The position numbers and the translations under genes were made by a program. A DNA stretch of 64,000 bases from Fimbriimonadales bacterium (GTDB lineage: Bacteria; Armatimonadota; Fimbriimonadia; Fimbriimonadales; GBS-DC): assembly GCA_025998675.1 (NCBI GenBank), contig AP024673.1, positions 1,205,221 through 1,269,220 of the forward strand, read 5' to 3'. Below the pieces are notes generated by a model, which saw only the letters and a list, made by a program, of their open reading frames with translations, searched no databases and was not told where the DNA came from. Positions within the stretch are counted from its first letter, which is position 1, and every line of letters begins with the position of its first letter. Shown here one piece after another: positions 1 through 64,000 of this stretch.

Positions 1-1424
1 AGCCCTTTGCGGAAAGCGTTCTCCCAGAAGCCCCACTCCTCGAAGCGTTCCCACGGGGTGCGGGCGCGGTTCATGGCGCCGCTGCGCGGGTAGCGGGCGA
101 CGGCGAGCGCGTTGCGAGTCTCTTTGGCGTGCTTCTCCGCCGCGCGCGCCCACTCCAGCGCGACCTGCAGGTTCTCTTTGGCATGCACGATTGCAATCCC
201 CGCTGAGAGCGTTGGGGGCGGCGTGTCCTGCGGCGCAACTGCCCTCATGCAGCTGCGGAAGGTCTCCTGCAACTTATGGGCACACGCCAGCGCGTAGTTC
301 ACAGGCAGCAGCGCCAGCACATCGTCGCCGCCGCAATAGACAGGGAAGCCCTTATGCGCTTCCACAATCGGGGGGACAAGCTTAGCAAACTCATCCACCT
401 GACGGGAAAAGCGTCGATGCTCGTCTACACTTTCGAGTGCGTCCAGCGTCGCGCCCATCCGATCGCCGTCGGCAGCCAGTATCGCGTAGTAGGAAAGCAG
501 CTCTTCCGAAAGCCCCTTCTCGCGCAGGGCGCGCTGTATCTTGCTGGCGTACGCGCAGATTTCGCCCATCTGCTGTTCGTTGATTTCGTCTTCCTGAAGC
601 AGCCCGCGCTCCTCGCACAGGCGGCGGAAGTTCGCCTGATACACCAGGTCGCTCAGGTCGTCCACGCCCAGCCTGTCCTGCCAGTCTTGCAGTGCGCGGT
701 ACGCATCGCACGCCTCTTGGGGCAGCACATGCTCGATAGCGCGGAACGCCATCTCGCGCGTCGAGGGAACGCCCCTGCCGCCCGAAACGCGCTTGATAAT
801 CGAGATGGCGTCCAGCGTCTCGCGGGGCTTGAGGCGCAGAGGCGCACTTTTCGCTTGTTCGGGCGCGCGGAAGCCGTCGCCGTGCGCTTCGGTCTTGAAC
901 GCGCTGTCCATCGAAGGATCCAGCGGGCTTTTGGGACGCTTGGGGTTCAGAGGCGGCTGCTTGAAATCGCGCAGCGATTTGCGCCCCGCCAGCAGCTGCT
1001 CCAGCCGAGTGCGCGCCTGCCGATAGTCGCCGTTCAGCGGAACCCACGCCGCGTAGAACTCCAGAAAGTTTTTCAGCTGCCAGTTCACCAGCTCGATATC
1101 AAGGAGCGATTGCACGGCTGGGGGCAGCGACTTTGCGCACTTGTCCCACTGCTCGCGCAGGTATTGATGCGCCTCTTCGCGGGCGGCGTGCGCGATTTTG
1201 TGCGGCTCGCCCGACACAGTAAAGAGCAACTTGTTGGGCGCGCCTGTCTGGGTGTTCGCCGGGAAAATCAGCTCGGCGTGATGCTCATTCTGTAACCACT
1301 TCGCCAGATGCGTCGCCAGATTCACCAGCAGCTTAGAGCCCGCGGAGAGGTCTGCCGTGCGCCGCGCCGCCGCGATGAACTCCTGCACCGGTCCCAAAGC
1401 GATGGTCATGAGGTAGTTCTGCAT
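1..1424 (-). CDS. cmr2: Type III-B CRISPR Cas10/Cmr2 (3' end outside window)
   Basis: Large subunit of the Cmr RNA-guided effector complex. In this family the palm domain makes cyclic oligoadenylate when target RNA binds. The first 474 residues are present. The protein opens with the family signature GPVQEFIAAARRTADL at about residues 10-25. It then shows DGD at about 319-321 (DGDRMG) and the palm motif CGGDD at about 364-368, so cyclase activity is plausible. No N-terminal HD nuclease domain precedes the GPVQ motif, so DNase activity may be missing. The start is the ATG at 1424, with an AGGAGG-type site just upstream and 11 nt after the cmr1 stop, so the two genes are co-transcribed. The remaining cmr genes should lie beyond the left edge. 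Confidence 0.93.
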   Translation of the reverse strand, partial: MQNYLMTIALGPVQEFIAAARRTADLSAGSKLLVNLATHLAKWLQNEHHAELIFPANTQTGAPNKLLFTVSGEPHKIAHAAREEAHQYLREQWDKCAKSLPPAVQSLLDIELVNWQLKNFLEFYAAWVPLNGDYRQARTRLEQLLAGRKSLRDFKQPPLNPKRPKSPLDPSMDSAFKTEAHGDGFRAPEQAKSAPLRLKPRETLDAISIIKRVSGGRGVPSTREMAFRAIEHVLPQEACDAYRALQDWQDRLGVDDLSDLVYQANFRRLCEERGLLQEDEINEQQMGEICAYASKIQRALREKGLSEELLSYYAILAADGDRMGATLDALESVDEHRRFSRQVDEFAKLVPPIVEAHKGFPVYCGGDDVLALLPVNYALACAHKLQETFRSCMRAVAPQDTPPPTLSAGIAIVHAKENLQVALEWARAAEKHAKETRNALAVARYPRSGAMNRARTPWERFEEWGFWENAFRKG

Positions 1425-1435
1425 CGTGCGCCTCC

Positions 1436-2647
1436 TTAGCCCAGTTGAAACGACACCAGCGCATTCTGAAAGTGTCGCTGTGCGCCTTTGAGGACGGCGT
1501 CCAGCACATCGTTTGTTTGCAATGCTTTCAGCACGGGGTCGGCTTGCGGCGGTTCCAGCGTGTAGCTGCTCCCCTGAATTTGTATCTGGCGGGGCTTGGG
1601 GGCATTCATCACCAGAATCAGCGCGCCGTATCGACCGTCCTGCAGTGCGATGGGCTTCAGTATCACGGGCGACGCCATGCGCCCACTCTCCGCAGGCTCC
1701 ACGCTGCCCACGAAGCAGAGATTCCTTGCCCCCTTAATATCCTGATAGATGATGGGCAGTCCCAGAAAGGGTTTTGCAAGACGCACTTTGCCCTGTTGCT
1801 CGCTTAAACGACACAGCACCTGTCGGTAGTCTGCCCATTTGCTCCCCGACATCGGGCTGTAGTTCTGGGGAAAGTGCCCCTTGCGAAAGCGCGCCCAGAA
1901 GCGTCCCAGTTCGCACCAGGCATGTTCTGCATCGCGCTTGATCACAATCATCCCTCGCGCGTCTGCCAGCGTCGCCCACCGGGGCGGGCTTGCCGCGCCT
2001 CTTGGAACAGGCAACCACTGGGCGAGGTTCTGTGTCGGCGGCAACCACTGGCTGGCGTTCTGCCCAACGACAGTCAGCGCGCCGCAGCCGCGCCGCGTTC
2101 GCGCGCCGACGCCTCCAAACGCTATCCACGCCTTCAGCGCGGTGCGCACTCCCGATCTCTGTGCATCGCTCAGGTCAGGGTGAAGCGTTAGCGTCAGGCG
2201 GAAGGAGACATCCTTACGCCCCGTCGCGGCGGGTTTCCCCTGTTGCGGCTGAAACGGGAAGAGAAAGTAGCCATGCTGAGGTCCCACTTTGGGATTCGCT
2301 TTCGGAGCGATGTCGCTGTAGGGAACCGGCTGACCGGAATCGAGAATCTCCACCCGTATCGCTACCTTCCCCGCGGCGCTGCGCTCGCTGGTAGACGCGC
2401 CGCCCCAGAGGTCGGTCTCAGCCATGTAGAGTTCGTCAACGCTTGCGTAGCGCGCGCCGGCGGTCGCCCGCCACCAGAAGCGCAGATGCCCCCGAATCGC
2501 CGCCGATCGGATGGGCAGCAGGGGGTCTATCTGACCTGTTGCGTAGCCCCCGCCGAACATCGGCGTAATCAGCCGCAGCTCCAGCGTGAGTGTCTCCCCC
2601 TTCGCTGGCTCCTGCCACTCAGGAGCGGGGATATTCACCTTCCGCAT
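1436..2647 (-). CDS. cmr1: Type III-B CRISPR RAMP protein Cmr1
   Basis: A RAMP-fold subunit that caps the Cmr backbone near the 3' end of the crRNA. The 403-residue protein begins with the diagnostic Cmr1 pattern: LELRLITPMFGGG at about residues 20-32, then IRSAAIRGHLRFWWRA at about 47-62, followed by a LWGG segment. A later Gly-rich stretch, GGVGARTRRGCG, matches the family's RAMP loop. The ATG at 2647 follows a GGGAGG site. It is the first gene of the operon, with cmr2 next. No cas6, cas1 or cas2 is in the window, so crRNA processing and adaptation must be encoded elsewhere or supplied by another system. Confidence 0.93.
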   Translation of the reverse strand: MRKVNIPAPEWQEPAKGETLTLELRLITPMFGGGYATGQIDPLLPIRSAAIRGHLRFWWRATAGARYASVDELYMAETDLWGGASTSERSAAGKVAIRVEILDSGQPVPYSDIAPKANPKVGPQHGYFLFPFQPQQGKPAATGRKDVSFRLTLTLHPDLSDAQRSGVRTALKAWIAFGGVGARTRRGCGALTVVGQNASQWLPPTQNLAQWLPVPRGAASPPRWATLADARGMIVIKRDAEHAWCELGRFWARFRKGHFPQNYSPMSGSKWADYRQVLCRLSEQQGKVRLAKPFLGLPIIYQDIKGARNLCFVGSVEPAESGRMASPVILKPIALQDGRYGALILVMNAPKPRQIQIQGSSYTLEPPQADPVLKALQTNDVLDAVLKGAQRHFQNALVSFQLG

Positions 2648-2706
2648 CGCAACCTCCCTGCGAATATGTTCTTGTTGCCATCAGCGACTCCTGCTGGTTT
2701 CTGATG

Positions 2707-2737
2707 AAAAAAGGGGGCGGAGCGTCGCGACTCCGCC
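2707..2737 (-). terminator. Rho-independent terminator after the acidic small gene
   Basis: Read on the minus strand, a 7-bp perfect stem (GGCGGAG/CTCCGCC, arms 2731-2737 and 2716-2722) with an 8-nt loop is followed by C residues and six T residues (2712-2707). It lies between the small acidic gene and cmr1, so it would separate the two transcripts, at least in part. Confidence 0.8.
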
Positions 2738-2749
2738 ATCTTTGCAGGC

Positions 2750-2938
2750 TTACCAGTCAAAGTCGTAGTTCGGCTCGTTAATCTCGTCCCATGCGTCGAC
2801 CTCTTCGTAGTGCTCCCACTCGCCGTCGTGGTACACATAGTCCCACTCCCGCTCGGCGAGGATATCCCGCCACTCCGCGAGGGGGTCGAAGAGGTCGTCG
2901 ACAGGCTCCACCTGGGGGTCCTCATGCCAGTCCCACAT
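2750..2938 (-). CDS. Highly acidic, Trp-rich 62-residue protein of unknown function
   Basis: Not a family I recognise. It starts MWDWHEDPQVEP and ends NEPNYDFDW. Of 62 residues, 23 are Asp or Glu and 7 are Trp; there is no Lys and only two Arg, so the predicted pI is very low. No signal peptide or membrane segment is visible. The gene is well supported. A strong AAGGAGGTGA ribosome site precedes the ATG at 2938, a consensus promoter lies about 30 nt further up, and a Rho-independent terminator follows. It sits directly upstream of the cmr operon on the same strand. The composition resembles DNA-mimic or charge-decoy proteins, but that is only an inference. Confidence 0.8.
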   Translation of the reverse strand: MWDWHEDPQVEPVDDLFDPLAEWRDILAEREWDYVYHDGEWEHYEEVDAWDEINEPNYDFDW

Positions 2939-2971
2939 CCAGCTCACCTCCTTCTGTAGAGTAGTGAGTAT

Positions 2972-3001
2972 ATTATAGCACATAGTGCTATGCGTTGTCA
3001 A
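2972..3001 (-). promoter_or_regulatory. Consensus sigma70 promoter with palindromic operator
   Basis: On the minus strand, TTGACA (3001-2996) and TATAAT (2977-2972) are both perfect and are separated by 18 nt. A perfect inverted repeat TAGCAC-ATA-GTGCTA (2976-2990) fills the spacer and overlaps the -10 box, where a repressor would block RNA polymerase. The promoter drives the small acidic gene. It is the best-matching promoter I saw in the window. Confidence 0.85.
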
Positions 3002-3039
3002 GGGGGTATTTGCAATTCGCGCGGAATCGGCTCTGCACT

Positions 3040-3672
3040 TTACTGCCCTGCACCGCGCCCGTCGGCAGGACGCGCCTCTGAAGCAGAGACGCCCCGCGAC
3101 ACGCAGCGATGGTCGCGCACATAGAATCGCCACAGCCGTTCAGTCGCCTGACTGATGCCGATTCGCGGAGAAACGCCCACCTGCGCGTCGGGCACGGGTT
3201 CGCCCCGCCAGATTTGCACGCGCCCCGTGATGAGCGACTCGCCGTTCAGCGCGCGGGTAATCCCCAGCGCACGGCACAGGTTGCCCGGTCCGCGACACAG
3301 TTGCGTCCAGTGAACGCCGCCGCGCCGCTGGAACATCGTCTCCAGCCCCAGGATTGGCTCCAGCGCACGGATCAGCACCGCCTCGCCGACGCCTTCGGGC
3401 TGGCACACGGCGTTGAAGCACTCGTGGACGCCGTAAATCAGGTAGACATAGGCGGTGGCGGGCGGACCGAACATCGCCGCGTTGCGCTCGGTTCTGCCGC
3501 GATAGCTGTGGCTGGCGGGGTCATCCTGCGTGTAGGCTTCCGCTTCCACGATTCGCCCGCCGACCCAGCCCGCGTCGTGGCGCACGACCAGCCAGCAGCC
3601 CAGCAGCGCGCGCGCCGCCGCTGCCGTCGGCTGCAGGTAGAACGACTCGTCCAGCGGCTGAGGCGTGGGCAT
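3040..3672 (-). CDS. mpg: DNA-3-methyladenine glycosylase (AAG/MPG family)
   Basis: Base-excision repair enzyme that removes alkylated purines such as 3-methyladenine and hypoxanthine. The 210-residue protein has the AAG family motifs in order: LARALLGCWLVV-like start, GRIVEAEAYTQDDPASHS (containing the catalytic Glu region), RNAAMFGPPATAYVYLIYG, and LCRGPGNLCRALGI near residue 125. The length is normal for bacterial members. The ATG at 3672 is preferred to an upstream ATG at 3732 because family similarity begins after it and it lies directly behind the kinase stop at 3674, suggesting one transcript. Confidence 0.93.
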   Translation of the reverse strand: MPTPQPLDESFYLQPTAAAARALLGCWLVVRHDAGWVGGRIVEAEAYTQDDPASHSYRGRTERNAAMFGPPATAYVYLIYGVHECFNAVCQPEGVGEAVLIRALEPILGLETMFQRRGGVHWTQLCRGPGNLCRALGITRALNGESLITGRVQIWRGEPVPDAQVGVSPRIGISQATERLWRFYVRDHRCVSRGVSASEARPADGRGAGQ

Positions 3673-3673
3673 G

Positions 3674-5311
3674 CTAAATTTCGAATCGGCGCATCGCCTC
3701 GCGGCGGGCGCGATGCTGCTGGTACAGCTCACGGAACAGCTCGAACTTGACGGCGTGATACTCCGCCGTCGCGGGGTTCGGCTCGACGACCAGCTCAGGG
3801 GCGGTCATGGCGTGCATGGCGGTGGGGATGTCGGGATAGGCGCCCGCCGCCGTCGCGCCCAGAATCGCGCTGCCCAGCAGCACCGCCTCTGGCTCGCGGT
3901 TGACCACCACGCGGCAGCCCGTGATGTCGGCGGTCTCGCGCAGCCAGTAGCGGTTCTTCACGCTGCCGCCTGTTACATAGATGGCGTCAATCTGGTAGCC
4001 CGCTTCCGCCATCGCGCGCAGCACATCGCGGATGTTGTACGCCAGCGCCTGCAGGGTGGCGTAATAGAGCAGGGCGAGCGCGTTCAGGCTGGCGTCCAGC
4101 GTCAGCCCATCCACCACGCCGCGCGCGTGCGGGTCGGCGTACGGCGCGCGATTGCCGTAATGGTCGGGCAACACATGCAGCGTGCGCGTCAGCAGCGCGG
4201 GATAGGGCAGCCCCTGAGCCAGCTGGTCAATAATGCGGTTCGCCGCCTCGTAGATCGACACGCCCTCGCGCTCGGCTTTCAGCTCCAGCGCGGGGTACTG
4301 GCGGTGGTGTTCGAGCGTGTAGTCAATCAGCGCGCCCGCCGCCGACTGCCCGCCCTCGTTCATCCATAGATTTGGCAGCACCGCGCCGTAGTAGGGACCC
4401 CACACGCCCTGCACGAAGCGCGGCTCACGCGAGAGCGCCATCAGGCACGACGAAGTACCCGCAATCAGCGCGGTGGCGCGCTCCAGTTTCTCAAGGCTCG
4501 GCGCAGAATCGCCCGCCCAGACCGCGCCCAGCAGTCCAATCGTGCCCGCGTGCGCGTCCACGATGCCAATCGCGACCTGCGTGCGCGTGGAAAGCCCCAG
4601 TTCGCTGGCAGCCTGCGGCGTCAGGTTGCCCGCCAAAGTCCCCAGCGGCAGTATAGCGTCGCCCGCGCGCCCGCGCTCCAGGATGCTCGCAATCCCAAGG
4701 TCTTGCAGCAGGCGCATGTCCCAGCGCTTCTCGGCGGGCAGGTAGGTCCATTTGCATCCCATCGTGCATTCGCTGCGCAGGTTGTTGCCCGTGCTGCGGT
4801 ACACTAGGAAGTCGGCGAGGTCGAGGAACTTGCTCGCTCCCTCGAAGGTTTCGGGCATGTGCGTGCGCAGCCATGCGAGTTTGGGCGGCTCCATCTCGGG
4901 CGAGAGCGCGCCGCCCGAATAGCGCAGCGCCTCGTAGCCGCCCGCGTTCGCCCGCTCCGTCTCGGCGATTGCGCGGTGGTCCATCCACATGACGATGTTC
5001 CACTGGGGGTCGCCTGTGGGCGAGACGCTGATGGGCTGGTCGTTCGCGCCCAGCGCGACCAGCGAGCATGTCGCGTCGTAGCCAATCCCCAGCACCGTAT
5101 CGGGATGCACCCGCGCCTCGTCGACGACCGCGCGCGCCACCGTGCAGACTGCCCGCCAGATGTCCTCCGACGATTGCTCGGCGTATTCGGGCTGGGGGCG
5201 GTGAATCTGAATCGGCTCGGTTGCGATTGCCAATCGCCTGCCCTGCAGGTCAAACAGCCCCGCCCGTGCGCTTGCTGTGCCCACATCGACGCCTATCACA
5301 TAGCCCTGCAT
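3674..5311 (-). CDS. FGGY-family carbohydrate (pentulose) kinase
   Basis: ATP-dependent sugar kinase of 545 residues. The N-terminus GVDVGTASARAGLFD is the FGGY phosphate-1 motif. MWMDHRA near residue 100, an ECTMGCKW segment, and the C-terminal VTGGSVKN adenosine-binding motif fit the pentulose kinase branch (D-ribulokinase-like), not glycerol kinase. The ATG at 5311 has a GGAGG site; an upstream extension of the frame is antisense to the next gene and is rejected. It is tightly followed by mpg. The substrate is inferred only at the level of a ketopentose. Confidence 0.88.
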   Translation of the reverse strand: MQGYVIGVDVGTASARAGLFDLQGRRLAIATEPIQIHRPQPEYAEQSSEDIWRAVCTVARAVVDEARVHPDTVLGIGYDATCSLVALGANDQPISVSPTGDPQWNIVMWMDHRAIAETERANAGGYEALRYSGGALSPEMEPPKLAWLRTHMPETFEGASKFLDLADFLVYRSTGNNLRSECTMGCKWTYLPAEKRWDMRLLQDLGIASILERGRAGDAILPLGTLAGNLTPQAASELGLSTRTQVAIGIVDAHAGTIGLLGAVWAGDSAPSLEKLERATALIAGTSSCLMALSREPRFVQGVWGPYYGAVLPNLWMNEGGQSAAGALIDYTLEHHRQYPALELKAEREGVSIYEAANRIIDQLAQGLPYPALLTRTLHVLPDHYGNRAPYADPHARGVVDGLTLDASLNALALLYYATLQALAYNIRDVLRAMAEAGYQIDAIYVTGGSVKNRYWLRETADITGCRVVVNREPEAVLLGSAILGATAAGAYPDIPTAMHAMTAPELVVEPNPATAEYHAVKFELFRELYQQHRARREAMRRFEI

Positions 5312-5422
5312 CGGTTCGCCTCCATCCAGTGTCCGTCGCGCCAGCGCCCCTGCTCCCGTGCGCGCGCTGTGCGTTTGGCTCTGATTGTACCTCGCCCCAG
5401 CCGATGGGTAGAATCGTTTGAT

Positions 5423-6181
5423 ATGGAATATGTGCTGGGCGTGATGCTGGTGTGGCTGCTGGCGGCGGGGTGGATTTTCCTGCTGGTGAACTGGGCGGTC
5501 ACAGGCGATGTGAGCGCGGGCGAGGCGGCGATTGGCTCGGCGGTCGCGCTGCTGCTGGCGATTGCGTGCGCCCAGCGCGCGTTCCCGTATGTCATCCCCT
5601 TCTCGCTGGCGACGCTGGGGGGCGGGGCGATAGCGTTGCCGATGCTCCGCGCCTATCTTAACCGCGCCGCGCACGCGCAGATGGACGCCGAGCTGATTGA
5701 ACGCGCCTGCCTCGCCTACGAGTTCGATGCGAAAAACTACGGCGCGCTGATTAACCTCGCCGAAGCGTGCTACAAAAGCGGACTGCTGGAACAGGCGGTG
5801 TATCATCTGGAGCGCGCCATCCAGCAGGCGCCGATTATGGCGGCGAACGAGAAGCGACGCCTGCGCATGTGGCAGGACGAACTCCAGCATCACCGCACGC
5901 AGGGCTACACGCCGTGCATGAATTGTGGGGCGCACGAAGCCGTTGGCGCGGTTCGATGCACGCGCTGCCAGCGCCTGCTGCTGCCCGCGCTGGTGCAGGG
6001 GCGCTGGGTGCCGCGTCAGCTGGCGCGCCGAGCGGTTGTGGCGTGGGCAATCGCCGCGGGCGGCGGCGCGCTGAGCCTGTTCTGGCGCGAGCAGCTGGTA
6101 GGGCTGGCGGCGCTCATGGCGATACTGACGACTCTCGGCGTCGCGCTGGGATTGATTGTGTGGGTGGTACGCAAAGCATGA
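5423..6181 (+). CDS. Membrane protein with TPR-like helices and a zinc ribbon
   Basis: A 252-residue protein not assigned to a named family. It begins with two to three hydrophobic segments (residues about 1-75), then a helical TPR-like pair (YEFDAKNYGALINLAEACYKS). A four-cysteine zinc-ribbon pattern follows (CMNC...CTRC, about residues 160-180), then two C-terminal membrane segments. The ATG at 5423 lies only 8 nt after a TAGAAT -10 box, suggesting a leaderless message. Its stop overlaps the start of the LptF/G permease by 4 nt, so the two are translationally coupled. A role near the envelope is inferred from this coupling. Confidence 0.75.
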   Translation: MEYVLGVMLVWLLAAGWIFLLVNWAVTGDVSAGEAAIGSAVALLLAIACAQRAFPYVIPFSLATLGGGAIALPMLRAYLNRAAHAQMDAELIERACLAYEFDAKNYGALINLAEACYKSGLLEQAVYHLERAIQQAPIMAANEKRRLRMWQDELQHHRTQGYTPCMNCGAHEAVGAVRCTRCQRLLLPALVQGRWVPRQLARRAVVAWAIAAGGGALSLFWREQLVGLAALMAILTTLGVALGLIVWVVRKA

Positions 6182-7272
6182 GCCTGCGCACGCTGCCGCC
6201 CCTGACGCGGCTGGACCGCTACATCGCCCGCGAAATGCTCACCCCGCTGGGCATCGGCGTCTGCGCGATTCTGCTGATGCTGATTGGAAACCTGCTTTTT
6301 AATTATGCGCCGTGGTTTTTCAACTACGGCGTGCCCATCACGGCGGTGCTGCAGATGGTGCTGTATTACACGCCCTACCTGCTGGTGCTGAGTTTGCCTG
6401 TGGGCGCGGCGGTGGGCACAGCGCTGACGGTCAACCGCCTCACGCGCGACAGCGAAATCACTATCCTGCGCATGGCGGGCGTGAGCCTGCGCCGAATCTT
6501 CGCCCCCATGCTGCTGATTGGCGCGCTGCTGTCGGGCGCAAACTTCGCGCTGAACGAGTACCTCGTGCCCCCCAGCATGCAGCAGTTCAACAAGCTGCGC
6601 AACCGAATGTTCCTGCTCGCGCCTGTGCCGAACCTGACCAGCAACGCCGTCATCAAAGCGCAGAACTATATGATTGGCGTCGGCGTCGCGCAGCAGCAGG
6701 GCAACGCGGTGCTGCTGGAAGATGTGCTGATACTGGAGCGGCGCGAGCAGGAGGGCTGGCTGGTGGTCAAAGCCCCGCGCGGCAGGTATCAGGACGGCGT
6801 GTGGGAGCTGTACGAGCCGACCGCGCACTACTACCAGCCCGACGGCACGGTCGCCGATGTGCAGCAGGCGACGCGTCTGGTGATTAACCTGCAGGTCGCC
6901 CTGCAGGACTTCTTCAGCGCGCCGACGCCCGAAGAGCAGACGATGGCGCAGCTGGGCGCGCAGATTCAGCGCAACCGCGCCATGGGGCTGGACACGCGCA
7001 CGCTGGAGGTGAGCTATCATCTCAAGGCGGCGGTGCCCGTGGCGTGTCTGGTGCTGGCGTTGTGTGCGCCCGTGCTGAGCTTCCTGCTCGCGCGTGCGGG
7101 CGGGTTTGTGGGCGTGCTGCTGGCGATTGTGCTGGTGTTCGTGTTCTGGAACACGCTGCTGCTGTTCCAGATTCTGGGCAATCACGGCGTGCTGCCCCCC
7201 CTGCTGGCGGCGTGGTCGCCCAACCTGCTGTTCGGCGTCGGCGGACTGCTGTTGCTGCGACGGCTGGAATAG
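6178..7272 (+). CDS. LptF/LptG family permease (YjgP/YjgQ)
   Basis: Inner-membrane permease of 364 residues in the family that extracts lipopolysaccharide from the inner membrane with the LptB ATPase. It starts RLDRYIAREMLTPLGIGV, the family's first transmembrane helix. The conserved TRDSEITILRMAGVSLRRI cytoplasmic loop, a periplasmic beta-jellyroll-like middle (about residues 140-250) and three C-terminal helices follow. Only one permease is seen here, whereas proteobacteria use an LptF/LptG pair. The partner and lptB may be elsewhere. Confidence 0.88.
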   Translation: MSLRTLPPLTRLDRYIAREMLTPLGIGVCAILLMLIGNLLFNYAPWFFNYGVPITAVLQMVLYYTPYLLVLSLPVGAAVGTALTVNRLTRDSEITILRMAGVSLRRIFAPMLLIGALLSGANFALNEYLVPPSMQQFNKLRNRMFLLAPVPNLTSNAVIKAQNYMIGVGVAQQQGNAVLLEDVLILERREQEGWLVVKAPRGRYQDGVWELYEPTAHYYQPDGTVADVQQATRLVINLQVALQDFFSAPTPEEQTMAQLGAQIQRNRAMGLDTRTLEVSYHLKAAVPVACLVLALCAPVLSFLLARAGGFVGVLLAIVLVFVFWNTLLLFQILGNHGVLPPLLAAWSPNLLFGVGGLLLLRRLE

Positions 7273-7450
7273 GCGCGGATGGGACACAGACAAGCGGCAG
7301 GAGTCGCCTTCTTGTGCAGGTATCATGCAGCATGGGGGGACGCGATCTGGGCGGCAGACGCCTTCAGCCCAACGCGCCCGAGAACCTGTTCCTCACACGC
7401 GACGGCTGGCGATAAGCGGGTCGGGCGCGCTCCGCGAGTATAATCATGCC

Positions 7451-8815
7451 ATGCACCGCAAACCTGTGCTGGCGATTGTGGGACGCCCCAATGTCGGCAA
7501 ATCCACGCTGTTCAACCGCCTGATCGGGCAGCGCGTGGCGATTGTGGAGGACACCCCGGGCGTCACGCGCGACCGACTCTACGGCGAGGGCGAATGGCTG
7601 GGGCAGCCGTTCGTGGTCATCGACACGGGCGGCATCCTCTTCAGCGAGGACGACCCGCTGATAGAGCAGGTGCGCGTGCAGGCGCAGGTCGCGATGCACG
7701 AGGCGGACTGTATCCTGTTTCTGGTGGACGCCCGCGACGGACTGACCCCCGCCGACGAGGAGGTCGCCGACCTGCTGCGCAAAGGCAACAAGCCCACGCT
7801 CCTGCTGGTCAACAAGGCGGACAACCCGCAACAGTGGGAGAGCCAGCGGGCGGAGTTTTTCGCGCTGGGACTGGGCGAGCCCATCCCCATTTCGTCCATT
7901 CACGGGCACAACATCGCCGAGGCGCTGGAGCGCGCCTTCGAACACCTGCAGGCGCAACCCGCGCCCACATCGGATGAAGAGTCTACCGAAGAACCCATCA
8001 AAATCGCGATTGTAGGACGCCCGAATGTGGGCAAGTCGTCCCTGCTGAACGCGATTCTGGGCGAGCCGCGCGCGATTGTGAGCGAAATCGCAGGCACCAC
8101 GCGCGACACGCTCGACACCCCCTTCACATGGAAAGGGCAGCCCGTGATTCTCATCGACACGGCGGGCATCAAGCGTCCGGGCAAAGTGCAGCGCTCGCTG
8201 GAATACTACGCGCAGATGCGCGCTGAACGCGCCATGCAACGCGCCGATGTCGCCGTGGTGGTCATCGACGCGACGGAGGGCATTACGCACAACGATCGGC
8301 GGATTGCGCAGCTGGCGGCGAACGCCGGGCGCGCGCTCGTGTGGGCGGTCAACAAATGGGACCTCAAAGAGCCGCCCGACGGCAACCTGCAGCAGAACAC
8401 GCCCCTCAAAAAGGACTTCGCCCGCCTGATTCAGCAGGAAGTCAAGTGGCTGGACTATGTGCCGTTTGTATTTATCTCCGCGCTGGCGGGCGCGGGCATC
8501 GAGCCGCTGCTGGACACCTGCATGGCGGTCGCCGACTTTCACTGCATGCGCGTCGGCACGGGCGAGCTGAACCGCCTGATGCAGGAGTGGCTGTACGAGC
8601 GTCCCTACACGCGCAAGGGCAAGTCGCTGAAGATTTACTACGCGACGATGGCGAGCGTGCGCCCGCCGACGATTGTGCTGTTTGTGAACGACCCGGAGAT
8701 TGTGCATTTCTCGTACCTGCGCTACCTGGAGAACCAGCTGCGCCGTCGATACGAATACACGGGCGCGCCCATCCGCTGGGTGGTGCGCGCCGCGCACGAA
8801 GAGCAAGAGAAGTAG
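7451..8815 (+). CDS. der: Ribosome biogenesis GTPase Der (EngA)
   Basis: Essential double-GTPase needed for 50S subunit maturation. The 454-residue protein has two G domains, each with the P-loop GRPNVGKS (residues 11-18 and about 189-196). Each also has DTxG switch II (DTGGI and DTAGI) and an NKxD base-recognition motif (NKAD, NKWD). The C-terminal KH-like domain follows (KSLKIYYATMASVRPPTIVLFVN). The ATG at 7451 is only 6 nt after a perfect TATAAT (7439-7444), so the message is probably leaderless. mnmA follows 24 nt downstream with its own -10 box. Confidence 0.97.
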   Translation: MHRKPVLAIVGRPNVGKSTLFNRLIGQRVAIVEDTPGVTRDRLYGEGEWLGQPFVVIDTGGILFSEDDPLIEQVRVQAQVAMHEADCILFLVDARDGLTPADEEVADLLRKGNKPTLLLVNKADNPQQWESQRAEFFALGLGEPIPISSIHGHNIAEALERAFEHLQAQPAPTSDEESTEEPIKIAIVGRPNVGKSSLLNAILGEPRAIVSEIAGTTRDTLDTPFTWKGQPVILIDTAGIKRPGKVQRSLEYYAQMRAERAMQRADVAVVVIDATEGITHNDRRIAQLAANAGRALVWAVNKWDLKEPPDGNLQQNTPLKKDFARLIQQEVKWLDYVPFVFISALAGAGIEPLLDTCMAVADFHCMRVGTGELNRLMQEWLYERPYTRKGKSLKIYYATMASVRPPTIVLFVNDPEIVHFSYLRYLENQLRRRYEYTGAPIRWVVRAAHEEQEK

Positions 8816-8839
8816 CCCCTTCAGGTATACTCTTTTGTG

Positions 8840-10030
8840 ATGGCACGCAAGCGAGGGGTTGTGCTGCTCGCGATGAGTGGGGGCGTGGACAGTTCGGTAG
8901 CGGCGGCGATTCTGCAGAAGCGCGGCTTCGAGGTCGTCGGCGTCACGATGCAAATCTGGCAGGAGTCGCATCCCGACCCGCGGCACGGGGGCTGCTGCTC
9001 GCTGGGCGCAGTGGAGGATGCGCGGCGCGTGGCGCGACGGCTCGGCATCCCGCACTATGTGCTGAACTTCCGCCGCACATTCGCCGACACCGTGATTCGC
9101 GACTTTATTCACGAATACCGCCGCGGACGCACGCCCAACCCGTGCGTGCAGTGCAACCGCTTCGTCAAGTTCGACGCGCTGCTGCACAAGGCGGACGAGC
9201 TGGGCTGCGACTACATCGCCACCGGGCACTACGCCCGTACGCGCTATAACCCGCACACAGGGCGCTATAACCTGCTCCGCGCCGTGAATAAGGACAAAGA
9301 CCAGTCCTATGTGCTGTATATGCTCAATCAGGAGCAGCTGCGCCGGGCAATTTTTCCGCTGGGCTACATGCCGACCAAGACCGAGACGCGCCGACTGGCG
9401 GCGGAGCTGGGGCTGTGGACGGCGAATAAGCCCGACAGCCAGGAAATCTGCTTCACCGCGCACGCAGGCGGCTATCACCAGTTCCTGCGCCAGGTGACGC
9501 CCGACGCCTTCCAGCCCGGCGAGATTCGCGACACGCAGGGGCGCGTGCTGGGCATGCACAACGGCATCGCGCTCTACACCATCGGGCAGCGCCGACGGCT
9601 GGGCATCAACACCGACGGCAAGCCGATGTTCGTGCTGCGTATCCTGCCCGACGAGAACGCCATCATCGTCGGCAGTGAAGAGCAGCTTTACGAGCGCGAG
9701 ATGACCGTCGGGCAGGTGGAGTGGAGCAGTATCCCGTATCTGGAGAGACCTTTGCGCGTGCTGGCGAAAATTCGGTATAATGCGCCTGTGGCGCGCGCGA
9801 CGCTCTACCCGCTGGAGTCGCCGGAGCGCGTGCGCGTGGTGTTCGACGAGCCGGTGCGCGCCGTCACACCGGGGCAGTTCGGCGTGTTCTATCGTGGGGA
9901 GACGGTTGTTGGGGGCGGCGTGATCGAAGCGCCCCACAGCGCAACGCCCGACGCCGAGACAACCGACCGCGCCGTCAAACGCGCGCTGCAGATTGTGCAG
10001 CCGTTCCTGCTGGAGGGGGCGGAAGTATGA
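8840..10030 (+). CDS. mnmA: tRNA-specific 2-thiouridylase MnmA
   Basis: Adds sulfur to U34 of tRNA(Lys/Glu/Gln). The 396-residue protein has the PP-loop SGGVDSSV at residues 13-20. The catalytic Cys pair sits at C102 (TPNPCVQCN) and C204 (QEICFTAH). The C-terminal beta-barrel domains end in GGGVIEAP. A TATACT box (8826-8831) ends 8 nt before the ATG at 8840; a GTG at 8837 in the same frame is a less likely start. The stop overlaps the next start by 4 nt (ATGA). Confidence 0.96.
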   Translation: MARKRGVVLLAMSGGVDSSVAAAILQKRGFEVVGVTMQIWQESHPDPRHGGCCSLGAVEDARRVARRLGIPHYVLNFRRTFADTVIRDFIHEYRRGRTPNPCVQCNRFVKFDALLHKADELGCDYIATGHYARTRYNPHTGRYNLLRAVNKDKDQSYVLYMLNQEQLRRAIFPLGYMPTKTETRRLAAELGLWTANKPDSQEICFTAHAGGYHQFLRQVTPDAFQPGEIRDTQGRVLGMHNGIALYTIGQRRRLGINTDGKPMFVLRILPDENAIIVGSEEQLYEREMTVGQVEWSSIPYLERPLRVLAKIRYNAPVARATLYPLESPERVRVVFDEPVRAVTPGQFGVFYRGETVVGGGVIEAPHSATPDAETTDRAVKRALQIVQPFLLEGAEV

Positions 10031-10632
10031 ACGACACTTTGCTGATGATACTGATTGGGCTGATGAGCCTGACGCTGCTCGTGCTGGCATGGGCGGTGAT
10101 TGGACTGCTGCTGGTCGCCAGACGCGAGCTGCCCAAACTGCAGCGTCAGGTGAACGAAATCAACGGGCGCGTGGTGCAGGTGCTGGACGAGGTCATCCCG
10201 ACGCTACAGGGCGCGACGCACACACTCAAGGAAGCCGAGCGCGCCCTGCATGAGGCGGCGGAGACCATCGAAAACATCCACATCGTGAGCGACAACATTC
10301 GGCACAAACTGGAAGTCGCCGACGCGGTGGGCGCAAAGGTGCGCCGGCTGCCCGAACGCACGGCGCGCATGCTGGGACGGCTGATGCATCATGGCTTCAA
10401 GCTCGGCGGGCGGCTGGTCAGCCAGCAGCTGGAGAAGCGGCTGCAGGGGCGGCGAACGACCGTCTACGACGGCGCAACGCCCGCGCCGATGACGCCCCCA
10501 CCGCGAGCCGACGAATTGCGCGGCGAGATGCACGAAGCGCGACTCGCCGAGACGCCAGATTCCGCCCTACCAGCGGCGGAGAGCGCTCCCACAGGGGAGG
10601 CAACCACACACACCAACCACAAGGAGGGATGA
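10027..10632 (+). CDS. DUF948-like single-pass membrane protein
   Basis: A 201-residue protein with one N-terminal membrane helix (about residues 5-32). A long amphipathic helical region of coiled-coil character follows (LPKLQRQVNEINGRVVQVL...), then a Pro/Ala-rich tail. Length and layout resemble the DUF948 (YtxG-like) proteins that often precede YtxH-type genes, and the next gene here is YtxH-like. It is translationally coupled to mnmA by ATGA. The family's molecular role is not established; a general-stress or envelope role is inferred from the pairing. Confidence 0.7.
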   Translation: MNDTLLMILIGLMSLTLLVLAWAVIGLLLVARRELPKLQRQVNEINGRVVQVLDEVIPTLQGATHTLKEAERALHEAAETIENIHIVSDNIRHKLEVADAVGAKVRRLPERTARMLGRLMHHGFKLGGRLVSQQLEKRLQGRRTTVYDGATPAPMTPPPRADELRGEMHEARLAETPDSALPAAESAPTGEATTHTNHKEG

Positions 10633-10634
10633 CC

Positions 10635-10913
10635 ATGCAGAACCATGACGAACGCAGTGGCGTGCTGTATCTACTGGCTGGGATTGGCTTGGGCGTGCTG
10701 ATTGGCGCGGTGATTGGGCTGCTCTTCGCGCCCAAATCGGGCGAGGAGATTCGCGGCGACCTGAGCCAGCGCATGCATGACCTGAGCGAAAAGGTGCGCG
10801 AACTCAGCCAGCAGGTCTACGAGCGCGGCGGCGAAACCGTGCGCAACCTGCGCGAGAAGGTCGGGCGCAAAGCGCACGAGGTCGCCGAAGAGATAACGCC
10901 GGACGAAGCCTGA
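10635..10913 (+). CDS. YtxH domain-containing protein
   Basis: A 92-residue protein with a Gly-rich membrane helix followed by GLLFAPKSGEEIRGDL, the YtxH signature, and then a charged helical tail. Family members are stress-associated membrane proteins in Bacillus. The start at 10635 is preferred to the ATG at 10629 because an AAGGAGG site (10621-10627) is then 7 nt away instead of abutting the codon. It belongs to the mnmA-DUF948-YtxH-transporter cluster. Confidence 0.83.
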   Translation: MQNHDERSGVLYLLAGIGLGVLIGAVIGLLFAPKSGEEIRGDLSQRMHDLSEKVRELSQQVYERGGETVRNLREKVGRKAHEVAEEITPDEA

Positions 10914-10918
10914 TAGCC

Positions 10919-12160
10919 GTGTGGCGGTTTCTGGGCTGGGCAGCGGTCGTCGCCGCTGCCCTCTACTTCTTGTATATCGTGCGGGCGTCCCTGATCCCGT
11001 TCCTGATCGGGGGCGTGATTGCGCTGCTGCTGAACCCGTTTGTAGACGCCCTCTGCCGCAAGGGCTACTCGCGCGGGCGCGCCATCGTGAATGTGTTTCT
11101 GGCGTTCCTGCTGTTTACGCTGGGGCTGGGACTGATGCTCGCGCCTGCATTCTACGCCCAGTCGCAGGAGATTATCCAGACCTTCAACCGCAGGGGCAAC
11201 GGCGACCTCAATAAGACCATCGAGAGCTTCGTGCAGCAGGCGCGGGACTACCTCGATCGCGAGATTCCCAAACGGCGCGAATGGATCGAGCGCAATCAAG
11301 AGCTATTGAAGCGCCTCGATTTGCCGACCGAGCCGAACGAGCTGGCGGCGGCGTTGACCACCCGCCTGCAGCAACGCGCGAACAGCTTCCTGCTGGACAA
11401 CGCCGCCCGGTATATCAACTCGTTCCTGAACACGCTGCTGGAGCTGCTCTCCAAAGCCATCTGGATTATCCTGATCCCGATGAGCGCGTACTTCTTCCTG
11501 ATGGACATGCCTGCTCTCCAGCGTGGGTTCCTGTTCATGATTCCGCCCGAACACCGCGCGGCGGTGCGCCAGCTCCTGAGCGAGATTGGCGCGCTCTTTT
11601 TCCGCTACATTCGTGGGATGGCAGTAGCGTCGCTCTCCTACGGCGCGATTTGCATGGCGTACTACTGGCTGGCGGGCGCGCCGAACCCCGTGCTGCTGGG
11701 CGTGCTGGCGGCGATTCTCTATCCGATTCCGTATCTGGGATCGTTTCTGATTGCGCTGAGCGCGTTCGGCGTAACGCTCCTGTTTGGTCCCTCGCACCCC
11801 GCGTTCTACCTGTTCACGCTCACCAACTTCTGGCATGCGGCGCTGGTCGTCGCGGGCGCGCTGGTGATTAACAATGTGTTTGACCTGCTGGTGACGCCGC
11901 GCTTGCTGGGCGGGGCGGTCGGTTTGCGTCCGCTGGGCGCGCTGATTGCGATTGTGGTCGGCGCGAACTGGGGCATCTGGGGGATGTTGCTCGCCGTGCC
12001 TGTTGCCACGACGCTCAAGATTGTCATTGAGCGGCTGCTGCACTTTTTCTACGGCGAGGCGGACTTTCTGGCGCTGCCCCAACAGCCCGCTGGATCGGCG
12101 TCTGACGGCGCGGCGTCCGCCGAACCCGTGCAGGAGAGCGTGCATGCCGCGACGGATTAG
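10919..12160 (+). CDS. AI-2E family (PerM-like) transporter
   Basis: Integral membrane protein of 413 residues from the PF01594 family. It has N-terminal helices containing SLIPFLIGGVIALLLNPFVD and a long hydrophilic loop (about residues 85-165). The C-terminal part contains GVLAAILYPIPYLGSFL and TPRLLGGAVGLRPLGALIAI, both typical of the family. Substrates vary: some members export AI-2 and others act as Na+/H+ antiporters, so none is assigned. The start is the GTG at 10919, 5 nt after the YtxH gene. Confidence 0.87.
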   Translation: MWRFLGWAAVVAAALYFLYIVRASLIPFLIGGVIALLLNPFVDALCRKGYSRGRAIVNVFLAFLLFTLGLGLMLAPAFYAQSQEIIQTFNRRGNGDLNKTIESFVQQARDYLDREIPKRREWIERNQELLKRLDLPTEPNELAAALTTRLQQRANSFLLDNAARYINSFLNTLLELLSKAIWIILIPMSAYFFLMDMPALQRGFLFMIPPEHRAAVRQLLSEIGALFFRYIRGMAVASLSYGAICMAYYWLAGAPNPVLLGVLAAILYPIPYLGSFLIALSAFGVTLLFGPSHPAFYLFTLTNFWHAALVVAGALVINNVFDLLVTPRLLGGAVGLRPLGALIAIVVGANWGIWGMLLAVPVATTLKIVIERLLHFFYGEADFLALPQQPAGSASDGAASAEPVQESVHAATD

Positions 12161-12368
12161 CGTCAAAGTCGTCCCACGCGCCGCACGCAACGAACTGCAG
12201 GCGTTGCCCGACGGCAGCTACTGTGCGCGGGTCGTTGCGCCCCCTGCCGACGGCGAAGCGAACCGCGCCGTCATCCGCCTGCTGGCGGAGCATTTCAAAG
12301 TCGCCCCATCGCGCGTGCGATTGATTTCAGGAGCGACCCATCGCCAGAAGGTGTTCGAGATAGAGTAG
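12144..12368 (+). CDS. DUF167 (YggU) family protein
   Basis: Small 74-residue protein of the YggU/UPF0235 family. Hallmarks are VKVVPRAARNEL near the start and PADGEANRAVIRLLAEHF in the middle, ending SGATHRQKVFEIE. The function of the family is unknown. The start at 12144 overlaps the end of the transporter gene by 17 nt and has an AGGAG site inside it, indicating translational coupling. Confidence 0.9.
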   Translation: MPRRISVKVVPRAARNELQALPDGSYCARVVAPPADGEANRAVIRLLAEHFKVAPSRVRLISGATHRQKVFEIE

Positions 12369-12450
12369 GAACGCCTCGATGGAGTAATTCGGTACACTTG
12401 CTTCATTATGGGGCGCACACTGGAACAAGCGTCAATGCGCCGAATCCACG

Positions 12451-12870
12451 GTGGAGGCGAGCTGTGTGCTGGGCGAGTACAAGCCGATCAACCTCTGGCA
12501 GATTGCGCCTGCGTCGGACCTTGTACCTCCCGCCGTGTTGCCGCTGGCGCTGGCGTCGCAGATTGTACGCCTCTATTCCTATGTGGGCGACCTTGTGTTT
12601 GACCCCTTCGCCGGGCGGGGAACGCTGGGACGCGCTGCGCTGCTCAACGAGCGCCACTACTCCCTGACGGAAAAAGAGCCTGCCTACTTCGAGTATGCGC
12701 AGAAGGTGATTACGGAAGGCAACCGGCTGGGCCCGGAATACCCCCCGCGATTTATGACTTTCGAATCGTTCGAGCAAATGGCGCTTGCGCAGCTAACTGA
12801 GGCTGCTCGGCAGGATTGGGTACACTACTGGCATTATGGGTCGCACCGTGGATTTTCCGCTGATTTTTGA
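12451..12870 (+). pseudogene. C-terminal remnant of a DNA N4/N6-methyltransferase
   Basis: The 139-residue frame holds NLWQIAPASD, then YSYVGDLVFDPFAGRGTLGRAAL, the SAM-binding motif I (DPFAGRGT) and following helix of beta-class DNA methyltransferases. In such enzymes motif IV (DPPY) and the target-recognition region come first; both are absent, so catalysis is not expected. A TACACT box and an ATG at 12408 lie just upstream but in another frame, as if a frameshift or deletion removed the front. Its 3' end overlaps the gcvPB promoter and start. It is probably decaying. Confidence 0.6.
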
Positions 12871-14344
12871 GCGCAGTGTACCTGGTCGGCGCGGCGTGCG
12901 TCCCCCCGTGTGCGATGTGCCCACCCAGCCGCTTGCGGAGCTGCTCGGTGAGCAGAATCTGCGCACGGCGCCGCCCGCCCTGCCCGAAGTGAGCGAGCTG
13001 GACACTGTGCGCCACTACACCCGCCTGTCGCAACGCAACTACGGCATCGATGTCGGCTTCTATCCGCTTGGCTCCTGCACGATGAAGTATAACCCACGCA
13101 TTAACGAGAAGGTCGCCGCCCTATCGGGCTTCACGCACGCGCACCCGCTCCAGCCCGAATCGCTTTCGCAGGGCGCGCTGCAACTGATGTATGAACTGCA
13201 GCAGGACCTGAAAGCCATCACGGGCTTCTCGGAGGTCACGCTGCAGAATGTCGCGGGCGCGCACGGCGAGCTGCTGAGCCTGATGCTCATCAAAGCGTAC
13301 CACGAGTCGCGCGGGGAGGGCGACAAGCGCAAAATCGTGCTGGTGCCCGACTCGGCGCACGGCACGAATCCCGCCTCCGCCGCGCTGTGCGGCTTCACCG
13401 TCAAGTCCATCCCCACCAACGCCGAGGGCGACACCGACCTGGACGCGCTGCACGCCGCGCTGAGCGACGAAGTGGCGGCGATGATGCTCACCAACCCCAG
13501 CACGCTGGGACTGTTCGACCGAAACGCGCGTCGGGCGTGCGAGCTGCTGCATGAAGCGGGCGCGCTGGTGTTCTGCGATGGGGCGAATATGAACGCGCTG
13601 GTCGGGGTCGCGCGCCCCGCCGATATCGGGTTCGACTGCATGCACCTGAACCTGCACAAGACCTTCTCCACCCCGCACGGGGGCGGCGGTCCGGGCGCAG
13701 GGGCGGTCGGGGTCTCCGAGCGGCTGGCGCCGTTCCTGCCCACGCCGCGCATTGTGCAGACCGCCGAGGGGCGCTACGCGCTCTCGTATGACTTCCCGCA
13801 CTCCATCGGGCGCGTGCATGCGTTCTACGGCAACTTCCTGAACCTCGTGCGGGCGTATGCCTACATCCGCGCCTACGGCGGGCGCGACTTGCGCACGATT
13901 GGCGAGTTCGCCGTGCTGAACGCCAACTACATGCTGGCGCGTATCCGCCACGCCTTCCCGCCCGCAGTGGAGCGCCTCTGCATGCACGAGTGCGTCGTCA
14001 CGGCGAAGCACTACAAGCAGACCTACGGCGTGCGCGCGTTCGACATTGCCAAGCGGCTGCTGGACTACGGCTTCCATCCGCCCACGATGTATTTCCCGCT
14101 GATTGTGCCTGAGTGTTTGATGATTGAGCCGACCGAGTCGGAGAGTAAGCAGACGCTGGACATGTTCGCGAACGCGCTGCTGGAGATTGCCCGCGAGGCG
14201 ATGGAGCAGCCAGAGTTGTTGCTCAACGCGCCGCACAATACGCCTGTGCGCCGTCTGGATGAGGCGGGCGCGGCGAAGAATCTGGTTCTACGATGGCAGG
14301 GCGCAGTGATTTACCCGCAGGAGGTTCCTGCCTGCGCCTGCTGA
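12836..14344 (+). CDS. gcvPB: Glycine dehydrogenase (decarboxylating) subunit 2
   Basis: PLP-dependent half of the two-subunit P protein of the glycine cleavage system. The 502-residue protein carries DVGFYPLGSCTMKYNPRINE, typical of the PB subunit, and the PLP-binding lysine K275 in LHKTFSTPHGGGGPG. The ATG at 12836 lies 9 nt after a TACACT box (12821-12826), suggesting a leaderless message. The lipoate ligase-like gene overlaps its 3' end, which fits lipoylation of the GcvH partner. gcvPA, gcvT and gcvH are not in the window. Confidence 0.96.
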   Translation: MGRTVDFPLIFERSVPGRRGVRPPVCDVPTQPLAELLGEQNLRTAPPALPEVSELDTVRHYTRLSQRNYGIDVGFYPLGSCTMKYNPRINEKVAALSGFTHAHPLQPESLSQGALQLMYELQQDLKAITGFSEVTLQNVAGAHGELLSLMLIKAYHESRGEGDKRKIVLVPDSAHGTNPASAALCGFTVKSIPTNAEGDTDLDALHAALSDEVAAMMLTNPSTLGLFDRNARRACELLHEAGALVFCDGANMNALVGVARPADIGFDCMHLNLHKTFSTPHGGGGPGAGAVGVSERLAPFLPTPRIVQTAEGRYALSYDFPHSIGRVHAFYGNFLNLVRAYAYIRAYGGRDLRTIGEFAVLNANYMLARIRHAFPPAVERLCMHECVVTAKHYKQTYGVRAFDIAKRLLDYGFHPPTMYFPLIVPECLMIEPTESESKQTLDMFANALLEIAREAMEQPELLLNAPHNTPVRRLDEAGAAKNLVLRWQGAVIYPQEVPACAC

Positions 14345-15180
14345 ACGAGGGCGTCTGCCCGCCTGCGGTGAACATGGCGCGCGATTACGCCCTGCTGGAG
14401 GCGTTCCAGCGGGGCGAAATCCCCCCCACGCTGCGCGTCTATCAGTGGGCGTCGCCCGCACTGACCTACGGCGTGAACCAGCAACTGCCCCCGCGCCTGA
14501 TAGACGCATGCCAGTCGCTGGGCATCCCCATGTTCCGTCGCCCGACGGGAGGCAAGGCGGTGCTGCATGGGCACGATTTGACCGTCGCGCTGGTGTTTGG
14601 CTACGAGTCTGCCCTCACCCCCCTATCCCCCCTCTCCCGCGCGGCAGGCGAGGGGGGAATCGACGCCCCTCTCCCACCCTGTGGGAGAGGGGCCGGGGGT
14701 GAGGGCAACATACCACGCCTCTACCCACAGGACACGCGAATCGGACACAACGGTCGCGTTCTGGGTGAAGGCAACATACCGCGTCTCTACCCGCGCCAGG
14801 TGTACCAGCGGCTTGCGCCCGCACTGGTGGAGGCGTTCCGCATGGTGGGCGCGCCTGCCGCACAGGGAGATGCGCCTGCGCCCGACCCGCGCGGTATGGA
14901 CGACGGCGGCGACTGCTTCGCCACGCCCGCGATTGCCGATATTGTGCATGCCGAAACGGGCGTCAAACTGATGGGCTGTGCGCTGCTGGTGCGCGGCGCG
15001 CATGTGCTGATGCAGGCGTCCATCCCGTTGCGCCTGCCTGATGTGCCCGTCGAGCGGCTGTTCGGGCATCCGCATCCCCCGCCCCCGCCGCTGGACGCCG
15101 ACGCGCTGACCGACGCCCTCTACCGCACCCTGACCCGACTCATGCACACGCCCGCGAGCGCCATAAACACCGCGCCATAG
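14293..15180 (+). CDS. Lipoate-protein ligase / octanoyltransferase (LplA/LipM family) with in-frame insertion
   Basis: Member of the biotin/lipoate A/B ligase fold that attaches lipoyl or octanoyl groups to GcvH or E2 domains. Visible motifs are NMARDYALLEAF, RRPTGGKAVLHGHDLTVALVF, GDCFATPAIADIV (a Cys placed like that of LipM) and GVKLMGCALLVRG. The middle is interrupted by about 55 extra residues (about 107-165) encoded by a palindromic repeat and a flanking duplication; the frame stays open. Whether the enzyme is active is uncertain. It overlaps gcvPB by 52 nt at the start and the convergent MFS gene by 61 nt at the end. Confidence 0.82.
   Translation: MAGRSDLPAGGSCLRLLNEGVCPPAVNMARDYALLEAFQRGEIPPTLRVYQWASPALTYGVNQQLPPRLIDACQSLGIPMFRRPTGGKAVLHGHDLTVALVFGYESALTPLSPLSRAAGEGGIDAPLPPCGRGAGGEGNIPRLYPQDTRIGHNGRVLGEGNIPRLYPRQVYQRLAPALVEAFRMVGAPAAQGDAPAPDPRGMDDGGDCFATPAIADIVHAETGVKLMGCALLVRGAHVLMQASIPLRLPDVPVERLFGHPHPPPPPLDADALTDALYRTLTRLMHTPASAINTAP
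14612..14705 (+). repeat. Palindromic repeat family A, copy A1, inside the lipoate ligase gene
   Basis: A 94-bp element bounded by a perfect 11-bp inverted repeat (CCCTCACCCCC at 14612-14622, GGGGGTGAGGG at 14695-14705). It encloses one imperfect hairpin and one perfect hairpin with 12-bp arms and a 3-nt loop (14666-14692). It is followed by an imperfect 30-bp direct repeat (14697-14726 and 14763-14792, 27 of 30 identical). It reads through in frame as low-complexity Pro/Gly sequence. Confidence 0.85.
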
Positions 15181-16328
15181 AGGAACACATTGCGGTAATC
15201 GTCGCCCGTAAGGTCCACCACCACGCCCGCCAGCTGCGGTCCCAGCACTGCCGAGAGGTTGGACGCCATATAATACAGCCCCGTAATGATGCCCGCCCGA
15301 AGCTGCGGCGCCGTGTCGTACAGCGCGGGCAGCGAGTTCACATTCACCAGCGCCCAGAACATCCCCGCAGGCACCAGAAAACCGACTAACATGGGCACAG
15401 ACTGCACGAAGTAGCCATACAGCAGCATGCCAGTCAATCCCCCGACGCCGAGCAGGATAATCGGCTTGCGTCCAAATCGCGTCGCCAGCAGTCCGCTGGG
15501 CAGGGCGCACAGGATGAACGCCGCAGGCAACAGCGCGACCAGCTGCCCCATCTGGTCGGGCGGCACGCCGAGCGCCTCCCGCCCAATCAGCGAGAGCAAC
15601 GCCTCCAGCGCGGTGAAGCCCATAAACCAGCTCAGAATTGCGCCCAGCATCCACAGGACGGATGGGTCGCGCGCGCGGATAAGGGCGCGTGCGCTTTCGA
15701 GCAGCCCTGCTTCCTTCTCCTCTGCCTCGTGAATCTGCGCGCGCGGCTCATGCACGAACAGAATCGCAATCACCAGCGCGAGCGCCATCACCCCGCTGCC
15801 GAACAGGAACGGCGCGTACCGCCCGTACTGCCCGTAGAGCCAGCCGCCGCCGAAGTACGCCAGCGCCGCGCCCACCCCCAGCATCAGGTTGATAATCCCA
15901 TTCGCGAGGCTGCGCTGGCGGGAGGGATACAAATCGCCAATCAGCGCAACGCCTGGCGAGCGAAACAGCGCGTTCCCGAAGTTGGTGAAAAAGATGGCTG
16001 CCATCACGCCGTAGGCGGTGGTCGCGCTGGGCACAAACAGGAACGCCGTGAGCGCAATCGGCGCGCCCAGAAGCACCCATGGTTTGCGCCTGCCGATGCG
16101 CGTGCGCGTGCGGTCCGAAAGCTGCCCCACAATCGGCTGCATGAACATATTCAGGTAGTTGTCCCATGTCAGCACGAAGGTGATCAGCGTCGCGCTGAGC
16201 GCCATCTCGCGCAGGAAGATGGGCACAAAGTGGTTGAAGATAGGCAGGGTCATCCCCATACCCATGAACATCGCGCCGAGCAGGATGGTGCGCCCGACGG
16301 GGAACCGTTCCGAAGGCGGGGCGTGCAT
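15120..16328 (-). CDS. MFS transporter
   Basis: Major facilitator of 402 residues with about 12 membrane segments. Between helices 2 and 3 lies GQLSDRTRTRIGRRKPWVLL, the MFS signature loop in the form seen in sugar/cation symporter-like (SLC45-like) members. A second copy, ATRFGRKPIILLG, follows in the C-half. The substrate is unknown; a sugar is a guess from the loop. The ATG at 16328 begins the family-like region. Its 3' end overlaps the convergent lipoate ligase-like gene by 61 nt. Confidence 0.85.
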   Translation of the reverse strand: MHAPPSERFPVGRTILLGAMFMGMGMTLPIFNHFVPIFLREMALSATLITFVLTWDNYLNMFMQPIVGQLSDRTRTRIGRRKPWVLLGAPIALTAFLFVPSATTAYGVMAAIFFTNFGNALFRSPGVALIGDLYPSRQRSLANGIINLMLGVGAALAYFGGGWLYGQYGRYAPFLFGSGVMALALVIAILFVHEPRAQIHEAEEKEAGLLESARALIRARDPSVLWMLGAILSWFMGFTALEALLSLIGREALGVPPDQMGQLVALLPAAFILCALPSGLLATRFGRKPIILLGVGGLTGMLLYGYFVQSVPMLVGFLVPAGMFWALVNVNSLPALYDTAPQLRAGIITGLYYMASNLSAVLGPQLAGVVVDLTGDDYRNVFLYGAVFMALAGVCMSRVRVR

Positions 16329-16365
16329 GGAAACTTTTTTCGCCAGATGGGGTATATTTCCTATA

Positions 16366-16788
16366 ATGCGCCGTTTCTGGCTTGCGCTGTGGGCAATCTG
16401 GCTAACGCTCGCGCCGATAGGCGTGGTGTGGGCGTATGCGTGCGCATGCACGGGTCAGCCTGCGCTTGCGTGTTGCGCCCTGAGCAACGACGCGCGCCGC
16501 GCCTGCTGCGCATCGCCTGCAGAACGCGCCTGCTGCGCACAGCAGGCGGAGCCATGCAACGGCTGCTCGGGCTGCTCGCTGGAGCGTGCGAAACCCGCGC
16601 CTGCCGCTACAGCCGCGAGCCGAATCGCGCTGGAGTGGGCGGACTGGGCTATCGACGCGCCCGCGCTGGAGGGGCTGACCCTCGTTGCCCCCGCACGCGC
16701 CCGCTTTGAGCTGCCTGCGGTTCGCAATCATTCACCCCCTCGTGAGCCTTCTGCGCCCCGTGCGCCGCCTCTGTGTTGTGTCCGCTGA
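16366..16788 (+). CDS. Exported Cys-rich protein of unknown function
   Basis: A 140-residue protein. An N-terminal signal-like segment (MRRFWLALWAIWLTLAPIG) is followed by a Cys-rich block between about residues 26 and 70 with CC, CAC and CNGCSGC patterns. An Ala/Pro-rich remainder ends CCVR. The Cys density suggests metal binding or multiple disulfides, but no family is recognised. The ATG lies 7 nt after TATATT (16353-16358). The gene is divergent from the MFS gene and may share its regulatory region. Confidence 0.65.
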   Translation: MRRFWLALWAIWLTLAPIGVVWAYACACTGQPALACCALSNDARRACCASPAERACCAQQAEPCNGCSGCSLERAKPAPAATAASRIALEWADWAIDAPALEGLTLVAPARARFELPAVRNHSPPREPSAPRAPPLCCVR

Positions 16789-16893
16789 GCGCGCCGCGCG
16801 GTCAACCTGGCCGTGACAGGCGACACTCAATCCCATCCCAACTTGCGCTGAGCAGCCTGCTCAGGCACACAGGACACAATACAGGAGGCGAAT

Positions 16894-17742
16894 ATGCGAT
16901 ACTGGAAACAAACTAATTTTGTACTACAATTGCAACATGTGCGTGAAGCGCTCTATTTTTGGAGTGCGGAAGCGGAGCTTCCGCATGCTGAAGCTGACGC
17001 TTCAGCACTCCAAAAGGCACGCACAGGTGCTCGTGCGGATGCGAGTTTCACCCAAAGCCGATTGCGACGCAGCTTGATAGCGGTTGGATTGTCGCTCGTG
17101 GCTACTTTTCTCAGCGGCGTTGCGCAGGAGGGTTCGGGCGGCTGCCCTGCCTGCGTCGTGATACAGTCGCAACAGCGCAGTGATGTGGAAGTCGGCTTTG
17201 CGGAGCTGACCGTGCCGAAAGGGCAACTGAGCTGGTTCACCATCGGCTCGCCCGCGTCGGACGAGAACCGATTCCGTAGCTTTATCAAGACGGGCGTCAC
17301 CGATCGGTTCGATCTGGGCGTCGGCTACTCGCAATATGGCGAGCGCACCACCCTGCAGATGACCTACCAGCTCACCCGGCAGGGCGACCGCGCGCCCGTG
17401 AGCCTGCTGACGGGCTACGGCTTCTCGTCGACCTACCGCCAGAGTCAGGAGGGGTTCTACCTGATGGGCGTGCGCACGGAGGGCAACCTCTCGGTGATGG
17501 GCGGCTGGCAGCGGCTGCGCAACGGGCGCGACATCGGCTTCATCGCCGCCAACTATCGGCTGGATCGGGACACCTCGCTGATGTTCTACTCCCATCAGGG
17601 CGTGATGCCCGGCGAGCCGACGCTCTATAACCTCGCGCTGGTGCGCCGCTTCGGGGACTGGAATCTGGGCGTCTGGTGGTTCCACCCGACCGCCGAGAGC
17701 GATGTGGGCGTCTCGGTCTCGCGCAGCTTCACGCTGCAATAA
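16894..17742 (+). CDS. Outer-membrane beta-barrel-like protein with repeat-derived N-terminal segment
   Basis: A 282-residue open frame. From about residue 57 it shows a signal peptide (LRRSLIAVGLSLVATFLSG), then alternating beta-strand sequence with Gly/aromatic turns (FDLGVGYSQYG, SLLTGYGFSSTY, GGWQRLRNGRDIGFIAANY). It ends SVSRSFTLQ with an aliphatic/aromatic strand, typical of outer-membrane barrels. The first 56 residues include a family-B palindromic repeat (16957-17015). The ATG at 16894 has a good AGGAGG site, but a TTG at 17062, directly before the signal peptide, may be the true start. Function unknown. Confidence 0.7.
   Translation: MRYWKQTNFVLQLQHVREALYFWSAEAELPHAEADASALQKARTGARADASFTQSRLRRSLIAVGLSLVATFLSGVAQEGSGGCPACVVIQSQQRSDVEVGFAELTVPKGQLSWFTIGSPASDENRFRSFIKTGVTDRFDLGVGYSQYGERTTLQMTYQLTRQGDRAPVSLLTGYGFSSTYRQSQEGFYLMGVRTEGNLSVMGGWQRLRNGRDIGFIAANYRLDRDTSLMFYSHQGVMPGEPTLYNLALVRRFGDWNLGVWWFHPTAESDVGVSVSRSFTLQ
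16957..17015 (+). repeat. Palindromic repeat family B, copy B1, inside an open reading frame
   Basis: A 59-bp element with perfect 11-bp outer arms (TTTTGGAGTGC at 16957-16967, GCACTCCAAAA at 17005-17015). They enclose two hairpins: GGAAGC-GGA-GCTTCC (16968-16982) and TGAAGC-TGAC-GCTTCA (16989-17004). It is nearly identical, in reverse orientation, to the copy at 59898-59955. Confidence 0.9.
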
Positions 17743-17765
17743 ACGGTTCACCCTACTGAAGTAGC

Positions 17766-17797
17766 GGCAGGTTCCCCTGAATGCTGGGGAACCTGCC
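17766..17797. terminator. Bidirectional hairpin between convergent genes
   Basis: Perfect 12-bp stem (GGCAGGTTCCCC at 17766-17777 and its complement at 17786-17797) with an 8-nt loop. It lies in the 58-nt gap between the barrel gene and the convergent isomerase. No long T-run follows, so termination strength is uncertain. Confidence 0.6.
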
Positions 17798-17800
17798 CGC

Positions 17801-18865
17801 TCAATTGACCTTCGCCAGCTCCGCCTTCAGGATGTTGATGTAATCGATGTTTTCAGGGTCGACGGCGTTGAGGAACGCCAGATAGAGGCTCACGAAGTCG
17901 CCGAAGTAGGTCAGGTGCATCAGCCGCTCCAGCTGCGAGGCGCCCTCGGCGGTGAGTTCGCGCCAGTCGGCGGCGTCGCCCACCAGGCGGCGCGTGACCT
18001 CGATGCGTGTGCGGATTTTCGCGCTCTCGTCGGGGTCGCGCAACACGACTACGCTCCAGTTGCCTGCCTGCTCGTGCGCCTTGACCCAGCCAAGGATTTC
18101 GTTGTGGTTCAGTTCGGGGAAGGTGTAGGCGAAGGCGTGCTGTTTGGCGTTCTCATTGATTTGCCCTTTCCAGCGCATGGCGACTGTCGCGCGCGCGCCG
18201 CCCGACCCGTATATCAGCGGGATGCGCCGATGGAGCGCCTGCGCGAGCTGTTTCGCGGGGTTCTGCGCGTAGGGGACGCTCATCTGCAGGGCGTCGCGCG
18301 TCTGGACAAGTCGCTGCATCGTCTGGCTGTAGGGCTGGCTGAGGTCTGGCAACAGTCCCAGCCGCTCGGCAAGGCGCATCAGGGGCACAAACAGGTAGCC
18401 CAGCGCAGTGCGCGGCGGCTGCCCGCCCGGCACCTGCAGGTGGAACACGCCGTCGGCGTCGGCGCGCTGTTTCAGTTCCCCGCCGCTGGAGACGGCAAGT
18501 ATCATCGCCTCGCGGGCGCGCGCCTGCGCATAACACGCCAGCGTCTCCTCCGTGTTGCCCGAATAGCTCACGGCAAACACCAGCGTATGCGCATCCACGC
18601 TGTTGGGCAGCTGATAGTCGCGAATCACCTGCACAGGCAGGGAACCGTACTCTTCGAACAGGGCGCGCAGGTAGTCGCCGCCGATGGCGGAGCCGCCCAT
18701 CCCGCACACCAGCACCTGACGCGGCGTTCGGGGCAGCTGGGGCAGCGGCGACTCGCTGGCAAGCTGCATCGCGCGCTCGCACTGGGCGGGAAAGTCCAGC
18801 GTGAGCGCCATCATCCCATGCGGATCCAGGCGCGTGAGCAGCCCGCTTTCATCCAGTGGGTGCAT
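17801..18865 (-). CDS. Bifunctional phosphoglucose/phosphomannose isomerase
   Basis: SIS-fold sugar isomerase of 354 residues that interconverts glucose-6-P or mannose-6-P with fructose-6-P. It carries VLVCGMGGSAIGGDYLRALF, the signature of the archaeal/bacterial PGI-PMI family. SYSGNTEETL and the C-terminal LNHNEILGW, holding the catalytic Glu/His region, follow. The ATG at 18865 is preferred to the in-frame GTG at 18880 because a GAGG site precedes it. It is the last gene of the rpsF-ssb-rpsR run. Confidence 0.92.
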   Translation of the reverse strand: MHPLDESGLLTRLDPHGMMALTLDFPAQCERAMQLASESPLPQLPRTPRQVLVCGMGGSAIGGDYLRALFEEYGSLPVQVIRDYQLPNSVDAHTLVFAVSYSGNTEETLACYAQARAREAMILAVSSGGELKQRADADGVFHLQVPGGQPPRTALGYLFVPLMRLAERLGLLPDLSQPYSQTMQRLVQTRDALQMSVPYAQNPAKQLAQALHRRIPLIYGSGGARATVAMRWKGQINENAKQHAFAYTFPELNHNEILGWVKAHEQAGNWSVVVLRDPDESAKIRTRIEVTRRLVGDAADWRELTAEGASQLERLMHLTYFGDFVSLYLAFLNAVDPENIDYINILKAELAKVN

Positions 18866-18876
18866 TGCGTTGTTCC

Positions 18877-19149
18877 TCACGGGGCGACATAGGGCAGCAA
18901 CGCCAGCTCGCGCGCGCGCTTAATCGCCATCGCAAGGCGGCGCTGGCACTTGGCGCACAGGCGCGTCTGACGGCGCGGGAGGATTTTGCCGCGCTCAGGC
19001 GTCGTGTAGCGGCGCAGAGTCGCCACATCCTTGTAGTCGAAGTAGGAGTCTTCGGGGCACACAGTTTTGGGGCGGCGACGCACCACGCGACGCTTTGCCT
19101 CGAACTCGTCGTCGGTCTTCTTCGTAATATCCAGGCGTTCTGTTGCCAT
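18877..19149 (-). CDS. rpsR: 30S ribosomal protein bS18
   Basis: Small-subunit protein that pairs with bS6 on 16S rRNA. About 90 residues, with [20 protein letters not shown] and a basic C-terminal helix ([20 protein letters not shown]), which define bS18. Two ATGs are adjacent; the second (19149) gives the better 6-nt spacing to GGAGG. It also has CPED and CAKC cysteines, so a zinc-binding form is possible. It follows ssb by 11 nt. Confidence 0.96.
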
Positions 19150-19160
19150 CATTTACCTCC

Positions 19161-19646
19161 TTAGCGGAATGGGTCGTCCAGGTCTGGTTCGTAGTCGATG
19201 TCGTTGTAGTCCTCTGAGAGATCCGGCTCGTCGGCAGCGGGGGGCGCAGCCGCCGCAGGTCGCTGTGCGGTTCTCGAGGCGGCTTGGGGCGCAGGCGCCT
19301 CAGCAGGGGGCTCCGCATCGCCTTCGCGCGGGCGTTCCAGAAACCGCACTGTGTCCGCGACCACCTCATACGCCTTGCGACGATTGCCATCGCGATCGGT
19401 ATAGCTGCGCGTCTGCAGTCTGCCCTCCACCAGCACCAGCCGCCCTTTGGTCGTGTAGTTCGCGACGGTGTCCGCCAGCTGGCGAAACGCCACGACATCG
19501 AAATAGTCCACCTGCTCCTCTGCGCCAGGGCGCACCGGGCGATTGACCGCGATTGCAAAGCGCACCACAGAGACTCCGTCTGGCGTCGCCCGCAGCTCGG
19601 GGTCGCGCGTGAGCCGACCGACCAGTATGATGCGATTGTAGTTCAT
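19161..19646 (-). CDS. ssb: Single-stranded DNA-binding protein
   Basis: OB-fold protein of 161 residues that coats single-stranded DNA. The N-terminus MNYNRIILVGRLTRDPELR is diagnostic, followed by the OB fold (YFDVVAFRQLADTVANY). A low-complexity linker and an acidic tail ending DLDDPFR replace the common DDDIPF tip, so one extra residue follows the Phe. The ATG at 19646 has a GGGAGGG site. It is flanked by rpsF and rpsR, a conserved arrangement, but rplI is not here (it lies at 48.5 kb). Confidence 0.96.
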   Translation of the reverse strand: MNYNRIILVGRLTRDPELRATPDGVSVVRFAIAVNRPVRPGAEEQVDYFDVVAFRQLADTVANYTTKGRLVLVEGRLQTRSYTDRDGNRRKAYEVVADTVRFLERPREGDAEPPAEAPAPQAASRTAQRPAAAAPPAADEPDLSEDYNDIDYEPDLDDPFR

Positions 19647-19658
19647 AGCACCCTCCCC

Positions 19659-19976
19659 TTACGAGGATTTGGCGAACTCCTCCGGCTCCAGTCGGAAGGT
19701 GCGGTAGCGGATGACATCCTCGTTGATTTTGAGGATACGGTTCAGCTCTTCGGCTGCTTTCGGTTGCCCTTCGTAGCGGAACAGGAGGTAGACGCCCTCC
19801 TTGTGTTTCTTAATCTCGTATGCCAGTTTGCGCTTGTCCCACACGCGCGCGGTGTGAACCTTCGCGCCGAAGCTCTCCAGCACGGTGCGTGCGCGTTCGA
19901 TAATCGCTTCGACCTGCGCCTCGTCCAGCGCGGTCGGCACAATCGCCATCGTTTCGTAGTAGCGTGGATGCTCCAT
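19659..19976 (-). CDS. rpsF: 30S ribosomal protein bS6
   Basis: Small-subunit protein of 105 residues. RYYETMAIVPTALDEAQVEA and GKRKLAYEIKK-like central strands (WDKRKLAYEIKKHKEGVYLL) are typical, as is the end with IRYRTFRLE. Two adjacent ATGs exist; 19976 has the better spacing to GGAGG. A TATAAT box on the minus strand at 20055-20050 gives a structured leader of roughly 65 nt. Confidence 0.95.
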   Translation of the reverse strand: MEHPRYYETMAIVPTALDEAQVEAIIERARTVLESFGAKVHTARVWDKRKLAYEIKKHKEGVYLLFRYEGQPKAAEELNRILKINEDVIRYRTFRLEPEEFAKSS

Positions 19977-19979
19977 CAT

Positions 19980-20055
19980 TTACCCTCCTCTGGACCTTGT
20001 GAGTTTCGGGGCTTCGCGCGGCGAAGCCAGAAGGGTCCACAGCGCGCCTATTATA
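19980..20055 (-). promoter_or_regulatory. rpsF operon promoter and structured leader (possible S6:S18 autoregulatory element)
   Basis: The -10 box TATAAT (20055-20050) overlaps the end of the copper ATPase gene. The leader folds into an outer GGACC/GGTCC pairing around a strong hairpin (GGCTTCGC...GCGAAGCC), followed by CCGAAAC on its 3' side. rpsF leaders in many bacteria bind the S6:S18 dimer through an unpaired CCG beside a helix. The layout fits, but the match was judged by eye only. Confidence 0.5.
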
Positions 20056-22153
20056 CCCAACGCAACAATCTTAGTGCGTTCCCAACGACGGAGACGGAGC
20101 TGAGGCTCATCGCGAGCGCGGCGACCATCGGGTTCAGATAGCCCAGCGCCGCCAGCGGAATCCCCAGCGTGTTGTAGACGAACGCGAAAAAGAGGTTCTG
20201 ACGCACCACCCGATAGATGGCGTGCGACAGGCGCAGGGCGGCCAGCAGCGTGCGCAGGTCGCGGTTGAGCAGGATCAGGTCGGCGTTCTCGGCGGCGAGC
20301 TGGGTTCCTGTGGCGACGACGACGCCCAGATCGGCTTCGGCGAGCGCAGGCGCGTCATTAATCCCGTCCCCCACGAAGGCGACCTGCCTGCCCTCCGCGC
20401 GCAGGCGACGCACCAGCTCCGCCTTCTGCTGGGGGAGTTGCGCCGCGTACCACTCATCGACGCCCACGCGCTGCGCGAACGCCTCGACTGCCTCCGGACG
20501 ATCGCCCGAACAGAGTACGAGTCGCAATCCCGCCGTGCGCAGCGCATGCAGCGTCGCCTCCACTTCAGGGAGCGGCTCATCGGCGAACTCGAACGCGGCG
20601 ACCACGCGCTCCCCAAGCGCCAGCAGTACGGGCGCACGCCATGCCTTGTCCACCTCGACGCCCTGCTCCTGCAGAAAGCGCGGACTGCCCAGAATCAGTC
20701 GCTCTTCGCCGTGCGCTATCACGCCGCCGCCTGCGACGACCTGCGCCTGCGCGACAGCGGCAGGTTCAATCCCGCGCGCCTGCGCCGCCTCCAGAATCGC
20801 CTCTGCCAGCGGATGGCGCACGCTCTGCTCCAGCCCCGCCGCGAGGCGCAGCGCGTCGCTTTCGGAGACGCCGTCGGTGTGAATCGCCGTCAGGCGGGGC
20901 GCGCCCAGCGTGAGCGTGCCCGTCTTGTCCAGCACGAGCGTATCGATTCGGCGCACGCGCTCCAGCGCCTCGAAGCCGCGAATCAGCACACCCCCGCGCG
21001 CGGCGCGCGTCGCGCCCGTGAGCATCGCAATTGGCACTGCCAGCCCCACCGCGCACGGGCAGGCAATCACCAGCACGCTCACAGCAGGCACGAGCGCGGC
21101 GGCGAAACTGCCCGTCGCCGCCCACCAGCCCGCCAGCGTCAGCAGCGCAATCGCGACCACAATCGGCACGAACACCGCCGCGATGCGGTCTGCGAGGCGC
21201 TGGATGCTCGCCTTACGCGCCTGCGCCTGCGCGACCGCCTGCGCGACCTGCGCCAGCAGCGTCTGCTCGCCGACCGCCTGCGCCTGCACATGCAACACGC
21301 CGTCTGTCAGCAGCGCTCCCCCCAGCACCCGATCGCCCACCCCGCGCTCCTGCGGCAACGACTCGCCCGTGATTGCCGACTCGTCCACCCAGCCGCGCCC
21401 CTCCAGCGCCACACCATCCACTGGCATGCGATCCCCCGTGCGCACAAGCAGGCGATCGCCCACCTGCACCTGCGCGACGGGGATCGGACGGTACGCCTCG
21501 CCGTCCCAGCGCAGCACTTCACGGGGCAGCAGGCTCCACAGCGATTCCAGCGCGCGTTTCGCCTGCCCGCGCGCCCGCGCCTCCAGCGTGCGCCCCAGCA
21601 GCACCAGCGTAATAATCACAGCGGAGGTCTCGTAATAGAGATGATGCGCATGCCCCCCCAGCGTGAGTGCGAAACTGTAGAAAAACGCCGCCAGCGTGCC
21701 CAGCAGCACCAGCACTTCCATGTTCGCCGTGCCGTGTCGGAGCGCGCCCCACGCCGAACGGTACAGCGGCAACGCAACGCCGAACTGCACGGGCAGCGTC
21801 AGCGCGAGCAGGATCCAGCCCTGCGCGGGCAGTGGGCGCGGGAGGAACATACTCAGGACAACAATCGGCGCGGTCAGCGCGAGGCTCAACCACAATCGCC
21901 GCTGGAGCGCACGCGCAGGGTCCGTCTCTTCGGGAGGCGACTCGGTCAGGGGTTCCGCATCGTAGCCCGCTTTGCGAATGGCTTCGATGAGCGCATCCAC
22001 CGCCACAGGCTGCGCCGCTTCCACCGTCGCTGTCTCGGTCGCGAGGTCAACGGTCGCGGACTGCACCCCCGACGCGCGCGTCAACACCTTCTCCACACGG
22101 CGCACGCACGCCGCACAGGTCATACCCTTCACCCGAAGCCGTTGCGTGGGCAT
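20051..22153 (-). CDS. copA: Copper-translocating P1B-type ATPase (CopA-like)
   Basis: Exports Cu+ from the cytoplasm using ATP. The 700-residue protein has one N-terminal metal-binding domain (GMTCAACVRRVEKVL, CxxC). It has the actuator TGES loop, the CPC metal site (IACPCAVGLA), the phosphorylation site DKTGTLT, an HP motif (VRHPLAEAIL) and GDGINDAPAL. YN in FVYNTLGIPLAA and MSLSSVSVVGNALRL mark the Cu+ (IB-1) group. The reading CPCAVG in place of the usual CPCALG is a mild variant. A TATCCT box ends 8 nt before the ATG, suggesting a leaderless message. Confidence 0.94.
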   Translation of the reverse strand: MPTQRLRVKGMTCAACVRRVEKVLTRASGVQSATVDLATETATVEAAQPVAVDALIEAIRKAGYDAEPLTESPPEETDPARALQRRLWLSLALTAPIVVLSMFLPRPLPAQGWILLALTLPVQFGVALPLYRSAWGALRHGTANMEVLVLLGTLAAFFYSFALTLGGHAHHLYYETSAVIITLVLLGRTLEARARGQAKRALESLWSLLPREVLRWDGEAYRPIPVAQVQVGDRLLVRTGDRMPVDGVALEGRGWVDESAITGESLPQERGVGDRVLGGALLTDGVLHVQAQAVGEQTLLAQVAQAVAQAQARKASIQRLADRIAAVFVPIVVAIALLTLAGWWAATGSFAAALVPAVSVLVIACPCAVGLAVPIAMLTGATRAARGGVLIRGFEALERVRRIDTLVLDKTGTLTLGAPRLTAIHTDGVSESDALRLAAGLEQSVRHPLAEAILEAAQARGIEPAAVAQAQVVAGGGVIAHGEERLILGSPRFLQEQGVEVDKAWRAPVLLALGERVVAAFEFADEPLPEVEATLHALRTAGLRLVLCSGDRPEAVEAFAQRVGVDEWYAAQLPQQKAELVRRLRAEGRQVAFVGDGINDAPALAEADLGVVVATGTQLAAENADLILLNRDLRTLLAALRLSHAIYRVVRQNLFFAFVYNTLGIPLAALGYLNPMVAALAMSLSSVSVVGNALRLLRWV

Positions 22154-22194
22154 CGCGTATTAGGATACCCTGCTCAGGTATACTTCCCGCCGCA

Positions 22195-22740
22195 ATGCAC
22201 GACGGCTGGGCAGTGGTTCCGAGCGAGCGCGTGAGTTTCGAGCGTGAGCGCGGCGTGAGCGCGATACAGGTCTCGCGCGAGGCGACCTATCTGCTGGCGC
22301 GCGCCCCCGACACCAACCATCTCCCCCTGCAACGCCAGCGTATCCTGAACCTGATGCGCGAGGCGGAGATTCCCATCTTTCTGATTAAGCTGCAGCGCAA
22401 CGGTTTGAGCTTCGGGGTCGATTCGGATGTGGCGGCGCGCGCGCGCGAAACGCTGGAGGCGCACGGGTTCCGCGTGACGGTCAAGCCGCGCCGCGTGATG
22501 GTCTCCATCTTCGCCCAGAACATGCGCGAGCTGCACGGCGTGATTGCCCGCATCGCGGAGGTGCTGTACGAGTCGGGGGTCGCGATTGAGCAGCTGAGCG
22601 ACGCGCACAACCGTATCGCCTGTCTGATCGAAGCCGAGCGCGCCCCGCTGGTCGTGGAGCGGCTGTGCGAAGCGTTCGGGCTGTCGCCGCAGACCATCCA
22701 GAAATCGTCGCCCGTCGCGCTTGCGGTGGAGGAACCCTGA
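22195..22740 (+). CDS. ACT domain-containing protein
   Basis: A 181-residue protein that appears to hold two ACT-like modules: about residues 20-90 (GVSAIQVSREATYLLAR...IPIFLIKLQRNGLSF) and about 100-165 (VMVSIFAQNMRELHGVIARIAEVLYESGVAIEQLSDAHNRI). The second resembles the regulatory ACT pair of aspartate kinases, but no kinase domain is present. It may be a free-standing amino-acid sensor. A TATACT box at 22179-22184 lies 10 nt before the ATG, back to back with the copA promoter. The oxidoreductase gene follows immediately. Confidence 0.75.
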   Translation: MHDGWAVVPSERVSFERERGVSAIQVSREATYLLARAPDTNHLPLQRQRILNLMREAEIPIFLIKLQRNGLSFGVDSDVAARARETLEAHGFRVTVKPRRVMVSIFAQNMRELHGVIARIAEVLYESGVAIEQLSDAHNRIACLIEAERAPLVVERLCEAFGLSPQTIQKSSPVALAVEEP

Positions 22741-22741
22741 G

Positions 22742-23707
22742 ATGCCGATCCGACTCGCCGTTGCTGGTTTGACGCATGGACATGTGTGGGGCTTGCTGGA
22801 GCAGTGGGCAGCCCAGCCCGATGTGGAGCTGACCGCCGTCGCCGACGCGACCCCGCTTTTGGAGAACGCCCGCGCCCGATTCGCACGCGCCTACACCGAC
22901 TGGCAGGCGATGCTGGACGCCGAATCGCCCGATGTGGTGCTGGCGTGCGCCGACAACCGCACCAGCGCGGCGATTGCGATTGCGGCGATGGCGCGCGGCG
23001 CGCATGTGATGGTTGAAAAACCCATGGCGGCGGATGTCGCCGACGCCGAGCGGATGCTGCACACCGCCCGCGCGACCGACCGCCTGCTGATGATTAACTG
23101 GCCCACGCGCTGGAACCCCGCGATTCACGCGCTGCTGGAGCGCGCCCGCAACGGCGACTTCGGCGCGGTGTTCGAGTTCCGCTTCCGCGCGGGGCACGCG
23201 GGACCCCGCGAAATCGGCTGCGACCCGTACTTTGTGGAGTGGCTGTACGACGAGCATCGCAACGGCGCGGGCGCGCTGGCGGACTTCGCCTGCTACGGCG
23301 CGGCGATGAGCGCGTACCTGCTGGGCGAGCCGCTGCAGGCGCTGGGCGCACGGGGCAATCTCACCAAAGACTACCCCATCAGCGACGATAACGCCGTACT
23401 GATTGCCCGCTATCCGAAGGCGATTGCCGTCATCGAGGCGACATGGGCGCAAATCGGCACGGACGGCGCGCCGAACCCGATTGTGTACGGCACGGAGGCG
23501 ACAGCGGGCGTGGTGGACGGCAAGCTGCGCATCCATCGGCGCGGCGCGGAGCCGTTACTGGAGACGCCCCCGCCCCTGCCCGACGGCGCACGCAACGCGC
23601 CCGAATACTTCCTGAACTGCCTGCGCACAGGCGCGCGCCCCGAAGGCGTACTGAGTCCAGAAATCGCCTTTATCGCCCAGCAGATGGTGGAAGCGGTTAA
23701 GCAGTGA
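22742..23707 (+). CDS. Gfo/Idh/MocA family oxidoreductase
   Basis: NAD(P)-dependent sugar or cyclitol dehydrogenase-like protein of 321 residues. The N-terminal Rossmann start is atypical (RLAVAGLTHGHVWGLLEQW, with HGH in place of a classic GxGxxG). The family's EKP motif is present (HVMVEKPMAAD, about residue 95), followed by the C-terminal beta-sheet domain with a DFACYGAAM segment. The start is 1 nt after the ACT gene stop. The substrate cannot be told. Confidence 0.85.
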   Translation: MPIRLAVAGLTHGHVWGLLEQWAAQPDVELTAVADATPLLENARARFARAYTDWQAMLDAESPDVVLACADNRTSAAIAIAAMARGAHVMVEKPMAADVADAERMLHTARATDRLLMINWPTRWNPAIHALLERARNGDFGAVFEFRFRAGHAGPREIGCDPYFVEWLYDEHRNGAGALADFACYGAAMSAYLLGEPLQALGARGNLTKDYPISDDNAVLIARYPKAIAVIEATWAQIGTDGAPNPIVYGTEATAGVVDGKLRIHRRGAEPLLETPPPLPDGARNAPEYFLNCLRTGARPEGVLSPEIAFIAQQMVEAVKQ

Positions 23708-23794
23708 ACTCAAAACACGCGAAATCCCCAGCCTGATTTAACAAAATCTTAACAATTGCATGGGGTATACTCTGGGCAGGAGGTTCATACGATT

Positions 23795-24673
23795 ATGCGA
23801 CGACTTGGCTTTACGCTGATCGAGCTTCTGGTCGTAATTGCGATTATCGCGATCCTGGCAGCCATCCTGTTCCCTGTTTTTGCCCAGGCGCGCGAGAAGG
23901 CGCGACAGACCTCGTGTTTGAGCAACTGTAAGCAAATAGGACTTGGCATTACCATGTACCTTAATGACTGGGACGAAACTTTCCCCCGAAATGACGACTG
24001 TATCGCTCCGTCGCGCATCCCGTACCAGCCGAACGCTGTCGGATGCAGCGGTCCGTACGGACAGCGCGTCAACCATTACAAGTGGCAATACTGGATCTAT
24101 CCCTATGTGAAAAATATTCAAATCTTCTTCTGCCCCAGCCGCACCTTCGATCGCACCAACTGGGAGCAAAATGCGGAAATCTTCGATGGCGGCTACGCCC
24201 TGGCGCTGCACATCACGGGCGCGCTGAACACCTGGAACCGCACGGGGGCGAGCCAGCAGATTCGCAACTCATTCCTCGGCGGCACGATGGCGGGTGTGCA
24301 ACGCCCTGCGGAGACCATGATTTTGATGGAAGACCGCTTCCCGGCGACACGCCACTATGTCTTCGGTCAGCAGCCCATCCAGATTACCTACCCGATGGCG
24401 CATCGCCACCTGTGGGAGCAGTGGTTCTACCCCAACGGGCGCAGCCGACCAGTCAACAAGAATAACGCGCCGCACATGGACGGCTTGATTATCGTCTATG
24501 TGGACGGACATGCCAAGTGGATGAACGCCAACGAGTTCCTTGCCAAGAGCCCGACAGCTCAGGACTTCCAGCCCAGCCCGCTGAGCGCGTTCCCCGGCGG
24601 CATGGCATGGACAATCAACCAGCAGCCCACCTGGACAGGCGACTGGCCGCTGTGGGGGCTGTACGGCAACTAA
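23795..24673 (+). CDS. Type II pseudopilin / DUF1559-like protein
   Basis: A 292-residue protein with a class III prepilin leader: MRRLG followed by [20 protein letters not shown], cleaved after Gly by prepilin peptidase and methylated. The next stretch ([20 protein letters not shown]) is the hallmark of pseudopilin-like proteins abundant in Armatimonadota and Planctomycetota. The C-terminus carries the H[13 protein letters not shown] type motif. The ATG at 23795 has an AGGAGG site and a TATACT box at 23766-23771. A strong hairpin follows the stop. It probably functions at the cell surface. Confidence 0.9.
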
Positions 24674-24696
24674 GTCGGAACGCACTATCGAGATGC

Positions 24697-24728
24697 GAAG
24701 CCCTCTCCTTGCTGCAGGAGAGGGCTTC
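24697..24728 (+). terminator. Hairpin terminator after the pseudopilin gene
   Basis: Perfect 13-bp stem (GAAGCCCTCTCCT at 24697-24709 and its complement at 24716-24728) with a 6-nt loop, lying 24 nt after the stop. The following TCTCTG run is only weakly T-rich. Confidence 0.65.
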
Positions 24729-24751
24729 TCTGTATCGAACCTACAGGCGGT

Positions 24752-25942
24752 ATGCGACTGCTCTGGTTTGCCCTGTGGGTTGGGCTGCTTTGCATGGGGC
24801 TGCGCGCGTCGGAGACCCCCAATCGTCGGGATAGCGACTGGCTGATTCGCGTCGGGCTGGAGCAGGGCGCGTTCGCGCCCGTGCTGTATGTCGGCGTGAG
24901 CGAAGATAGCCTGCGCTGGAGCGACCCGCGCACGGGGCAAACGCTGGGCATGGGCGCGGCAGGACAGGTATGGGAGCTGCGCCGCGAGAATGGGCAGCTG
25001 GTCGCCCGCAGCGAGCAGACGCAAATCGTCGCTGAACGGCTCGTGGCGACGCCCGTCGGGACGGGCTTCGCGATGGTGGGCGCGTCGCCCAGCGCCATGC
25101 GCCGCTATCGCGGGCATCTGGAGTGGGTGGCGCGCGACGGCAAGCTCCTCACCATCAACTGGGTGCGTATGGACGACTATCTGAAGGCGACCCTACCGCG
25201 CGAGATGCCGCCCCGCTTCCATCTCGAAGCGCTCAAGGCGCAGGCAGTCGCCGCGCGTTCGTTCACGCTCCGACGGCTGAACCGCTACCGCCAGTGGGGG
25301 TACGACCTGTGCGACCATACGCCCTGCCAGGTCTACGGCGGCGTGGACGCGGAGCATCCGAACACGAACCTCGCGGTGGACGCAACGGGGGGCGAGGTGC
25401 TGATCCACGACGGGCGCGTGCTGGAGACAGTCTATGCCGCTAACTGTGGCGGGCACACCGCGCCTATCGAGGTTGTCATGCCGGGCACAACGCCGCTGAC
25501 GCCTCTGCGCGGCGCGCCCGACACCGACGCCGACGGCAAGCCCTACTGCAGCCTTGCGCCGAACTTCGCGTGGGAGGCTGTCCTGACGCGCACGGAACTC
25601 GAACAGCGATTCCCGAAAGTCGGGCGCATCCGTGAGGTCGCGATCGCCCGGCGCACCGCGGGCGGGCAGGTGCAGCAGGTGCGACTTCGGGGCGCGCGGG
25701 CGACGCTCACCCTTTCAGGGGCGGAGTTCCGCGCCGCGATGGGCGTCGGGCGCGTGCGCAGCCTGATGTTCGACCTCGCGCCTCAGGGGGACGGCTGGCG
25801 CATCACGGGACGCGGCTCCGGGCACGGCGCAGGCATGTGTCAGTGGGGCGCGCAGGGACGCGCGCTCGCAGGGCAAACCTATCAGCAGATTCTGGAGGCG
25901 TACTATCCCGGCGCGACGCTCGTGGGGGCGTTCGGCAAGTAG
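24752..25942 (+). CDS. SpoIID/LytB domain protein
   Basis: Exported 396-residue protein. A short hydrophobic signal (LLWFALWVGLLCMGL) is followed by a variable N-half and then the SpoIID domain. Its marks are MDDYLKATLPREMPPRFHLEALKAQAVAARSF (about residues 145-175) and the C-terminal GRGSGHGAGMCQWGAQGRA. SpoIID is a lytic transglycosylase that cleaves denuded peptidoglycan; the Glu of REMPP matches its catalytic position. There is no sign of sporulation genes nearby, so a cell-wall remodelling role is likelier. Confidence 0.9.
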   Translation: MRLLWFALWVGLLCMGLRASETPNRRDSDWLIRVGLEQGAFAPVLYVGVSEDSLRWSDPRTGQTLGMGAAGQVWELRRENGQLVARSEQTQIVAERLVATPVGTGFAMVGASPSAMRRYRGHLEWVARDGKLLTINWVRMDDYLKATLPREMPPRFHLEALKAQAVAARSFTLRRLNRYRQWGYDLCDHTPCQVYGGVDAEHPNTNLAVDATGGEVLIHDGRVLETVYAANCGGHTAPIEVVMPGTTPLTPLRGAPDTDADGKPYCSLAPNFAWEAVLTRTELEQRFPKVGRIREVAIARRTAGGQVQQVRLRGARATLTLSGAEFRAAMGVGRVRSLMFDLAPQGDGWRITGRGSGHGAGMCQWGAQGRALAGQTYQQILEAYYPGATLVGAFGK

Positions 25943-25946
25943 CGGG

Positions 25947-26294
25947 CTACTCGGTCGTCTCCCCTCGCTGGCTGCGCTCCCACTCCTGCAGGCTCTGCAG
26001 CAGGTTGTCGGAACGCAGCGCACGGCGCATGGCGCGCACCTCGTCGGCGGTGATGGGACCCATCTGCTGGGTGGTCAGCCACTCGTCGACGGTGCGTTCG
26101 TCGTTTTCGAGGTAGCTCAGCATCAGCTCGTCCCATGCCTGCTGGCTCAGCATGCGCTCGCCGCGATGCCCACAGCGCGGGCACTCGAAATGCACCTCCA
26201 CGCGGTTCGCGCCCATCGTATGCGCGTGATAGGCGATATAGGTCAAATCGTCCAGTCCAATCGTTGCCTGGCAGCGTCGGCAGCGCAGCTTCAC
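25947..26294 (-). CDS. Small zinc-ribbon protein of unknown function
   Basis: A 115-residue protein with two CxxC knuckles: LRCRRCQATIG at the N-terminus and FECPRCGHRGER at about residue 38. A helical acidic C-half follows. A GTG start at 26294 is chosen because it overlaps the dgt stop (GTGA) and follows a G-rich Shine-Dalgarno stretch; a TTG at 26312 is the alternative. No family recognised. Confidence 0.7.
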   Translation of the reverse strand: MKLRCRRCQATIGLDDLTYIAYHAHTMGANRVEVHFECPRCGHRGERMLSQQAWDELMLSYLENDERTVDEWLTTQQMGPITADEVRAMRRALRSDNLLQSLQEWERSQRGETTE

Positions 26295-27346
26295 AACCCG
26301 CCCCCTCCCCAATTGCGCGGCAGAAAGATTTGCTGGTACTTATACAGCGCGTAGCGGTCGGTCATCCCTGCCAGGTAATCGCACACCGCCTGCGCGCGCG
26401 CCTGCACCGAGTCGTCCGTCGGGCGGAACTTCTCCGATAGCTCCAACGGGTTCTCCATGTAATACTCGAACATCTGCTGCAGGATGTGGGTCATCTTCTC
26501 GCGCTCTTTTTGCACCGTCGGGTGGTGGTACATATTCTCGAACATGAACTCTTTCATCTGGTTCATCGCCATCAGCATGGGTTCGCTCATCTGCACGATG
26601 GGCTTGCCGTCGCTCTGTTCGACGACATCCATCACCATGCGCGCGATGCGTCCGCTGTGCGTCTCGCCGAGAAACTCGAGGAGGTCGCGGGGGAGATCGT
26701 CGAGCGTGAGCAGCCCAGCCCGCAGTCCATCGTCGAGGTCGTGGTTGAGGTAGGCGATACGGTCGGCGATGCGCACGACGGCGGCTTCGAGGTGAACGGT
26801 CTTCTGCGTCTCGTGGGCGGTGAGGTCGGCGCGCCCTTTGGAGTGCCCGACGATGCCCTCGCGCACCTCGTGGGTCAGGTTCAGCCCGCGCCCATCTTTC
26901 TCGATGCGATCCACGACGCGCAGGCTCTGCTCATAATGGCGGAACCGCGCGTCGGGGATGTATTGCTTGAGAATCATGTCCAGCGCCTCTTCGCCCGTGT
27001 GTCCGAAGGGGGGATGTCCCAGGTCATGGGCGAGGGCGACCGCTTCGGTGAGGTCTTCGTTCAGGCGCAGGGCGCGACTAATCGTGCGGGCGATCTGCGC
27101 CACCTCCAGTGTGTGGGTCAGGCGCGTGCGGTAATGGTCTTCATTGGGATCGAGGAACACCTGCGTTTTGTGCTTCAGGCGGCGGAACGCCTTGCTGTGG
27201 ATGACGCGGTCGCGGTCGCGCTGGAACGCCGTGCGCACGGGGTCGGGCGGTTCTGGCGTTGGACGCCCGCGCGACTCCGCACTTCTGGTCGCATACGGCG
27301 CGAGAATCTGATATTCCAGCTGTTCCAGTCGTTCGCGGATGGTCAT
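26291..27346 (-). CDS. dgt: Deoxyguanosinetriphosphate triphosphohydrolase-like HD protein
   Basis: HD-superfamily dNTPase of 351 residues (short dgt-like form). Visible are FQRDRDRVIHSKAFRRLKHKTQVF, RTRLTHTLEVAQIARTI with the first metal His, AVALAHDLGHPPFGHTGEEAL with the HD pair, and KTVHLEAAVVRIADRIAYLNHD further on. It hydrolyses dNTPs to deoxynucleosides plus triphosphate. It lies 6 nt after apt, making an apt-dgt-zinc ribbon nucleotide-metabolism run. Confidence 0.93.
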   Translation of the reverse strand: MTIRERLEQLEYQILAPYATRSAESRGRPTPEPPDPVRTAFQRDRDRVIHSKAFRRLKHKTQVFLDPNEDHYRTRLTHTLEVAQIARTISRALRLNEDLTEAVALAHDLGHPPFGHTGEEALDMILKQYIPDARFRHYEQSLRVVDRIEKDGRGLNLTHEVREGIVGHSKGRADLTAHETQKTVHLEAAVVRIADRIAYLNHDLDDGLRAGLLTLDDLPRDLLEFLGETHSGRIARMVMDVVEQSDGKPIVQMSEPMLMAMNQMKEFMFENMYHHPTVQKEREKMTHILQQMFEYYMENPLELSEKFRPTDDSVQARAQAVCDYLAGMTDRYALYKYQQIFLPRNWGGGGL

Positions 27347-27352
27347 CGCCGT

Positions 27353-27874
27353 TCAATATTGAATCAGCGTATAGATATCATAGCCGCGCAGGTGCTTGCG
27401 CCCATCGAGGAAGGTGAGTTCAATCAGGAAGGTGAAGCCCGCGACGGTTCCGCCCAGCCGCTCGATGAGGCGCGCGGCGGCGCTCGCCGTGCCGCCCGTC
27501 GCCAGCAGATCGTCCACCACCACCACGCGCTGTCCGGGCTCTACGGCGTCGGTGTGCATCTCGACGGTGTTCGTGCCGTACTCCAGCGCGTACTCCTCGC
27601 TGATTTTCTCGCCGGGCAGTTTGCCCAGTTTGCGCACGGGCACGAAGCCCAGCCCCAGATTAATCGCAATCGGCAGCCCGAACACGAATCCGCGCGACTC
27701 GATGCCCGCAATCACATCCGGCTTGAGCGCGCGCGCATGCTCGGTCATCAGGTCAACAACCTCCTTCAGCGCCTGCGGATGCTTCAGCACGGGGGTAATG
27801 TCCTTGAAGATAATCCCCGGTTCCGGAAAGTTCGGTATATCGCGCACCAGTTGCGCCGCCAGTATCTCTGCCAT
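27353..27874 (-). CDS. apt: Adenine phosphoribosyltransferase
   Basis: Purine salvage enzyme converting adenine and PRPP to AMP. The 173-residue protein has [15 protein letters not shown] near the start, the [10 protein letters not shown] loop and the PRPP-binding motif [14 protein letters not shown]. The ATG at 27874 has a GGAGGCG site; a TATACT box lies about 25 nt further upstream, so this gene has a short leader. An upstream in-frame start at 27946 is rejected because homology starts at 27874. Confidence 0.96.
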
Positions 27875-28235
27875 CGTCGCCTCCGTTTTTTTTACCCGTG
27901 AAGTATACCTCATCCCCAGATTGGGACAAAAGTCCCACGGCATCAATGGCGCGGATGGGGTGCTCTAAGTGCCTTTGCGCGAGAATTGCGACATGCGGCA
28001 CAGCGCGGTCTTTATGGAGTGCTGAAACGGGAGCTTCCGCGAGGCTGAAGCTCCCGTTTCAGCACTCCAAAATATGCGCATGCACGGATAGAGAGACTGC
28101 TGAAAACTTTCTGCAACGACACTTAGAATGGGGGTCGGCGATGGACATCAGACCGAGTGGGCGTCGTGATGCTGCTGGCAATCGGCGGCGCGTACTGGCT
28201 CTACAGGCGGAAAGGGTGAGGGCGCATCGGGCGCG
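27875..28235. other. Intergenic region between apt and the portal gene
   Basis: 361 nt. It contains the apt promoter (minus strand, TATACT near 27905), one family-B palindrome at 28015-28069, and a short plus-strand frame ending at 28219. That frame encodes a hydrophobic stretch followed by RRKG (VVMLLAIGGAYWLYRRKG), possibly the tail of a lost membrane-anchored protein. No complete gene is seen. Confidence 0.6.
28015..28069 (+). repeat. Palindromic repeat family B, copy B2 (long-stem form)
   Basis: Perfect 23-bp inverted repeat (28015-28037 and 28047-28069) with a 9-nt loop. The outer tips TGGAGTGCTGAA and TTCAGCACTCCA match the ends of copies B1 and B3. In this copy the two small hairpins are replaced by one long stem. 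Confidence 0.88.
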
Positions 28236-29303
28236 CTATGACTCCTCGTCCCAGACGAATCGCGGCATGGGCGCGTCGCCGAAGTTGAGCTGCACCAGCG
28301 GGCGGATGACCTGATCGTGCATCACGCGCTCGGCTAACTCGGCGCGCAGGGCGCGCAGTTGCGTCTGCAACACCTTCAGATGCACCTGCCCCAGCGCGAG
28401 GCTGCCCACGCGCTGTCCCTCGTCGGTGGTGAGCGTCTCGCCCAGAATGCTTTTGGCAATCTCGGCGTTGTGGTGCGCGATTGCCTGCGCGAAGCTCTCC
28501 GCGCCCGACTGCTTGAACTCCAGCGCGCGCACCTGCACCTCTTCAGGCACAATCATCGCCGTCTCCTGCTGCACTTTGTCCAGCGCACGCAACAGCTCTT
28601 CCTGCTGGGCGGGCGGCAAACCGCGCCTGTAGACGCCAACCAGCGTCGGCGAGGCGTACTTGGAGAGGAAAATCTCCCACTGTTGCAGGATGCGCTCCTT
28701 ACTGCGCCATGCGCGATAGGCGGCGCGCAGGTCGGACTCGCCTGCGGGCGACTCGTAGCGCGGGTTGTAGGCGTACAGGATGAACTTCTCGCGCGGCAGG
28801 GCGAGCTGCCTGCCGTCGGGCGCGTGCAGAATCAGCGCGCGCACATTTCGATAGGCGTCCACCTCGAAACGGAATAGAGCGGGGTTTTTGGCTTTGAAGC
28901 CGACAAGCGTCCAGTAGCCCGCGAAGGGCGGCTCGGCGCGATAGGCGTAGAGCTTTTCGAGAATCGCGCACCCCTTCGCGAGGGCGTCCAGCACGCGCCA
29001 GAGCAAGCCGAACACGCCGCCCTGCATCGTCTGCAGCGTGTAGGCAATCGCCGCATGCACGCGCTGGGCGTCGGGACTGTCGTCGGCAGGCTCCAGTCGC
29101 CACGGGACGCTCAGCACGCCCCACCGCTTCAGGTTCAGGCACGCTTTCACATGCGCGTCGGTGAGCATGCGCTCGTAGACGGCGTAGCCGTGCTGGCTGA
29201 TGAGGTCGTCGAACTCGGCGGGGTCGCGCTCGCCGAAGGTGTCGATCTCCACGGGCGCGTACTCGCGCGTCAGGTTGACCGTGCGTTTGCGAAACCAGCG
29301 CAT
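28236..29303 (-). CDS. Mu gp29-like phage portal protein (DUF935), orphan
   Basis: A 355-residue protein matching the DUF935 portal family: LTDAHVKACLNLKRWGVLS, then GYWTLVGFKAKNPALFRF, and the diagnostic SILGETLTTDEGQRVGSLAL near residue 290, ending NFGDAPMPRFVWDEES. In phage Mu the portal forms the DNA-entry ring of the capsid. The family's usual length is about 450-510, so the C-terminal domain of about 100 residues is missing. No terminase, head or tail gene is nearby. The ATG at 29303 has a GGAGAGG site. It is either a decayed prophage relic or a domesticated gene. Confidence 0.82.
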   Translation of the reverse strand: MRWFRKRTVNLTREYAPVEIDTFGERDPAEFDDLISQHGYAVYERMLTDAHVKACLNLKRWGVLSVPWRLEPADDSPDAQRVHAAIAYTLQTMQGGVFGLLWRVLDALAKGCAILEKLYAYRAEPPFAGYWTLVGFKAKNPALFRFEVDAYRNVRALILHAPDGRQLALPREKFILYAYNPRYESPAGESDLRAAYRAWRSKERILQQWEIFLSKYASPTLVGVYRRGLPPAQQEELLRALDKVQQETAMIVPEEVQVRALEFKQSGAESFAQAIAHHNAEIAKSILGETLTTDEGQRVGSLALGQVHLKVLQTQLRALRAELAERVMHDQVIRPLVQLNFGDAPMPRFVWDEES

Positions 29304-29393
29304 CGTTTGCCTCTCCGCTTGCAGGGACGGGGCGTTCAGGCGCGGTCAACAGCGGCGGCAGGGATTTTGCCCGCGCGGGCGAACCAGAGGGGT

Positions 29394-31088
29394 ATGCACA
29401 CGCACTCTGCGCCGCGTGCGGAAACGCCCACCACAGACGGCGCGTTGCCGCTCATCGAGATGCGTCAGGTGACCAAGCGATTTGGCGCACTGGTCGCCTG
29501 CGACGCGATCGATTTGCAGGTTGCGGCTGGCGCGCTGCACGCGATTATGGGCGAGAACGGCGCGGGCAAAACCACGCTGATGCGCATGCTGTACGGCTAC
29601 TACGCGCCCGATGGGGGCGAGATTTACCTGCGCGGCAAGCGCGTGCAGTTTCGCAGCCCCGCCGACGCGATTGCCCACCACATCGGCATGGTGAGCCAGC
29701 ACTACAGCATCATTCCCGAGCTGAGCGCGCTGGACAACCTGATTCTGGGCGCGGAGCCAACCCGTGTCGCGGGCTGGCTCGACCGCGCCGCCGCGCGCGC
29801 ACGCGCCGAGCAACTCGCAGACGCGCTGGAGTTCCAACCCGACTGGAACCGCCCCGCCGCCGACCTGAGCGTCGCCGCGCGCCAGAAGCTGGAGATTCTC
29901 AAACTCCTGTGGCGCGACGCGGAGATTCTGATTCTGGATGAGCCGACGGCGATGCTTTCCCCGCGCGATGTGGACACGCTGTTTGAGGTGCTGATGCGCC
30001 TCAAAGCGCAGGGGCGCACGATTTTGCTGGTGACGCACAAACTCAACGAGGCGTTGCGCTATGCGGACTGCGTGACGGTACTGCGCGGGGGACGCAAGAT
30101 TGCCGACTCGCCCACCGCAGCGGTGGACGCCCAGACGCTCACACGGTGGATTATCGGCGAGGACGCGAACGCCCTAATAGATACAGAGTCTGCCTTCCCG
30201 CGTGCGGAGGTGAAACCAGCCCCACCCCAGCCCTCCCCGCAAGCGGGGAGGGAGACTCTGCTGCTGCGCGACCTGTATGTCGCCTCCGACCGAGGCGGCT
30301 GGGAAGTGCAATCGACGGTCGCGCCGAAGCCGTCGGGCATGCGGCTGACCTATGTCGCGTCGGAACGCAGCGGCTGGGGCGTGCAGGGGTTGAGCCTCAC
30401 GGTGCGCGCGGGCGAGATTGTCGGGATTGCGGGCGTGGACGGCAGCGGGCAGGCGGAGCTGATGGAGGCGCTGGCGGGGCTGCGTCCCGTCGCACGGGGC
30501 GAAATCCTGCTGCAGGGCGCGCCGATGCACCGCTGGAGCACCGCGCGGCGCATTCAGGCGGGCGTGCGCTACCTGTTCGATGACCGATTCCGCCGCATGA
30601 TGGCGCCCCAGTGGAGTGTGCTGGAAAACGCCATTCTGGGCGCGCAACGCGATCCCGACCTGCAAACGCTCGGCTGGTTCAAACCACGCGCCGTTCGCCA
30701 GCGCGCTGAGCAGCTCGTGCAACGCTTTCAGGTCAAAATCCCGTCCCTGCGCGCGCCGATTGTGCAACTGTCGGGCGGCAACCAGCAGCGGCTGGTGATT
30801 GCCCGCGCGCTGCATGGCAATCCGCGCCTGCTGATTGCTTACGCCCCCACGCGCGGGCTGGACATCCGCGGCGCGCAGGCGACCTACGAGGCGATTCGTG
30901 CCGCCTGCCAGCAGGGCATGGCGGCGCTGGTGATTGCGTTCGACCTCGACGAGCTGATGGAACACTGCGACCGCATCGCCGTGCTGTTCAAGGGAACCAT
31001 CGTGCAGGAGTTCACGCGAGAGGCGTTTTCACGCGAAGCGATTGGCGCGGCGATGGTCGGCGCAACGCTGCAGGAGGCGACCGTATGA
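29394..31088 (+). CDS. Nucleoside/sugar ABC transporter ATPase (duplicated NBD, NupO-like) with inserted segment
   Basis: A 564-residue protein with two ATPase domains. The first has Walker A GENGAGKTT, the Q-loop SQHYSIIPELSALDNLILG typical of the BmpA-linked nucleoside group, and Walker B ILILDEPTAML. The second has the degenerate P-loop GVDGSGQAE, signature LSGGNQQR and PTRGLD. Between them (about residues 265-330) is extra sequence from a palindromic repeat and an imperfect duplication (VASDRGGWEVQ / VASERSGWGVQ). Permease genes usually follow such ATPases, but none is here. The gene is divergent from the portal gene. Confidence 0.88.
   Translation: MHTHSAPRAETPTTDGALPLIEMRQVTKRFGALVACDAIDLQVAAGALHAIMGENGAGKTTLMRMLYGYYAPDGGEIYLRGKRVQFRSPADAIAHHIGMVSQHYSIIPELSALDNLILGAEPTRVAGWLDRAAARARAEQLADALEFQPDWNRPAADLSVAARQKLEILKLLWRDAEILILDEPTAMLSPRDVDTLFEVLMRLKAQGRTILLVTHKLNEALRYADCVTVLRGGRKIADSPTAAVDAQTLTRWIIGEDANALIDTESAFPRAEVKPAPPQPSPQAGRETLLLRDLYVASDRGGWEVQSTVAPKPSGMRLTYVASERSGWGVQGLSLTVRAGEIVGIAGVDGSGQAELMEALAGLRPVARGEILLQGAPMHRWSTARRIQAGVRYLFDDRFRRMMAPQWSVLENAILGAQRDPDLQTLGWFKPRAVRQRAEQLVQRFQVKIPSLRAPIVQLSGGNQQRLVIARALHGNPRLLIAYAPTRGLDIRGAQATYEAIRAACQQGMAALVIAFDLDELMEHCDRIAVLFKGTIVQEFTREAFSREAIGAAMVGATLQEATV
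30231..30252 (+). repeat. Palindromic repeat family A-like, copy A2, inside the ABC ATPase gene
   Basis: Perfect 10-bp stem CCCTCCCCGC-AA-GCGGGGAGGG, flanked by further complementary bases (CAGAGTC near 30184 and GACTCTG at 30254-30260). It is followed by an imperfect direct repeat of about 40 bp (30270-30310 and 30347-30385). Confidence 0.7.
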
Positions 31089-31693
31089 AACCTGCTCGCT
31101 GGACCACGCGAATGGTGTTCCTGTTCTATTCGCGCCCGCTGTTTCGCGCATGGGAGATTGTCTGCAATCACGCGGCGCGTCTCGTGGCGCATCGGGCGCG
31201 GATGCGCTCGCTGCAGTGTTCCCGCGCGTGGGCGGAACTGAACCTGCGGCGGATGGAAATCCAGCGCGGGCTGGGCGCCATCAGCAACAGCCATGCGCAT
31301 GTGTGCGCGACCTGCGGGCACTGTTGTAAGGGCGCGCGTGAACGCGACGCCTTCCTGGATCGGGTGATACAGCAGCCCGACACAGAACACATCCGCGCCC
31401 GCCGTCGCACAGGACAGATGGTGGGGCTGACGCTCGCGCAAGCGCAGGGCGCGCTGTTGCATGTCGGTGTGCCGCACGCATCGGGTTGTTGCAACGAATT
31501 GACCTGTCAGGGCTGTCGCCTGCCGCAGACCCATCGCCCGATGCAGTGTCTGGCGTATTTCTGCGGCGCAGCGGCACAGGCGCTCTCGCAGGAAGAGTGC
31601 GAAGAGGGGATTCGGTTGCTGCGCGCCCTGATGCGCCTCCAGTGGGACGCCGTGCGCTTAGCCTTCCGCAGTCGGTTCGGGCGACTTAAGTAA
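31085..31693 (+). CDS. YkgJ-like Cys-cluster protein
   Basis: A 202-residue protein with the YkgJ/UPF0153-type motif CATCGHCCKG at about residue 75. Further cysteines follow in SGCCNELTCQGCRLP and MQCLAYFCG. The family is proposed to bind zinc or an iron-sulfur cluster; its role is unknown. It is coupled to the ABC ATPase gene by an ATGA overlap, an unusual pairing because permeases are expected there. Confidence 0.75.
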   Translation: MKPARWTTRMVFLFYSRPLFRAWEIVCNHAARLVAHRARMRSLQCSRAWAELNLRRMEIQRGLGAISNSHAHVCATCGHCCKGARERDAFLDRVIQQPDTEHIRARRRTGQMVGLTLAQAQGALLHVGVPHASGCCNELTCQGCRLPQTHRPMQCLAYFCGAAAQALSQEECEEGIRLLRALMRLQWDAVRLAFRSRFGRLK

Positions 31694-31728
31694 ATCCGGG
31701 TAAGCAATGAATGCTTAGAGAGTATTCA

Positions 31729-32238
31729 CTATATCTGGTCGTTCTCCCCCACCGCTTGTAGGGCGCGCTGCACCACACGCTCCGCCAACCAAAAGCCTCC
31801 TTGCTCGCGGAGACGATCTATCTCCTGCTTTAGAGAAACTATCTTTGCCTCACGCTTCGCTCTAATGAGGATACCCACCACGCCTGTCACCTGCAAATTC
31901 AGGCGACGCGCCATTAAGCGCGCCTGCGAGTCATCCAGCAGGACAACCTCCGTTCGTTCCTGAAGCGCTAACGCAATCGCCTCTGCCTCTCCCTCGTCCA
32001 GCTGCAATTTCAACAAAGATACCAGAACACTGTCCGATATTGATTTTTGCTGAAGCCACCCGTCTCGAAACGCGCGCTCGATTATGGGCGTTTCAGGATA
32101 TGCTTGACCGCGCTCAACGACTTCCCTCCAGACCGCTGGCGGCGCCAGAACCTGGGCATGGAACTCTCGTAGTAAGTGCAGGCGCCCTATTTTAGCCAGA
32201 TGGATGAGTGGCGATGCATTACTGACCGCTCTGGGCAT
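31729..32238 (-). CDS. DUF3368 PIN-like toxin
   Basis: A 169-residue PIN-superfamily protein, probably a ribonuclease toxin. It opens AVSNASPLIHLAKIGRLHLL, with the first acidic position changed to Asn as is usual in DUF3368. It continues LDEGEAEAIALA and VVLLDDSQARLMARRL, giving the other acidic residues of the PIN active site. The start at 32238 overlaps the antitoxin gene by 20 nt. It forms a type II toxin-antitoxin pair with the UPF0175 gene. Confidence 0.85.
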   Translation of the reverse strand: MPRAVSNASPLIHLAKIGRLHLLREFHAQVLAPPAVWREVVERGQAYPETPIIERAFRDGWLQQKSISDSVLVSLLKLQLDEGEAEAIALALQERTEVVLLDDSQARLMARRLNLQVTGVVGILIRAKREAKIVSLKQEIDRLREQGGFWLAERVVQRALQAVGENDQI

Positions 32239-32479
32239 ATTCAAGATCCATTTGCAGGTCGTCTTCCGAGTAGTGGCGCGGAATCTGACGCGCGGCGAGC
32301 AGCTCGGCGAAGTCGCGCACGCTGACGCCTGCGAGTAAACGCGCCTTCCCGAACGGGAGCATACCACGCGCGTAGAGCGCAAGCGCCAGCTCCTTCCGCA
32401 GTTCCGCTTCTGCCTCCTCTGGCGGCACGCGCAACGCCAGAGAAACCTCTTCTGGAATCTCTATCTGCATCTGAGCCAT
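32219..32479 (-). CDS. UPF0175 family antitoxin
   Basis: An 86-residue helical DNA-binding-type protein of UPF0175 (PF03683), the common partner of DUF3368 toxins. Visible are LRKELALALYARGMLPFGKARLLAGVSVRDFAELL, a helix-turn-helix-like region, and IPRHYSEDDLQMDLEYA at the end. The ATG at 32479 lies 7 nt after a TATACT box (minus strand 32492-32487), so the message is probably leaderless. The antitoxin precedes the toxin, as expected. Confidence 0.87.
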   Translation of the reverse strand: MAQMQIEIPEEVSLALRVPPEEAEAELRKELALALYARGMLPFGKARLLAGVSVRDFAELLAARQIPRHYSEDDLQMDLEYAQSGQ

Positions 32480-32507
32480 TATAAGTAGTATACCAGATGA
32501 ATACCAA

Positions 32508-33101
32508 TCAGAGGGTTTGCGTGGGAGAAAGCAACCGCTCCACATAGCGCGCCAGGATGTCGGTCTCGATGTTCACCCGGTCGCCGACGCGCCGCGCACG
32601 CAGGTTCGTCGCCTCCCATGTGTGCGGGATAATCCACACGGTGAACCAGTCGTCGCCGACATCGACCACGGTGAGGCTGATACCGTCCACCACGATGGAG
32701 CCTTTGGGCACGATGTAGCGCATGTAGCGGGCGTCGTCCAGCTGGAAGCGCAGCACGCGGGCGTTGCCTTCGGAATGCATCGCAACAAGGCGCGCCGTGG
32801 TGTCTACATGCCCCTGCACGAAATGCCCCCCCAGCCTGCTTTCGGGGGTGAGCGGTCGCTCCAGATTCACGCAATCGCCTGCCCGCAGGTCGCCCAGATT
32901 CGTGCGGCGCAGCGTTTCGGGCACGGCGTCGAAGGCGAGGCAGTCGCCCTCTACCTGCTGCACGGTCAGGCACACGCCGTTAATCGCGAGGCTCTCGCCG
33001 ACAGTCATCGGGAAGGCGCGAATCACCAGACGCGCCCCACCCTCGGGAAGATGAGTGATTGCCTCGACCACGCCCGTCGCCTCTACGATGCCGGTGAACA
33101 T
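32508..33101 (-). CDS. ribE: Riboflavin synthase alpha subunit
   Basis: Trimeric enzyme that dismutates two lumazines to riboflavin. The 197-residue protein shows the internal duplication of the family: MFTGIVEATGVVEAI with SLAINGVCLTV in the N-barrel, and GHFVQGHVDTTARL with SIVVDGISLTV in the C-barrel. The ATG at 33101 is 2 nt after the Nudix stop, so it is the last gene of the long leftward operon. Other rib genes are absent. Confidence 0.95.
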   Translation of the reverse strand: MFTGIVEATGVVEAITHLPEGGARLVIRAFPMTVGESLAINGVCLTVQQVEGDCLAFDAVPETLRRTNLGDLRAGDCVNLERPLTPESRLGGHFVQGHVDTTARLVAMHSEGNARVLRFQLDDARYMRYIVPKGSIVVDGISLTVVDVGDDWFTVWIIPHTWEATNLRARRVGDRVNIETDILARYVERLLSPTQTL

Positions 33102-33103
33102 GC

Positions 33104-33652
33104 CTATAGAGTACCCTCGCGCTCCAGCAGCCGCAGAGTCATCAGCAGTCCCGCGATGGTCTTCGAGTCCTTAATCTCGCCCTGCAGGATCATCGTCTCT
33201 ATCGCATGGAGGGGCGTCGGAACCAGCTCCACGAGTTCATCCTCGTCGAGTCCCTGCGCGGCGGGCGCTAACTCTTCCGCGAGGTAGACATGCAGCACCT
33301 CCTGCGAGTAGCCGGGCGCAAGGTACTGGCTGAACAGGCGGCGCATCTGGCGGGCGGTGTAGCCGGTCTCTTCCTGCAGTTCGCGCTGGGCGCAGGCGTC
33401 GGGCGACTCGTCAGGCTCCAGCGTGCCTGCGGGGATTTCCAGCAGCGTCTCGCCGACCGCCTGACGGTACTGGCGGATGAGCAGCACGGTCTCGCGATTG
33501 AGCAGGGGCACAATCGCGACCGCGCCGCGATGTTCCACAATCTCGCGGCGCGCCGTCGCGCCGTTGGGCAGGCGCACCGTGTCGATGCGCAGGGTCACCA
33601 CACGCCCCCGATAGAGGGTATGGCTCTCCAGAATCTCTTCCTTCAGGTTCAT
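33104..33652 (-). CDS. nudF: Nudix hydrolase, ADP-ribose pyrophosphatase type
   Basis: A 182-residue Nudix protein. The Nudix box GTLEPDESPDACAQRELQEETGY (about residues 76-98) has the required Gly, REL and EET residues. The N-terminal LYRGRVVTLRIDTVRLPNG and an acidic tip DEDELVELV match ADP-ribose pyrophosphatases. Its gene lies between the exosortase cluster and ribE with only a few nt on either side. Confidence 0.9.
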   Translation of the reverse strand: MNLKEEILESHTLYRGRVVTLRIDTVRLPNGATARREIVEHRGAVAIVPLLNRETVLLIRQYRQAVGETLLEIPAGTLEPDESPDACAQRELQEETGYTARQMRRLFSQYLAPGYSQEVLHVYLAEELAPAAQGLDEDELVELVPTPLHAIETMILQGEIKDSKTIAGLLMTLRLLEREGTL

Positions 33653-33655
33653 GGT

Positions 33656-34537
33656 TTACTCCTGGGCGGCTTTGAGGGCGCGCGTCTTGAGGCGCAGCCA
33701 CTGCCATGCGTCTTCGAGGGTCGGCGGGCGCACATACACGGCGCGGATGTTGCCGTAGCCGTGCTGCAGCAACTGCAGGGCAAGCGCGTCGGGGGCGTGC
33801 AGGCGCAGACGGTAGCCGTCGTGCAACGGCTCGATGCGCACCTCGACATCCTGCAGACCATTCAGAATCGGCTCAGGGTCGCACGCCTCAATCTCTATTT
33901 CGGTCGCCTCCTGCTCGGCGAGCAGGCGTTCGGGGGCGTCGTCAGCGAGCAGGCGTCCGCTGTCGAGCATCAGCACGCGGTCGGCGCGTTCGGCGATGGC
34001 GGGGTCGCGTGTGCTGAACAGTACCGCCGCGCCGAATCGGCAGCGGTCATCCAGCTCGTGCCACAGGCGGCGGCGGCGCTCAAAGTCCGCGCCTTCGAAG
34101 GGATCGTCCAGCAGGTAGAGGGGCGCGTGCTGCGCCAGCGCACCGCCGACGCGCAACATGTGTCGCTGCCCGTCCGAGAGTTCACTCAGAGGCGCGTCCA
34201 TCCGTTCGCCCAGCCCCAGCACCTCCAGCATATAGACCGCGCGTGTGAACGAGGGCGCATAGCGTTTCAGGAAGCTGGCAGGTGTGGTCGTGCGCAGGGC
34301 GCGCCCCTCAGGCAGGTCGGGCATCAGGGCGAGGTCAGCAACCTCCAGCCGCCCCCCTTCCAGAGCGACCTCGCCTGCAATCAGCGCCAGCAGCAGGCTC
34401 TTGCCTGCCCCTGAGGGTCCAAACAGCGCGAGCAGCTCGCCCCGCTCCAGTGTGAAGCGCATCGGCGCGAGGCGCACCCCGCCGTGCATCGCCGATTCGA
34501 TGTCCACCGCCCGTAGCACGACGCGCTCCGTCGCCAT
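33656..34537 (-). CDS. ABC transporter ATP-binding protein in the exosortase cluster
   Basis: A 293-residue single-domain ATPase. It has Walker A GPSGAGKSLLLALIAG (about residues 40-55), signature LSDGQRHMLRVGGAL and Walker B LYLLDDPFEGAD, with a C-terminal extension of about 80 residues. The Asp pair DD followed by PFEG in place of DEPT is a variant; the catalytic Glu position is occupied by Asp. No permease gene is adjacent. It lies 2 nt after the EpsI-like gene, so a role in surface export is inferred. Confidence 0.85.
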   Translation of the reverse strand: MATERVVLRAVDIESAMHGGVRLAPMRFTLERGELLALFGPSGAGKSLLLALIAGEVALEGGRLEVADLALMPDLPEGRALRTTTPASFLKRYAPSFTRAVYMLEVLGLGERMDAPLSELSDGQRHMLRVGGALAQHAPLYLLDDPFEGADFERRRRLWHELDDRCRFGAAVLFSTRDPAIAERADRVLMLDSGRLLADDAPERLLAEQEATEIEIEACDPEPILNGLQDVEVRIEPLHDGYRLRLHAPDALALQLLQHGYGNIRAVYVRPPTLEDAWQWLRLKTRALKAAQE

Positions 34538-34539
34538 CG

Positions 34540-35367
34540 CTACCGCACCACTTCGGGGTTTGTCTGGCGCATTGCCGCCAGCGCCTGTTCCGCAAACTGC
34601 TTGATGGACTCGCGGTCGCGCTCGGCGTCGCCCGATGCGCCCTTGAGGAAGCGCACAAAATAAGCGCGCTGTTGATTCATCCCTGTCAGGCGCGCCAGCA
34701 ACAGAAAGATACGCGCGGAGGAGGTATCCTCGCGATAGCCCATCGGCGTCGAGTAGAAGTAGATGCCCACCGCCTCGCGTCGCTGCCCATCCAGCGATAC
34801 CAGCCGCACAAACCGCGCATGGATAGGTTCACGCTCAGGCACATTCAGCGCGATGCTCTCGTTCTCGGCGAACTCCCAGTTCTGCACGCGGAAGCAGACC
34901 TGCGGGTTATGGAACGCGCCCGTGTGCGACCCCGCGATAATCGAGAGGTCCGCCTGCTCACCCGACGGGTTCACATAGATTCGCGCCACATACTCGTCGG
35001 GCTTGAGTTCGTTGAACGCGGCTTCGCCCATCGGATACTCTTCCAACAGCGACCATTCGCCCAGCGCGGCGGGGATCCGATCCAGCGTTTTGCCTTCCTG
35101 CAGCGGCTTGGGGCGCGGCATGAACTGAATTGCCAGCGCCAGCCCAAGGGTAAGCGCCATCAGCACTGCCAGCGGCGCGCCGAATCGCTTCCAATCCATC
35201 GGCGGCGCAGGACGCGGCTGGATAACCTCTGCTGCTTCTGCGGAGGCGTGCGCTTCTGCCGACGCGCCATTCGTGAGCGGCTCATGCGTCGCGCCATCCT
35301 CCAGCACAGGCGTCTCCTGCGCCTGCATCGTCTCTGTCGTCTCCGAGTGAGGCTTTATTTGTTCCAT
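34540..35367 (-). CDS. EpsI-type exosortase-associated protein
   Basis: A 275-residue membrane-anchored protein. It has a charged, Ala/Glu-rich N-terminus (about 55 residues) and one membrane helix (LAVLMALTLGLALAIQF). A periplasmic EpsI domain follows, with IPAALGEWSLLEEYPMG, SIIAGSHTGAFHNPQVCF and YFYSTPMGYREDTSS. EpsI domains occur fused to, or next to, exosortases; here the gene overlaps the exosortase end by 13 nt. The exact role of the family is not settled, but it accompanies polysaccharide export. Confidence 0.85.
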   Translation of the reverse strand: MEQIKPHSETTETMQAQETPVLEDGATHEPLTNGASAEAHASAEAAEVIQPRPAPPMDWKRFGAPLAVLMALTLGLALAIQFMPRPKPLQEGKTLDRIPAALGEWSLLEEYPMGEAAFNELKPDEYVARIYVNPSGEQADLSIIAGSHTGAFHNPQVCFRVQNWEFAENESIALNVPEREPIHARFVRLVSLDGQRREAVGIYFYSTPMGYREDTSSARIFLLLARLTGMNQQRAYFVRFLKGASGDAERDRESIKQFAEQALAAMRQTNPEVVR

Positions 35368-36263
35368 CCTAACCACCTCGCCAGCAGGAAGAGGGATACA
35401 AAGGGAATCAGAATCTCCAGCGCGCCCGTTGTCGGGATATTGACCGTGCCCAGCAGGGGCAGCGTCGTCTCGTACCCCTCGTGCGCCACCTTCGCGGCAT
35501 AGTCCCCCCATTCGTGCCCTGCCACGCCAATCAGCGCGATGCGCAACCCGTTCGAAATGACCGCAATCGGCAGCAGCGCCGCGGGCAGAATCAGCTTCTT
35601 CCACAACGGCATGTTGACAATCGTGAAGAAGAAGAGGATGAAAGTCAACAGCGCAATCGTGACCTTGAAGCCGCTACACTCCACACCGACATGCAGCTCG
35701 TAGCCCGAGGGCATCATGAAGGTCACCTGGCTCGTCTGCAGGATTCTGTAGAAGGGGCTGAGCATCGCGATGGCGACCTCTGTGGACCAGACTTTGATGG
35801 GGTTGGTGACCTCGTCGAACACCACCGAGGGCATGGGCATCATCAGGTACAGGAATAGCAGCGGGTAGAGCAGCACACCCGTGATTTTCGTGCCCCAGAG
35901 CAGGAGGCTCCCCGCGATGAGCAGAATCGGGAACGCCATGCTGGAGACCCAACTGGAATAGCCCCAGTGCCCCAGCAGGTGAACGCCCATCCCTATCAGG
36001 AAGAGAGGGACGCCCAGCCATGAGGGACGCGCCTCCAGTTGCAGCAGACGCTCGCGACGCATCCAGATCATCACCAGCGCCAGCGGCGGCACCAGGTACG
36101 CATACGAATAGTAGCCGTTCTCATCGCCCCAGCGTGGCAGCCAGTACCACTCAATCACTTCGCGGTAGGCGTACAGCACCATCCCAAGAAAAGCAATCAC
36201 TGCACCGAGCAGAATCGGCTGCGGACGCGGTAGCTTTTTCAACTCCAGTAGAAACTGATCCAT
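35355..36263 (-). CDS. Exosortase (archaeosortase/exosortase family)
   Basis: Membrane transpeptidase-like enzyme of 302 residues with about eight helices. It is predicted to cleave PEP-CTERM-type tails of exported proteins. The putative active-site residues are visible: C196 in VECSGFK, R241 in NGLRIAL and H261 in AHEGYE. It has an AGGAGG site before the ATG at 36263. Its neighbours (EpsI, GtrA, sugar transferase, Wzc, Wza) are the usual polysaccharide partners. No PEP-CTERM substrate is seen in the window. Confidence 0.9.
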   Translation of the reverse strand: MDQFLLELKKLPRPQPILLGAVIAFLGMVLYAYREVIEWYWLPRWGDENGYYSYAYLVPPLALVMIWMRRERLLQLEARPSWLGVPLFLIGMGVHLLGHWGYSSWVSSMAFPILLIAGSLLLWGTKITGVLLYPLLFLYLMMPMPSVVFDEVTNPIKVWSTEVAIAMLSPFYRILQTSQVTFMMPSGYELHVGVECSGFKVTIALLTFILFFFTIVNMPLWKKLILPAALLPIAVISNGLRIALIGVAGHEWGDYAAKVAHEGYETTLPLLGTVNIPTTGALEILIPFVSLFLLARWLGWNK

Positions 36264-36274
36264 CGTGATACCTC

Positions 36275-36802
36275 CTATCCCTCTATAGATACCCCAGATG
36301 CGCCCCGAAAGGTCCAGTACTTATTCGCGAAGAAGTTCCAGAACAGCACCATCGCGGTCGCGGTCGCCTGACACGCCAGAAACGCCAGACGCGGCGGTTC
36401 GGGCAGAAAGGGGCGCAGCAGCAGCGTGGTGATGGTGGAGTTCAGTAGCATGCCAATCACATTCACCGTGACGAATTTGGCGAACTGGCGGGTGCGCGCC
36501 CGCTTGTCGCGCACACGGAAAGTCCAGCGACGGTTCCAGATGAAGCTGTTGACGGTCGCCGTGCCCGACGAGAGCACTTTGGTGAACCATACGGCGGCGA
36601 CTTCGGGACGCACGGGCGCGCCTGTGAGGTTCACAAACCCTGCGCCCAGCACACGCGGCAACGGCGTGTAGAAGGTCAGAAAGAACGCCAGACTCCAGTC
36701 GATAGCGGTGTTCATCGCGCCAACCGTCGCGAACTTCAGAAACTGGCGCACCCCTGACGGCAGCGTCTGTACCCGTGTGCGTGTCTTCTGTAGCATGCTC
36801 AT
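36275..36802 (-). CDS. GtrA family membrane protein
   Basis: A 175-residue protein with four membrane helices. It has FLKFATVGAMNTAIDWSLAF in helix 1, NSFIWNRRWTFR in the loop and FFANKYWTFRG at the end, which define GtrA. Members help translocate lipid-linked sugars across the membrane. The ATG at 36802 overlaps the stop of the UbiA-type gene by 4 nt. Together with that enzyme it suggests synthesis and flipping of a polyprenyl-phosphate sugar. Confidence 0.88.
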   Translation of the reverse strand: MSMLQKTRTRVQTLPSGVRQFLKFATVGAMNTAIDWSLAFFLTFYTPLPRVLGAGFVNLTGAPVRPEVAAVWFTKVLSSGTATVNSFIWNRRWTFRVRDKRARTRQFAKFVTVNVIGMLLNSTITTLLLRPFLPEPPRLAFLACQATATAMVLFWNFFANKYWTFRGASGVSIEG

Positions 36803-37698
36803 CCCCCCATCACCCACAACACAATCGCGCCCCAGACCAGCACACTCAGCAAAATGTGGCGGTCGGAGAGGATCAGCTTTTCAGGGCTGCCGCCCGCATC
36901 GTACCGATGCACCACGAAAAAGTAGCGCAACAGACCGTAAGTGACCACGGGCAAAGTATACCAGAGATTCGGGTGCGCCTTCGCCGTCTCCGACAGAATC
37001 ACATAAATCGCGTAGGATTGTAGCGCCAGCCCCAGACAGATGGTCAAGAGATGTTCCAGCATGCTTGCGGAGTAGTCGCCGAGCGCGCCTCGATGATTCA
37101 CCGCGTCCGCCCCCAGCGAGACCAGCTCATGCCGCCGCTTGGCGAAGCCCAGAAACAGCGCCAGGAAAAAAGTACAAATTACCAGCCAGGGCGAAATCGC
37201 CGCCGCAATCAGCACCGCGCCCGACACTGCCCGCAGCAGAAAGCCCAGCGCGATAACGCCCACATCCAGCAACGGGACATGCTTCAGGGAGAAAGTGTAG
37301 AGGGTACTTTGCACGGCGTAGATCAACACAATCACACCGAAAGGCGCGCGCAGCCAGAACGCCAGCCCCAATCCTGCCAGCAGCAACGCGCCCGCGCCCA
37401 GCCACGCCACAGGCACAGGCAACCGCCCCGACGCAATCGGACGGTGTTGCTTCTTCGGGTGATGGCGGTCGCGCTCCCGATCCAGAATGTCGTTCACCAG
37501 GTAGATACTGCTGGCGGTCAGACACAGCGCGAAAAAGCCCAGCGCCGTCTGCCACACCAGCACGGCGTTGGTGAACTGCCCCGTAAATAGCAGCGCCGCA
37601 AACACCAGCAGGTTTTTGACCCACTGGTGCGGGCGCATCGCCTGCACAAGGGCAATAACTATGCTCATAGGGCTTACCACGCTGCGCGTCTGGCTCAT
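36799..37698 (-). CDS. UbiA-family prenyltransferase (decaprenyl-phosphate phosphoribosyltransferase-like)
   Basis: A 299-residue polytopic enzyme. RPHQWVKNLLVFAALLFTG, NDILDRERDRHHP and RPIASGRLP match the branch that transfers phosphoribose from PRPP to polyprenyl phosphate (Rv3806c type), not quinone synthesis. The second Asp motif region (LGFAKRRHEL) is also typical. It is coupled at both ends by 4-nt overlaps to GtrA and the epimerase, which suggests a lipid-linked pentose donor for the exopolysaccharide. Confidence 0.85.
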   Translation of the reverse strand: MSQTRSVVSPMSIVIALVQAMRPHQWVKNLLVFAALLFTGQFTNAVLVWQTALGFFALCLTASSIYLVNDILDRERDRHHPKKQHRPIASGRLPVPVAWLGAGALLLAGLGLAFWLRAPFGVIVLIYAVQSTLYTFSLKHVPLLDVGVIALGFLLRAVSGAVLIAAAISPWLVICTFFLALFLGFAKRRHELVSLGADAVNHRGALGDYSASMLEHLLTICLGLALQSYAIYVILSETAKAHPNLWYTLPVVTYGLLRYFFVVHRYDAGGSPEKLILSDRHILLSVLVWGAIVLWVMGG

Positions 37699-38648
37699 GC
37701 GGCGACCAGCTCCTTCTGATAGGCTTCCACCGTGCGTCGGATACCCTCCTGCAGGGTGTAGTGCGGCTGATAGCCGAGCGCGCGCTGAATCAGGCGCACA
37801 TCGGCGTAAGAGCGGCGGATGTCGCCCGCGCGCGGCGGCTGGAACTCAGGCGTCAGCGCATCGCCGACCGCCTGCTCAATCGCACGCAGCAGCTCCAGCA
37901 GCGAGTAGCGCGCGCCGCTGGCGAGATTGAACACCTTCCCCACCGCGTCGGGATGCGTCGCGCCCAGCCAGATGCCCTGCAGCAGGTCGTCGATGTAGAT
38001 AAAGTCGCGCACCTGCTTGCCGTCGCCGAAGATAATGGGCTTTCGGTCGGTCAGCGCGGCGGTAATCCAGCGCGGCACGACCGCCGCGTACTGTGAGCGC
38101 GGGTTCTGGCGCGGTCCGTACACATTAAAGAAACGAAAACTCACCGTCGGGACGCCGAACACGCGCCAGTAATCCCGACACAGCAGCTCGCCGTAGTATT
38201 TGCTCCAGCCGTAGGGCGAGATGGGCGCGGCGTGCATCGTCTCACGCTTGGGCAGGCACGGCGAGTCGCCATATACCGCCGCCGACGAGGCGAAAATGAA
38301 CCGCTGGCAACCGCTCTGGCGCGCCGCCTCCAGCAGCAGCTGCGTGCCGTACACATTCACCTCGAAAGTCTCCACAGGCAACTCCATCGACAGCGGCACG
38401 GAGACCTGCGCCGCGAGGTGAAATACATGCGTGCAGCCGTCCACTGCGTTCTGCACGGTCGTCGGATCGGCGACGCTCCCCTGCACGAACTCGATCTCAG
38501 GGAGAACCTCGCGCAGGTTGTCCAGCGTGCCCGTCGAGAGATTGTCCAGCACGCGCACGCTGCCGTACTGGAGCAGGAATCGCGTCAGGTGCGAGCCGAT
38601 AAAGCCCGCGCCGCCCGTTACCAGAAACCGCGCGTCAGTACGCCCCAT
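37695..38648 (-). CDS. NAD-dependent sugar epimerase/dehydratase (SDR)
   Basis: Extended SDR of 317 residues acting on a nucleotide sugar. It has the NAD motif TGGAGFIGSHL, the catalytic Ser of FASSAAVYG, the YxxxK of SPYGWSKYYGE, and RFFNVYGPRQNP, typical of UDP-glucose/UDP-GlcNAc 4-epimerases (GalE/WbpP-like). It supplies a precursor for the polysaccharide locus. The exact sugar is unknown. Confidence 0.9.
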   Translation of the reverse strand: MGRTDARFLVTGGAGFIGSHLTRFLLQYGSVRVLDNLSTGTLDNLREVLPEIEFVQGSVADPTTVQNAVDGCTHVFHLAAQVSVPLSMELPVETFEVNVYGTQLLLEAARQSGCQRFIFASSAAVYGDSPCLPKRETMHAAPISPYGWSKYYGELLCRDYWRVFGVPTVSFRFFNVYGPRQNPRSQYAAVVPRWITAALTDRKPIIFGDGKQVRDFIYIDDLLQGIWLGATHPDAVGKVFNLASGARYSLLELLRAIEQAVGDALTPEFQPPRAGDIRRSYADVRLIQRALGYQPHYTLQEGIRRTVEAYQKELVAA

Positions 38649-39351
38649 CGCCCTTCAGGATGGCTGGAATCGTGCGGAGCAGGATTTTGAGGTCCAGCCC
38701 CAGCGAGATGTTCTCCACATAGTAGATGTCCAGCCGCATCCACTCGTCGAAGGTCAGGTTGCTGCGCCCGCTGACCTGCCAGAGTCCTGTGCAGCCCTGC
38801 GGCACAGCGAACCGGGTGTAATATTCCACTTTATCGAAGCGATTCACATCATACGGCGCCATCGCGCGCGGTCCCACAAGGCTCAGGTCGCCTTTGAGCA
38901 CATTGAACAGTTGGGGCAACTCGTCGAGACTGTATTTGCGGATGAAGCGCCCGACTCGGGTCATGCGCGGGTCGTGCCGAATTTTGAACGCGCCGCCCTG
39001 CTTCTCGTTCATGTGCATAATCAGCGGCTGCAGCTCCTGCGCGTTGCATCGCATGGAGCGAAACTTGTACATAATGAACGGCTTACCGTAGCGTCCCAGC
39101 CGAATCTGGCGGAACAGGATGGGTCCGGGCGACTCGAGGCGGATGAGCAGGGCGATCAGGAGCATCACAGGCGCAAGTAGGGTGAGCGCGACCGCCGCGC
39201 CCACGATGTCGATTAGCCGTTTCCAGAAGGCGTGCGGCAGGCGCACTTCGGGGATGTATTCCGCGAAGGGCGAGCATTCAGGCGCGTGCGGGCGCACACA
39301 CGGCTTGCCCGCCGCCGGCTCCAGAATCGTACTGCTCGGTCGGCTTGCCAT
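38635..39351 (-). CDS. Undecaprenyl-phosphate sugar phosphotransferase (WcaJ/EpsE type)
   Basis: Initiating glycosyltransferase of 238 residues. It has one N-terminal membrane helix (RLIDIVGAAVALTLLAPVML), then the polyprenol phosphotransferase core SPGPILFRQIRLGRYGKPF, YKFRSM, IRKYSLDELPQLFNVLKG and LVGPRAM. It transfers the first sugar phosphate to the lipid carrier. It overlaps the epimerase gene by 14 nt. It is the only glycosyltransferase of the locus inside the window. Confidence 0.93.
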   Translation of the reverse strand: MASRPSSTILEPAAGKPCVRPHAPECSPFAEYIPEVRLPHAFWKRLIDIVGAAVALTLLAPVMLLIALLIRLESPGPILFRQIRLGRYGKPFIMYKFRSMRCNAQELQPLIMHMNEKQGGAFKIRHDPRMTRVGRFIRKYSLDELPQLFNVLKGDLSLVGPRAMAPYDVNRFDKVEYYTRFAVPQGCTGLWQVSGRSNLTFDEWMRLDIYYVENISLGLDLKILLRTIPAILKGDGAY

Positions 39352-39404
39352 CGGTAGCTCCTTTCAGAGGGGGGCGCGCCGCCGCGCCCCCCGAATCAGC
39401 ATCC

Positions 39405-41645
39405 TCAGTCGCGTGGTGTGGTCTGCTCAGGCTCTGAGTCGTCCACGCGCGTGCTGGCGGCTGGCAGCGCGGCGCGCGACGCGGCACCGTTGCGACTCTC
39501 CAGCGCGCGGGTGTAGCCCTTCTGGAAGTGGCGGTACACCACGCTATCATCGAGGCGCACCTTGTTCAGCACCACGCCCACAAGGTTCGCCTTATGCTGC
39601 TGCAGACGCGAGAGCATCTCGCGGGTGGCGTCGGTCATGCCGTTGCCCGCCGCATGCACAATCAGCACATTGCCCGCCGCCAGCCCAATCACGGTGCTGT
39701 CTGCGAAGGTCGCCGCAGAGGGCGTGTCGATGATGATAAAGTCGGCGACCTTTTTGAGCGTCTCCAGCAGGCTCTGCATCTGGGGCGAGCGGAGCAGGCG
39801 CACGGGATTGTCCACAGGCGACCCTGCGCCGATGAACACCAGCCCCTCAATCGGCGTCTGCTGCACCGCCTGCTCCAGCGAAGCGTTCTCCAGCAGGATG
39901 TCGCTCAGTCCCGGATGGTTCACATCGGCGCGCACGAGACGATGCAACTGCGGGTTGCGCAGGTCGCCGTCAATTAGCACCACGCGCGCGCCGTCCCGCG
40001 CCAGAGTCAGCGCGAGGTTGTACGCCACCGTCGTGCGCCCCACATCCGGGTCTGCGCCTGTAATCGCGACCGCAGGTCCATTCAGGCGTCCATTTGCCTC
40101 TTGCAAACTGGTCGAGAGCAGCTGATAGGACGCGCTGAGCGGCGACTGCTCCGCGCGATCGCGCGAGAGCAACGCACGCGCCATCCGCGGTAGGGCAGCC
40201 ACCACAGGAATGCCGAACAGCGACTCCGCCTGGCTGGGCGTGTAGACGCCCTGATCGACCTGCCCCAGCAGCAGCACCAGCCCTGTGGAGAGAATCAGGC
40301 TCAGCGCGAACGCAAGCGCGACGCGCAGCGGAAGGTTCTTGTCCACGGGGCGCGCGCCCGGACCGTCGATAATCTTCACAAAGCCTGCCGTCTGTAGTTC
40401 GCTCTCGCGGGTGAGCGCCTCGTCCAGCTTCTGCTTGAGCAGGCGCACCTTGCCCTCCGCGAGTTGAACCTGGAGCGTGAGCTGGTCGGCAGTGCGCTGA
40501 CGCTCGGGCAAGCCGTCCAGACGCGCGCGCATCTGCGCCAGCTGCCCGCGCAGTTCGTTCACGCGCCGCTCGGCGACCTGAGTCTCCACCATCGCCTGCA
40601 GGTAGTCGCGCTTGAGCGCCTCGTAGAGATTATTCAAGCCCGTGGTCTCGGCGTCGAGGATCATCGCCTGCTGTTCCGTAATCTGTTTTTCCAGCTCCTC
40701 GATGCGCCCCTTGATGCGTTGTACCTCCGGGTGGTTGTCGCCGCGCCCCTGTCCGAACTGCGCCTGCAGGTCGTTCTGGGCGCGCGCCAGCTCGGACTGG
40801 AGCTGCTGCAGGATGGGGTTGTTGCGCACCACTTTGCTCAGCTGCTTATACTCGCCGCCCCCAGGGCGTCGCTCCTCCTGACGCAGTTGCTGCGTCAGGC
40901 GCGCCAGACGCGCCGCCGCCGATTGACGCGCCACCTCCGCATCGTAGAGCTGCACCTCCGCGCGCGAGATGGACTGCAGCAGAATGTTCGTCTGGTTTTG
41001 CGACTGAATCACATCTTTGTTCTGGTTGAGGTACTCGCTGAGCTGGCGCGTAGCGCGTTCGTATTCGCGCTGTGCTTGCTGGTATTCCTGCTCCACGAAC
41101 TCGCGCGAGGGACGCGCGGTCTGGCTGTTGAGCGAGCTGTATTGCTCCTGAAACTTGCGCAGCAGCACATCCATCGCATACTGCGCCTGTTCGGGCGCGA
41201 CCTCGATATCGCCCTGTGTCCTGATGACAATGCTCAGATACTCGGTGTTCGGAATGGGCTTAATTTCTGTGCGGCGCACCAGATCGACTACGCCTGCGAA
41301 GTCCTGCTCGTTTTCGGGTACGCGCTGCTTAATCTCGTCCGCAGGCGCCCACCGCCCACTGTCTTTGATTTCACGCCAGGTACTCAACAGCACGCCGTAG
41401 CTCCCGACCACATTCGCAATATTCTGCAGGCGCGTAATCAGGTCCACCTGCAGCGAGTAGGGGTCGGGATAAATCACCGTGCGGTTCGCCTGCAGCGAGC
41501 GATACTCCGCAATCACCGCATAGCCTTCCCATTCGCGCGGCTGTGAGTAGAAATAGGCAAACACGGCGCCCGTCACGATGCCCGTGATGAGACCAATAAT
41601 CCACCAGCGCCGCTTCAATAATTTAACTGCTTGCCACAAGTTCAT
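39405..41645 (-). CDS. Wzz/Wzc-like polysaccharide co-polymerase with BY-kinase-like domain
   Basis: A 746-residue protein: a Wzz domain with two membrane helices (about residues 12-32 and 440-465), a long periplasmic coiled coil, and a cytoplasmic MinD/Wzc-like domain. Walker A' (VVLIDGDLRNPQLHR) and Walker B (FIIIDTPSA) are intact. In Walker A (GADPDVGRTT, about residue 525-535) the invariant Lys is Arg, and the C-terminus has no Tyr cluster. Kinase activity is therefore doubtful. The protein probably controls chain length or export with the Wza-like protein encoded 18 nt upstream. Confidence 0.9.
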   Translation of the reverse strand: MNLWQAVKLLKRRWWIIGLITGIVTGAVFAYFYSQPREWEGYAVIAEYRSLQANRTVIYPDPYSLQVDLITRLQNIANVVGSYGVLLSTWREIKDSGRWAPADEIKQRVPENEQDFAGVVDLVRRTEIKPIPNTEYLSIVIRTQGDIEVAPEQAQYAMDVLLRKFQEQYSSLNSQTARPSREFVEQEYQQAQREYERATRQLSEYLNQNKDVIQSQNQTNILLQSISRAEVQLYDAEVARQSAAARLARLTQQLRQEERRPGGGEYKQLSKVVRNNPILQQLQSELARAQNDLQAQFGQGRGDNHPEVQRIKGRIEELEKQITEQQAMILDAETTGLNNLYEALKRDYLQAMVETQVAERRVNELRGQLAQMRARLDGLPERQRTADQLTLQVQLAEGKVRLLKQKLDEALTRESELQTAGFVKIIDGPGARPVDKNLPLRVALAFALSLILSTGLVLLLGQVDQGVYTPSQAESLFGIPVVAALPRMARALLSRDRAEQSPLSASYQLLSTSLQEANGRLNGPAVAITGADPDVGRTTVAYNLALTLARDGARVVLIDGDLRNPQLHRLVRADVNHPGLSDILLENASLEQAVQQTPIEGLVFIGAGSPVDNPVRLLRSPQMQSLLETLKKVADFIIIDTPSAATFADSTVIGLAAGNVLIVHAAGNGMTDATREMLSRLQQHKANLVGVVLNKVRLDDSVVYRHFQKGYTRALESRNGAASRAALPAASTRVDDSEPEQTTPRD

Positions 41646-41663
41646 CGCTATAAACCTCCCTCG

Positions 41664-42578
41664 TCACGGTCGCCAGAGCGAGCGACCATAGTCCAGCTGA
41701 CGGAAAATCCAGAATACGGACAGCACACGATAAATCTGATCAAAGTTCGGCGTGTTGGTCTCGGAAACATAGACCACATCGCCGGGCATGAGTTCGATAT
41801 TCTGCTTCATGTCGCCCTTATTGAGCAATCGCACGAGATCCACGCGAATGCGCTCCTCGCCGCCGTCAGGCTTCTGGCGCACCACGAAGGTCTGGCTCAG
41901 GCGCGCGCGCTCCGTCTCCCATGCGGCTTGCGAGAGCGCATCCAGCACGGTCAAGCCCGGACGCCAGATGTACAGCCCCGGACGCTTCACCTGACCGCCG
42001 ACAAAGAAGCGATTCTGAGTCTCTTCGGGCACATAAATCGTGTCGCCGTCCTGAATGGCGATGTTCTGGCTCAGGTCGCCCTCATAGAGCAGGCGGTAAA
42101 GGTTGAGGTTGATTTTCGCGCCATCCGCGCGCTGCATCCAAGCGTCTTCCAGGCGGGCGCGTTCGGGATTGACCCCACCGCCCAGCGAGAGCGCGTCCAG
42201 CACCCGATCGCCCTCTTTAAACTCGAAAGTGCCCGGGCGTTGTACGAATCCCAGCACCGACACGCGCGGGCGATGGAACTGGAAAATCGTCACGGACACG
42301 CGCGGCTCGCGCAGGATTTGCAGCTCGCGGAATCGACGAGCAATCAACTGCTCCAGCTCGCTCGTGGTGAGACCCGCGGCGTGAATCTCGCCGATGGTCG
42401 GCACCGAGATTTTGCCGTCCCGCGAAATCAGTACCTGCGGCACAGAAAACTCAGGCTCCCCAACCACCGCAATCCGAATCACATCTTCCGGTTGAAGGCG
42501 ATACGCGCCCTCGACGCGCTGCGCCGCCAGCGACGCCAGCAACGCCAGAGATAAGCACAGCATTAGCCATCGCATCAT
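41664..42578 (-). CDS. Wza-like polysaccharide export protein (SLBB domains)
   Basis: Exported outer-membrane protein of 304 residues. A signal peptide ([16 protein letters not shown]) is followed by the polysaccharide export domain ([20 protein letters not shown]) and two SLBB repeats ([30 protein letters not shown]). No lipobox Cys is visible, unlike E. coli Wza. It is the first gene of the leftward exopolysaccharide operon. The 204-nt gap to the divergent pyrophosphatase holds a TATAAT on the minus strand near 42702. Confidence 0.9.
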
Positions 42579-42782
42579 ACTTCCCTCCCGTACAGGTGTC
42601 CCAAGCTACAGCACAGCAACTTTCGTGCCATCTGGTTCCTCCAGTTCATCGTGAATTATCGGCGCATACGGTTAGAATTTGTACCTTGCGCACGGGCATT
42701 ATACCTGTTTCAAGCGTCAGCGGCGCAGCGGGTATACTCTGGGCGCGCAAGGAGCGCAACACTTTGTAAGGAGGAGGCGACT

Positions 42783-44780
42783 ATGGAGGTCTTACAGATT
42801 GTTCCTTACGCCGCTCCCGTGCTTGGCGGGGCGGGCATTTTATTAGCAGGACTGAATTACTGGATGGTCACGCGCCGCCCCGAAGGCACCGAGGCAATGC
42901 GTACCTACGCGCAAGCCATCCACGACGGCGCGATGACCTTTCTTAAACGGGAATATATCGCGATTACGTTGTTCGCGGTGGTGCTTTTCATTGCATTGAC
43001 CGCCGCGTTTTATCAATCCGCGCCGCTGATTGGCGGGGCGTATCTGTTCGGCGCGTTCAGCTCGATGCTGGCGGGCTTTATCGGCATGAAAGCGTCCACG
43101 CGCAGCGGCGTGCGCTCTACCGAAGCGGCGCGCGTCGGCGGCATGGGCGAGGCGCTGGTCGTCGCCTTTACGGGCGGATCGGTGATGGGGCTGTCGGTCG
43201 CCGCGCTGGGGCTTTTGGGCGTCGGAGTGATTGTGCTGCTGGAGCAGGCGAACCTCTCAACCCTCGCACAGTACCTCACGGGCTACTCGATGGGCGCGTC
43301 GTCTGTCGCGCTGTTTGCCCGTGTGGGCGGCGGGATTTACACCAAAGCCGCCGATGTGGGCGCAGACCTCGTGGGCAAGGTGGAAGCCGGCATCCCCGAA
43401 GACGATCCGCGCAACCCCGCCGTGCTGGCGGATAATGTGGGTGACAATGTGGGCGACACGGCTGGCATGGGCGCCGACCTGTTCGAGAGCTATGTCGGCT
43501 CGGTCATCGCCGCCGCCGTGATTGCCGTGACCTTCTATAGCCAAAATCCGCTACCTTACATCATCCTGCCGCTCGCGCTGATTGCCTTCGGGCTGATTGC
43601 GTCCGTGCTGGGCGTGTTCTCGATTCGGGTGTTCCGCAGCATGGACCCGCAGCTCGCGCTCAACGGCTCGACGATTGTGTCGATTCTGCTCTTTCTGGTG
43701 GGCGCGGCGTTTCTGACGAACCTGCTGGTGGGCAGCCTTGCGCCCTACTGGGCGGTGCTGGCAGGCTTGTTTGCAGGCGTGTTCATCGGCGGGGTGAGCC
43801 AGTATTACACCAGCGGTCCGCCCATTCGTGAGATTGCCAAATCGTCGCGGTTTGGCGTCGCGCCCAACATCCTGTCGGGGATTGGCGTCGGCTACCTCAG
43901 CACGGTGCTGCCCCTGCTGGGCATTGCGGCGGCAATCTGGGTAGCCTACGAAACCAACGGGCTGTACGGAATCGCGCTGGCGGGCGTCGGGATGCTGGCG
44001 ACGATTGGCATCGTGATGAGCACCGACAGCTACGGTCCCATCGCCGACAACGCGGGCGGAATCGCGGAGGTGGCGGGCTTCGGCGAGAGCGTGCGCAAAA
44101 TCACCGACAAGCTCGACTCGCTGGGCAACACGACCGCTGCGATTGGCAAGGGCTTCGCGATTGGCAGCGCGGCGCTGACCGCCCTCGCCCTGTTCGCCGC
44201 CTACCAGAGCCAGACGGGGCTGCAGGCAATCAACCTCGTAAACCCGTTCACACTAATCGGCTTGCTAATCGGGATTGCGATGCCCAGCCTGTTCGCCGCG
44301 CTCACACTCAAGGCGGTCAGCCGCGCCTCCGACCAGATGGTCGAAGAGGTGCGCCGCCAGTTCCGTGAGCTGGGACTGCTGGAAGGCAAGGGCAAACCCG
44401 ACTACAACCGCTGCATCGACATCGTGACGGGCGCGTCGCTGCGTGAGATGATTCTGCCCGGCGCAATTGCCGTGATTGCGCCGCTGGCGGTCGGCTTCGG
44501 GCTGGGCGCAGAAGCGCTCGGCGGCTTTCTGGCGGGCGCGCTCGGTATGGGCGTCGTCACGGGCTTGATGATGGCGAACGCAGGCGGCGCATGGGACAAC
44601 GCCAAAAAATACATCGAAGAGGGACACGAGGGCGGCAAGGGCAGCGATGTGCATAAAGCCGCCGTCGTGGGCGACACCGTGGGCGATCCGTTCAAGGACA
44701 CCACAGGTCCCAGCATGAATATCCTCATCAAGCTGATGAGCATCGTGGCGCTGGTGTTCGCGCCGCTGTTCAAAGGCTGA
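42783..44780 (+). CDS. hppA: K+-dependent membrane-bound pyrophosphatase
   Basis: Ion pump of 665 residues with about 16 helices that uses pyrophosphate to move H+ or Na+. It carries [22 protein letters not shown] and [20 protein letters not shown], the Mg-PPi binding loops, plus [17 protein letters not shown] near the end. The motif [10 protein letters not shown] has Ala where K+-independent enzymes carry Lys, so K+ dependence is predicted. The pumped ion cannot be told. The ATG at 42783 has a GGAGGAGG site and a TATACT box near 42732. Confidence 0.95.
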
Positions 44781-44787
44781 TCGATTC

Positions 44788-44817
44788 GGGTGAGGGCGTG
44801 TGTGTTCGCCCTCACCC
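44788..44817 (+). terminator. Hairpin after the pyrophosphatase gene
   Basis: Perfect 11-bp stem GGGTGAGGGCG (44788-44798) with its complement at 44807-44817 and an 8-nt loop, directly after the stop. There is no T-run. Its tips, GGGTGAGGG/CCCTCACCC, match the ends of repeat family A, so it may be a solo repeat end used as a terminator. Confidence 0.55.
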
Positions 44818-44851
44818 CCACTCGCAGCTGCAGGAGTAGCGTAGACGCCTT

Positions 44852-44918
44852 ACTGAAGTCGCGCCGCCCCCACAAAAAAGCCCCCCTTTCCTGAGGGGGA
44901 AAGGGGGAGGACTTCAGT
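44852..44918 (-). terminator. Nested palindrome with Rho-independent terminator for the dockerin-like gene
   Basis: Outer arms ACTGAAGTC (44852-44860) and GACTTCAGT (44910-44918) enclose an inner stem CCCCCTTTCC/GGAAAGGGGG (44882-44891 and 44898-44907). On the minus strand the inner stem is followed by six T residues (44879-44874), giving a good terminator 45 nt after the dockerin-like stop. Confidence 0.75.
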
Positions 44919-44962
44919 GAATGGAGGTTCACTGTGCGTGTCCATGCGTTATCGAACGGGAA

Positions 44963-45769
44963 CTATGGGAAGCACCGTTGCCAGACAAGGGTGCGATCCA
45001 GAATCACTCCGTTCGGGCACATGTAGGTCAGGTATATCTGCACACAGAAGGCGCCATTCGTCAGTCGCACGATACGGATTTCGATATCATTCCACGCGCG
45101 TGGAGCGACGAAAGGAGGCGTAAGGTTTGCACTGGCAGATATGCCGACTGCCACAGGCGCGCCTGTGCGGGCGTCCAGCAGATTGATACGCCAGGTTTCC
45201 AGGTCGGGCGTCCCCTGCATCTGGACAAGATACCATCCTTCCGGGATAGGCTGACCCGTAGGCGACTCGCCCCTCGGCAGGTAAGTCGCCCCCACAATCA
45301 ACCCCTCTGCAATTCGTGGAGGGGAGAATTGCTCGAAATCTGCCCGCGTATCCCACGCCACAAAGACATCGAAGAAGGAGTCTGGGGTGCGTGTGATACG
45401 GGTGCGTGCGAAGGCGGCGTTCTCCGGGTCGAAGTTGACGCCAGGAGCGGCAGGGAAACTCCGGGGGAATGCGGACGGCAAACGACTTGCCACCATGCGG
45501 TTGAGTTGGGGAATTGTCTGCTCGGTCTCAGTACCGAAGCAGAACAGCACCCGCAGCAGGTCGGCATCGTCCACAATACCGTCGCCATTCACATCGGCGA
45601 ACACACAGGGATCCTGTGCCCGCAACACACTCGTAGAAAGGGTGAAACACAGGGCAACTGCCATCACCAACCCCAGCAGGTGAGAACTCCATAGTCGGGA
45701 TGAACCGCTTCGGCTCATCAGTGCTTCGCGACATACATCAGCCGGGTGCTTCGTTGTGGGTCTTATCAT
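44963..45769 (-). CDS. Exported protein with dockerin type I-like repeat
   Basis: A 268-residue protein. The signal peptide (LLGLVMAVALCFTLSTSVLRAQ) is preceded by about 30 residues. Directly after it is one EF-hand-like dockerin half, DVNGDGIVDDADLLRVLFCFG, with calcium-binding Asp spacing. The remaining 200 residues are unassigned and beta-rich. The ATG at 45769 has a GGAGG site and is preferred to the one at 45781. A single dockerin-like repeat is common in Planctomycetota/Armatimonadota exported proteins and need not imply a cellulosome. Confidence 0.78.
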   Translation of the reverse strand: MIRPTTKHPADVCREALMSRSGSSRLWSSHLLGLVMAVALCFTLSTSVLRAQDPCVFADVNGDGIVDDADLLRVLFCFGTETEQTIPQLNRMVASRLPSAFPRSFPAAPGVNFDPENAAFARTRITRTPDSFFDVFVAWDTRADFEQFSPPRIAEGLIVGATYLPRGESPTGQPIPEGWYLVQMQGTPDLETWRINLLDARTGAPVAVGISASANLTPPFVAPRAWNDIEIRIVRLTNGAFCVQIYLTYMCPNGVILDRTLVWQRCFP

Positions 45770-45882
45770 ATTGACCTCCATGCTATTTAATGCGAAAGAA
45801 ACATCAAATGTACCCTTGATTCTGGAAAATTGGGAAAATCAATCGCGATTTTCACTAAAAATAATGTGTAAATTTATGAAAA

Positions 45883-46650
45883 TTACTCTCTCACCATTCC
45901 TTTCTCTGACAAGAGTGTGTCCACCATCTCAGGGATTGTCGCGAATCGGTAGCCGCGTTTTTTGAGCCGACGAATCAGTTCAGGCAGGGCGTCGGCGGTG
46001 TGCGGGTAGGCGTCGTGCAGCAGCAGGATACTCCCGTTGCGGGCGCGCCAGGCATAGCGGTTCACCCAGCGGGGATGGGCGTCTGGCGTCGCTGGCTCGC
46101 CCAGCACCGTCGCCATCACGAGGGGCATGTTCCAGCGTTGCACGGCGCGGCGCACCGCCTCGTTCTGCGCCAGGTAGGGCGGTCGGTAGGCGACCAGCGA
46201 CACGCCCGCCCGACGCGCCAGCGTCTGGCAATCGCGAATCTGCCGCCAGACTTGCTCTTCTGTGAGCTGGGTCTGGCGCTGGTGGTCGTAGCTGTGGCAA
46301 CCGAGCGCATGTCCCTCCGCTGCGATGCGGCGCGCCAGTTCAGGATGACGCTTCAGCTTCACGCCCACTACGAAAAAGGTCGCATGGACGCCTTCCCGCT
46401 TGAGAATCTCCAGCACGCGCGGGGTGGTTTCAGGGTCGGGTCCGTCGTCGAAGGTGAGCGCAACGATGGGTTGGCTGGGATCCCCGCGCCACAGCACCCC
46501 CTCGCGCGTCATCAGGTGTTCGCCGCGGGCACGCGCCAGCCAGTAGGTGGGGCTAACCCATCGCTCGCGTGATTCGCCCGTCAGATCGGGCAGGTAGAAA
46601 TAGAGAACCAGCGCACACGCCAGCGCGTCCAACCACGCAATCCAGCGCAT
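45883..46650 (-). CDS. Polysaccharide deacetylase (NodB domain)
   Basis: Carbohydrate esterase family 4 protein of 255 residues with an N-terminal membrane anchor (LDALACALVLYFYLP). NodB motifs: VALTFDDGPD (metal and catalytic Asp), GHALGCHSYDHQ (metal His pair), YRPPYL and LLLHD. It probably N-deacetylates peptidoglycan or exopolysaccharide. A TATAAT box 8 nt before the ATG is shared, as a palindrome, with the divergent neighbour. Confidence 0.92.
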   Translation of the reverse strand: MRWIAWLDALACALVLYFYLPDLTGESRERWVSPTYWLARARGEHLMTREGVLWRGDPSQPIVALTFDDGPDPETTPRVLEILKREGVHATFFVVGVKLKRHPELARRIAAEGHALGCHSYDHQRQTQLTEEQVWRQIRDCQTLARRAGVSLVAYRPPYLAQNEAVRRAVQRWNMPLVMATVLGEPATPDAHPRWVNRYAWRARNGSILLLHDAYPHTADALPELIRRLKKRGYRFATIPEMVDTLLSEKGMVRE

Positions 46651-46672
46651 CAGAAGGTATTATACCGTGCCT

Positions 46673-47065
46673 ATGAAAGCCGTGGTCATTAGTCGACACG
46701 CCTTGCTGCAGGCTCAGGAGCGTGCGCTCGCCGAGCTGGGCGCGGAAGTGGTGGAAGTCGCCGCGCAATACGACCCTGATACGGACAACCCCCGCTGGCA
46801 GGCGCAGGGTGTGGAAGCCGTGTTCACGATTGCGCTGCCGCCGACGCTGCTGGCGCGCCTGTGCGAGGCGTTTCGCGTGTTCACCTTCGAGATGGCGAGC
46901 GCGGGACTGACCGACTCGGAAGACGCCGCGCGCGCATGGTGCGCCGAATCGCCCGACACGCGCAGCTATCTCCCCGCCCGCGAGGGCAGCCACCGCCTGC
47001 TGGAGTTTCGGCGCGTCCTCGAACTGCGCATCGCCATCGAGACCACGCCCGTGTGGGAGGCGTAG
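46673..47065 (+). CDS. Hypothetical protein
   Basis: A 130-residue protein that I cannot assign. The N-terminal half (MKAVVISRHALLQAQERALAEL) looks like an alternating beta/alpha Rossmann-like fold, with predicted strands MKAVVIS, AEVVEVAA and AVFTIAL. The C-half is charged and helical. Codon use matches its neighbours. It is divergent from the deacetylase (22-nt gap) and is followed by the MlaD gene after 17 nt, so it may be co-transcribed with that. Confidence 0.68.
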   Translation: MKAVVISRHALLQAQERALAELGAEVVEVAAQYDPDTDNPRWQAQGVEAVFTIALPPTLLARLCEAFRVFTFEMASAGLTDSEDAARAWCAESPDTRSYLPAREGSHRLLEFRRVLELRIAIETTPVWEA

Positions 47066-47082
47066 CCCAATCGGGTACTCTC

Positions 47083-48513
47083 ATGCCGATGCGGTCGGAC
47101 CTGGCGCGTGTCGGCGCGGTGCTGTTGCTCGGCGTGGCGCTGCTGATAGTGGGCTTGCAGTTTTTGCAGGCGCGCTTTTCAGAGCGGGGGCATTACCTGC
47201 TCAAGGTTCGGTTCGACGACGCCCGCAACATCTCGTCGGGCGCGTCGGTGCTGATGGCAGGCGTGCCTGTGGGGTTTGTGCGCACGGTGAGTCTGGAGGG
47301 CGCGCCGCCCAAAGCCGTGCTGACGCTCGCTATCCGCGAGGAAGTGCCCATCCCGCAGGGATCCACTTTCCGACTGTCGGGCGGACTGCTGCTGCCCGGC
47401 GAGACGCGCGTGGAGATTATCCCCCCCGATCAGGCGCGCGGGACGCTTGCGGCGGGCAGCGTGGTGGACGGCGAGCCGCCGTTTGACCTCAGCCGCACGG
47501 TAGACCGTTTCGCGCCCGACATTCAGGAGACCCTGCGCGAATTGCGTCGCACGCTCGCCGCCGCCCGCGCCCTGCTCGAAGACCAGCAACTGCGCGCCAG
47601 CGTGCAGCAGACGCTGCAGGCGGTGGAACAGGTCGCCCAGCAGACCACGCGCCTGCTCGCACAGGCGGACGGACTGGTCGCCGAGAACCGCGACTCGGTA
47701 CGCCAACTGCTCGCCAGCGCCGCCGATGCGACCCGCGAGATGAACCGCGCCCTGCAATCGGCGAACCGACTGCTGCAAGACCCCCAGCTGACCGACGACC
47801 TGCGCGCGACGCTCGCCAGCGCACGCGCCAGCGCAGAGCGGGTGGAACAAATCCTCAGCGAAGTGAGCCAGCTCGTCAGCGACGAGACCCTGCAACGCGA
47901 CCTGAAAGCGACGGCAAGCAATGTACGCGCTGTGAGCGAACGCGCCGTTGAACTGGCAGATAAAACGGGCGCGGTGCTGGACAACGCCGAAACGCTCACG
48001 CGCAACCTGAACGAGACGCTCGACGAAGCCCGACCCATCCTGCAGCAGGCGGGCGAGTCGTTCCGCAAGGTCAACGAGTCGCTGGAGAACTTCGTAAGCG
48101 CGCGTACCTTCGGCGTGCGCGATGCGACCTACCGCCTTGAGATGGGCTACAACACGGACGCAGAACGCTACCGCACCGACCTGACGGCGACTTTTTACCT
48201 GCAAAATCGCAATCAGCTGTTTATTGGGCTGTACGACTTCACCGAGTCGGACGACCTCATCGCGCAGTATGGGACGCCCCTGAACGACAACCTGCTGCTG
48301 CGCTATGGGATTTATGGCGGTAAGGCGGGCTTTGGGGTAGACTATAGGCTTGGCGAGCAGGGGTTGCTCTCGGTAGACCTGTTCGACCCGAACAACTGGC
48401 GCGGGCATGCGCGCCTGCACTGGCGCGTTTCGGACGGCGTATGGCTCTGGGGCGGTCTCGATAGCCCCTTCCGACGCAATCAGCCCGCGTTCGGCGTGCG
48501 CATTCAACGCTAA
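47083..48513 (+). CDS. MlaD/MCE family protein with C-terminal barrel-like domain
   Basis: A 476-residue substrate-binding component of an Mla-type lipid transporter. An N-terminal membrane helix (VGAVLLLGVALLIVGLQFL) leads into the MCE domain (FDDARNISSGASVLMAGVPVGFVRTV). A long helical coiled coil follows (about residues 145-340), then a C-terminal region of alternating strands ending FGVRIQR. It resembles a periplasm-spanning PqiB/LetB-like needle in outline. The MlaE permease and MlaF ATPase are not adjacent. A GGGTACTCT sequence lies directly before the ATG. Confidence 0.86.
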   Translation: MPMRSDLARVGAVLLLGVALLIVGLQFLQARFSERGHYLLKVRFDDARNISSGASVLMAGVPVGFVRTVSLEGAPPKAVLTLAIREEVPIPQGSTFRLSGGLLLPGETRVEIIPPDQARGTLAAGSVVDGEPPFDLSRTVDRFAPDIQETLRELRRTLAAARALLEDQQLRASVQQTLQAVEQVAQQTTRLLAQADGLVAENRDSVRQLLASAADATREMNRALQSANRLLQDPQLTDDLRATLASARASAERVEQILSEVSQLVSDETLQRDLKATASNVRAVSERAVELADKTGAVLDNAETLTRNLNETLDEARPILQQAGESFRKVNESLENFVSARTFGVRDATYRLEMGYNTDAERYRTDLTATFYLQNRNQLFIGLYDFTESDDLIAQYGTPLNDNLLLRYGIYGGKAGFGVDYRLGEQGLLSVDLFDPNNWRGHARLHWRVSDGVWLWGGLDSPFRRNQPAFGVRIQR

Positions 48514-48526
48514 GGAGGCAAATACG

Positions 48527-48988
48527 ATGGAAGTGATTCTGGTACGCGATGTGCCCAATCTGGGCAAAGCAGGCGATCTTAAGAAAGTCGCTGGCGGCTA
48601 CGCGCGCAACTACCTGATTCCAAAAGGCTGGGCAGTGCCCGCCACGAAGGGCAACCTGAAGATGCAGGCGGAGCGTGAGCGCGTGCGTAAGGAGCGCGCC
48701 GAGCAGATTCGCCAGGCGGCGCGCGACGCGGCGGCAAAGCTGAACGGGCAAACCGTCACGATTCAGGGACGCACCGCGCCCAACTCCACCAAGCTCTTCG
48801 GCGCGGTGACCGCCGACGCGATTGCTGAAGCCATCCAGCAACAGCACGGCGTGCGCGTCGACAAGCGCACGATTGATCTGCTGGAGCCGATTAAGACCGC
48901 AGGCGCCCATGCGGTGACGATTCGCTGGGAAGCGGACATCGAGGCGACGATCACCGTAGAGGTGCTGGGCGCGGACGCGCAGGGCTAA
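48527..48988 (+). CDS. rplI: 50S ribosomal protein bL9
   Basis: Ribosomal protein of 153 residues: MEVILVRDVPNLGKAGDLKKVAGGYARNYLIP, then the connecting helix and the C-terminal domain (TKLFGAVTADAIAEAI). It has an AAGGAGG site. bL9 is usually linked to rpsF-ssb-rpsR, but that cluster is about 29 kb away here. Its TAA stop overlaps the dnaA stop on the other strand (CTAA at 48985-48988). Confidence 0.96.
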   Translation: MEVILVRDVPNLGKAGDLKKVAGGYARNYLIPKGWAVPATKGNLKMQAERERVRKERAEQIRQAARDAAAKLNGQTVTIQGRTAPNSTKLFGAVTADAIAEAIQQQHGVRVDKRTIDLLEPIKTAGAHAVTIRWEADIEATITVEVLGADAQG

Positions 48989-50385
48989 CCGACTCGCTGA
49001 CGCAGGCGCTGGACGCGCTCGCGCAGGCGGGCGTCCTGGTGCAGGCGATGTTCGGCTTGCTTGTAGGCGTGCAGTACCGTTGTATGATCGGCGCGCCCCA
49101 GCGCCTGCGCAATCCGCTGCCACGATTCGCCCGTCGCCTCCCGCGCGAGGAACACGGCAATCTGGCGCGCCTGCACCACTTCGCCCCGACGACTGCTGCT
49201 GACCAGCTCCTCGCGGGGCACGCCCAGCTCGTCGCACACGACGCGTACAATCCGCTCCAGCGAGGGCGTCTGCACAGGCTGCGGCTGCGCATTCACCAGA
49301 TACGCCTGCAACGCCTGCGCCGCCAGCGCAAGCGTCAGCGGTTCGCCCGTGAGTGAACTCTGCGCAATCACGCGAGTCAGCACGCCCTCCAGCACACGCA
49401 CACTCGACTGAACCTTGTCGGCGATGAACTCGGCGACTTCCAGCGGCAGGGCAACGCCGTCGCGCTCTGCCTTATTCAGCAATATCGCCACGCGCGTCTC
49501 CAGATCGGGCGGCGCCATGTCTGCGCATAGCCCCATCTCGAAGCGCGAGCGCAAGCGCTCCTCGATGCCAAGCAGTTCACGCGGCGGTTTATCGCTCGAC
49601 AGCACCAGCTGCTTTCCCGATGCATGCAGCATGTTGAAGATGTGGAAGAACTCCTCTTGCGTGCGCTCCTTGCCCGCGATGAACTGCACATCGTCCACCA
49701 GCCACAGCTGCACGGCGCGGTAGCGTTCGCGGAACTCGTCGGCTTTCTGCTGGCGCATCGCCTGCACATAGCCACGCACGAACTCTTCACCGCTGAGATA
49801 CACGACGCAGGCGTTCGGCGCACGCCACAGAAAAGCCTGACCGATGGCGTGCATCAGGTGGGTCTTGCCCAGTCCGGGTGGGCTATAGAGAAAGAGCGGG
49901 TTGTAGCGGCTATTGCTGCCCTGCGCGACGGCGATTGCGGCGGCATGCGCCAGACGGTTGCTCGCGCCCACCACGAAGCTCTCGAAGGTGAAGTTTGGGT
50001 TGAACGCCGGGCGCGGGAAATCAGGCGCGCGTCGGACGGGCGGCGCAACAGGCGCAACCACAGGCGGGGACGGCGTCTCGGGCGCGGCGTCGCCGCCCAC
50101 CAGCTGCACCACCACGGGGAAGCCCAACTGCTGACTGAGCAGCGTCTGCAACTCGCGCTGGTAGCGCTGCTGCACCCAGTTGCGCCCAAATACATTGTCC
50201 AGATGCAGCCGCACGCAATCGCCCTCGATACCTATGGGCGTTATCTCCTCAAGGTATCGACGGCTGGAAGGAGCGACATTCGGACCCAACGCCTGAACGA
50301 CATTGCGCCACGCCTGACGCACACGCGCCGCGTCGATATCCTCCCCAAGTCGCAACTGCTCTACGCCACAATCCTCCCTGCGCAT
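48985..50385 (-). CDS. dnaA: Chromosomal replication initiator DnaA
   Basis: AAA+ initiator of 466 residues. An N-terminal domain and a Pro-rich linker (about 100-125) are followed by NFTFESFVVGASNRLAHAAA, Walker A SPPGLGKTHL and Walker B LWLVDDVQF. Sensor and arginine-finger regions and the DNA-binding HTH with signature RADHTTVLHAYKQ follow. dnaN is not adjacent on either side, unlike many bacteria. The 280-nt AT-rich gap upstream may contain the origin. Confidence 0.97.
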   Translation of the reverse strand: MRREDCGVEQLRLGEDIDAARVRQAWRNVVQALGPNVAPSSRRYLEEITPIGIEGDCVRLHLDNVFGRNWVQQRYQRELQTLLSQQLGFPVVVQLVGGDAAPETPSPPVVAPVAPPVRRAPDFPRPAFNPNFTFESFVVGASNRLAHAAAIAVAQGSNSRYNPLFLYSPPGLGKTHLMHAIGQAFLWRAPNACVVYLSGEEFVRGYVQAMRQQKADEFRERYRAVQLWLVDDVQFIAGKERTQEEFFHIFNMLHASGKQLVLSSDKPPRELLGIEERLRSRFEMGLCADMAPPDLETRVAILLNKAERDGVALPLEVAEFIADKVQSSVRVLEGVLTRVIAQSSLTGEPLTLALAAQALQAYLVNAQPQPVQTPSLERIVRVVCDELGVPREELVSSSRRGEVVQARQIAVFLAREATGESWQRIAQALGRADHTTVLHAYKQAEHRLHQDARLRERVQRLRQRVG

Positions 50386-50665
50386 CGCTGTGTCCGCATC
50401 CCTGCTCTCGCCAGCGGGGTGTGGCTATATATTAGCATGCCAACCGCCCCGTTCCTGCAATATTAAGGGCATTTTGAAGGCTATATATGACCATAGAACC
50501 CCTTGAATAGCTCTATGAAGTTTCCAATCCCGTTTTTTCAAGCATTTTCGCTACTGAACACTCTCAAACTTCTCAAATCCAATCGGTAGTGGGGTGGTTG
50601 TCCACCTATACAAGATTTGCCTCTCCCAGCGACAAAACCTTTCAATTCAGGTATACTCTCTACTG
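50386..50665. other. AT-rich gap upstream of dnaA, candidate oriC
   Basis: One of the most AT-rich stretches in the window, between divergent dnaA and phoU. It has two CTATATAT copies (near 50424 and 50482), T-rich runs near 50534, and imperfect DnaA boxes: TTGTCCACC near 50598 and GTGGCTAT near 50419 (complement ATAGCCACA), each 7 of 9 to TTATCCACA. The weak boxes make this tentative. It also holds the phoU -10 box TATACT (50652-50657). Confidence 0.35.
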
Positions 50666-51424
50666 ATGATGACGAGACAGGCGTTTGATGCGGAGCTTCA
50701 GGAGATGGAGACGAAGGTGCTTGCGATGGCAAGCATCGTGGAGGGAATGGTGGCGGATGCGGTGGAAGCGCTCTGGCGGCATGATATGGCGCGCGCCGAG
50801 CAGGTACTCAAACGCGACGACGAGGTGGACCAGATCGATGTGGAAATTGAGTCCAGCTGCCTGCGCTTAATCGCCCTGCAGCAACCGATGGGCAGCGACC
50901 TGCGCGTGATTGGCACCATCATGAAGATGATTACCGACATCGAGCGCATCGGCGACTACGCGGTCGATGTCGCCAAAGCCGCCCGCAAAATCCGCGACGA
51001 ACCGCCTGTAGAGCAGCTGGTAGACATCCCGCGTCTGGGCAACGCCGCGCGGCGCATGCTGCTGGAGAGCATCGAGGCGTATGTCAAGCGCGACCTGCAA
51101 AAGGTGATTCAGGTCTGCCAGCAGGACGACGAGGTGGACGCGATTTATCGACGCCTCCGCACACAGCTGCAGGAGATTATGCGCGAGCATCCCGAACAGG
51201 TGACCGCGGCGTCATGGCTGATGCTGGTGGCGCACTACCTGGAGCGAATCGCCGACCACGCGACCAACATCGCCGAGCGCGTGTGGTTCATGGAGACGGG
51301 GCGGCTGGAACAGCTGGCGAAGAAACACAAGAGCGGTTCTCTGGAGGAAGCGTTCGCCGAAGCCGCGCAGCGCGCCGCCGAAAATCAGACCACCGAGAAT
51401 GGCGCAGACGCCGTCTCTGTCTGA
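50666..51424 (+). CDS. phoU: Phosphate transport system regulatory protein PhoU
   Basis: A 252-residue protein made of two three-helix PhoU repeats with the metal-binding motifs: ALQQPMGSDLRVIGTIMKMITDIERIGDYAVDVA in the first half and LMLVAHYLERIADHATNIAE in the second. It restrains PhoR and Pst phosphate signalling; pst genes are not here. A TATACT box ends 8 nt before the ATG at 50666, so the message is probably leaderless. It overlaps yggS by 26 nt. Confidence 0.93.
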   Translation: MMTRQAFDAELQEMETKVLAMASIVEGMVADAVEALWRHDMARAEQVLKRDDEVDQIDVEIESSCLRLIALQQPMGSDLRVIGTIMKMITDIERIGDYAVDVAKAARKIRDEPPVEQLVDIPRLGNAARRMLLESIEAYVKRDLQKVIQVCQQDDEVDAIYRRLRTQLQEIMREHPEQVTAASWLMLVAHYLERIADHATNIAERVWFMETGRLEQLAKKHKSGSLEEAFAEAAQRAAENQTTENGADAVSV

Positions 51425-52082
51425 GCGCTGGCAGTCGCTGCAGGCGCGCATCGCCGCCGCGTGCGCACGTGCAGGGCGCGACCCCGCCGAGGTGCGCGTC
51501 GTCGCCGTGAGCAAAGGCGTGCCCCCAGAGCGAATCGCCGAAGCCTATGCGCTGGGACTGCGCGACTTCGGCGAGAACTACTGGCAAGAGGCGCGCGCGA
51601 AACTCGACGCCCTGCCCCACGATATACAGTGGCACTTCATTGGACATCTCCAAACCAATAAGGTCAAATATGTCGTGGGGCGGTTTGCATTAATACAAGT
51701 GGTAGATAGGGTATCCTTACTGCAGGAGGTGCAGCGCGTGGCGCAGAAGCGTGGCATCACGCAATCCGTGCTGGTGGAGGTGCGCCTGGCAGAGGCAGCT
51801 GGGCGTGCAGGCGTCCCCTTTGAAGACGCGCCCGCCCTGATTGACCAGACCCTGCGCACAGAGGGCGTCATGCTGCAGGGGCTGATGGGCGTCGCGCCCG
51901 ACACGGACGATGAACGCACGGTGCGCGCGGCGTTTCAGCGACTGCGCCGACTCTATGACGCTTTGCCCGCGCCGAACCGACGCTGGCTGTCGATGGGCAT
52001 GACCCACGACTTCGAATGGGCTATCGAGGAGGGCAGCACGATGCTGCGACTCGGAACCGCGCTTTTCGGAGCGCGCGCATGA
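51399..52082 (+). CDS. yggS: PLP homeostasis protein (YggS/ProSC family)
   Basis: A 227-residue fold-type III PLP-binding protein. It has VVAVSKGVPPERIAEAY with the PLP lysine, DFGENYWQEA, WHFIGHLQTNKVKYVV, LMGVAP and LSMGMTHDFEWAIEEGST. It controls intracellular PLP and amino-acid balance. Linkage to sepF, as here, is common in many bacteria. Confidence 0.95.
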   Translation: MAQTPSLSERWQSLQARIAAACARAGRDPAEVRVVAVSKGVPPERIAEAYALGLRDFGENYWQEARAKLDALPHDIQWHFIGHLQTNKVKYVVGRFALIQVVDRVSLLQEVQRVAQKRGITQSVLVEVRLAEAAGRAGVPFEDAPALIDQTLRTEGVMLQGLMGVAPDTDDERTVRAAFQRLRRLYDALPAPNRRWLSMGMTHDFEWAIEEGSTMLRLGTALFGARA

Positions 52083-52103
52083 CACTTACAGGGAGGTAGA
52101 CCG

Positions 52104-52526
52104 ATGAGCCGCTATTATGAGGAAATGGATGAACAGTACGAGGATCGCCCCACGCTGTGGGCGCGTGTGCGCCACTGGGTCGGACTCAGCCGCGATGAGG
52201 AGGAGGACGACCCCCTGCCCGCAAAGACCACCGATGTGCGCTATCGCCGCGTACACGCCTACCATATCAGCATCCGCAAGGAAATCCTCAGCTTCGAGGA
52301 CGCCCGCGTCGCCGCCGATGGGCTGAAAGAGGGCGTCCAGCAAATCCTCAACCTCGCCGCCACCCCACAGGGACTGCGCGAGCGCGTGATTGACTTCCTT
52401 AACGGCGTGGTGTACGCGATTGAGGGGAGCGTGGAGCGCGTGAGCGAGCATGTGTTCGTCTACGCGCCGCCGCAGGCGATTATCGACGCGCCCACCAGCG
52501 CACGCGCCCGCAGCGAGGGCGAGTAA
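52104..52526 (+). CDS. sepF: Cell division protein SepF
   Basis: A 140-residue protein that tethers FtsZ to the membrane. An N-terminal amphipathic segment (LWARVRHWVGLS) is followed by an acidic linker and the SepF core (RKEILSFEDARVAADGLKEG, RVIDFLNGVVYAIEGSVERVSEHVFVYAP). It has a GGGAGG site and follows yggS by 21 nt. The presence of sepF with no ftsA in view fits a lineage outside Proteobacteria. Confidence 0.93.
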   Translation: MSRYYEEMDEQYEDRPTLWARVRHWVGLSRDEEEDDPLPAKTTDVRYRRVHAYHISIRKEILSFEDARVAADGLKEGVQQILNLAATPQGLRERVIDFLNGVVYAIEGSVERVSEHVFVYAPPQAIIDAPTSARARSEGE

Positions 52527-52532
52527 ACCGTG

Positions 52533-52570
52533 CCTCGCGGAGGCGAAGCCGACGCTTCGCTTCCGCGAGG
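52533..52570. repeat. Palindrome between sepF and the first Uma2 gene
   Basis: A 38-bp imperfect palindrome: outer arms CCTCGCGG and CCGCGAGG with inner GCGAAGC/GCTTCGC. It starts 6 nt after the sepF stop and ends inside the Uma2 promoter, so it may end sepF transcription or control Uma2. The GAAGC core resembles repeat family B. Confidence 0.6.
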
Positions 52571-52592
52571 TATCATGCGCGTGGTGAGAGCG

Positions 52593-53192
52593 ATGAGCGT
52601 GCAGGTGCAGTCGCGCCGTATCCCGATGAGCCGCGAGCAGTTTCTGCAACTGCCCGAAGGTCCGCCCTTCTACGACTATGTGAACGGGGAGGCTATCGAG
52701 GTGAACCGTCCCAGCGTGCGACACCAGTATCTACTCATTCGGCTTGCCAGCCAGCTCATCGAACATGTTGAATCTCGGCAGCTGGGGCTTGTGGCAGGCG
52801 ACTGCAATCTGGAGCTGCCCAACGGAAACATCTACGCGCCTGACATCTTCTACCTCAGTCGACAGAACCTGAGCGCGTATGATGCGGCGCGCGGCTATGT
52901 GCGGGGCGCGCCTGATTTAGTGGTGGAAATCCTCTCGCCCTCCACCGCCGAGTACGACCGCACCCAGAAGATGAGCGACTACGCCGCGTGCGGCGTGCCG
53001 TGGGTGTGGCTGATAGACCAGGAAACGCTCCTGGTCGAGGAGTATCAGTGGACGCCCGAGGGCTATCTGCGTCGGCAGGCGGTGGACGCCCGCACGCCGT
53101 TTCGCCCGTTGCTGTTCCCCGACCTCACGCTGGAGATGGCGCAACTCGCCCCGCCCGCAGGAGAACCGTCGGAAGACAATTCCAACGGCTGA
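52593..53192 (+). CDS. Uma2 family restriction endonuclease-like protein, copy 1
   Basis: PD-(D/E)XK nuclease-fold protein of 199 residues. Motifs: MSREQFLQLPEGPPFYDYVNGE, NIYAPDIFYLSRQN, GAPDLVVEILSPSTAEYDRTQKMSDYAACGVPWVWLID. The metal ligands are likely D in APDIF and E in VVEIL. The function of the family is not known; copies are often numerous and mobile. The ATG at 52593 is chosen because an upstream ATG (52575) lies inside or next to the TATCAT -10 box. The second copy lies 57 nt downstream. Confidence 0.85.
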   Translation: MSVQVQSRRIPMSREQFLQLPEGPPFYDYVNGEAIEVNRPSVRHQYLLIRLASQLIEHVESRQLGLVAGDCNLELPNGNIYAPDIFYLSRQNLSAYDAARGYVRGAPDLVVEILSPSTAEYDRTQKMSDYAACGVPWVWLIDQETLLVEEYQWTPEGYLRRQAVDARTPFRPLLFPDLTLEMAQLAPPAGEPSEDNSNG

Positions 53193-53249
53193 AGGCGCGC
53201 CTTGCTGGGCATCCAGCGCTATCGGGGTATCATGCGCGTGGTGAGAGCG

Positions 53250-53828
53250 ATGAGCGTGCAGGTGCAGTCGCGCCGTATCCCGATGAGCCGCGAGCAGTTT
53301 CTGCAACTGCCCGAAGGTCCGCCCTTCTACGACTATGTGAACGGGGAGGCTATCGAGGTGAACCGTCCCAGCGTGCGCCATCAGGAGATTTTGCTTGCGC
53401 TGAGCGCCGCCCTGCATACCCATGTGAGCAGTCGCGCGCTCGGCAAAGTGTTGCTTGAGGTCAACCTGGAGCTGCCGACTGGCAACATCTACACGCCCGA
53501 CCTGCTGTTCTACACCCCCCAGACGGCGGAGCAGATAGACCTTTCACGCGGCTATGTGCGGGGCGCGCCTGATTTAGTGGTGGAAATCCTCTCGCCCTCC
53601 ACCGCCGAGTACGACCGCACCCAGAAGATGAGCGACTACGCCGCGTGCGGCGTGCCGTGGGTGTGGCTGATAGACCAGGAAACGCTCCTGGTCGAGGAGT
53701 ATCAATGGACGCCTGAGGGCTATCTGCGTCGGCAGGCGGTGGACGCCCGCACGCCGTTTCGCCCGTTGCTGTTCCCCGACCTCACGCTGGAGATGGCGCA
53801 ACTCGCCCCGCCCGCCGACAACCGCTAA
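53250..53828 (+). CDS. Uma2 family restriction endonuclease-like protein, copy 2
   Basis: A 192-residue paralogue of the gene before it. The first 152 nt of the repeat unit (including promoter) and the last 269 nt are almost identical to copy 1, but the central 169 nt differ strongly (HQEILLALSAALHTHV against HQYLLIRLASQLIEHV). Catalytic-type motifs (PDLLFY, PDLVVEILSPST) are kept. Its TAA overlaps the convergent dehydrogenase stop (CTAA at 53825-53828). Confidence 0.85.
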   Translation: MSVQVQSRRIPMSREQFLQLPEGPPFYDYVNGEAIEVNRPSVRHQEILLALSAALHTHVSSRALGKVLLEVNLELPTGNIYTPDLLFYTPQTAEQIDLSRGYVRGAPDLVVEILSPSTAEYDRTQKMSDYAACGVPWVWLIDQETLLVEEYQWTPEGYLRRQAVDARTPFRPLLFPDLTLEMAQLAPPADNR

Positions 53829-54841
53829 GGCGCGATTGCGTACTTGATGCCCTCGCCCCGATCCAGCCGCTCGAATACGGAGACAATCTCGCGCAGGGGG
53901 TAAGTGTCGGTGATGAGCCGCTCTACAGGCAACTGATGGCGTCGGAGGCGTTCCAGCGCTGTGTGGGCGTCCTGCGTGGTGAAGTGGAAACTGCCCAGGA
54001 TGGTGAGTTCGTCGTAGTGCCAGCGCTCCGCCAGCACCGAGACGCGCTCGCCTTTCGCCAGCCCGCTGTAGAGCAGCACCTTGCCCCCCGGCGCGGCGAG
54101 TTCGGGCGCGAGTTCCCAGATGGCTTTCGCGCCTGTGGCTTCAATCACCACATCCGCGCCGCCGTCCGTCAGGGCGCGCGCTTGCTCCTGCCAGTCGGCG
54201 TCGTCGCCTGCCTGCACGGTATGGCGTGCGCCCAACTCCCACGCGAGCGCGAGCCGTTCCGTGCGCCTGCCCACCACGAGCGTCTCGCAGCCGCGCGCCT
54301 GCGCCTCCAGCAGATGCAGATACCCCATCGCGCCCGTGCCCACGATGCACACGCGCGCGCCCGGCAGCGGCTCCAGCTGCCGCCACGCATGGATCACGCA
54401 CGCGAGCGGCTCCACAAACGCCCCCTGCAGGTCGCTCAGCCCATCCAGCGGGAACACATGCCGCTGGGCGACGCGGGCGTTGATTTTGAGATACTCCGCG
54501 TAGGCTCCCAGCACGACGGCGTCGAAGAGATTGCGACACAGGTTGGGGCGTCCGCGCTGGCACAGGGCGCACGCGCCGCACGGGGCGGTCGGCAGCCATG
54601 TGACGCGCTGTCCCACCTGCAAATGCGACACGCCCGCGCCGACAGCGACCACCTCGCCCGCGCCCTCGTGCCCGAACGCTCCGAAGGGCAACTTCGCATG
54701 CCCGCGCCGATAGGTTTTCAAGTCCGTGCCGCAGGTGAGCGCCACACGCACCCGCACAACCACCTCGCCGGGTTCGGGAACTGGGATCGGCGCGTCCTGC
54801 AGGCGCAGCATACGCGGCGCATCCAACCACGCTTGAAGCAT
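53825..54841 (-). CDS. Zinc-dependent alcohol/polyol dehydrogenase (MDR family)
   Basis: Medium-chain dehydrogenase of 338 residues. [32 protein letters not shown] carries the catalytic zinc Cys and GHE. Structural zinc cysteines are in [15 protein letters not shown]. The NAD-binding [18 protein letters not shown] follows. A sugar alcohol or threonine-like substrate is possible; none is assigned. Its TACACT box (minus strand 54853-54848) is 6 nt from the ATG and back to back with the nuoB promoter. Confidence 0.9.
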
Positions 54842-54894
54842 GCCCACAGTGTACCCCGCCTGTGAAATCGGGTACAATCTGTATGGTGAGAGCT

Positions 54895-55500
54895 ATGGAC
54901 ACGCGCGTTCAAGAGATTGTGTTGCGCGACTCCTCCACGCCCGCCATCCCGAATCTGGAGATGGGCGGCAATGTGCTGGTGACGCGCCTGGATGAGGTGG
55001 TGAACTGGGCGCGGCGCAACAGTATCTTCCCGCTGACTTTTGGGCTGGCGTGCTGCGCCATCGAGATGATGGCGTCCGCAGCGTCGCGATTTGACCTGGC
55101 GCGGTTCGGGATGGAGGTGTTCCGCGCCTCGCCGCGTCAGGCAGACCTGATGATTGTGGCGGGGCGGGTGAGCAAAAAGATGGCGCCCGTGCTGCGCCAG
55201 ATTTACGACCAGATGCCCGCGCCCAAGTGGGTGGTGTCGATGGGCGCGTGCGCGTCCTGCGGCGGCATCTTCAACAACTACGCGATTGTGCAGGGCGTCG
55301 ACCAGATTGTGCCCGTCGATGTGTACGTGCCGGGCTGCCCCCCGTCGCCCGACGCGCTGATCTACGCGCTCATCAAACTCCAGCAGAAAATCCGCACCCA
55401 GCGACTGGGCATGCTGCTCGAACTCAAGCCGCGCACGGAGACCCCTGCGCTGGAATCGGGCGACGGCACACGCGCCATCGAAAGCCATGCGAGCGGATAG
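54895..55500 (+). CDS. nuoB: NADH-quinone oxidoreductase subunit B
   Basis: Complex I subunit of 201 residues that binds cluster N2. It has [14 protein letters not shown] (CC pair), [13 protein letters not shown] (third Cys) and [13 protein letters not shown] (fourth Cys). The ATG at 54895 is chosen since a TACAAT box at 54873-54878 would place the transcript start after the earlier ATG (54883). nuoC, nuoD and nuoA are not adjacent. Its end overlaps the HEPN gene by 14 nt. Confidence 0.93.
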
Positions 55501-55888
55501 CGATGACTGGATGGCGCAAGCCCGACGCGACCTCGAAAGCGCAGAATGGGCGATGCAGGGGGGCTACTATGAGTGGGCGTGCTTTATGTGCCAGCAAGCC
55601 GCTGAGAAAGCGCTCAAGGCAGTCTATGTCGATCGGGGCGCAGAAGTGTGGGGACACTCCATACGGCACATGCTGCGCGGGCTCCAGTCCGAGATTGACC
55701 CTGCCGAGTTCGCCCAACTCGACGCCTGCGCCCGCGACCTCGATACCTACTACATCCCGACGCGCTATCCCGACACCCAGAACGGAGGAATACCTTATGA
55801 AACCTACCAGTCAGCCGACGCGCATCGCGCCCACGCTTGTGCGCAAGGAATCCTACGGCTCTGTGACGATTTACTGGCTCGACCGTGA
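55487..55888 (+). CDS. HEPN domain protein (toxin of a HEPN/MNT pair)
   Basis: A 133-residue helical protein: [53 protein letters not shown], and [16 protein letters not shown]. This is the standard HEPN layout, with an R-x6-H pair (RGAEVWGH, about residues 50-57) that may be the RNase active site. It overlaps both nuoB (14 nt) and the nucleotidyltransferase gene (92 nt). It probably acts as a ribonuclease toxin held in check by its partner. Confidence 0.88.
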
Positions 55889-56219
55889 GGCGGCGCGTCA
55901 GCAGGTGCAGACGGCTGCCCAACAGCTGGTCGCTGCGCGCCCCGAAGTGGTCGCCGTCTACCTCTTCGGCTCGCTGGCGCGCAACAAAGCCACCCCGCGC
56001 AGCGACGCCGACATCCTCATCGTGCTGCGTGAGAGCCATCAGCCCGTCTGGTTCAAACGCGCCGTCGACTACTTCCCCTACTTCGACACGGTGGAGATGC
56101 CTACCGAGCTGTTCTGCTACACGCTGGAGGAGCTGCCGCGCAAGGCGGTCGCCCAGCACGCCCTGCAGTACGCCGTCCTGATGGCAGGAACCGACATTCG
56201 CAGTGAGGTGTCCGTATGA
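55797..56219 (+). CDS. Minimal nucleotidyltransferase (antitoxin of a HEPN/MNT pair)
   Basis: A 140-residue MNT-fold protein with the signature LFGSLARNKATPRSDADILIV (GS...D-x-D, about residues 56-76), giving the two metal-binding Asp residues. Family antitoxins AMPylate or otherwise neutralise the HEPN toxin. The ATG at 55797 has a GGAGGAA site inside the HEPN gene. Its TGA overlaps the nuoI ATG by 4 nt, so respiratory and toxin-antitoxin genes are translationally coupled. Confidence 0.88.
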   Translation: MKPTSQPTRIAPTLVRKESYGSVTIYWLDREAARQQVQTAAQQLVAARPEVVAVYLFGSLARNKATPRSDADILIVLRESHQPVWFKRAVDYFPYFDTVEMPTELFCYTLEELPRKAVAQHALQYAVLMAGTDIRSEVSV

Positions 56220-56686
56220 ATATCATTCGGGATGTAATCAAGCCTATCAGCAAGGGTCTCACCATCACCATGCGCCACTTTCTGGAGCCGAAAGACACGG
56301 TCTCCTACCCCGAACAGCGCAAGGAGCAGTTCGCCCGCACGCGCTGGCGGCATGTGCTGCTGCGCTACGAGAACGGCTTGGAGCGGTGCATCGGCTGCTC
56401 GCTGTGTGCAGGCGCGTGCCCAGTGCGCTGCATCTATGTCGAAGCCGCCGAAAACACAGACGAGGAGCGCTACTCGCCCGGCGAGCGCTACGCCAAACGC
56501 TACGAGATTAACCTGCTGCGCTGTATCTACTGCGGCTACTGCCAGGACGCCTGTCCGACGGGCGCGATTGTGCTGCGCGAGGACTACGAGCTGGCGGACT
56601 ACACGCGCGAGTCGTTCATCGCCACCAAAGAGATGCTGCTGGAGCCGTTGCCCGTGCGCGACGAGGTGGCGGAAGCGGTGAAGTAG
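56216..56686 (+). CDS. nuoI: NADH-quinone oxidoreductase subunit I
   Basis: Ferredoxin-like complex I subunit of 156 residues with two 4Fe-4S motifs, CIGCSLCAGACPVRCI and CIYCGYCQDACPTGAI (clusters N6a and N6b). N-terminal residues LTITMRHFLEPKDTVSYPEQ are typical. Only nuoB and nuoI are present, so the rest of complex I must be elsewhere. No other subunit follows. Confidence 0.93.
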   Translation: MNIIRDVIKPISKGLTITMRHFLEPKDTVSYPEQRKEQFARTRWRHVLLRYENGLERCIGCSLCAGACPVRCIYVEAAENTDEERYSPGERYAKRYEINLLRCIYCGYCQDACPTGAIVLREDYELADYTRESFIATKEMLLEPLPVRDEVAEAVK

Positions 56687-56733
56687 GCGTCTGCCTTGCA
56701 GGAGTCGCACGCACGCAGGCGAATCTGCGCCCC

Positions 56734-57558
56734 ATGCCTGCGTTCAAAATCGGCATTAACCGCTGGACGATGCCGGGCGGCTGGGATGTAAAAACCTGCC
56801 TGCGCGTCGCGAAGGAGTCGGGCTTCGATGCGATAGAGTTCAATATGGAGTTTGAGGGCGCGCTCAGCCCCGCAACCAGCGACGCGGACGCCCAGCAAAT
56901 CCGTCGCGACGCCGACGCCGTTGGAGTCGAACTCAGCGCGCTCTCCACAGGCGTCTACTGGCAAAAGCCCTTCACGCACCCTGACCCCAATGTGCGCGCG
57001 GAGTCGCTGGAGCTATGTCGGCAGCAGTTGCGACTGGCGCACGCGCTGGGCGTGGAGGCGATTCTGGTCGTGCCCGGCGTGGTGTCGCCCGATGTGCCCT
57101 ACGATGTCGCCTACGCACGCGCCCGCGACGCCCTGCAGCAGCTCGCGCCCGAAGCCGAACGGCGCAGGGTCGCCCTCGCCATCGAGAATGTCTGGAACCG
57201 ATTCCTGCTCAGCCCGCTGGAGATGCGCGACCTGATTGACCAGATAGGTAGCGCGTATGTCGGCGTCTATTTTGACGCGGGCAACATTCTGGCGTATGGC
57301 TATCCCCAGCACTGGATTGCGATTCTGGGCGGGCGAATCAAGCGGGTGCATGTGAAGGACTTTCGGGGCGACATCGGCAACATCCAGGGCTTTGCGAACC
57401 CGCTGCAGGGCGATGTGCCGTGGCTGGCGGTGCGCGGCGCGCTGGAGGCGGTTGGCTATCAGGGCTACATCACGGCGGAGGTGAGCGGCTATCGGCTGTT
57501 CCCTGAGCTGGGCGTGCGCCACATCGCCGACGCCCTGCGCGCCGTGTTTCAGAGTTAG
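56734..57558 (+). CDS. Sugar phosphate isomerase/epimerase (xylose isomerase-like TIM barrel)
   Basis: AP endonuclease 2-like TIM barrel protein of 274 residues. It has KIGINRWTMPGGWDVKTCLRVA, GFDAIEFN, AIENVWNRF with a metal Glu, GVYFDAGN with a metal Asp, RVHVKDFRGD with the His/Asp pair, and a late Glu in ITAEVSGY. It resembles hydroxypyruvate isomerase/L-ribulose epimerase relatives; the substrate is unknown. It starts 47 nt after nuoI. Confidence 0.87.
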   Translation: MPAFKIGINRWTMPGGWDVKTCLRVAKESGFDAIEFNMEFEGALSPATSDADAQQIRRDADAVGVELSALSTGVYWQKPFTHPDPNVRAESLELCRQQLRLAHALGVEAILVVPGVVSPDVPYDVAYARARDALQQLAPEAERRRVALAIENVWNRFLLSPLEMRDLIDQIGSAYVGVYFDAGNILAYGYPQHWIAILGGRIKRVHVKDFRGDIGNIQGFANPLQGDVPWLAVRGALEAVGYQGYITAEVSGYRLFPELGVRHIADALRAVFQS

Positions 57559-57572
57559 AGCCGTAGCCGTCC

Positions 57573-59528
57573 TCACTCCTCGTGCCCCTCGTATTTTTCC
57601 TTCAGGGCTTGCACGACGGCGGGGTCGGCGAGGGTGGTCGTGTCGCCGAGCGCGCGCCCTTCGGCAATATCGCGCAGCAATCGCCGCATAATCTTGCCGC
57701 TGCGCGTCTTGGGCAGGTCGGCGGTGAAAAATATCTGGTCGGGGCGGGCAATCGCGCCGATTTTCTGTGCGACATGCTGCTTGAGCGCGTCTTTGAGGCT
57801 CTCGTCGGCGGCGTGCCCTTCCTTGACAATCACGAACGCGGCGACGCCCTGCCCCTTGATTTCGTGATGGACGCCAATCACCGCCGCCTCCGCAACGGCG
57901 GGATGGTCCACCAGCGCGCTCTCCACCTCCATCGTGCTGAGGCGATGCCCCGACACATTAATCACATCGTCCACGCGCCCCAGCAGCCAGAAGTAGCCGT
58001 CGTCGTCCTGGCGCGCGCCGTCGCCCGTGAAGTAGATGCCCTCGTACTTGCTCCAGTAGGTCTGCACGAAGCGTTCGGGGTCGCCCCACAGCCCGCGCGT
58101 CATCGAGGGCCACGGGCGCGTAATCACCAGGTAGCCGCCCTGATTGCGCTCCACAGGCTCGCCTTTGTCGTTCAAAATCGCGGGGAAGACGCCCGGAAAC
58201 GGACGGGTCGCTGAGCCGGGCTTGGTCGCGACGATGCCAGGCAGCGGGGTAATCAGAATCGCGCCCGTCTCGGTCTGCCACCATGTGTCCACAATCGGGC
58301 AGCGTCCGCCGCCGATATGCTCGTGATACCACATCCACGCTTCGGGGTTAATCGGCTCGCCGACGGAGCCCAGCAGGCGCAGGCTGCTCAGGTCGTGTTT
58401 CTGAGGGTACTGCTCGCCCCACTTCATAAAGGCGCGGATGGCGGTCGGCGCGGTGTAGAGGATGGTCGCGCGGTACTTCTCCACAATCGCCCAGAAGCGG
58501 TCGCGGTCGGGGTAATCGGGCGCGCCTTCGTACATCACACAGGTCGCCCCGTTCGACAGCGGTCCGTACACCAGATAGCTGTGTCCCGTCACCCAGCCCA
58601 CATCGGCGGTACACCAGTACACATCCTCGTCCTTGAGGTCGAACACCCACTTTGCGGTCAGCGTGACGCCTGTCAGGTAGCCGCCTGTCGTGTGCATAAT
58701 GCCCTTCGGCTTGCCCGTCGAGCCAGAGGTGTAGAGCAGGTAGAGCAGGTCTTCGCTGTCCATCGGCTCGGCGGGGCAGGTCAGCGGGGCATTCTGCATC
58801 AGCTCGTGCCACCACAGGTCGCGCTCCGCCTGCATGTTCACCGTGTAGTCGCCGCCGATGCGCTGATAGACGATTACTTTTTGCACGGAGCTGGTCTGGC
58901 GCAGGGCGTCGTCGGCGTTGCGTTTGAGGGGCACGATGCTCCCGCGCCGCCAGCCGCCGTCCGCCGTGATGAGAATCTTCGCCTGCGCGTCGTTGATGCG
59001 GTCGGCGAGCGCGTCCGCGCTGAACCCCCCGAACACCACCGAATGCGGCGCGCCTATCCGCGCACACGCCAGCATCGCAATCACCACTTCGGGCGTCAGC
59101 GGCATGTAGATACACACGCGGTCGCCTTTCTGCACGCCCAGCGATTTCAGCACATTCGCGAACTTCTGCACCTCGCGGTGCAGGTCGCCGTAGGTCAGCA
59201 CGCGCTCCTCGCCCGGCTCGCCCTCCCAGATGAGCGCGGCTTTGTTGCGTCGCCATGTGTGCGCGTGCCTGTCGACGCAGTTGTAGCACGCATTCAGCTT
59301 GCCGCCAATAAACCACTTCGCGTAGGGCGGGTTCCACTCCAGCACGGTGTGCCATTTTTCGAACCAGTGCAGGGCTTGCGCGGCGTGTTTCGCCCAGAAC
59401 GCCTCATAGTCCTGCGCGGCTTCGTCGTACACCGCGGGGTCGCTGATATTTGCCTGTCGTACAAATGCCTCTGAAGGCGGGAACACCCGCGTTTCCTGCA
59501 GCAGTGCGTCAATCGCCGTCGGTTGCAT
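57573..59528 (-). CDS. acs: Acetyl-CoA synthetase
   Basis: ANL-superfamily ligase of 651 residues making acetyl-CoA from acetate, ATP and CoA. Motifs: [80 protein letters not shown] and the acetylation-site Lys in [15 protein letters not shown]. The length is normal. The 3' end lies 14 nt from the convergent TIM-barrel gene. A GGAGGCG-type site precedes the ATG at 59528. Confidence 0.96.
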
Positions 59529-59664
59529 AAGACTCGCCTCCTTCCCCCAAGAGGTTCCGCGTTGCAGGCGCGTTTCCTGCCTGCGTAGGGCAACGATTGC
59601 CGCGCCTCAGTAGAGGGTTATACCAATCTGCGGGTCAGAGTTCGCAAATCGTCGACGCCTGTGA

Positions 59665-59779
59665 CCCTCACCCCCTTTGTCCCCCTCTCCCAAAGGGTTG
59701 GGAGAGGGGGATAGCGCGTCGCGCGCCGCACGCACGACGCCCCTCTCCCGCCGTGCGGGAGAGGGGCTGGGGGTGAGGG
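59665..59779 (+). repeat. Palindromic repeat family A, copy A3 (complete)
   Basis: A 115-bp element with the same 11-bp outer arms as copy A1 (CCCTCACCCCC at 59665-59675, GGGGGTGAGGG at 59769-59779). It encloses two perfect hairpins with 12- and 13-bp arms built on CCCCTCTCCC/GGGAGAGGGG. It would fold as a three-way junction. Confidence 0.9.
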
Positions 59780-59897
59780 CAAAACGCGCGTGGCTCTGGC
59801 TGTAGACGCACGGCAATTACGAAGTTTGACGCGCGGATTGGTATTATACCAACTGCGCTGTCAGAGTTTGTTAATTGCCTCGCACGCGTCCCGCGAC

Positions 59898-59955
59898 TAT
59901 GGAGTGCTGAAGCGCAGCTTCAGCATGCGCGGAAGCTCCGCTTCCGCACTCCATA
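59898..59955 (+). repeat. Palindromic repeat family B, copy B3
   Basis: A 58-bp element: outer arms TATGGAGTGC (59898-59907) and GCACTCCATA (59946-59955) enclose TGAAGC-GCA-GCTTCA and GGAAGC-TCC-GCTTCC. It is almost the reverse complement of copy B1 at 16957-17015. Confidence 0.9.
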
Positions 59956-60011
59956 AGTCGCCGTTTTGCGAACCATGATCAACAGATTGGTATCAGGAAG
60001 GCAGTACCCAT

Positions 60012-61073
60012 TCACGGCGTTTCGAGGAGGCTGCTGTCGCCCAGCATCAGGCGCAGTGTGCGCGGGCGACGCGCCCCGCCGCGCACCACCACATGCTTGC
60101 CCAGCAGACTCCCCTCGATGCGCGTCTCCACCGACTCGACGAGACTGCCCTCCAGCACGATGCTGTACTCGATTTCGCAACTGATCAGGCGCACGCCGTC
60201 GCCAATCGCTGTGAACGCGCCGATGTAGCAATCTTCTAAATAGCAGTTCGCGCCGATAATCGCGGGTCCGCGCACGGTGCAGCGGCGCAGCACGCTCCCC
60301 TCGCCAATCGCTACACGCCCGTAGAGGGTCGTCTCTTCCAGCGCGCCCCGATTCGACGGGGACAAATCCTCCAGCACCAGTCGGTTGGCTTCCAGCAGCG
60401 CGTCGAGGCTGCCCGTGTCTTTCCACCAGCCCGTAATCTGTTGCGATTCGACCGTGTAGCCGTGATCGATGAGGTACTGGATGGCGTCGGTGATTTCCAG
60501 CTCGCCGCGCCACGAGGGTTGAATGGCGCGCGCCGCGTCGAAGATATGCTTGTCGAACAGGTAGACGCCGACCAGCGCAAGGTTGCTGGGCGGCTCTTTG
60601 GGCTTCTCGATGAGGCGCACGACGCGCTCGCCCTGCAACTCAGCGACGCCGAACTCCTGCGGGTTGGGCACTTCCGCCAGCAGGATCAGCGCGTTGGGCT
60701 GGCGCTGCTGGAACGCGGCGACCAGCGGCTGGAGGCTGGAGGTCACGAGGTTGTCGCCCAGATACATCACGAACGGCTCGTCTTGCAGGTAGGGTTCGGC
60801 GGTTAGCACCGCGTGCGCCAGCCCCAGCGGTTCAGGCTGCGGGATATAGGTCACGCGCACGCCCCAGCGACTGCCGTCGCCGACCGCGCGTTCGATTTCG
60901 GCGGCGGTGTCGCCCACAATCATGCCCACCTCGCGGATGCCCGCCGCCGCGATGGCTTCCAGCCCGTAGAACAGCACGGGCTTGTTGGCGACGGGCACCA
61001 GCTGTTTCGCCATGCTGAAGGTAATCGGGCGCAGGCGCGTGCCCTTCCCGCCTGCCAGTATCAGCGCCTTCAT
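60012..61073 (-). CDS. Glucose-1-phosphate thymidylyltransferase, long form
   Basis: Sugar nucleotidylyltransferase of 353 residues: KALILAGGKGTRLRPITFSMAKQLVPVANKP at the N-terminus, FVMYLGDNLV, EFGVAELQGERVVRLIEKPKEP and WWKDTGSLDALLEAN. A C-terminal left-handed beta-helix of hexapeptide repeats follows (residues about 240-340). This matches the long RmlA-type family found with deoxysugar pathways. The start at 61073 is set by ATGA overlap with the upstream hydrolase gene; a longer frame is rejected. It may feed surface polysaccharide synthesis. Confidence 0.91.
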   Translation of the reverse strand: MKALILAGGKGTRLRPITFSMAKQLVPVANKPVLFYGLEAIAAAGIREVGMIVGDTAAEIERAVGDGSRWGVRVTYIPQPEPLGLAHAVLTAEPYLQDEPFVMYLGDNLVTSSLQPLVAAFQQRQPNALILLAEVPNPQEFGVAELQGERVVRLIEKPKEPPSNLALVGVYLFDKHIFDAARAIQPSWRGELEITDAIQYLIDHGYTVESQQITGWWKDTGSLDALLEANRLVLEDLSPSNRGALEETTLYGRVAIGEGSVLRRCTVRGPAIIGANCYLEDCYIGAFTAIGDGVRLISCEIEYSIVLEGSLVESVETRIEGSLLGKHVVVRGGARRPRTLRLMLGDSSLLETP

Positions 61074-62170
61074 CGGGCAAATGCGCTGAGCGCGCCGTAC
61101 ACCGTCGCGGCGAATTCGCGGAAGAAGGCGGCGACAGCGGGCGCGAGGCTCGTCACCCAGTCGTTCATCGCGCGCCACGAACTCAGGCTCGGCAGGTAGC
61201 TGCGCCAGCCCGACGCGCTCGGCTTGCCCTTCAGGTGCGTGTCCAGCCAGCGCGTCACCTCGCCAATCACAGTCAACCAGTCGGTCGGCGGCGGCACATG
61301 CCCGCCCTTGTACCAGACGACCTTCTTCGGCTCGCCCGCCGCGTTATGCAGCGCCTTGTTCGACTCAACGGGCACCACATCGTCCGCATCGCCGTTGATG
61401 AACAGCACCGGGCGCGGCGCAATCCGCCCCACCCAGTTCACGGGGTCCACGACATCCATCACGCGCAACGCTTCCTGCATCTGCTGCGGGTTATTGCGCG
61501 CGGCGTCGCGCCACATCGAGAGCGTGCTTTTTTCCATCAGAATCTTCCAGTCGCCGCCCGCCACCAGCAGCACAGGCGCTTTCACGCGCTCGTCAACGCC
61601 CGCAAACATCGAGCCGATAATCCCGCCCATGCTCGCGCCGATGTAGCCGATGCGGTTGGGGTCTATCTCCGAGCGCGTCTGCAGGTAGTCCACACCGCGC
61701 CGCAGGTCAATCACGGTCTGAATCAGCGCGTCGCGGGCGCGGTAGGGGTACATCCCGAAGAAGGGAAGATCATCGCTGGGCTTGCGCTCGCCGTGATACT
61801 GCGCGTCGATAGCGAACAGCGCATAGCCCGCCGTCGTCAGCGGACCCCAGAGCATCTGGAACATGCGCTTGTCGCTGCCCAGCCCGTGCATCAGAATCAC
61901 GCACGGCAACTTCTCCTCGCCGCGATTTTTGGGCAAGATGAGCAGCGCAGGCACGCGCTGATCGCGCGCACTGCGATAGGTAATCTTGAGGACGCGGTAC
62001 TGCGCGGTCTCTTCGGCGGGGGTCTCCTGTGGGCTGAGCGGCAGGCTCTTGTCGTACCCGAAAATCAGGTCAGCGTCGTAGCGGGGGGCTTGTTGAGTCT
62101 GGCTGCAGCCTGAGAGCATCAGCCCCAGCGCCAGCCCCAGAACAGCCGACATACGCCTGTGTATTCGCAT
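61070..62170 (-). CDS. Lipoprotein alpha/beta hydrolase (acyl esterase/dienelactone hydrolase-like)
   Basis: A 366-residue exported hydrolase. The signal peptide ends in a lipobox, LMLSGC, so lipid anchoring is predicted. The hydrolase domain shows CVILMHGLGSDKRMF (oxyanion region), IGYIGASMGGIIG (nucleophile Ser in GASMGG), FINGDADDVVP (acid) and GGHVPP (His). About 45 extra residues at the C-terminus form an amphipathic tail. The substrate is unknown. It overlaps the nucleotidylyltransferase gene by 4 nt. Confidence 0.87.
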   Translation of the reverse strand: MRIHRRMSAVLGLALGLMLSGCSQTQQAPRYDADLIFGYDKSLPLSPQETPAEETAQYRVLKITYRSARDQRVPALLILPKNRGEEKLPCVILMHGLGSDKRMFQMLWGPLTTAGYALFAIDAQYHGERKPSDDLPFFGMYPYRARDALIQTVIDLRRGVDYLQTRSEIDPNRIGYIGASMGGIIGSMFAGVDERVKAPVLLVAGGDWKILMEKSTLSMWRDAARNNPQQMQEALRVMDVVDPVNWVGRIAPRPVLFINGDADDVVPVESNKALHNAAGEPKKVVWYKGGHVPPPTDWLTVIGEVTRWLDTHLKGKPSASGWRSYLPSLSSWRAMNDWVTSLAPAVAAFFREFAATVYGALSAFAR

Positions 62171-62211
62171 ACAAGTTAAGATACCCCAGCTCTGGTATAA
62201 TTCCATCAGGT

Positions 62212-63174
62212 ATGACGCTCACGCGCGAGGACATTCTGGATGCTGTACGCATGCTGCAGGGGGATGAAGACCTGCTGGTAGAGACGATGCGCGCCCTGCT
62301 GGATGAGCGGGTGATGCGCATCCTGCTCACACGCGCGCCCGAAGTGTACGAGGCGTTTCGGCGCTTTGTGCTGACGGAGGAGCTGCTGCAGCTGCCTGCC
62401 GAGTTCCGCGAGTTTCGTGAACAGGTCGAAACTCGCTTCGATCGGCTGGAGACCGAACTGAGGGAGTTCAAGCAGGAAGCTCGCGAACGATTCGATCGCC
62501 TCGAGCGCGGTCAAGAGGAGTTGCGCGCGGGACAGGAAGAACTGCGCGCGGGACAGGAAGAACTGCGCGCGGGACAGGAAGAACTGCGCGCGGGACAGGA
62601 AGAACTGCGCGAGCGGGTCGGCAGGCTGGAAGCAGGACAGGAAGAACTACGCGCGGGACAGGAAGAGTTGCGCGCAGGACAGCAAATCCTGATCCAGCGG
62701 GTGGACAGTCTCGATGAGTGGCGGCGGGGCGAGATTGCGCGTCGTGAGGGCGCAGATTACCAGCGTGAGATTGTCCGCCGCGCCCGACGCATTCTGGGTC
62801 CCGGACAGGGCGGCTCGCCAGAAGAGAGTCAGGCGGTCTCCGACCAGATTAGCGCTTGGCTCGAGGAAGCAGGGATTATGGAGGACGATGTGCCGCCACG
62901 CAGTGACCCGCTGCGCGCGGACTTGGTCTGGTGGAAAGGGCGCAAGGTCGCAGTGGCGGAGATTTCCGTCAAGGTGAACGGCGACGATGTGGAGCGGGCG
63001 CGCCTGCGCGCCGATACGCTTCGACAAGCAGGGCTGGACGCAATCCCTGTGGTGATTGGCGCGGAGTGGGCGCACCCCGAAACGCCCGAACGCGCCCAGA
63101 AAGCGGGCGTCGAGTGGCGCGTGGGCAGGCAGGTCTCGCAGGGATTGCGCGAATTTCACGCCTACGCCCCCTGA
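62212..63174 (+). CDS. Coiled-coil protein with GQEELRA tandem repeats and a PD-(D/E)XK-like C-domain
   Basis: A 320-residue protein. The N-terminal helical region (about residues 1-70) is followed by a coiled coil containing seven GQEELR heptad units (about 100-158). A C-terminal domain then carries RADLVWWKGRKVAVAEIS followed by ERARLRADTLRQAGLDAIPVVIG. That layout is seen in DUF3782-like nuclease-fold proteins, but the usual E-x-K is E-I-S here, so catalysis is uncertain. TATAAT (62196-62201) ends 10 nt before the ATG, suggesting a leaderless message. Confidence 0.75.
   Translation: MTLTREDILDAVRMLQGDEDLLVETMRALLDERVMRILLTRAPEVYEAFRRFVLTEELLQLPAEFREFREQVETRFDRLETELREFKQEARERFDRLERGQEELRAGQEELRAGQEELRAGQEELRAGQEELRERVGRLEAGQEELRAGQEELRAGQQILIQRVDSLDEWRRGEIARREGADYQREIVRRARRILGPGQGGSPEESQAVSDQISAWLEEAGIMEDDVPPRSDPLRADLVWWKGRKVAVAEISVKVNGDDVERARLRADTLRQAGLDAIPVVIGAEWAHPETPERAQKAGVEWRVGRQVSQGLREFHAYAP
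62509..62684 (+). repeat. 21-bp in-frame tandem repeats coding GQEELRA
   Basis: Five consecutive and two further units of a 21-bp repeat, most of them identical (GCGGGACAGGAAGAACTGCGC pattern), separated by one diverged unit. Near-identity at the DNA level suggests recent copy-number change, and lengths may vary between strains. Confidence 0.9.
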
Positions 63175-63200
63175 CGCCCCAGCAGGTACAATTCCCCTGA

Positions 63201-64000
63201 ATGTCTGTGAACGAAACGCAAACCGTTCTGGTGGGGCAGTCGCGTGCGCAGCTGCGGGAATGGGCGGCGACAACCCTCGGCGAGCCTGCCTATCGGGGCG
63301 CGCAACTGGCGAAATGGATCTACGAGAAGGCGGCGGCAGACTTCGACGCGATGACCGATCTGCCCGCTGCCATGCGCACACGCCTGCGCGAAGTCGCCCG
63401 CGTGACGCCGAACACGCTCAGCGCGACTCAGCGCTCCAGAGACGGCGCCATCAAATGCCTGCTGCGCCTTGCCGACGGCAACGAGGTGGAATGCGTGCTG
63501 CTGCCCTACGAGGAGCGTGTGTCGGTATGCCTCTCGACGCAGGTGGGCTGCGCGATGGGCTGTCGTTTCTGCGCGACGGCGCAGGGCGGCTACACGCGCA
63601 ACCTCACCGCAGGCGAGATTATCGACCAGCTGCTGCATCTGCAACGGCTCAGCGAGCGACGCATCACGCATGTGGCGCTGATGGGCATGGGCGAGCCGCT
63701 GCTGAACCTCGAGAACGCCCTCGATGCGCTGCGCCTGATGCACGACGAAATCGGGATTGGCTATCGGCGGATGACGATCTCCACCGTCGGAATCGTGCCC
63801 AAAATCTACGCGCTGGCGGAACGCAATCTGCCCATCACGCTGGCGGTCTCGCTGCACGCGCCCGACAACGAGACCCGCGCGCAGATTATGCCCGTGAACC
63901 GCAAGTGGGGCGTCGATACGCTGATTCAGGCGGCGCGCGACTATTTCGAAACGACCCGACGACGAATCACCTTCGAGTACCTGCTGCTGCGCGGCGTGAA
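63201..64000 (+). CDS. rlmN: 23S rRNA (adenine2503-C2)-methyltransferase RlmN (3' end outside window)
   Basis: Radical SAM enzyme that methylates A2503 of 23S rRNA and A37 of some tRNAs. The first 266 residues are present: an N-terminal domain with AKWIYEKAAADFDAMTDLPAAMR, then the radical SAM triad CAMGCRFCATA (CxxxCxxC). MGMGEPLLNL and SLHAPDNETRAQIMPVNRKW follow. The second catalytic Cys lies beyond the window edge. TACAAT at 63187-63192 ends 8 nt before the ATG at 63201, again leaderless in form. Confidence 0.95.
   Translation, partial: MSVNETQTVLVGQSRAQLREWAATTLGEPAYRGAQLAKWIYEKAAADFDAMTDLPAAMRTRLREVARVTPNTLSATQRSRDGAIKCLLRLADGNEVECVLLPYEERVSVCLSTQVGCAMGCRFCATAQGGYTRNLTAGEIIDQLLHLQRLSERRITHVALMGMGEPLLNLENALDALRLMHDEIGIGYRRMTISTVGIVPKIYALAERNLPITLAVSLHAPDNETRAQIMPVNRKWGVDTLIQAARDYFETTRRRITFEYLLLRGV

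Follow-up and report, generated by a model that had tools for sequence, protein, structure and literature searches.

The window analysed here is a 64,000-nt stretch of a Fimbriimonadales (Armatimonadota) genome that is assembled as a single contig of 2.99 Mb. Close to its start, the minus strand carries the cmr1 gene of a type III-B CRISPR locus, which opens a cmr1-2-3-4-5-6 operon running past the start of the window. The genes for Cmr2, Cmr3, Cmr4, Cmr5 and Cmr6 follow cmr1, the Cmr3 match being full length and below the curated cut-off. Upstream of cmr1 lies a small gene with its own expression signals. The features of this region, in the direction of transcription, are as follows.

2972–3001, minus strand: sigma-70 promoter TTGACA-N18-TATAAT with extended -10 TGTGC, matching the consensus at 12 of 12 positions
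2975–2991, no strand: 17-bp perfect dyad covering part of the spacer and the -10, found in this genome only
2944–2952, minus strand: Shine-Dalgarno sequence AGGAGGTGA, a strong anti-SD match
2750–2938, minus strand: ORF of an acidic, Trp/Tyr-rich microprotein of 62 aa, from ATG to TAA
2716–2737, minus strand: intrinsic terminator hairpin GGCGGAGTCGCGACGCTCCGCC with an 8-bp stem and a T-run
2686–2694, minus strand: GCAGGAGTC element, about 50 nt before cmr1
1436–2647, minus strand: cmr1 (NCBIfam TIGR01894)

The initial annotation of this DNA had described a complete small unit, in which a 62-residue protein with 23 Asp/Glu, 7 Trp and no Lys is driven by a perfect TTGACA-N18-TATAAT promoter and followed by its own terminator before cmr1. 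This description holds in each respect. The ORF encodes MWDWHEDPQVEPVDDLFDPLAEWRDILAEREWDYVYHDGEWEHYEEVDAWDEINEPNYDFDW, followed by TAA, with exactly that composition, a mass of ~7.9 kDa and a net charge of about -20. The promoter, the Shine-Dalgarno sequence, the ORF and the terminator are all present, and the promoter and the hairpin are kept in the six copies of the gene described below.

Distribution of the gene and its linkage to cmr

Protein and profile searches detected six copies of the microprotein gene in five of the 13 genomes of one genus and no copy among the 100 further genomes from the order and class, so that none of the 113 genomes covered carries it outside the genus. A scan of GTDB returned matches in the same genus only (Armatimonadetes bacterium HOT.MAX.079 and an uncultured Fimbriimonadales MAG). 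Five of the copies (G000, G008, G010:C100, G006 and G007) are located directly upstream of cmr1. In one chromosomal context (G000 and G008), the gene upstream of the microprotein gene encodes a 3-methyladenine glycosylase; in another (G010 and G007), it encodes an N-methyltryptophan-oxidase-like FAD enzyme, while on the short G006 contig the upstream sequence looks like the tail of an FAD oxidase gene.

The sixth copy (G010:C24) is found upstream of a Csx1/Csm6-like CARF-HEPN gene, and the last codons of cmr6 (LRFTPVE and stop) are present between the two (L006 1195–1218). This remnant aligns with the sequence in G011 and G009 where cmr6 meets csx1, which indicates that cmr genes were deleted from a locus with the order microprotein gene, cmr1-6 and csx1. 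An independent association of the second G010 copy with csx1 was therefore rejected. Each of the six copies stands at the 5' border of a cmr locus or of what a deletion left of one.

Within the order, the gene is present in 5 of 13 cmr1-positive genomes vs 0 of 100 genomes without a detected cmr1 (hypergeometric P of 9e-6 for the order and 0.016 for the genus alone, values that are uncorrected for shared descent and include some incomplete genomes). G009 is an example of incompleteness, with csx1 behind the end of cmr6 in an assembly that lacks cmr1, and the contig of G011 starts just before cmr1, so the presence of the gene there cannot be judged. In this sample of six copies from one genus, with genome-wide counts taken from searches of genome sequences, the gene recurs beside type III effector genes more often than expected by chance. 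The initial annotation had proposed following the homologues to see whether they stay with cmr genes; they do, and widespread CRISPR-free homologues were not found in these searches. The microprotein is nevertheless dispensable for a cmr locus, since G001 has cmr1 and lacks the gene. G015 and G017, from other genera, carry different genes at the position before cmr1, and together with G001 they argue that Cmr does not need the microprotein.

No match to the protein was found in Pfam, NCBIfam, PHROGs or PADLOC up to E = 1 or in PDB up to E = 10, in agreement with the initial view that it belongs to no recognisable family. IMG/VR and phage and plasmid records contained no relatives, and a phage, plasmid or viral origin was rejected on this basis. 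A literature search for small acidic proteins in connection with type III-B systems returned nothing relevant. As far as these searches reach, with the lists in surveys of type III accessory genes outside the comparison, the gene represents a small family of type III-B accessory genes that has not been described before; it is of a kind already known, the cmr-linked accessory gene.

Coding status and predicted product

The reading frame, whose conservation had been proposed as a check on the gene, is open in all six copies, with no internal stops and with alignment gaps of whole codons. Both alternative frames contain stops, third codon positions are the most variable, and the synonymous share of differing codons is 18.7% in the microprotein frame vs 9.9% and 13.6% in the other two. 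A spurious ORF was rejected because the frame is conserved across copies and, judged by these comparisons, the gene is protein-coding. Estimates by NG86 (dN 0.35–0.71, dS 0.59–1.39 and dN/dS about 0.34–1.06) suggest a fast-changing protein under weak purifying selection, with dN/dS mildly below 1.

In the same genomes, pairwise identity is 33–60% for the microprotein vs 58–70% for Cmr1. Despite this divergence, the charge is kept at -18 to -22 in all six copies, with 20–24 Asp/Glu and no Lys. The invariant residues W32, Y34, G39, E40 and W41 fall in a core W-x-Y-x-Y-x-(D/E)-G-E-W, and five of the six copies have F/Y-D-W-stop at the C-terminus, G007 ending in FDG. Two AlphaFold2 runs agree in outline, with one short helix and with a hairpin that covers the core, at a pLDDT of only 50–54, too weak to reveal a mimic surface. 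This low-confidence model makes probable a short helix and a beta-hairpin, rich in Trp and Tyr, that turns at D/E-G-E-W.

Repeats were also observed at other copies of the gene. In G008:C45 (L005 13687–13746), an exact 30-bp in-frame tandem duplication includes the ribosome-binding site and the start of the microprotein ORF, and a 43-bp tandem repeat (CGGCAGGAATGCCGTCGCACCACTTGCATAAGTTCCAGGGCGA) lies at the contig end near the gene in G010:C100 (L007 1–215).

Promoter, palindrome and terminator

The promoter is the only sigma-70-like site within the first 6 kb of the window, and its hexamers are kept in all six copies as TTGAC(A/T)-N18/19-TATAAT. A strict scan for TTGAC(A/T)-N16-19-TATAAT in 253 kb of DNA from the genus yielded seven sites, six of which are the promoters of the microprotein gene; the seventh shares the TGTGCTATAAT extended -10 and lies before the gene of an apparently secreted, unrelated protein. 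The strong Shine-Dalgarno sequence is common to four of the six copies. These features support the view of a cmr-linked protein that is strongly expressed, as predicted from its promoter and ribosome-binding site.

The promoter also contains a perfect palindrome, TAGCAC-ATA-GTGCTA (2976–2990), with arms that extend to 7 bp, which the initial annotation took for an operator of a tightly regulated unit. The palindrome is real and, without mismatch, occurs once in the 3.0-Mb genome, but the meaning given to it did not stand. The sister species has TAGTGCTATGTGCTA and no palindrome, and the four other copies lack it as well. Its right arm, GTGCTAT, is the ordinary extended -10 (TGTGCTATAAT) of strong promoters in the genus, and when the hexamers were fixed and the spacer was shuffled, arms of at least 7 bp arose in 2.7% of shuffles. 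For these reasons, tight regulation is unsupported, a conserved operator was rejected, and the palindrome is taken as a product of chance, with probably no conserved operator at this site. It is thus highly improbable that the 15-bp palindrome is a true operator, bound by a dedicated repressor and allowing the unit to be switched on during infection, even given a perfect dyad over the spacer and -10 that is unique in the genome. A smaller dyad (ATAG-N2-CTAT or ATAC-N-GTAT) is readable at the same place in several copies and is too weak to claim.

The stem and loop of the terminator are kept in all six copies, with the loop TCG(C/A)GACG, and no other site in the genome resembles the hairpin with fewer than three mismatches. 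It lies 12 nt past the stop codon in G000 and G008 and 9 nt past it in the other copies. In one copy, both bases of one pair are changed, and another pair varies through G-U; a shuffling control of the pairing was not significant, since most pairs never vary. Conservation is higher in the hairpin and its loop than in the ORF, so a role at the RNA level would fit too. Rfam gave no match anywhere in the window. A CRISPR-repeat-like Cas6 site was considered for the hairpin and rejected, as the array repeat beside cas1 (GTAGCATTCACCCCCAAGGGTGGGTGCTAATTGAAAC) is unlike it.

Between the terminator and cmr1, the sequence scan found no consensus promoter. A GCAGGA-type element like that at 2686–2694 is also found before cmr1 in relatives, whether they carry the microprotein gene or, like G001, lack it; it might serve type III genes of the genus as a common start signal. 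Other sites of the GCAGGA(A/G)T(C/T) type are L005 13450, L007 1657, L014 2207, a site upstream of cmr1 in L023 and L053 4861. The element is also found before a csx1 gene in G008, and GGAAT-N16-TACTTA is readable in three cases.

Possible roles beside the cmr operon

Comparison of the copies shows an accessory gene that belongs to a type III-B CRISPR locus, codes for a protein, changes rapidly and is restricted to one genus. For its role, the explanation that we prefer, tentatively and with somewhat less than even confidence, is that of a strongly expressed acidic cmr accessory that would dock on Cmr or a Csx1-type effector and temper its activity. The gene would form its own unit, probably strongly expressed from a consensus housekeeping promoter with a strong ribosome-binding site, and the terminator would separate it from cmr1. 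The product, a presumably abundant polyanion, might dock on a basic surface with which the Cmr complex, or alternatively a Csx1-type effector that Cmr activates, binds nucleic acids, and such docking could temper or gate activity in the uninfected cell. The linkage, the coding status, the kept charge, the invariant core, the promoter kept in six copies and the Shine-Dalgarno sequence kept in four were counted in favour of a cmr accessory. Weighing on the other side are the weak models, a dN/dS that is only mildly below 1, the cmr loci of G001 and of other genera that lack the gene, the small sample from a single genus, and a hairpin and loop that are more conserved than the ORF. That the protein is a host-encoded, constitutively abundant acidic brake built into its own type III-B complex or effector, a self-restraint module that in one genus evolves rapidly together with the Cmr proteins, is a more doubtful proposition.

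Known systems offer partial parallels. Like the type III CRISPR-Cas accessory genes catalogued in published surveys of gene neighbourhoods (Csx1/Csm6 and ring nucleases among others), the microprotein gene has a strict cmr neighbourhood, a patchy presence and no necessity for the core complex; it differs from them in its tiny size, its acidity and its own promoter and terminator, and it lacks a CARF, HEPN, ring-nuclease or membrane signature and any PADLOC or NCBIfam match. Acidic inhibitors that mimic nucleic acids include Ocr-type proteins and some anti-CRISPRs. The microprotein shares with them a small size, a charge of about -20, the absence of lysine and a location adjoining a nucleic-acid-targeting system, and its strong acidity is conserved while its sequence is not, as would be expected of a mimic. 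Unlike these inhibitors, it has no family match, comes from a host gene that adjoins the host's own cmr genes, and was not found in phages. Leader-peptide attenuators of the trp/tna type also combine a short ORF with a Trp before the stop, a terminator directly after it and a downstream operon; the microprotein gene departs from them in its longer ORF, its conserved internal motif and the selection on its frame.

This last resemblance raises an alternative in which the promoter would be that of cmr and translation of the small ORF would decide whether transcription reads through the terminator into cmr1. The terminator 9–12 nt after the stop codon, with its unusually conserved stem and loop, the F/Y-D-W-stop end of five of the six copies and the lack of a second consensus promoter before cmr1 in the scan would all suit such a leader. 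Conservation, however, is strongest in the central core rather than at the C-terminal end, which in G007 is FDG, and 60–64 codons are long for a leader. Moreover, the GCAGGA-type element, present with and without the microprotein gene, hints at a start signal belonging to cmr itself, which is mildly against attenuation. We consider this alternative unlikely.

It is quite unlikely that the gene has an unrelated job and was carried with the cmr island by common descent, as might be suspected from a dN/dS that is not low and from copies that all come from one genus, in only two or three independent flanking contexts. A gene with a general job would be expected to have at least one copy away from cmr; none was found in the 100 cmr1-negative genomes of the order, and the gene is kept intact while its flanks change. 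The aromatic-rich conserved hairpin would suit a protein interface, and the constant position in front of the cmr operon, together with the strong expression signals, could indicate that the protein is an assembly factor for the Cmr complex or Cas10, or an additional small subunit of either, made in stoichiometric amounts and serving stability, not inhibition. Against this stand the separate transcription unit with its own terminator, the cmr loci of G001 and other genera that manage without the protein, and its faster evolution relative to Cmr1. This alternative, too, is quite unlikely.

Type III systems make toxic signals and need restraint in healthy cells, and we know of little on restraint other than by ring nucleases. 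A cmr-linked small protein family without relatives would be a candidate for type III control or for a new Cmr cofactor. Should it be only a leader or a hitchhiker, the locus would still show a cmr operon insulated by a strong upstream unit.

Other type III-related loci were observed in these genomes. In G000, two TIGR02221 Csx1-like genes lie far from the cmr operon (G000:C1 1768599–1769138 and 2481917–2482636; L051 and L052), unlike in G009 and G011, where a Csx1-like gene directly follows cmr6. A CRISPR array with the repeat GTAGCATTCACCCCCAAGGGTGGGTGCTAATTGAAAC is present beside a Cas1c-like gene (L060 17743 to L061 about 660, at G000:C1 about 739742–741660), about 0.47 Mb from the cmr operon.
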